Origin: Candidatus Cloacimonadota bacterium
GTDB lineage: Bacteria > Cloacimonadota > Cloacimonadia > Cloacimonadales > TCS61
Direction: 5' to 3'
Assembly: GCA_030596265.1 (NCBI GenBank)
Contig: JAUVKM010000003.1
Span: forward strand, 1 to 22,789
Length of the DNA stretch: 22,789 bases
Under the pieces are notes generated by a model that was given only the letters and a program-made list of their open reading frames with translations, was not told where the DNA came from and did no database searches. A program made the position numbers and the translations under genes. How positions within the stretch are numbered: position 1 is the stretch's first letter; each line of letters starts with the position of its first letter. Below are positions 1 to 22,789 of this stretch, one piece after another.

Positions 1-1032
1 TGGTCTGCTCGTATGGATATCGATGAAGAAAATAATCTTCATATTGTCTGGGCAAAAAGCAGTCAGAATATCACTTCTGCATATTATACAAAAATAAATG
101 GCAATCTGGATGGTAATGGACTTCCCATGACAGATGAAGAATTAACACTTGTCACAGAACATACATATCTAGTTAATCAAAATATCCGTTATCCGAAATG
201 CGTAGTAGATAACTATCATAATGTTCACTCGATCTATGAGCAGGGCAATTATGGTTGTGATGAGGATAAATCTGTGTATTATAAGAAAATGAATTCTGTT
301 CCACTGCTTAGAATTGTATGTCCGAATGATTCTGTTCTATTTGTGGAAATGACAGGCAGCGGAACAAATTGGGAAGGAACATTCACTCCAACCGAGCTAG
401 GAATTTATGATATTCGAGTATCAGCTTCCGATATTGATGGAAATACCGGTGTAGATTTTTATCAATTTGAATATACTGGTATAACTAATGGAAATATTTC
501 GGGAAATGTAGTTTTAAATGGAGGAGTAGGAACTGTTGAAAATGTGCAGGTTACAGCGGGAATTTATTACACAAATCCTGATATAAATGGAGATTACATT
601 ATTACACTTCCTCCCGGAACTTACGATGTTACTGCTAGTCTGGATGGATATGAACCGGAAACAATTGTTGATATCTTAGTTGAAGAAGGTATAACTACAA
701 GCGGAATAGATTTTATCTTAAACCTAACCGTTGGTACAGAAGATAATAATATATCTTTAACTACAGAATTGTTAGGCAATTATCCAAATCCGTTTAACCC
801 AACCACAACGATCTCTTTTTCATTATACACCGAAAACACTGAAGACATCGAGTTGGTTATTTATAATCTGAGAGGTCAACTAATCAGGAAATATTCAATA
901 TCCAATAATCAATCTTCAATTGTCTGGGATGGAACGGATGAAAACAACCAACCTGTATCTAGCGGAATTTATTTGTATAAATTGAAAGCAGGGGATTTCA
1001 CGGAAACAAAGAAGTGTCTTTTATTGAAATAG
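1..1032 (+). CDS. Secreted protein with carboxypeptidase-regulatory-like domain and C-terminal sorting domain (5' end missing)
   Basis: The frame is open from base 1, so the gene starts upstream; the ATG at 13 is internal. Of the 343 residues visible, roughly the first 160 are beta-rich and end in an Ig-like stretch (about 105-155). A carboxypeptidase regulatory-like domain follows (about 160-240; GNISGNVVLNG, then PPGTYDVTASLDGY), a fold commonly used as a spacer in extracellular proteins. The last 85 residues form the FlgD-like/type IX sorting domain (NYPNPFNPTTTISF, then SSGIYLYKLKAG, ending KKCLLLK). The product is expected to leave the cell and be anchored or released at the outer surface. 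The next gene starts 48 nt downstream without a terminator between, so the two may be co-transcribed. The N-terminal function cannot be judged from this fragment. Confidence 0.88.
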   Translation, partial: WSARMDIDEENNLHIVWAKSSQNITSAYYTKINGNLDGNGLPMTDEELTLVTEHTYLVNQNIRYPKCVVDNYHNVHSIYEQGNYGCDEDKSVYYKKMNSVPLLRIVCPNDSVLFVEMTGSGTNWEGTFTPTELGIYDIRVSASDIDGNTGVDFYQFEYTGITNGNISGNVVLNGGVGTVENVQVTAGIYYTNPDINGDYIITLPPGTYDVTASLDGYEPETIVDILVEEGITTSGIDFILNLTVGTEDNNISLTTELLGNYPNPFNPTTTISFSLYTENTEDIELVIYNLRGQLIRKYSISNNQSSIVWDGTDENNQPVSSGIYLYKLKAGDFTETKKCLLLK

Positions 1033-1080
1033 TTGAAAAAAAAGAATAACGAGAATAATTTATATAGGAAGTAAAAAAAA

Positions 1081-2436
1081 ATGAAAAAGTTCTTTCCATG
1101 TTTCATTTTAGCGCTTTTTATTAGTGTAGGTTTATTTGCGGACTGGGATATTGGTGAGCTTCTTCTTGCTTCCGATGGGGCTGAACATGATGAATTTGGC
1201 AAATCGGTTTCCATATCCGGTAATTACGCTGTAATTGGTGCTTTAGCTAATGACGAAAACGGCTCAAATTCAGGTTCTGCTTATATCTTCTATTATGAAG
1301 ATAACAATTGGTATCAGCAGGCAAAACTAACTTCTTCCGATGGAACAGATCTAGATCTGTTCGGCAAATCAGTTTCTATATCCGGCAATTATGTTATGAT
1401 TGGAGCTACAGGCAATGATGATAACGGCTCTTGTTCCGGTTCAGCTTACATCTTTAGTAGAAACGACACCATTTGGACAGAACAGGCTAAACTAATTGCT
1501 TCCGATGCTGCAACCGAAAATCATTTCGGTTATTCAGTTTCCATATCCGGTGATTATGCTGTGATTGGTGCTATGGGTAATGATGAAAATGGCACTCATG
1601 CCGGAGCTGCTTATATTTTTTATAGAAGCGGCACAATTTGGTCTCAACAAGCAAAACTACTTGCTTCTGATGGAAGTGCTAATGATATTTTTGGTAAGTC
1701 TGTTGCTATATTTGACGATTACGTTATCATTGGTGCAGGAAGTGTCGATAGCAACGGTTTTTGTTATATCTATAAAAGAAATGGTACCTCTTGGACAGAG
1801 CAGGCAAAATTAGTTGCTTCCGATGGGGCATCTCAAGACCTTTTCGGTTATTCGGTTTCTATCTTCGATAATTATGCTGTAATTGGTGCCTGTGGTGATG
1901 ATGATAATGGTTCTTATTCAGGTTCTACATACATCTTCATTAGAAGTGACATTACATGGACACAACAGGTTAAATTAACTGCTTCCGATGGAACAGCCGA
2001 TAATTATTTCGGTTATTCAGTTTCCATATTCGACGATGATCTTGTAATTGGTGCTTTTAGTGATGATGACAACGGTATAAGCTCCGGTTCTGCTTATGTT
2101 TTCCAAAACGATGACATTCTTACTGTTGTCGCAGATTTTGAAGCAAATCCTGTTTCAGGTTTAGCTCCCCTTGAAGTTCAATTTACAGATCTTTCAACCT
2201 GCAGACTCATAGCATTAATGAGCATTACAAATGACGAAGATAATCATACAAATTCTGCGTTTGATGAACTAAATAAAGATCGAAATAGTTCACGTGATAT
2301 CGATTCATGGGAATGGGATTTTGATAATGACGGTACAATAGATTCAAATGAACAAAATCCGTTATATAGTTATTCAGAAGCAGGTTTATACACTGTATCA
2401 TTAACCGTTAGTGACGGAACGAGTATTGGGAAGTGA
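1081..2436 (+). CDS. Secreted FG-GAP-repeat / PKD protein, 5' part of a frameshifted gene
   Basis: ATG at 1081 has AGGAAG at 1066-1071. A signal peptide (residues 1-20, ending SVGLFA/DWD) leads into six tandem repeats of about 53 residues (about 25-350). Each has the pattern LxASDG...FGxSVSIsgnYavIGAxgnDdNGsxSGSAYIF..., the FG-GAP type that builds an integrin-like beta-propeller. A PKD domain follows (from about 355: ADFEANPVSGLAPLEVQFTD ... SWEWDFDNDG ... YTVSLTVSDG). The PKD domain carries an unusual insert of about 30 residues at 2200-2295. The frame then stops at a UGA (2434-2436) just where the PKD domain should finish, and the missing end plus sorting domain continue in another frame at 2433. 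I read 1081-2789 as one gene with a one-base frameshift. Role: extracellular, probably binding or adhesive; no catalytic motif seen. Confidence 0.85.
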   Translation: MKKFFPCFILALFISVGLFADWDIGELLLASDGAEHDEFGKSVSISGNYAVIGALANDENGSNSGSAYIFYYEDNNWYQQAKLTSSDGTDLDLFGKSVSISGNYVMIGATGNDDNGSCSGSAYIFSRNDTIWTEQAKLIASDAATENHFGYSVSISGDYAVIGAMGNDENGTHAGAAYIFYRSGTIWSQQAKLLASDGSANDIFGKSVAIFDDYVIIGAGSVDSNGFCYIYKRNGTSWTEQAKLVASDGASQDLFGYSVSIFDNYAVIGACGDDDNGSYSGSTYIFIRSDITWTQQVKLTASDGTADNYFGYSVSIFDDDLVIGAFSDDDNGISSGSAYVFQNDDILTVVADFEANPVSGLAPLEVQFTDLSTCRLIALMSITNDEDNHTNSAFDELNKDRNSSRDIDSWEWDFDNDGTIDSNEQNPLYSYSEAGLYTVSLTVSDGTSIGK

Positions 2437-2789
2437 AGATCGATTACATCGAAGTAACTCTCACAAGCATTGGAATTGAAAGTATTCCTTTGGAAACAAA
2501 ACTTATTGGTAATTACCCAAATCCGTTTAACCCGGCAACAACAATCTCTTTTTCATTAACCACAGAGAACACGGAGAACACTGAGCTGGTGATCTATAAT
2601 TTGAAAGGTCAAAAGATCCGACAATATTCAATTTTTAATCCGTCAAGTGCTGGACAAGATTATCAATCTTCAATTGTCTGGGATGGAAAAGATGAAAATA
2701 ATCAATCTGTATCTTCTGGAGTCTATTTTTATCAATTAAAAGCAGGTAACAATTTTTCTAAAACTAAAAAAATGTTGCTTATAAAATAA
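2433..2789 (+). CDS. Displaced 3' part of the FG-GAP/PKD gene: PKD end plus sorting domain
   Basis: This frame encodes VKIDYIEVTL, the usual last strand of a PKD domain, then the sorting domain (NYPNPFNPATTISF ... SSGVYFYQLKAG ... KKMLLIK). It has no Shine-Dalgarno or signal peptide of its own, and its nominal GTG start overlaps the stop of the preceding frame. Restoring one base in GGG-AA-GTG (2428-2435) would give ...DGTSIG-x-VKIDYIEV, a normal PKD ending. It is therefore almost certainly not an independent gene. Either the locus is a recent pseudogene or the base was lost during sequencing or assembly. The codons GGG AAG are not a good -1 slippery heptamer, so programmed frameshifting is unlikely. 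Confidence 0.7.
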   Translation: MKIDYIEVTLTSIGIESIPLETKLIGNYPNPFNPATTISFSLTTENTENTELVIYNLKGQKIRQYSIFNPSSAGQDYQSSIVWDGKDENNQSVSSGVYFYQLKAGNNFSKTKKMLLIK

Positions 2790-2808
2790 AACCTATAAAA
2801 ACTACATT

Positions 2809-2833
2809 CATTCACAAGTTTTACTTGTGAATG
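2809..2833 (+). promoter_or_regulatory. Perfect 10-bp hairpin in the leader of the UGA-containing gene
   Basis: CATTCACAAG (2809-2818) and CTTGTGAATG (2824-2833) are perfect inverted repeats around a TTTTA loop. The hairpin lies between the stop of the preceding gene (2789) and the Shine-Dalgarno AAGGAG (2842-2847). It lacks a U-tract, so it is not a typical intrinsic terminator. It may be an operator, an mRNA-end stabiliser or a leader structure. Confidence 0.5.
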
Positions 2834-2853
2834 ATATTAATAAGGAGTTTATC

Positions 2854-5121
2854 ATGAAAGTTGAAAAAAAACATTTATTAATCTGTTTAGTAATTTTATT
2901 TTTGTTACCCTGTATAGTTTATGCTCAACAGGTTCTGATCTGGGATAATGACAATAACTCTGATTTTCTTGATCCTGAAGGAACCGGTAATGTGGGTTGT
3001 GAATACAAAATACAACAGGCATTAACTGCAAATGGAATAACTTTCACCACATTATCCACACTTCCCGGAGATCTTTCCGGTTATGATGTTGTTTTCGTGA
3101 CTTTAGGCATCTATTGCTTGGGCTGAGGAACTACTCCACCTGGTGTCGTTGGCACCACTCAACAACAAACTTTAATTAATTTTTTAGACGGTGGCGGTTC
3201 TCTTTACATTGAGGGATCAGATGTGGGTTTCAATCATTATACAACTACATTTTTTGATTATCTGGGAACAAATTACATCAGCAATGGAACTACAAATGGA
3301 ATTCATAATATTGTAGGAGTAGACAATACTTTTGCATCAGGAGATAATTTTGCTTTTCAATATAATGAAGACCCAGATTATATGGTAGATGTGCTTAATA
3401 CAGATGAAGGGGTTCTTTATTTCACCTGTCAGGATGATATTGGACGTTCTGTGTATTATGATGAAGGTTCATACCGAGTTATCTGTACTTCTTCCATTTT
3501 TGGACCTATGTCAGATGCTGATGGAACAAATACAAAAGCAGATCTTATGGCACGGTACTTCTCGTTCTTATCCAATGATTCTTATCCGCATATCTGGGCT
3601 TCTACAGATGAATTGAATTTTGGAACTCAATACTTGAACTATCCGGCAACAATGATATTCAATATTCGAAATTTAGGTTATGTTAACTTAAATATTTCTT
3701 CATTAGAGATCATTGGAGAAGGATTTACTTACACTGGACCAACTGCATTTGATCTGGGTTGGGGAGAACAAACTGAACTTGAGATTACATTTACATCCGA
3801 AAACATTGGGACATTTAATGCTACGCTATCTATCCAGAGCAATGATCCGGAACTGAACCCATTGTTGATAGACCTGAATGGAGAATGTGTCTCTCCTCCT
3901 GAAATTGAATTATCTGCTGATTTTTTCGTTGTAGAACTTGAGCCTGATTCTATTGTTGAAGAAGTATTAACACTTAGTAATGTTGGAGATAGTGATCTTT
4001 CTTATGTGGTCGATCTTAATGATTTATCATTGCCATTAGAGAGATCGGGTGGTCCGGATGATTATGGTAATCTGTGGATAGACAGCAATGAACCGGATGG
4101 ACCTATTTACAATTGGTGTGATATTTCCATGTTGGGAACACTTGTAACTTTTACGCATAATGATGTGGGAACGGAATTGATGCCAATCGGTTTTAACTTC
4201 AATTTCTATGGTTCAAATTATTCTGAATTCCGTATCAATCCAAATGGCTGGATAGGTTTTGGAAATGATTGGATAGATTATCATAATTATGAACTTCCTA
4301 GATTGAATGCTCCTCGCCCTGCTATTTTTGGTTTCTGGGATGACCTAGATCCGCTTCAAGGTGGAAATGTATATTATTATAGTACTCCCGATAGTCTGAT
4401 TATCTTGTTTGATAATGTTATTCATTATCCGGGAATATATAACGGGACTTATGATTTTCAGATGATTCTTTATGCAAATGGACATATTTTATTCCAATAT
4501 CGCCAAGTTAGTGGAGACCTCGATACTGCAACTATTGGAATTCAAAACGAAGACGCAAGTGATGCTCTTCAGGTTGTTTATAATGCTCTTTATGTTGAGA
4601 ATGAATTAGCTGTTCTTTTTTATTCTGGCCCAGCCTGGTTGGAGATCAGCAATTGTGCAGGTACGATCCCGGCAGATTCTTCTGATGAGATCACTTTCTC
4701 TTTTGATGCAACCAATATGCTTATTGGAACTTATCAAGCAGATGCAGTTATTGTCAGTAATGATCCCGATGAGCCGGAGATCATAATTCCTATCACAATG
4801 ATAATTGAGTTTGTATCTACGGAGGAAGATTTACCTTCTATTCAGAATAAACTTATTGGAAATTATCCAAATCCGTTTAACCCAACGACGACTATTTCGT
4901 TTTCAACCGCAGAAAGTACGGAAGATACGGAACTTATAATCTATAATCTCAAAGGACAGAAAGTGAAACAGTTTGTCAACAGTCAGCTATCAGCTGGTCA
5001 GCATTTTGTGATTTGGGATGGAAAAAATGACAAAGGTAAATCCGTTACTTCCGGGATTTATTTCTACAAGCTCAAAGCAGGTGTTTTTGAGAAAACCAAT
5101 AAAATGGTTTTGATGAAATGA
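2854..5121 (+). CDS. Candidate secreted selenoprotein, CxxU motif (Sec at residue 91), ASH-like and sorting domains
   Basis: The start is ATG 2854 (AAGGAG at 2842-2847), which gives a clean signal peptide (1-24, ending VYA/QQV). The frame meets UGA at 3124-3126, then stays open to UGA 5119-5121: 755 residues if the first UGA is read as selenocysteine. Domains: a Rossmann-like domain of about 230 residues (VLIWDNDNN ... YDVVFVTLGIYCLG-U-G ... FLDGGGSLYIEGSD), perhaps of the class I glutamine-amidotransferase type; an ASH/HYDIN-like Ig domain (about 245-390); a beta-rich domain (about 395-590); a second Ig-like segment; and the sorting domain (about 665-755). Residues 88-91 are C-L-G-U, with C49 conserved in the paralogue at 12984-14786. 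The same gene uses UGA as its true stop, right after the conserved KMVLMK end. Alternatives are an ancestral nonsense mutation shared with the paralogue, or ordinary readthrough. I think Sec insertion is the best explanation because of the hairpin just downstream. Confidence 0.82.
3124..3157 (+). promoter_or_regulatory. Candidate bacterial SECIS: UGA plus downstream hairpin
   Basis: UGA (3124-3126) is followed 14 nt later by TGGTGTC-GTT-GGCACCA (3141-3157): seven base pairs, one of them G-U, with a three-base loop starting with G. The loop begins 21 nt after the UGA. This fits the published bacterial SECIS pattern of a small apical loop with G in its first two positions, 16-37 nt from the UGA. 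The stem lies inside the coding sequence (residues PGVVGT). Confidence 0.72.
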
Positions 5122-5140
5122 TTTGAGGTTAAAACAATCT

Positions 5141-5172
5141 AAAGCCACTGAGTAAAAATCAGTGGCTTTTTT
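5141..5172 (+). terminator. Rho-independent terminator
   Basis: AAAGCCACTGA (5141-5151) pairs perfectly with TCAGTGGCTTT (5159-5169) around GTAAAAA, and the run of T continues to 5172. It ends the transcript of the sorted-protein genes before the sigma-54 activator gene. Confidence 0.9.
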
Positions 5173-5266
5173 GACTGTTCTTGTAATCCGATTAACTTCC
5201 AAACTTGACATAAAATACAATTTACAAATCCTTAACTTGTTTTAAAAAGCAGTCAAAGGTGAATTG

Positions 5267-7306
5267 ATGAAAGAGAAAAAAACTCAAGCTGGAGAACTAA
5301 AATTTAAGATATCCGGATTATCCAATGATAATACAGAAAAAGTGGATATCCTGATTAAACTGGCAAAAACATATGCTGGAAAGTCACCTTCTAAAGTACT
5401 GGAATCAGGCAAGCAAGCTTTTGCGCTGGCGAAGAAACTGAACTACCCAGAAGGAGAAGCAAAAGCTTTAAATATTATTGGAATAAGTTACTGGTCGTTA
5501 GGCGAGTATGACACTGCTATTGAATATTATCATAGATCCTTGCAGATAAGTGAAGAACATAATTTCAACCATCTGATGGCCGCTACTATGAATAACATCG
5601 GAGTTATCTACCATGAATCAGAAAATGGCCAGAAAGCAATCGAATACTATCATAAGGCGATGAAAATATTCAAAGAAAACAATGATACAAAAAATGTGGC
5701 AAATGCAACGAACAATATAGGGGTAATTTATAGTAGTTTAAAGGAGTATGGTAAATCATTGCAGTATGGCTTGCAAACTTTAGAGTATTATAAAAAAATT
5801 GGTGATAAAAAGGATATGATTCACGCTTACAATAATATTGGAAACCTGTATTTTGCAATTAGTGATAATAAAAAGGCTCTGGATTATTACCAGCATGCAC
5901 TGGAAATCAGTAAAGAAATCAAAGAATATTATGTTACTGCCAAGGCTCTGAATAATATTGGGAAAGTCTACTTGAATTCAGAAAAATTGGATAAAGCAAA
6001 ACAATATGTTGAAGAAGCTTTGAAATATGCCAGGAAGATTGAATCCAAAATGATAATGATGGAAAGCTATGAATTATTTTCCGATCTGTATTTTGCCAGA
6101 AAAGATTATAAACAATCTCTGAAATATCATAAAAATTATATAAAAATAAAAAATGAGATATTCAACAAAACAAGCAGTGATAAAATCGCAGAATTGCAGG
6201 CAAAATATGAAATAGAAAAAAAAGATAAAGAGATCGAGCTTTTACAGAAAGAAAATGAAATTATCAAAATTCAATTGGAATCAAAACAAAAATTGGAAAA
6301 AGTTCAGGTTGAGATAGTTCGGAAAAATGAAAAAATTAATTTAATTTCACGAGAATTGGAAAGTCTTATTGAAAAAGATTTTATCGGAATAAGTGAAAAT
6401 ATTAAATCAGTTTTGGAACTTGCTTTTACATCGGCAAACAATAAAGATACCCATGTATTAATAACAGGAGAAAACGGGACAGGCAAAGAAATAATTGCAC
6501 GTATTATTCATCATGCAAGTGAACGAAAGAAAGAAGCATTTATTCCTGTAAACTGCACAGCAATTCCGGAAACACTTCTCGAAAGCGAATTTTTCGGACA
6601 TCGAAAAGGAGCCTTCACCGGAGCAATAGAAAATAAGAAAGGACTCTTTGAACTTGCCGATAACGGAACATTGTTTCTCGATGAAATTGCGGATATGCCG
6701 CCTTCTTTACAGGCAAAGCTGCTGCGTGTGATCGAAGAAAAAAAGTTCAAACGAATTGGTGAGAATACAGAAATACATGTAAATGTCAGGATTATTTCTG
6801 CAACAAATAGGAATATTAAGCAACTTATAGATAAGAAAGAATTCAGGATTGATCTTTATTACCGGATAAATACTCTGGAAATAAATATTCCACCATTACG
6901 AGAAAGACCGGAAGATATTGAACCATTAATTAGACATTTTGCTGAATTCTTCGCAAAAAAAATGAAAAAGCCAATTCCGAAGATCAGCAAGGAACTCATT
7001 CATAATTTAAGAAAATATAATTTTCCGGGGAATGTGCGAGAATTAAAGAATCTAATTGAAAGGGTAATGATACTTTCCAAAAATAATTTCCTAGATGTTT
7101 CCGATTTCCCGATAACTTCCGAAGAAATTACTGAACAATCCACTATAGAAAGTGCGGAAGCTGATAATGAGAAAATCGCAATAAAAAAAGCTCTACGAAC
7201 AACAGATTTCAACCAGATCAAAGCTGCCGAACTACTTGGTATTTCTCGTCTTGTGCTGATCCGTAGAATGAAGAAGTACAATATAGTAATAAAAAAAACA
7301 GTTTAA
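5267..7306 (+). CDS. TPR-containing sigma-54-dependent transcriptional activator (bEBP)
   Basis: A 679-residue cytosolic regulator. Residues about 20-305 are tandem TPRs (repeated ALNNIG.vY ... y.kAl.yy..al...). A lysine/glutamate-rich coiled coil spans about 300-365. An AAA+ sigma-54-interaction domain spans about 370-600: Walker A GENGTGKE (401-408), the sigma-54-contacting GAFTGA loop (448-453), Walker B GTLFLDEI (467-474), and the usual NVRIISATNRN and FPGNVRELKNLIER segments. A Fis-type helix-turn-helix ends the protein (TDFNQIKAAELLGISRLVLIRRM). There is no receiver or GAF domain, so the TPR/coiled-coil part probably senses a protein or peptide signal. ATG 5267 is preferred over the adjacent TTG 5264 because AAAGGTGA lies at 5255-5262. 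It stands alone behind a terminator. The only perfect sigma-54 promoter in the window lies about 500 nt downstream, making that operon its likely target. Confidence 0.93.
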   Translation: MKEKKTQAGELKFKISGLSNDNTEKVDILIKLAKTYAGKSPSKVLESGKQAFALAKKLNYPEGEAKALNIIGISYWSLGEYDTAIEYYHRSLQISEEHNFNHLMAATMNNIGVIYHESENGQKAIEYYHKAMKIFKENNDTKNVANATNNIGVIYSSLKEYGKSLQYGLQTLEYYKKIGDKKDMIHAYNNIGNLYFAISDNKKALDYYQHALEISKEIKEYYVTAKALNNIGKVYLNSEKLDKAKQYVEEALKYARKIESKMIMMESYELFSDLYFARKDYKQSLKYHKNYIKIKNEIFNKTSSDKIAELQAKYEIEKKDKEIELLQKENEIIKIQLESKQKLEKVQVEIVRKNEKINLISRELESLIEKDFIGISENIKSVLELAFTSANNKDTHVLITGENGTGKEIIARIIHHASERKKEAFIPVNCTAIPETLLESEFFGHRKGAFTGAIENKKGLFELADNGTLFLDEIADMPPSLQAKLLRVIEEKKFKRIGENTEIHVNVRIISATNRNIKQLIDKKEFRIDLYYRINTLEINIPPLRERPEDIEPLIRHFAEFFAKKMKKPIPKISKELIHNLRKYNFPGNVRELKNLIERVMILSKNNFLDVSDFPITSEEITEQSTIESAEADNEKIAIKKALRTTDFNQIKAAELLGISRLVLIRRMKKYNIVIKKTV

Positions 7307-7310
7307 AAAC

Positions 7311-7345
7311 ATCGGATTGTTCCTGATTTGTCGGGATCTTCCGAT
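7311..7345 (+). terminator. Two-tier hairpin after the activator gene
   Basis: The outer arms ATCGGA (7311-7316) and TCCGAT (7340-7345) enclose inner arms TCCTGA (7321-7326) and TCGGGA (7331-7336, one G-U pair) around a TTTG loop. It begins four bases after the activator stop codon. There is no U-tract, so it may be a Rho-type or mRNA-end hairpin rather than an intrinsic terminator. Confidence 0.45.
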
Positions 7346-7370
7346 TGTTGTAGGGTTAATTTCGAGCCGT

Positions 7371-7437
7371 AAGGAACGAAGTGACGACGACTCGAAGCTG
7401 CTACTATTGTAGATGTCACTTCGACTCGATGTTCCTT
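7371..7437. repeat. Interrupted palindromic intergenic repeat
   Basis: AAGGAAC (7371-7377) pairs with GTTCCTT (7431-7437), and GAAGTGAC (7378-7385) pairs with GTCACTTC (7415-7422). The sequence GACTCGAT (7423-7430) bulges out between the two right-hand arms. This looks like a REP-type or mobile-element-derived palindrome; no transposase is nearby. Confidence 0.55.
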
Positions 7438-7467
7438 CAGTTAAAAAAACATTTTTATTAGTATTTC

Positions 7468-7555
7468 TTGACCTTGAGAATGGTCTTGACCTTCGTAATG
7501 GTTGACTATAAGCGGATTACCATTACGGAGATTTTCAACCATCCGAAAGGTAATC
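7468..7555. repeat. Tandem 18-bp repeat and nested inverted repeats
   Basis: Two adjacent 18-mers of the form TTGACCTT..nAATGGTY occupy 7468-7485 and 7486-7503. The second one's CGTAATGGT (7494-7502) is inverted at 7519-7527 (ACCATTACG). GATTACC (7515-7521) is inverted at 7549-7555, and GGTTGA (7500-7505) at 7535-7540, so several mutually exclusive hairpins are possible. The same core, ACCTT-n5-ATGGTT, recurs after the gene ending at 11798. Confidence 0.55.
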
Positions 7556-7808
7556 AAATATTCAGATTTTTTATGAAGTAATGATACAACTGTTCGAACA
7601 ACTATATTATATTATCCTGAAAAACTGAATAATTTTACTACACAATAAATCTCAAATAATAATTTAACAAAAAGAAATTAATGCATTTAATGATATTTCA
7701 TAAAAGACTTAACTTACTAATTAGCATAGGATTAAAAAGCATAAAACAATTAGGTATTCTTTCTGGAATTTCCATAATAAATCTAATAATATCTCGAAAA
7801 CTACCATT

Positions 7809-7824
7809 TGGCACAGCGATTGCT
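7809..7824 (+). promoter_or_regulatory. Sigma-54 (-24/-12) promoter
   Basis: TGGCAC (7809-7814), five bases, then TTGCT (7820-7824) matches the TGGCAC-N5-TTGC[AT] consensus exactly, preceded by an additional T. Transcription would start near 7835, leaving a leader of about 24 nt with AGAGGAAG before the ATG at 7859. It is the only intergenic TGGCAC-N5-TTGC in the window and lies just downstream of a sigma-54 activator gene. Confidence 0.85.
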
Positions 7825-7858
7825 ATATATACAGCATATCGTGAATGAGAGGAAGAAA

Positions 7859-8038
7859 ATGAGAGAAAAATTGATGAATTATATCAGGTCGATTTTTAAT
7901 AGATTAAATCTTACTGATAAAAATCCAGATGATGACGATAATTCAAGAGATGATCTTAATACTGATGATATTGTTGATAAATCTGGTTTAAGTGATTCTG
8001 AGAAAAATGAAGAATCAGAACTTAAAGTGATCTTATAA
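7859..8038 (+). CDS. Small acidic protein of unknown function, first gene of the sigma-54 operon
   Basis: A 59-residue protein starting at ATG 7859, with AGAGGAAG at 7849-7856. An upstream TTG in the same frame (7808) is rejected because it would overlap the sigma-54 promoter. The N-terminus is basic and amphipathic (MREKLMNYIRSIFNRL). The rest is very acidic and probably disordered (DDDDNSRDD, then SDSEKNEESE). It has no signal peptide or membrane span, so it should stay in the cytosol. It ends 16 nt before the next start, implying co-expression with the secreted propeller. I do not recognise a family; it could be a regulator, an export helper or a signal for the neighbouring TPR activator. 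Confidence 0.68.
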   Translation: MREKLMNYIRSIFNRLNLTDKNPDDDDNSRDDLNTDDIVDKSGLSDSEKNEESELKVIL

Positions 8039-8054
8039 AAAACAGGAGGACAAA

Positions 8055-9854
8055 ATGTTCAATCTAAGAAAAATTAGCAATGTTTTAACCAGGAAGAAGT
8101 GGATTGCCGGATTTGGATTTATGATTCTTTTTCTGCTTCCACAATTATGTTTAGGTGATCTTTATGATATTACCTATGAATCTTATAACGTCTTTGATGA
8201 GTATTGTGGAAATAATCCGAGTATTTGCAGGATAGATGATACTCATCATCTTGTTCAGGCTAATCAACCCGGCTTTGTATTCTCTCAGATAAGAGTAGTT
8301 ACCGTAGATCCGGAGACAGGTGAAATGACTTATGGTATTAGTGAGTTGTTAGCTCCGGCAGCAATGGAGGTTACAATCATACAAATTGATTATATGCATT
8401 ATTTTTGTGCTTATCGAACTATTAGTGATTTTGGAGCTGCAGTGGTAACTGTTGATCCTGTTTCATGGTCGGTAACTGTTGAATCAGACTTCCTGCTTGA
8501 TACTTCATTTGGTGGTATGTATGTAAACGCTTCAAAAATTAATGAAAATCATTTTCTGGTTGCGTTTCAATCTCATTCCGCACCGTCAGATTCAAAACTT
8601 TGGGGTGTTGTGTTAAATGTTAACACTGATAATTGGGTAATATCTGGTGGTGAACATCATATGATAATAGATGGAAACAGTACATCATATAATAGATCAA
8701 TAAGCATCGATGATACTCATCAGCTTTGCGTATCAAATAGCTTTGATGGTGACGCTAATTGTCTGGCATCTGTTCTCACTTTTGATCTCGAAAGTTTAAC
8801 TGTCACCAGTGAAGCGACCTATGATCTTGAGATTGATGACGTGATTACATTGGATCTGGCTAAATATGATGATACGCATTTCATACTTGATTACAGTGCT
8901 ACTATAGGTCTACAAGATTATACAGCTTATGCCGTAGTGCTAAGTGTTGATCCCAGCGATTGGTCTGTAACAAAAGAAAATCCACTCCAGATCGATGCCC
9001 TTGGCTTAGATCCTGACCTGTCCAGGATTGATGATACTCATTACCTCTGTTCATATATCACTGTTAATGAAGCCTATACCACTTCAATCGGAAAAGGTGT
9101 TGTTCTTACATTAGATCCGGCTGACTGGACGCTCACAATGGAAACACCAAACGATGAAATAATGAGCAGTCATGCAGGTTGTCCGATGATGTCAAAAATA
9201 GATGATGCTCATTATATAGTAGTATTTACTAGGTATGATCCGATTTATATGACCTATACCGGTTGTGCTCAAGTTTTAAATGTTGAATTAATAACAGGTT
9301 GGATTGAAGGTACCGTAAGCCTTGATGGTGGTGCAGGAAACGTTGAATATGTTATTGTAACTGCCGGAAATTCATCTACAAGTCCTGATGTAACGGGTAA
9401 TTATTCTATAGCAATACAACCAGGAACTTATGATGTTACTGCTACACTTGTTGATTATGATCCTGTAACAGTTGAAGATGTTGTTGTTGTTGAGGGTCAA
9501 ATAACAGATGGAATTGATTTTGTACTTATTTCAAATGTTGGCGTTGATGGTGAAACAGTTTCCATCATACCGGAACTTATTGGAAATTATCCAAATCCGT
9601 TTAACCCAACGACGACTATTTCGTTTTCAACCGCAGAAAGTACGGAAGATACTGAACTTATAATCTATAATCTCAAAGGACAGAAAGTGAAACGGCTTAT
9701 CAGCAGTTCAGCCAATCAGCTTTCAGCCGGTCAGTATTCAGTTATCTGGAATGGGACGGATGAAAATAATAAACTTGTTTCATCGGGAATTTATTTTTAT
9801 AAGTTGAAATCAGGTAATTATACTTCTACGAAGAAAATGATCCTTATGAAATAA
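8055..9854 (+). CDS. Secreted seven-repeat beta-propeller-like protein with CarboxypepD-reg-like and sorting domains
   Basis: A 599-residue protein with a strong Shine-Dalgarno (AGGAGGA, 8044-8050). It has a long signal peptide (1-34, basic n-region then hydrophobic core, ending CLG/D). Between about 50 and 410 the motif [IK]IDDTHyLvxy recurs seven times (ICRIDDTHHL, IIQIDYMHYF, ASKINENHFL, SISIDDTHQL, LAKYDDTHFI, LSRIDDTHYL, MSKIDDAHYI), usually followed by VLxvDPxdWsVT. Seven such units suggest a seven-bladed propeller. A carboxypeptidase regulatory-like domain (about 416-495) and the sorting domain (about 508-599) follow. The first 120 nt of the sorting domain are almost identical to those of the gene at 2854-5121. 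Expression is probably sigma-54 dependent together with the 59-aa protein. No catalytic residues are evident, so a binding or adhesive role is likely. Confidence 0.9.
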   Translation: MFNLRKISNVLTRKKWIAGFGFMILFLLPQLCLGDLYDITYESYNVFDEYCGNNPSICRIDDTHHLVQANQPGFVFSQIRVVTVDPETGEMTYGISELLAPAAMEVTIIQIDYMHYFCAYRTISDFGAAVVTVDPVSWSVTVESDFLLDTSFGGMYVNASKINENHFLVAFQSHSAPSDSKLWGVVLNVNTDNWVISGGEHHMIIDGNSTSYNRSISIDDTHQLCVSNSFDGDANCLASVLTFDLESLTVTSEATYDLEIDDVITLDLAKYDDTHFILDYSATIGLQDYTAYAVVLSVDPSDWSVTKENPLQIDALGLDPDLSRIDDTHYLCSYITVNEAYTTSIGKGVVLTLDPADWTLTMETPNDEIMSSHAGCPMMSKIDDAHYIVVFTRYDPIYMTYTGCAQVLNVELITGWIEGTVSLDGGAGNVEYVIVTAGNSSTSPDVTGNYSIAIQPGTYDVTATLVDYDPVTVEDVVVVEGQITDGIDFVLISNVGVDGETVSIIPELIGNYPNPFNPTTTISFSTAESTEDTELIIYNLKGQKVKRLISSSANQLSAGQYSVIWNGTDENNKLVSSGIYFYKLKSGNYTSTKKMILMK

Positions 9855-9871
9855 TTATCTAAGATTATCTT

Positions 9872-9907
9872 AAAAAGCTCCTATTCTTGGTTTAGGAGCT
9901 TTTTTTT
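9872..9907 (+). terminator. Rho-independent terminator
   Basis: AAAAAGCTCCTA (9872-9883) pairs with TAGGAGCTTTTT (9893-9904) around a nine-base loop, and the T-run continues to 9907. It ends the sigma-54 operon. Confidence 0.92.
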
Positions 9908-9924
9908 ATTTCTATTATTTTTTC

Positions 9925-10000
9925 ACAACTCAAGGTTGTAAAAATTGTCTTGACAGAAATCATCAATATTAGTTTCGTAACAACTGTAAGTTGTAAAAAT
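9925..10000 (+). promoter_or_regulatory. Two copies of a palindromic operator-like element flanking a promoter
   Basis: ACAAC-TCAAG-GTTGT (9925-9939) and ACAACT-GTA-AGTTGT (9980-9994) are both palindromes, and both are followed by AAAAAT. They start 55 bp apart, about five helical turns. Between them a TTGACA (9950-9955) and TAGTTTCG (9970-9977) fit a Bacteroidetes-type promoter (TTG, about 17-20 nt, TAnnTTTG) with one mismatch. The second palindrome would overlap the transcription start, as a repressor operator does. Confidence 0.5.
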
Positions 10001-10016
10001 AATGAATGGAGGAAAA

Positions 10017-11798
10017 ATGAAAACAAGAACGTTAACTTTGGTGATGGTTTTAGTAATCACACTTTTCTGTGCTATTAATACTTACGCACAAACAGAATGG
10101 GAAATTGATTGGATACAAACGATCAATATTACACCGGATCCATATGAATTTGGAAGTGGTCTTTGTCGCAAAGTTGTTTTCAATTCAGAAACAAATGCTG
10201 TATATTCCTGTGGAATGATTGAAACTCTTTTAAATAATTGGGAAAATAATTTCTGTGTTGTAAAAACAGATGCAGCTGATGGTTCATTGATGTGGCTTTC
10301 TGAAGTCGAATTCGGACAAACGGCATGGGGAACAGAGGCTAACGAATTGGTATATGACTTAAACAACAACATTATTGCAACCGGAACTTGTATGGTAGAT
10401 TATACAAATAATCTTTGGGATGTTTTAGTAGTAAAATTAGATGAAGAAACGGGTGAGATTTTATGGGAGAAAGTTATTTGCTGGGGAGCAATTTCTGTAT
10501 TAGATATGGGAACAGGTATCGCAGTAGATGAAAATGATGATATTGCTATCAGTGCAATGATCTCAAATCCTGATCATGGGGATTGGGGAATTTACAAGCT
10601 TGATGGAGAAACCGGAGATATTCTTTGGGAAAAGCATGGAGCAGACGATGTTTATGTTGCTATTTCCGGTGAAGTTCTTGTGGATGTGGATAATGATGTG
10701 TATGGAGCGGGAGAAACTGTTCTAAATGATAATGGTAGTTTTATGTGTTATAATACGGTCATAAAATATGATGGAGAAACAGGTGATGAATTGTGGCAAT
10801 CTCTTGAACAAGGTAATATTGAAGAAAATAGTCAAAACACATGCTATGAGATAGTTGAGGGGAATTCTGCTATTTATAGCTGTGGAATACAATACTATGA
10901 TGATACCGGCAGAGATTTCGTTGTTAAAAAAATTGATAAAGATGATGGTGCAACATTATGGACATGCCGTGTAAATGGTTTAATTGACAGCACAGATAAA
11001 GCAGTGAGCATTACAATCGATGAGAATGACGATGTTTATGCCGGTGGGTTTGTCTCTAATAATATGCAAAATAACGGTAATTATCAAAAAACTTATACTG
11101 TGGTAAAAATTGATGGAATAACAGGTGATCAATTGTGGCAATATCTTTACCCGGTAACAAATAATAATGAAGATAGTTATTCATATGATTTAGTTTATGA
11201 TCCGGCAGGATTTATAATTGCAACAGGGTGGAAAATGTGCACTAACCCTTTTGAATTACAAAATATTCTTACAGTAAAACTTGATGCAAATTACGGTGAT
11301 GCTATATGGGAAAGTCTGATCGATAACGTTTTTAATGATCCTTATCTTATTGGTACCGATTTGGGCTATTCAGTTGATTTCGACCCGTCAAATGGTGACG
11401 TGTTTATAGGGGGAATGTCTTCTAATCTTACAAACAATCTTTCTACTTATGTTGTTCTAAAAATAACTGATAATCCAACAGGTATAAATGATAATGAAAT
11501 AATCAATTCTCCAGTAACTTTATCTTTGAATCAGAACTATCCAAATCCATTTAATCCTTCTACGACGATTTCTTTTTCAACCACAGAGCGCATGGAGAAC
11601 ACAGAGTTAATGATCTATAATATTAAGGGACAAAAAGTGAAACGGCTTGTCAGCGATCAGCTTTCAGCAGGTCAGCATTCTGTTGTTTGGAATGGAACAG
11701 ATGATAGCGGGAAACCGGTAAGTTCCAGTGTATATTTCTATAAATTGAAATCCGGAAATATATATACTCAAGCACGAAAGATGATTATGATGAAATAA
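10017..11798 (+). CDS. Secreted PQQ-like beta-propeller protein with sorting domain
   Basis: A 593-residue protein. ATG 10017 is chosen over 10002 because GGAGG (10008-10012) sits between them and the shorter form begins directly with a signal peptide (1-25, ending TYA/QTEW). The body (about 30-490) repeats the pattern vkiDgeTGdeLWe..., then avD.n.nvyaaG, as in PQQ-like/BamB-type and SBBP propellers (KLDGETGDILWEK, KYDGETGDELWQS, KIDGITGDQLWQY). The sorting domain occupies about 505-593 (NYPNPFNPSTTISF ... SSSVYFYKLKSG ... KMIMMK). It is monocistronic, between a terminator upstream and a large hairpin downstream. The enzyme residues of PQQ dehydrogenases are not recognisable, so this is probably a structural or binding protein. 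Confidence 0.9.
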   Translation: MKTRTLTLVMVLVITLFCAINTYAQTEWEIDWIQTINITPDPYEFGSGLCRKVVFNSETNAVYSCGMIETLLNNWENNFCVVKTDAADGSLMWLSEVEFGQTAWGTEANELVYDLNNNIIATGTCMVDYTNNLWDVLVVKLDEETGEILWEKVICWGAISVLDMGTGIAVDENDDIAISAMISNPDHGDWGIYKLDGETGDILWEKHGADDVYVAISGEVLVDVDNDVYGAGETVLNDNGSFMCYNTVIKYDGETGDELWQSLEQGNIEENSQNTCYEIVEGNSAIYSCGIQYYDDTGRDFVVKKIDKDDGATLWTCRVNGLIDSTDKAVSITIDENDDVYAGGFVSNNMQNNGNYQKTYTVVKIDGITGDQLWQYLYPVTNNNEDSYSYDLVYDPAGFIIATGWKMCTNPFELQNILTVKLDANYGDAIWESLIDNVFNDPYLIGTDLGYSVDFDPSNGDVFIGGMSSNLTNNLSTYVVLKITDNPTGINDNEIINSPVTLSLNQNYPNPFNPSTTISFSTTERMENTELMIYNIKGQKVKRLVSDQLSAGQHSVVWNGTDDSGKPVSSSVYFYKLKSGNIYTQARKMIMMK

Positions 11799-11850
11799 AA
11801 CCTTGCGAATGGTTGTTAAACTTCTTGCTTTTCTTAACCTTCGCAATGGT
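11799..11850. repeat. Intergenic hairpin made of two ACCTT..ATGGTT repeats
   Basis: AACC-TTGCGAA-T-GGTT (11799-11814) and AACC-TTCGCAA-T-GGTT (11836-11851) pair along most of their length: TTGCGAA 11803-11809 with TTCGCAA 11840-11846, plus the GGTT and AACC flanks, with single T bulges. It follows the stop codon at 11796-11798 immediately and may end or protect the transcript. It belongs to the same repeat family as 7468-7503. Confidence 0.55.
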
Positions 11851-11960
11851 TGGACTTGATTAAGTGTGATAAAATCTTATAAAATTAGAGAAATAAATTG
11901 CAAAAAATATTAATCGAATGAATTTTGCATAATAGAGTGTTTTTGCAAGAAACAAAAAAA

Positions 11961-12081
11961 ACGATGTCTTTGCGAGTATTCTTCTTGCTGTTACAAACGA
12001 AGCAATCTTTGTTTACGGTTAGTTAGAAATTGAGATTGCCGCGAAAGGTTTTCTTCATAAGATTCCTCGCAAAGACAATTT
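11961..12081. repeat. MITE-like palindromic element
   Basis: TGTCTTTGCGAG (11965-11976) and CTCGCAAAGACA (12066-12077) are perfect 12-bp terminal inverted repeats. Inside them GCAATCT (12002-12008) and AGATTGC (12033-12039) form a second inverted pair. The layout and words (TTTGCGAG, GAAGCAATCT, GAGATTGCCGCG) resemble the scattered TTGCGAG...GAAGCAATC intergenic repeats seen in several bacterial groups. No transposase is encoded. The rest of the gap 11799-12131 holds the hairpin described separately and AT-rich sequence with TGCAAAA/TTTTGCA dyads (11899-11929). Confidence 0.6.
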
Positions 12082-12131
12082 CTAATTATGCAAAACTCAT
12101 AACTTAAAGTTACAAAAAAGGAGGATGATTT

Positions 12132-12956
12132 ATGGATCAAGCAATTAATAAATTAATAAGTATAGGATTAAATCTTTATGAGGCAAAAGCTTATAGTGTT
12201 CTACTGAAAAGCGGGATCAATAGTGCTTCTAAAATATCAAAGATCGGAAAGATCCCTCAAGGTAGAATTTACAATATTCTGGAAAGTCTTATTCAGAAAG
12301 GATTTTGCTCTATTATACAGGGTTCTGTAAAAAAATTCAAAGCAGTTGATCCTAAAGTGGTTATGGACAGCATAATTCAAGAAAGAAGGAAAAATTTTGA
12401 AGAACAAGAAAAAAATATACTGAATGTGGCAGAACAATTAAAGAAAGATTTTGAATCTCAAGATGACATCTATTCTACTTTGGATTACATACATGTTTAT
12501 ACAACAAAACCAAGTATGATAAATAAGTTTAACGAGATTGTGCAAAACTGCAAAGAAACACACAGAACTTTTACAAAACCACCCTTTGCTACAAAAAGTG
12601 ATCCGTCAATACTCTCCCCTATAGCTGTAGATGCTATCGAGAGAGGAGTAAAAATAAAATCTATCTATGAAATTGAAAAAAATAATTTGGATAGCTTCAT
12701 AAACTGGATTAAGCATTTTGATAGTGCAAAGGAGGAGATTCGCATTACAGAGAAATTACCATTGAAATTGGCGATTGCAGATAATAATGTCGTAATGTTT
12801 ACTCTTCATAATAAAATTGATAACCAAAGCAATTTTACCTCAGTTGTTATTGAGCATTCAAATATTACCGACGCTCTGATTGAATTATTTGATATCTATT
12901 GGGAAAGATCTATGACCATTGAGGAATTCCTGGATAGAAAAGCATCTTATTTATAA
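12132..12956 (+). CDS. TrmB-family transcriptional regulator
   Basis: A 274-residue protein starting at ATG 12132 with an excellent Shine-Dalgarno (AAAAGGAGG, 12116-12124). Residues about 1-75 form the TrmB-type winged helix: LISIGLNLYEAKAYSVLLKS, then ASKISKIGKIPQGRIYNILE, then LIQKGFCSIIQGSVKKFKAV. A helical stretch (about 85-115, ERRKNFEEQEKNIL) probably gives the dimer coiled coil. The C-terminal half looks like the TrmB effector region, which in characterised members binds sugars, but it lacks an obvious maltose-binding signature. It has no membrane segment, so it is a cytosolic DNA-binding protein. It ends 27 nt before the candidate selenoprotein gene at 12984 on the same strand and probably shares its transcript, suggesting it controls that gene. 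The family is commonest in archaea but also occurs in bacteria. Confidence 0.87.
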   Translation: MDQAINKLISIGLNLYEAKAYSVLLKSGINSASKISKIGKIPQGRIYNILESLIQKGFCSIIQGSVKKFKAVDPKVVMDSIIQERRKNFEEQEKNILNVAEQLKKDFESQDDIYSTLDYIHVYTTKPSMINKFNEIVQNCKETHRTFTKPPFATKSDPSILSPIAVDAIERGVKIKSIYEIEKNNLDSFINWIKHFDSAKEEIRITEKLPLKLAIADNNVVMFTLHNKIDNQSNFTSVVIEHSNITDALIELFDIYWERSMTIEEFLDRKASYL

Positions 12957-12983
12957 ATATTTGGAAATCACAAGGAGTCTATA

Positions 12984-14786
12984 ATGAAAAAAATATTAGT
13001 AGTATTTATAGCATACCTGGCTCTTTTTCCCATTAATCTGCCTGCGCAAACCACATATTGGGAAGAAACTTTCACATCACCGCCCCCGGGCTGGTCACTC
13101 GATTCCAATTGGTATTTTTCAAATTGGCTTAGGGCTTTGAGGTTAGACAGTTATCCACCACTCAATAATTATGATGTTTCAGCTATTTCGCCAGTATTTT
13201 CTTTACCTGATAATCCCGTAGATCTCATCATTACTCAATATATAAAAACTCGTACAACAGCGGTTGATGAAGTCGTAACGATTGGAGTAATAATTGACGG
13301 TATTCCACAGGAACTCTGGCAATACGATTTGACTGGAGAAGATTGGGGAGTCGAGGGTGGGGAAGATATTGTTTTCTCTCTCTCGGATTTCAGCGGTGAG
13401 GATGTTCAACTTCAGTTTCGCAGTTACGGCTCAAGCATTTCCAACTTCAATAGCTGGACAATTTACAATATATTAGTTGCGGATTCTTTAGATAATGATC
13501 TGGCTGTTACAGAAGTTGCAGGACCAACGTATCTTGATCAAAACCAACAGGGAACGTGGACCGTTACAGTAAAAAATCCGGGGCTTCTCACCCAAGATGA
13601 TTATACTGTCAGATTTTTCAAACACGATGGTTTTGAAATCGGTTCGATTCAATCTACTATTCTACTTGAACCTAATGAAACAACCGACTTTAATTTTAGC
13701 TGGACACCTTCTGAAATAGAAAGCACAGTACTTTATGGACAGGTCATTCTGGGAACAGATGAATTTGCCGACAATAATATAAAAAATCATTATCTGCGTG
13801 TAAATTCCGAAACACAATTAAATATTCTTATTTTGGATAGTGATAATGATTCATATTATTTTCCTCCGGAGACAGGAAATTATATTGGATGTGAAGGAGG
13901 CATCGTAGAAACTCTGGAATTAAATGGAATTGGATCAACGGTTGTTTCTACTCTACCGACAAATTTATCAAATTATGATATCGTATTTGTGGAAGTTGGT
14001 CTGTGGTGTTTAGGTTGAGGTAATGAGCCTCCCGGAACCGTGAGTTCCAGTGATCAACAAAAACTAATTGATTATCTCGATGATGGTGGTTCAGTATATA
14101 TGGAAGGAGCAGATGTAGCATTTAGTCATTATACAGATCCGTTTTTCAATTATTTCGGAACCGGATTCATTGATACCGGTGCGGCAGGAGAAATACTCTC
14201 TTTAACCTGTACAGATGATACTTTTACCTCAGGATTAATTTACGATTATTGTGGAGGATCTGATGCCCATCATAAAATTGATGAATTAAGTGCAACTACA
14301 GGAACTGCTTTTCTGGAATCTGAAGATCAGAAAGTTCGAGCTGTATTCAATCTGACCGAGACATACAGAACAATTTGTTCAGCTCCCATAATAGGGGCTT
14401 TCGGCAATGGTGCTGGATTGAATATGAGAGCTTTCTTAATGAGACAGTACGTAGATTTCCTCACAGGAGAATCAACATCTATTGAAGAGAACAATGTAGT
14501 TCAGGTTACACCAAAACTTGAACAAAATTATCCCAATCCTTTCAATCCAACCACAATGATTTCTTTTTCTGTAACACAAACGTCTTCATTTGTGAATCTC
14601 GAAATATTCAATCTAAAAGGACAGAAAGTAAAACAACTCGTAAATGAACAACTTCCTGCAGGTCAACATTCTGTTGTCTGGAACGGCAAGGATGATAGTA
14701 ACAAATCGGTGAGTTCTGGAATCTATTTCTACAAAATAAAATCAGGCAAATATACTTCCACGAAGAAAATGATCCTTATGAAATAG
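12984..14786 (+). CDS. Second candidate secreted selenoprotein, CxxU motif (Sec at residue 345)
   Basis: A 600-residue protein if UGA 14016-14018 is read as Sec. ATG 12984 follows AAGGAG (12972-12977); the signal peptide is about 1-22 (ending LPAQ/TTYW). Domains: a jelly-roll, choice-of-anchor-like domain (about 25-170), a CARDB-type Ig domain (about 172-275), the UGA-containing Rossmann-like domain (about 277-500), and the sorting domain (about 510-600, ending KMILMK). The UGA domain aligns without gaps around the UGA to residues 25-230 of the protein at 2854-5121: YDIVFVEVGLWCLG-U-GNEPPG against YDVVFVTLGIYCLG-U-GTTPPG, then DDGGSVYMEGAD against DGGGSLYIEGSD. C342-L-G-U345 is the CxxU motif and C303 is also conserved. 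Only the UGA domain and the end are shared; the front half is different, so the module has been shuffled between proteins. The stop is UAG. A TrmB regulator gene precedes it. Confidence 0.82.
14016..14049 (+). promoter_or_regulatory. Candidate bacterial SECIS of the second UGA gene
   Basis: UGA (14016-14018) is followed by GGAAC-CGTGA-GTTCC (14034-14048), a perfect 5-bp stem, or six columns with one C-A mismatch around a GTG loop. The loop begins 20 nt after the UGA and has G at its first or second position. The stem occupies exactly the columns of the hairpin at 3142-3156. Confidence 0.68.
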
Positions 14787-14798
14787 AATAACTTAACC

Positions 14799-14844
14799 TT
14801 AGCCAGGACTCTAACTAATAATTGCTGAATTGAGTTCTGGCTAA
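14799..14844. terminator. Bidirectional terminator between convergent genes
   Basis: TTAGCCAGGACTC (14799-14811) and GAGTTCTGGCTAA (14832-14844) form a 13-bp stem with one G-U pair. It lies between the stop at 14786 (+) and the stop at 14847 (-), so it can serve both transcripts. The U-tracts are weak. Confidence 0.65.
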
Positions 14845-14846
14845 TC

Positions 14847-15626
14847 CTATTCCGCCACTACAATAACACCGGTTCCAATTTTGTTTTTATTGTAATAATC
14901 TAATAACATAAAACCAAAAGCAATAGGGTAGAAGATAATATAATAAATTGGAAGAAATAATACAAATACTTTAGATTTTGAGATCAATGAGAGTGGAATT
15001 TTAAGTGCCAATTTCCAATATATTTGCCCGAATTTTCCATAAGAATATTCAAATGATTTAATTCTAAAACCTGCCTTTTCCAGTTTAGAACAAATGTCTT
15101 CTTTGCTGTAACCTGGACGAACATGTTCTGCCGTGAATTTGGCAGATTCATCAAAATTGCTGGGAGATGAGATTATCAGTTTTCCACCTTGTGTTAGCAC
15201 TTTTCTAAAATTCTGTAATACCTGCTTATCGTTTTCAATATGTTCCAGAATATCTATTGCGATAATAAGATCAAAACTTTCTTTTGGAATATAATCTACT
15301 AAATTTGCCTGTTGAATCGTGAAATTTTGCCAGCCAACTTCTTTAGCATAATAAGCAAATGAATCCATGTAATCTGTTTTCAGGTCAACGGCATGGACTT
15401 CTGATTTTTTAAATTTTTTAAGAATATAATAGGAATATTGCCCAAACCCTGCACCGGCATCATAAAAGCGCAGTGGTTTATCTGTTAAAAAATATTTTTT
15501 AATCTCTTTTTTTACATACCACTGACGCAACAGCAGCATATCCAATAATAGATAGAATAGCTTTCTTAAAGCAGGAAATTTATCTATTGCTACTGCGAAT
15601 TTATCTTTTACTTTATCGTATTGCAT
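14847..15626 (-). CDS. Class I SAM-dependent methyltransferase with hydrophobic C-terminus
   Basis: A 259-residue protein. The SAM-binding motif I is DAGAGFGQYS (56-65); the acidic end of strand 2 is AVDLKTDYMDS. The post-motif FDLIIAIDILEHIEN, then KVLTQGGKLIISSPS, is typical of Methyltransf_11-type enzymes. HVRPGYS is often seen in those acting on lipids or glycan intermediates. The C-terminal 60 residues are strongly hydrophobic (IPLSLISKSKVFVLFLPIYYIIFYPIAF) and suggest membrane association. The start codon directly abuts the TAA of the glucokinase gene (no spacing), and AGGAGAG lies inside the end of that gene, so translation is likely coupled. The substrate is unknown. Confidence 0.85.
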   Translation of the reverse strand: MQYDKVKDKFAVAIDKFPALRKLFYLLLDMLLLRQWYVKKEIKKYFLTDKPLRFYDAGAGFGQYSYYILKKFKKSEVHAVDLKTDYMDSFAYYAKEVGWQNFTIQQANLVDYIPKESFDLIIAIDILEHIENDKQVLQNFRKVLTQGGKLIISSPSNFDESAKFTAEHVRPGYSKEDICSKLEKAGFRIKSFEYSYGKFGQIYWKLALKIPLSLISKSKVFVLFLPIYYIIFYPIAFGFMLLDYYNKNKIGTGVIVVAE

Positions 15627-16658
15627 TTACAAAACTCTCCTGCAGACCCATAGCCCTCCTGTAATATTTATATCCGATTTTGTAATTATGTAAACCGGAA
15701 ATTGAGTAAGAAGCTGCTGGCGAATCTGACAATTGTGTAATTCTTCAATCAATCCACTTTGTTGTATAAATTTTGCATTATTTATAGTGGAAGCTCCGCA
15801 AAGATAAATCCCACCATAAGGCTGTGACATCAGTGCCATTGCTTGAATAATTCTACCCACACATCTATAAAAAATATCGAGTGCCTCGATAGCATATTTA
15901 TCACTTCCACCTACTGCTGAATCCGCGATCATTTGAGTATCTTTTTCTTTTTGTTCAATTCCTTCCAATTTTAATATTGCTTCGTAAGTTTCACGTAATC
16001 CCTTTCCTGAAACAAAATCTTCAAAATTCAAAAAACTTCTTTCTGATTTGTTTGAAAGAATAATATCAATAATTTCTGCATGCCTATCATCCATTGGTGG
16101 AACTTGAATATGCTGTATCTCAGACGATAATACATTTTTTACCTTTTCATCAGAATGTGTAATAAATTCTATGATACTTGCTGTTCCAAATCCGGTACCG
16201 GGCGTAATTACAAGTTTATTTTTAACTCGATTCTTGGCAGGAAAATTCGGTTTATATAAGATTTTACATTGATCCAAATTCATTTCATTATTTTCTTCCA
16301 TATCCAGAATCCCATATCCAGCAAGTTCCATATCATTGACCATGATCGTATTATTTTCCGGAAATCCCCATTCAATCAAATCTTCCAAAATTATAGTTGA
16401 TCTATTCTTCCAATTTGTAATCTCTACTTTACAATTATCTATTACTGCTCCGGCAAAACCGATAACACAATAAGTTGGTTTAATGCAGGAATCAATATCA
16501 TTTAGAGAAGACTTAATGAAACTTTTTAGTTCCGTTTTAGAATTGATCTTCTGTATATATTCTTGAGAGGTAAAAGTGATCTTTCCGTTCTCAATTATTT
16601 CTACTTGAAGGCGCGTATAAGTTCCACCAACATCAATAGATAAATTTACTTTTTTCAT
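15627..16658 (-). CDS. glk: Glucokinase (Glk family)
   Basis: A 343-residue cytosolic sugar kinase of the hexokinase/actin fold. The phosphate-1 loop is SIDVGGTYTRLQ (7-18), the catalytic Asp lies in VNDMELAGYG (N108-D109), the phosphate-2 region is TPGTGFGTA (152-160), the E..H sugar-binding pair is E180/H183 (SEIQH), the FEDFVSGKGL segment matches Glk's RVLSGPGL, and the adenosine motif is YGGIYLCGAS. The length and motif order fit bacterial Glk (PF02685) rather than ROK kinases, since no zinc-binding CxCGxxGC is present. It would phosphorylate glucose or a related hexose with ATP. The start ATG 16658 gives MKKVNLSIDVGG; no Shine-Dalgarno is visible upstream. It forms a two-gene unit with the methyltransferase. 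Confidence 0.82.
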   Translation of the reverse strand: MKKVNLSIDVGGTYTRLQVEIIENGKITFTSQEYIQKINSKTELKSFIKSSLNDIDSCIKPTYCVIGFAGAVIDNCKVEITNWKNRSTIILEDLIEWGFPENNTIMVNDMELAGYGILDMEENNEMNLDQCKILYKPNFPAKNRVKNKLVITPGTGFGTASIIEFITHSDEKVKNVLSSEIQHIQVPPMDDRHAEIIDIILSNKSERSFLNFEDFVSGKGLRETYEAILKLEGIEQKEKDTQMIADSAVGGSDKYAIEALDIFYRCVGRIIQAMALMSQPYGGIYLCGASTINNAKFIQQSGLIEELHNCQIRQQLLTQFPVYIITKSDINITGGLWVCRRVL

Positions 16659-16705
16659 GATTTGCTAAATGCAATAATCAATTTCATGAGTCAATAAAAA
16701 ATAAA

Positions 16706-16819
16706 TTTGTGCCTAATGAAAACAAAAATAATGGTAATTCTACTTCTAGTGGAATGTACTTTGTGAAAATGAAGACAGTTTCTTCTAAAATTTCTAAAAA
16801 GATGTTATTGATCAAATAA
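16706..16819 (+). pseudogene. Relic of the C-terminal end of a sorted secreted protein
   Basis: On the + strand, in the gap between two - strand genes, a frame reads NENKNNGNSTSSGMYFVK, then about nine residues (MKTVSSKIS), then KKMLLIK and a TAA stop at 16817-16819. This is the last third of the sorting domain (compare NKSVSSGIYFYKIKSG ... KKMILMK). The upstream motif NYPNPFNP and any start are missing. The frame stays open only a short way upstream, to about 16682, with no similarity I can see. It is the stub of a deleted or rearranged gene. Confidence 0.75.
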
Positions 16820-16825
16820 ATAATT

Positions 16826-17668
16826 TTATTTATTCCATCTGGCACATTTTCCAGCAGTTAGGTTATTACCTATTTCCGATTCAATTGTTAAGTCTATTGT
16901 TTCAATTTTTCCGTTTTTTAAACTTTGTAATTTTGTAAGCTCATCTTGTAATTCAAGATGTTTATAATTTTTATCGTGACATGATAGAATTATAAATTCC
17001 GGATTCTTACTCAATAGTTTATCAACTAATTTCATTAATTTTGGCAAATCTCTTCCTATCTTCCAAATAGCCCCTTTTTTCCCATGACCAAAAGCAGGTG
17101 GATCCAAGATTATTCCATCATAAACAGAACCACGCTTAACCTCACGAGAAAGAAAAGTAATTATATCATCAACGATCCAACGGATACTATTATTTTCCAA
17201 ATTAGATAATCGGCAGTTTTGTTTTGCCCAATTCACACTGCTGGAAGAAGCATCAATGTGGGTAAGAGTAGTCACTTTTGTAGATGAAATAAGGGTAGAC
17301 ACTCCTGTATAGGCAAATCCATTTAAGATATTTAGAGGTCTGTTTGCTTGAGAGATCACATCTTTTAGCCACTGCCAATTTGTTAATTGCTCAGGAAAGA
17401 TACCTATCTGGCGATTGGGAGATAATCTTAGTTCAAGAGTTAAATTGTTACATTTAAAATATGGCAACTTTCTACATGGAACAATAGTCCATATATTTTT
17501 TGCTTGATCAAATTTAGCATGATAATGATTCCAAATATTATTATCAAGTTTTCGCTTCCATGTAGCCTGTAACGCAGGTCGGCGAATGATTACTTCTCCA
17601 ATTTGTTCTAATTTCTCAAATTCACCGCAATCTAATAACCTATAATTACATTCTACTACCTTTTTCAT
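16826..17668 (-). CDS. Class I SAM-dependent methyltransferase, RlmI/RlmK-like (PF10672 type)
   Basis: A 280-residue protein. Residues 112-126 carry the SAM-binding motif (LNILNGFAYTGVSTL), 137-150 THIDASSSSVNWAK, 162-169 IRWIVDDI, and 184-194 DGIILDPPAFG with the DPPxF catalytic-type motif. A strand near 225 (FIILSCHD) ends the fold. These features match the family of small proteins related to the C-terminal half of 23S rRNA methyltransferases RlmI and RlmK. The N-terminal 80 residues are beta-rich with no PUA signature visible. The likely substrate is rRNA, but that is inference from the family. ATG 17668 has no clear Shine-Dalgarno. It is divergent from the protease gene and is separated from the glucokinase by the relic gene. 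Confidence 0.8.
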   Translation of the reverse strand: MKKVVECNYRLLDCGEFEKLEQIGEVIIRRPALQATWKRKLDNNIWNHYHAKFDQAKNIWTIVPCRKLPYFKCNNLTLELRLSPNRQIGIFPEQLTNWQWLKDVISQANRPLNILNGFAYTGVSTLISSTKVTTLTHIDASSSSVNWAKQNCRLSNLENNSIRWIVDDIITFLSREVKRGSVYDGIILDPPAFGHGKKGAIWKIGRDLPKLMKLVDKLLSKNPEFIILSCHDKNYKHLELQDELTKLQSLKNGKIETIDLTIESEIGNNLTAGKCARWNK

Positions 17669-17728
17669 AAAGAGAGCAGTCTAATAATAATGAAAATTTG
17701 TAAAGTCAAAACTGTTATTGATATGCTA

Positions 17729-17758
17729 TTTGCATATTGCGGAACAATTTTTGCATAT
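17729..17758 (+). promoter_or_regulatory. Direct repeats TTTGCATAT and a sigma-54-like GG-N10-GC site
   Basis: TTTGCATAT occurs at 17729-17737 and 17750-17758, exactly 21 bp (two helical turns) apart. Embedded is CGGAAC-AATTT-TTGCA (17740-17755), with GG and GC ten bases apart as in -24/-12 promoters but with two mismatches in the -24 box. Either reading, paired activator sites or a weak sigma-54 promoter, would serve the protease gene. Confidence 0.35.
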
Positions 17759-17798
17759 ATGTTTGTGGATATTTATTTAACTAGAACTCTTGCTTTTC

Positions 17799-17827
17799 TT
17801 GACAAATTTGTTGAGTTTCTATTTTTA
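17799..17827 (+). promoter_or_regulatory. Possible housekeeping promoter of the protease gene
   Basis: TTGACA (17799-17804) and TATTTTTA (17820-17827) approximate the Bacteroidetes TTG / TAnnTTTG arrangement with one mismatch. It would give a leader of about 110 nt that contains the dyad at 17881-17906. Confidence 0.3.
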
Positions 17828-17880
17828 TCAAAAATCAAATAAATAGCATGTAATTTCTTTATATGCGGTTTGTTAGAAAT

Positions 17881-17906
17881 ATAAGTGATATATCGTTTTC
17901 ACTTAT
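17881..17906 (+). promoter_or_regulatory. Dyad in the leader of the protease gene
   Basis: ATAAGTGA (17881-17888) and TCACTTAT (17899-17906) are perfect inverted repeats separated by ten bases, 25 nt before the Shine-Dalgarno AAGGAG (17931-17936). It could be an operator or a leader hairpin. Confidence 0.4.
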
Positions 17907-17941
17907 TTCAAAAATAAAAAAATTAATTATAAGGAGTAGTT

Positions 17942-20900
17942 ATGAAAAAGTTATTTTTGTTTATTGTTACAGTAATGTGTTTAACATCACTTTTTGCCGA
18001 TGCGGTAATTCCATTTAATGAGGGAAATTTTCAACCTAACAGAATAATTGTTGGGTTTGAATGGGATGCCATTGGTAACAGAGAAGGAATTTTGGATCAT
18101 GAAGTTAATGATGGTATTGTTGAAACAGGAATTGCAAGTTTCGATAGAATGGCAGAAGATTTTCTTTTTGTTGATCTGAAGCAAGCTGTTACTTCCCTTA
18201 AAGATCTTGATTGGAACGATAACGGGCTATATCCAAGATGTATCTATTATGTTACTTTGGAAAATAATGATTATATTGATGAGGCTTTGAAAGCACTCTC
18301 TGCCGATCCAAATATTATCTATGCTGAATATGAGCCGATTTACAAAGTTGATTATATTCCCAATGATCCTTCTTATAGTATGCAATGGTATCATCAGTTT
18401 ATTCAAAGCGAACCAGCTTGGGATTACACAACCGGAAGTGAAGATATTATCATAGGAATTGTTGATTCAGGTATCAAATGGAATCATCCTGATCTGCAGG
18501 ATAATATCTGGATAAATGAACCAGAACTTTATTCAACATCCGGTGGAAATGACATGACCATAAACTGGACGACCGGAGTTGTTTCCGGAGGTAATGGAAT
18601 AGATGATGATGGAAATGGAAAGATAGACGATTGCATTGGCTGGAATTTTTATGGTACTCAAAGTAACCAATCATACCAAGGTTATTCAGCTAATGATCAT
18701 GGTACTCACGTTGCAGGATGTGCCGGTGCTGTAGGAGATAATAATCTTGGTGTTACTGGTCCAATGATGAATGTTAAACTTATTTCATCCCGTCATGCAC
18801 CAAATAATCAATCATCAGTTTATATTACCAATGGCTATAATGGAGTTTATTATTGTGCAGATTCTGGTGCTGATATAATCAACTGTAGTTGGGGTGGTTC
18901 CGGTGGTTCATCTACAGCTAATTATGCAGTAAACTACGCCATAGGTCAAGGAGCAATTGTAGTTTGTGCTGCTGGAAATGAAAATTTAGATATTGGGATT
19001 TATCCTCATTACCCTAGCAACGCTACTAACGCTGTTTGTGTTGCTGCTACGGGACCTAATAGTGACGTAAAGGCTATGTTTTCTAATTATGGAGCACCTG
19101 TTGATGTTTCCGCACCAGGTGCAAGTATATATTCTACAATAATTGCAGGGAATGGTTATGCAAGCTTTAATGGAACCTCAATGGCTTCTCCAATTGTAGC
19201 CGGTGTTGCCGGTCTTATCAAGTCTATTCATCCTAATTTAACTCCTCAAGAATTAAAAACCAGATTAGAATACACTTGTGACAATATTGATGCTGTTAAC
19301 CCTGGTAATATTGGTGAGTTAGGAGCAGGACGTGTCAATTCTCTTAAAGGAACAATGTACGATCTTATCCCCAAACTCTCTATTGCAGAAATTGTAATAA
19401 CCGAACAAACTGGTGACGGTGATGGCGTTCCAAATCCAGGTGAAATTATAAACCTTTCTATCAATATAGGAAATGACGAATTCTGGCTTGATGCAGAAGA
19501 TATTATTGCTACTCTCAGTTGCGAAGTTGCTGAGGTAACGATACTAAATGATGAAAGCATTTATTCTGATATCCCCTCTGGATCAAGCGGATGGAATTCC
19601 AGTGATCCATTTAGTTTCGAAACTCCTGACGAATTTACTGATCTTTCTATTCCACTCACTTTAACTATTTCAGCTAATCCGAATGCTGCATGGCCTTATC
19701 TTGTAGTGCATGAATTAGTAGTAGAACTAACTATGGCTCAAGCGGGTTGGCCTTTAGTTCTGGGAAGTGTAACAACTTCAAGTGGAGTTATTATTGACCT
19801 TGAAGACGACGGCTCAAGAGAAATGATCTTTGGTGATCATGATGGAATGCTCCATGTTATGCACGAAGATGGAACTCCAGTTGCCCCATTCCCAATCGAT
19901 ACAGGTGCTACAATTGGTGTTGCTGTTGCAGCTGGTACTGTGGATGGTGATGATATTGAAGATATTGTTATCGGTAATGATGCAGGTCATGTAATTGCTT
20001 ATGATCATGATGGTAATATTATTTTTGATTATAATGCCGGTGGAAATATTAAAAGCAATCCTATGATTGCCGATGTTGATGGTAACGGCACAATGGAAGT
20101 TATTATTTGTACATTCCCTGCCGGTGCGGTTCATATTATCAACTCAGATGGTTCAGCCTTTCCAAATTTCCCAGCTGCTTTGAATGCTCCGGTAATGGCT
20201 TCTGCTGCTGTTGATGATTTGAATAATGATGGGAATCTTGAAGTGTTGGTTGTAACAATATCAGGCTCCTTGAATGCGATCTCTTCCAATACAGGCTCCA
20301 ATCTTTCAGGATGGCCTTATGATCTTGGCTTGGGATCAACCAATGGCCCAACTATTACCAATATTGATGCAGATGCCGATCCAGAAGTACTGATCGCCAC
20401 AACTCCGGGTACAATTTTTGCTATCGATAATGATGGTTCTCTTATCTGGGATATAGCTGTTGGTAATCAAATTCTTACAGGACTTGTAACTGCTGACTTC
20501 AATAATAATGGGAATAACGATATTTGTTTTATTGATCAACCCGGTAATATTCATCTGGTAGATCAAGCAGGAAATGATCTTCCAAATTTCCCTGTTGCTC
20601 TTGGTGAATCAGTTGATTCAACACCAGTCATCGTTGATATGGATGCAAATGGAACTCCTGATATTGTATTTGGAGACAATGCAGGATATTTACATTCAAT
20701 AGATATCACCGGTAACGAAACATTCATGTTCCCAATATATTTAGGAAGTTCTGTTAAAGTTGCTCCTGCTTTAGGATATGCTGATGATGACGGAGACATT
20801 GAGATACTTGTTCCAAACCAACTATCCTACTTCCTGATAGATTACAAAGGCTCAAGCGGCGCAGTACACTGGGCAAACTTCAAACGTAACCCCCAAAGAA

Positions 20901-21232
20901 CAGGAAATGCTTTCGATCCTACATCGGGAACTGAACCGGAAGTAGTTCCAGTTTTTATAAATGATCTGAGCAAGAACTATCCTAATCCATTCAATCCTGA
21001 TACTAATATCAGTTTCAGTATCAAAGAAGATGGTTTTGTGAGCTTGAAAATTTACAACACGCGCGGGCAGCTTGTAAGAACTCTGGTTTCAGAGAGCTTG
21101 CAGGAAGGTGCTCACTTTACATCATGGAATGGTAGAGACAATAGCAACAAGGCTGTTTCAAGTGGAATCTATTTTTACAAAATGGATTCCAAAAACTATT
21201 CCTCTGCAAGAAAAATGATCCTTCTAAAATAA
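17942..21232 (+). CDS. Secreted subtilisin-like (S8) serine protease with FG-GAP propeller and sorting domain
   Basis: A 1096-residue protein, ATG with AAGGAG five bases upstream. Signal peptide 1-19 (SLFA/DAV). A propeptide-like region runs to about 150 (NRIIVGFEWDA ... YYVTLENNDYIDEALKALS), ending PNIIYAEYEPIY. The S8 domain (about 150-470) has the full catalytic set: D175 (IGIVDSGI), H253 (NDHGTHVAG), oxyanion N346 (AAGNE) and S413 (NGTSMASP). A beta-sandwich segment follows (about 480-600), then repeats of about 45 residues (about 600-985) with calcium-type DxDxDG loops (DVDGNGTMEVII, DLNNDGNLEVLV, DMDANGTPDIVF, DADADPEVLI), an FG-GAP/VCBS propeller. The sorting domain is about 1008-1096 (NYPNPFNPDTNISF). 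It is likely an active extracellular peptidase used to degrade protein, monocistronic and followed by two hairpins. Confidence 0.95.
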   Translation: MKKLFLFIVTVMCLTSLFADAVIPFNEGNFQPNRIIVGFEWDAIGNREGILDHEVNDGIVETGIASFDRMAEDFLFVDLKQAVTSLKDLDWNDNGLYPRCIYYVTLENNDYIDEALKALSADPNIIYAEYEPIYKVDYIPNDPSYSMQWYHQFIQSEPAWDYTTGSEDIIIGIVDSGIKWNHPDLQDNIWINEPELYSTSGGNDMTINWTTGVVSGGNGIDDDGNGKIDDCIGWNFYGTQSNQSYQGYSANDHGTHVAGCAGAVGDNNLGVTGPMMNVKLISSRHAPNNQSSVYITNGYNGVYYCADSGADIINCSWGGSGGSSTANYAVNYAIGQGAIVVCAAGNENLDIGIYPHYPSNATNAVCVAATGPNSDVKAMFSNYGAPVDVSAPGASIYSTIIAGNGYASFNGTSMASPIVAGVAGLIKSIHPNLTPQELKTRLEYTCDNIDAVNPGNIGELGAGRVNSLKGTMYDLIPKLSIAEIVITEQTGDGDGVPNPGEIINLSINIGNDEFWLDAEDIIATLSCEVAEVTILNDESIYSDIPSGSSGWNSSDPFSFETPDEFTDLSIPLTLTISANPNAAWPYLVVHELVVELTMAQAGWPLVLGSVTTSSGVIIDLEDDGSREMIFGDHDGMLHVMHEDGTPVAPFPIDTGATIGVAVAAGTVDGDDIEDIVIGNDAGHVIAYDHDGNIIFDYNAGGNIKSNPMIADVDGNGTMEVIICTFPAGAVHIINSDGSAFPNFPAALNAPVMASAAVDDLNNDGNLEVLVVTISGSLNAISSNTGSNLSGWPYDLGLGSTNGPTITNIDADADPEVLIATTPGTIFAIDNDGSLIWDIAVGNQILTGLVTADFNNNGNNDICFIDQPGNIHLVDQAGNDLPNFPVALGESVDSTPVIVDMDANGTPDIVFGDNAGYLHSIDITGNETFMFPIYLGSSVKVAPALGYADDDGDIEILVPNQLSYFLIDYKGSSGAVHWANFKRNPQRTGNAFDPTSGTEPEVVPVFINDLSKNYPNPFNPDTNISFSIKEDGFVSLKIYNTRGQLVRTLVSESLQEGAHFTSWNGRDNSNKAVSSGIYFYKMDSKNYSSARKMILLK

Positions 21233-21253
21233 TAAGTTTTACCCTAACATTAT

Positions 21254-21278
21254 TGTAAGAGAAATAGTTTCTCTTACA
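21254..21278 (+). terminator. Perfect 11-bp hairpin after the protease gene
   Basis: TGTAAGAGAAA (21254-21264) pairs fully with TTTCTCTTACA (21268-21278) around TAG. There is no U-tract; it probably stabilises the mRNA end or supports the terminator that follows. Confidence 0.55.
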
Positions 21279-21295
21279 TATTGGATAGTAGAATT

Positions 21296-21330
21296 TGCCC
21301 TGATGGTTTTATCGTCAGGGCATTTTTTTT
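21296..21330 (+). terminator. Rho-independent terminator
   Basis: TGCCCTGATG (21296-21305) pairs with CGTCAGGGCA (21313-21322, one G-U) around GTTTTAT, followed by eight T (21323-21330). Confidence 0.93.
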
Positions 21331-21719
21331 CTCGATGAAAACAAATATATTTGTTTAACGTCAAAATTATATTTGTAAAAAAACTTTTGTTAAAATATTG
21401 ACTTTGTAAAAGCAAATATATTTATTTGTTTCATGTATAATATGATTGATTTTTAAAAAGAAATTTTAAGTTTATTTTAAAAAGTTCAATTTTGTGGTGT
21501 GCTATGAACAAATTAAAAAAATATGGAACTGTTGAAACTGTCATAAGTATCTATCTTCATGTCAAACATCAATTATTTAATCCAGTTAAGATGCATATTT
21601 TAATGAATAACAAAAGAAACAATAATTCCATTTTAAATTCTAATTATCAAACACCTCAAAAAATATTATAAGAGAAGATAAAGAAAAGATCTTCTGAAAA
21701 AATATAAAAGGAGAAGTAA
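21331..21719. other. AT-rich intergenic region, no convincing gene
   Basis: It begins with an 18-bp perfect palindrome, AAACAAATA-TATTTGTTT (21339-21356). A related CAAATATATTTATTTG follows at 21413-21428, and a TATAAT at 21436-21441 could be a -10 box. An open frame of 55 codons (21504-21671, MNKLKKYGTVET...) has no good ribosome-binding site, and I leave it uncalled. The region is probably the promoter of the 42-aa protein and the gene after it. Confidence 0.4.
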
Positions 21720-21848
21720 ATGATTAAACGTGATAGTGACAATAGGAGAGCAATTGAGAGAAGAAAGCGGGACATCCCTGTTAAATTTGACAGAAGAATT
21801 TTATCTGAAAGACGTTTAGGGGAAGATCGAAGAAATAACTTTGTATAA
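21720..21848 (+). CDS. 42-residue arginine-rich protein of unknown function
   Basis: ATG 21720 follows a strong AAGGAG (21708-21713) at ideal spacing. The product has 12 arginines, mostly as RR pairs spaced 4-10 residues apart (NRRAIERRKR, then DRRILSERRLGEDRR). It has no signal peptide or hydrophobic segment. The ERRxGEDRR pattern resembles the basic linkers in front of PilZ and GGDEF domains, but here it stands alone. Binding to nucleic acid, an acidic protein or c-di-GMP is conceivable; none is shown. It ends 117 nt before the next gene. Confidence rests on the ribosome-binding site and the highly biased composition. Confidence 0.55.
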   Translation: MIKRDSDNRRAIERRKRDIPVKFDRRILSERRLGEDRRNNFV

Positions 21849-21965
21849 AACCAAATTTCCAAAATATAATTAATATCAATTTCGCTAAGAAAAAATTCGG
21901 ATTTATGATCTTTAATTCGAATTATTGTGTTGAACAAATATTATTCTTAAAACAAGGAGAAAAAA

Positions 21966-22789
21966 ATGAAAAAGAAAAAATTAATTTTTATCTTAAGTTT
22001 TATTCTGCTCACCTTTTGTTCACTATCATTATTTGCAGATTGGGACTTTGTAGCAGGAGGGTATATTTCCGAGATCCAATTCATTAGTGATGAAGGTTGG
22101 GCAGTTGTAAGTGAAGGTCTTGTAATGTATACACAAGATGGTGGAACAACGTGGGAATACCAGGAAACCGATACAACAGAAAGGCTCTATGATATAAGCT
22201 TTGTTGATAATTTAGAAGGATGGGTTGCGGGAAATGATGGACTGATATTCCATACTACGGATGGTGGGAATATCTGGACATCACAAAATAGTACAACAAC
22301 AACAAATCTGCAATCTATTAGTTTCGTTGATGCTCTTAATGGTTGGGCAGCTGGAAGCTATGGCGAAATTATTCATACTTCTGATGGTGGGGTAACCTGG
22401 GCTCCACAAACCAGTGGCATAAGCAGTAAAATCTATTCAATCTTTTTTATTGATGCCCTTAATGGCTGGGCTGTTTCTGCTAGCGATTATATTATTCACA
22501 CAGTTGACGGTGGCGTAACCTGGGCGGCACAGACAAATCCTACCACCGATTCAATGAAAGATGTTATTTTCTATGATGTTAACGAAGGTTGGGCAACTGG
22601 GTCCAATACAATTATTCATACTATCGATGGTGGGGAAAACTGGATTAACCAAGCAAATCCTGCCGATGAAAATCTCTATGGAATTGGAATGGGTGATAAC
22701 AATCACCTCTGGGTTGTAGGTATTGATGGTGAGATATTGGCTACAACCGATGGCGGCACAACCTGGGTTGAACAGAGTTTTGCTCTTGA
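21966..22789 (+). CDS. Secreted Ycf48/BNR-type beta-propeller protein (3' end missing)
   Basis: ATG 21966 with AAGGAG (21954-21959). The frame stays open to the last base, giving 274 residues. The signal peptide is 1-24 (SLSLFA/DWD). From residue 30 on, six repeats of 42-45 residues follow the pattern i.FvDalnGWAvG..g.IihTtDGGvtWt.Qts (TQDGGTTW, TTDGGNIW, TSDGGVTW, TVDGGVTW, TIDGGENW, TTDGGTTW). These are the BNR/Asp-box repeats of the Ycf48-like photosystem-assembly-factor family, used in many secreted proteins of non-photosynthetic bacteria. One more blade and, by analogy with its neighbours, a sorting domain are expected beyond the window. Confidence 0.88.
   Translation, partial: MKKKKLIFILSFILLTFCSLSLFADWDFVAGGYISEIQFISDEGWAVVSEGLVMYTQDGGTTWEYQETDTTERLYDISFVDNLEGWVAGNDGLIFHTTDGGNIWTSQNSTTTTNLQSISFVDALNGWAAGSYGEIIHTSDGGVTWAPQTSGISSKIYSIFFIDALNGWAVSASDYIIHTVDGGVTWAAQTNPTTDSMKDVIFYDVNEGWATGSNTIIHTIDGGENWINQANPADENLYGIGMGDNNHLWVVGIDGEILATTDGGTTWVEQSFAL

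Follow-up and report, generated by a model that had tools for sequence, protein, structure and literature searches.

The window, that is, the whole stretch of 22,789 nucleotides analyzed here from a Candidatus Cloacimonadota bacterium, contains two genes that are each interrupted by one in-frame UGA (Table 1). Gene 1 runs in a single frame from the ATG at position 2854 to a TGA stop at 5119-5121, and its sole interruption is the TGA at 3124-3126. The first-pass annotation had described this gene as having an intact frame across the UGA, 664 codons past it, a good Shine-Dalgarno sequence, a signal peptide, and a second UGA as its terminator. We confirmed each of these features, the signal-peptide-like start by inspection; the part before the UGA, given there as a 91-residue stub, has 90 residues. 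UGA is a rare stop codon in the window. Among 13 window ORFs examined, 2 end in TGA, namely, gene 1 and a frameshifted ORF at 1081-2436. At the latter locus (1081-2789), the TGA at 2434 terminates an FG-GAP/PKD secreted-type protein, and an ORF for a sorting tail resumes in another frame (2433-2789), a frameshift from decay or assembly error.

Gene 2 was not mentioned in the first-pass annotation. Its sole in-frame TGA, at 14016-14018, lies in the same motif as that of gene 1. We found that the two proteins have a 217-residue domain in common (42% identical) and that both UGAs align within it, each as C-L-G-UGA-G. In gene 2, a CARDB domain (residues 171 to 249; Pfam) precedes the UGA. The C-terminal sorting domain model TIGR04183 scored over its cut-off in both window proteins (NCBIfam), and both are predicted from sequence to be secreted with a type-IX-like sorting tail. 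No Pfam or NCBIfam family up to an E value of 1 covered the UGA-bearing domain, which agrees with the earlier statement that this domain was not recognized. An Rfam search of the window gave no match. The TrmB-family regulator encoded directly upstream of gene 2 possibly regulates it. The closest locus to gene 2 among those fetched, L006 of genome G006, is 87 to 88% identical in DNA across gene 2 and the regulator gene, with an 88% identical regulator stretch upstream of the gene 2 relative. Both window genes have relatives in G006 (79% and 87% DNA identity), and this genome also has selA, selB, tRNA-Sec(UCA), and a SelD gene interrupted by a single in-frame TGA. The closest fetched loci to gene 1 include L001 (84% DNA identity) and the partial L093 (87%).

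Table 1. Features of the two UGA-containing genes in the window and tRNA-Sec(GCA) genes in other genomes
Feature	Position	Strand	Description	Basis
Predicted selenoprotein gene 1	2854..5121	+	755 residues, including Sec at 91	Sequence
Gene 1 Shine-Dalgarno-like sequence	2842..2847	+	AAGGAG	Sequence
Gene 1 predicted signal peptide	2854..2925	+	Residues 1-24	By inspection, sequence only
Gene 1 Sec domain	2926..3579	+	GATase1/ThuA-like predicted fold, CxxU	Alignment, structure model
Gene 1 UGA	3124..3126	+	Very likely selenocysteine (C-L-G-U-G)	Frame reading, family alignment
Gene 1 SECIS-like hairpin	3141..3157	+	UGGUGUC-GUU-GGCACCA, loop 21 nt past UGA	Folding, covariation
Gene 1 HYDIN/choice-of-anchor-D Ig-like domain	3601..3873	+	Residues 250-340	Pfam/NCBIfam
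Gene 1 C-terminal secretion (T9SS type A) sorting domain	4864..5109	+	Residues 671-752	Pfam/NCBIfam
TrmB-family regulator gene	12132..12956	+	Directly upstream of gene 2	Sequence
Predicted selenoprotein gene 2	12984..14786	+	600 residues, including Sec at 345	Sequence
Gene 2 Sec domain	13815..14474	+		Alignment
Gene 2 UGA	14016..14018	+	Very likely selenocysteine (W-C-L-G-U-G)	Frame reading, family alignment
Gene 2 SECIS-like hairpin	14034..14048	+	GGAAC-CGUGA-GUUCC, loop 20 nt past UGA	Folding, covariation
Gene 2 C-terminal secretion sorting domain	14529..14774	+	Residues 516-597	Pfam/NCBIfam
tRNA-Sec(GCA) genes	L032:1501-1597 (G003), L141:850-942 (G087), L175, L189, L193-L195, L197, L198		Nine Cloacimonadota genomes	

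We found the UGA-bearing domain in 57 genes. Besides the 2 window genes, there are 55 relatives from 47 other bacterial genomes: 50 from Cloacimonadota, where 44 of 124 genomes have the UGA form, and 5 from 3 genomes of Bacteroidota. Each of the 57 carries a single UGA, always at one identical column, and the sole replacement there is Cys. A scan of a species-genome collection yielded 10 loci, with TGA at the column in 9 and TGC in 1. Searching the 124 Cloacimonadota genomes with a profile returned 52 strong matches across the column, none with an E value above 4.1e-51. Of these, 50 have a single TGA and no further stop; the other 2 are the UGC members, in G003 and G087. The same kind of search, applied to 395 sampled Bacteroidota genomes, found the UGA form in G010 only, while G008 and G009, each with a tandem pair of copies, came from the species-collection scan. 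Loci that duplicated one gene were merged, and weak matches lacking the loop were left out of these counts. Two or three copies occur in 7 of the 47 genomes. The tandem pairs of Bacteroidota (L008:1235-4966 and L009:354-4086) lie directly upstream of selC-selA, and the first copy reads C-x-x-U-S, not C-x-x-U-G.

We also considered the weaker profile matches as further selenoproteins and rejected them. The 24 fetched matches that span the region have no loop or another residue there, and the column codons in fetched weak matches were AAC, CGT, GAT, GTG, and TCA, none of them UGA. L093 and L094 begin past the column, at contig edges, and are uninformative at it; the listings of unfetched weak matches contained no TGA (and one TAG). 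These non-Sec relatives from Cloacimonadota and Bacteroidota (L095-L121) have the same domain by profile, in long ORFs, and differ in that the CxxU loop is absent or has other residues.

The first-pass annotation had predicted that automatic gene callers would split the gene, and databases do carry tails and stubs. Among the matches listed for gene 1, we found 27 tails that start past the UGA, including the 632-residue P0003 of the same contig, and one full-length protein, P0007, with Cys. Among those listed for gene 2 were five stubs (P0036-P0040) whose last residues are WCLG. The proteins P0007, P0031-P0035, and P0041-P0045 are full length and have Cys at the column; the first Cys of the pair is absent from P0045 and is kept in every aligned row reading TGA or TGC. 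Every member read that has the CxxU loop shows UGA or Cys at the position of residue 91, never the Trp or Gly that the earlier annotation had named as contrary evidence. In the family tree (midpoint root, several long branches), the UGA and Cys-codon rows require at least two changes, one at P0031-P0033 and another at the groups of G003 and G087, which are not joined in a single clade. One G010 gene was entered in this tree twice, and one gene was entered both as DNA and as P0042.

Downstream of the UGAs, both window hairpins agree in geometry with the bacterial SECIS model, which calls for a loop of 3 to 9 nt, a stem of 4 to 16 bp, a distance of 16 to 37 nt from the UGA, a G in the first two loop positions, and a free energy of -7.5 kcal/mol or less (PMC13188914, as excerpted). 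The stems have 7 bp in gene 1 and 5 bp in gene 2. Folds of 57 nt were within the energy limit for both genes (-10.9 and -11.5 kcal/mol, respectively); of the hairpins alone, that of gene 1 (-7.8 kcal/mol) was within it and that of gene 2 (-4.1 kcal/mol) was outside. Merging identical 48-mers reduced the 57 UGA genes to 55 distinct sequences, 33 and 17 in two register groups of Cloacimonadota and 5 from Bacteroidota. A perfect 5-bp stem in either of the two registers was present in 41 of the 50 Cloacimonadota sequences, versus 6.0 expected from synonymous shuffles judged in the same way, and absent in 9. None of the five Bacteroidota sequences has the perfect stem or the SECIS geometry, and another, irregular hairpin folds there. 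In the 33-sequence group, all 33 members keep two central pairs through compensating changes; this percentage is flattered by the sorting of sequences into the better-pairing of the two registers. The same two pairs are the two best covarying of all pairs tested from -40 to +79. In a separate count on this group, with relatedness left in, none of 500 shuffles reached the observed values of pairing, double changes, or covariation. Two coarser measures, the number of further pair types and the number of pairs showing a double change of any kind, were not above shuffles. The second register group (17 sequences) is weaker, and its best-scoring pair lies outside the stem.

We found at least one Sec gene in each of the 10 genomes of the species scan: selB over the cut-off in 8, selA in 8 (in G009 a contig-edge piece), and tRNA-Sec in 9. 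G002 had no selB or tRNA-Sec over the cut-off, and G004 had no selA. In the three Bacteroidota genomes, the family gene (or the second tandem copy) is encoded on the strand of selC, 63 to 132 nt upstream of it. Next comes selA; two of the contigs continue with selB, and the third stops inside selA. In Cloacimonadota, selC is close by on the family-gene contig in 3 of 44 genomes (G084, G067, and G004). Across the 124 Cloacimonadota genomes, selA or tRNA-Sec was found in 42 of 44 with the UGA form versus 25 of 80 without it (kinship uncorrected). This count accepted any selA match at an E value of 0.001 or less (61 genomes, 58 of them over the cut-off) and tRNA-Sec in 61 of 62 genomes over the cut-off, G050 having been removed (47.5 bits; tRNA-Ser according to ARAGORN). 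G123 and G074 have the UGA form with neither selA nor tRNA-Sec, and incomplete assemblies would explain Sec genes missing from some UGA-form genomes. The position upstream of Sec genes in three Bacteroidota and the multiple copies in several genomes suggest that the family may be an important user of Sec decoding there.

We consider it very likely that the UGAs at 3124 and 14016 are read as Sec and that both genes belong to a new selenoprotein family, because a UGA or Cys codon occupies one column, the hairpin covaries, the relatives' genomes have Sec genes, and selC, selA, and selB are linked to the family in some of them. This supports the proposal of the first-pass annotation that gene 1 is a candidate selenoprotein. 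In the mechanism we propose, tRNA-Sec and SelB would decode both UGAs at a SECIS-type hairpin starting about 15 nt downstream. If the UGA of gene 1 were instead a true stop, left by gene decay or a sequencing error, the product would have 90 residues, and gene callers do treat the codon as a stop. We regard this as practically negligible: the codon is common to 57 genes at one column, which makes a sequencing error untenable, the frames are open on both sides, and the RNA stem downstream covaries. The rarity of UGA stops in the window, with one of the two ORFs frameshifted, would suit a general code change or a suppressor that inserts another amino acid. However, gene 1 terminates with UGA at its conserved C terminus, the selA matches are listed without in-frame UGA, Cys is the sole replacement at the column, and a SECIS-type hairpin would be superfluous, so that such a reading is highly improbable. 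A selenium-controlled switch, in which the segment ahead of the UGA would be a protein in its own right under selenium shortage, draws some support from the separate CARDB module in that segment of gene 2, but the stub of gene 1 is a mere fragment of the Sec domain, and we think a switch very unlikely. If the Sec reading is correct, these genes add a widespread, unlisted selenoprotein family of uncultured bacteria, of which databases now carry mostly halves.

The two UGC members are both in genomes whose tRNA-Sec has the anticodon GCA. These tRNA genes in G003 and G087 were labeled tRNA-Cys by ARAGORN; that of G003 is tRNA-Sec by Rfam (62 bits) and lies 37 nt before a selA match. Among all 61 Cloacimonadota genomes with tRNA-Sec, 52 have UCA only, 8 have GCA only, and 1 has both. 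The nine GCA genes score 53 to 62 bits versus a gathering score of 47, and the G003 gene alone was aligned to the model. In the 41 genomes that have the family gene and a read anticodon, the family codon follows the anticodon, UGC with GCA in 2 of 2 and UGA with UCA in 39 of 39 (P = 0.0012; kinship uncorrected). Against synonymous shuffles, the hairpin past the UGC of the family gene is strong in G003 (z = -2.8) and equivocal in G087 (z = -0.8). Since both UGC members occur with tRNA-Sec(GCA), Sec in G003 and G087 is probably encoded by cysteine codons.

SelD was readable at 21 of 24 loci (G006, G106, and G067 were unreadable). At its Sec site, the eight readable GCA genomes have TGC or TGT in seven and TGA in G065. 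Five of the seven have a 7-bp SECIS-like stem 16 to 20 nt on (shuffle P from 0.00 to 0.06), and no such stem was found in G063 and G107; the SECIS-type hairpin follows the Cys codon in both G003 and G087. Among the 13 readable UCA genomes, a stem at 16 to 20 nt occurs in 9 of 9 TGA genes and 0 of 4 Cys genes, with that of the Cys gene of G112 at 30 nt. SelD codon and anticodon were associated (P = 0.024). G065 has two tRNA-Sec genes (L198 and L170), one with UCA and one with GCA, with UGA in SelD and UGC in FdhA. We considered FdhA as a second witness of UGC recoding and set it aside: all eight GCA genomes with the gene have TGC or TGT, and it does not discriminate because the UCA genome G004 also has TGC. 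FdhA of the UCA genome G096 has TGA. Taken together, the codons and anticodons make it likely that within Cloacimonadota the Sec codon has in some genomes moved from the stop UGA to the Cys codons UGC and UGU, with G065 as an intermediate. If so, the "Cys homologues" in GCA genomes would be selenoproteins, and the switch would offer a natural series (UGA, both tRNAs, and UGC) for following and testing the evolution of a recoded codon. Sec at sense codons is known in kind, through the tRNA-Sec with changed anticodons described by Mukai et al. 2016, as cited in excerpts of PMC10778597, PMC8124441, and PMC5330540. According to the excerpted PMC5330540, that work described a Cloacimonetes-type tRNA-Sec, and it may have included the GCA tRNAs found here. 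The likeness is a tRNA-Sec with a changed anticodon and a Cys codon at the Sec site; the difference is that the example in these papers, as excerpted, is UGU in Aeromonas salmonicida, whereas here UGC and UGU are concerned, at Sec sites of SelD and the new family in Cloacimonadota.

We built five structure models of the Sec domain. The best, from 13 sequences, had a pLDDT of 87 and a pTM of 0.88, and the other four had pLDDT values from 86 to 55. By structure comparison, the best model matches GATase1-like and ThuA-like proteins, GH42 enzymes, and IFT52, and we predict a glutamine-amidotransferase (GATase1)/ThuA-like fold, although other folds would also be compatible with the lists of structural matches. 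The matching structures (3soz, 2gk3, 3rht, 5e9a, 1t0b, and 5fmr, covering GATase1/ThuA-like proteins, a GH42 beta-galactosidase domain, and the IFT52 N-terminal domain) are 11 to 15% identical to the Sec domain, and the family profile had no match below an E value of 0.04 among PDB sequences. In the model, CxxU follows the strand at residues 55 to 61, a D-x-D-N motif follows the strand at 3 to 7, and Glu96 lies in the strand at 92 to 97; all three are invariant in the 13-row alignment. No Cys occurs around the end of strand 92-97 in these rows, where the nucleophile elbow is placed by topology only, and CxxU is predicted to be set away from the nucleophile of the GATase class.

Judging from the fold class, the CxxU loop, D-x-D-N, and Glu96 would form one site at the C-terminal edge of the parallel sheet. 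Since the fold class puts the active site at that edge, Cys and Sec would form a selenenylsulfide, which would open and close in extracellular thiol-disulfide or peroxide chemistry. The CxxU pair of these predicted secreted proteins is thus probably a redox center on the cell surface; given Sec, the motif and topology moderately favor this role. The predicted action would be extracellular and on a fold unusual among redox selenoproteins. A less favored reading, doubtful though plausible if Sec is inserted, is that the Cys/Sec pair has a structural role or serves to bind a metal or metalloid. The invariant D-x-D-N and Glu on the same sheet edge, by topology, would suit metal binding, and about 20% of selenoprotein families have predicted ligand binding, with about 70% of those interactions being with metals (PMC13188914, as excerpted). 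On the other side, CxxU is a classical redox pair whose first Cys is kept in all TGA and TGC rows, and no result here indicates a metal.

A 2026 review lists 119 prokaryotic selenoprotein families and subfamilies, and in its Table 1 none of the 119 entries fits by name, domain identifier, or motif, sequences not having been compared (PMC13188914). The words Cloacimon-, Bacteroid-, and secreted are absent from the text of PMC13188914. Among the matches listed in open-licence literature on selenoproteins or selenocysteine with Cloacimonadota, Bacteroidota, or type IX secretion, the family was not described. The CTP synthase C-terminal region-related selenoprotein NF004836 is likewise a selenoprotein on a glutamine-amidotransferase-type fold; its motif is GxUxG (PMC13188914 and PMC12013277, as excerpted), whereas the new family has CxxU following an earlier strand. 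NF004836 was not among the NCBIfam matches of the window proteins. We take its GxUxG to be at the nucleophile position. The new family shares the UGA, a bacterial SECIS-type hairpin, CxxU, and Cys homologues with known CxxU selenoproteins such as glycine reductase A and the SelW-like and AhpD-like proteins (PMC13188914, as excerpted). Most of the listed families have a thioredoxin-like fold according to the same excerpts (PMC13188914), whereas the family described here is predicted to carry its Sec on a GATase1/ThuA-like fold in a secreted, tail-sorted protein.
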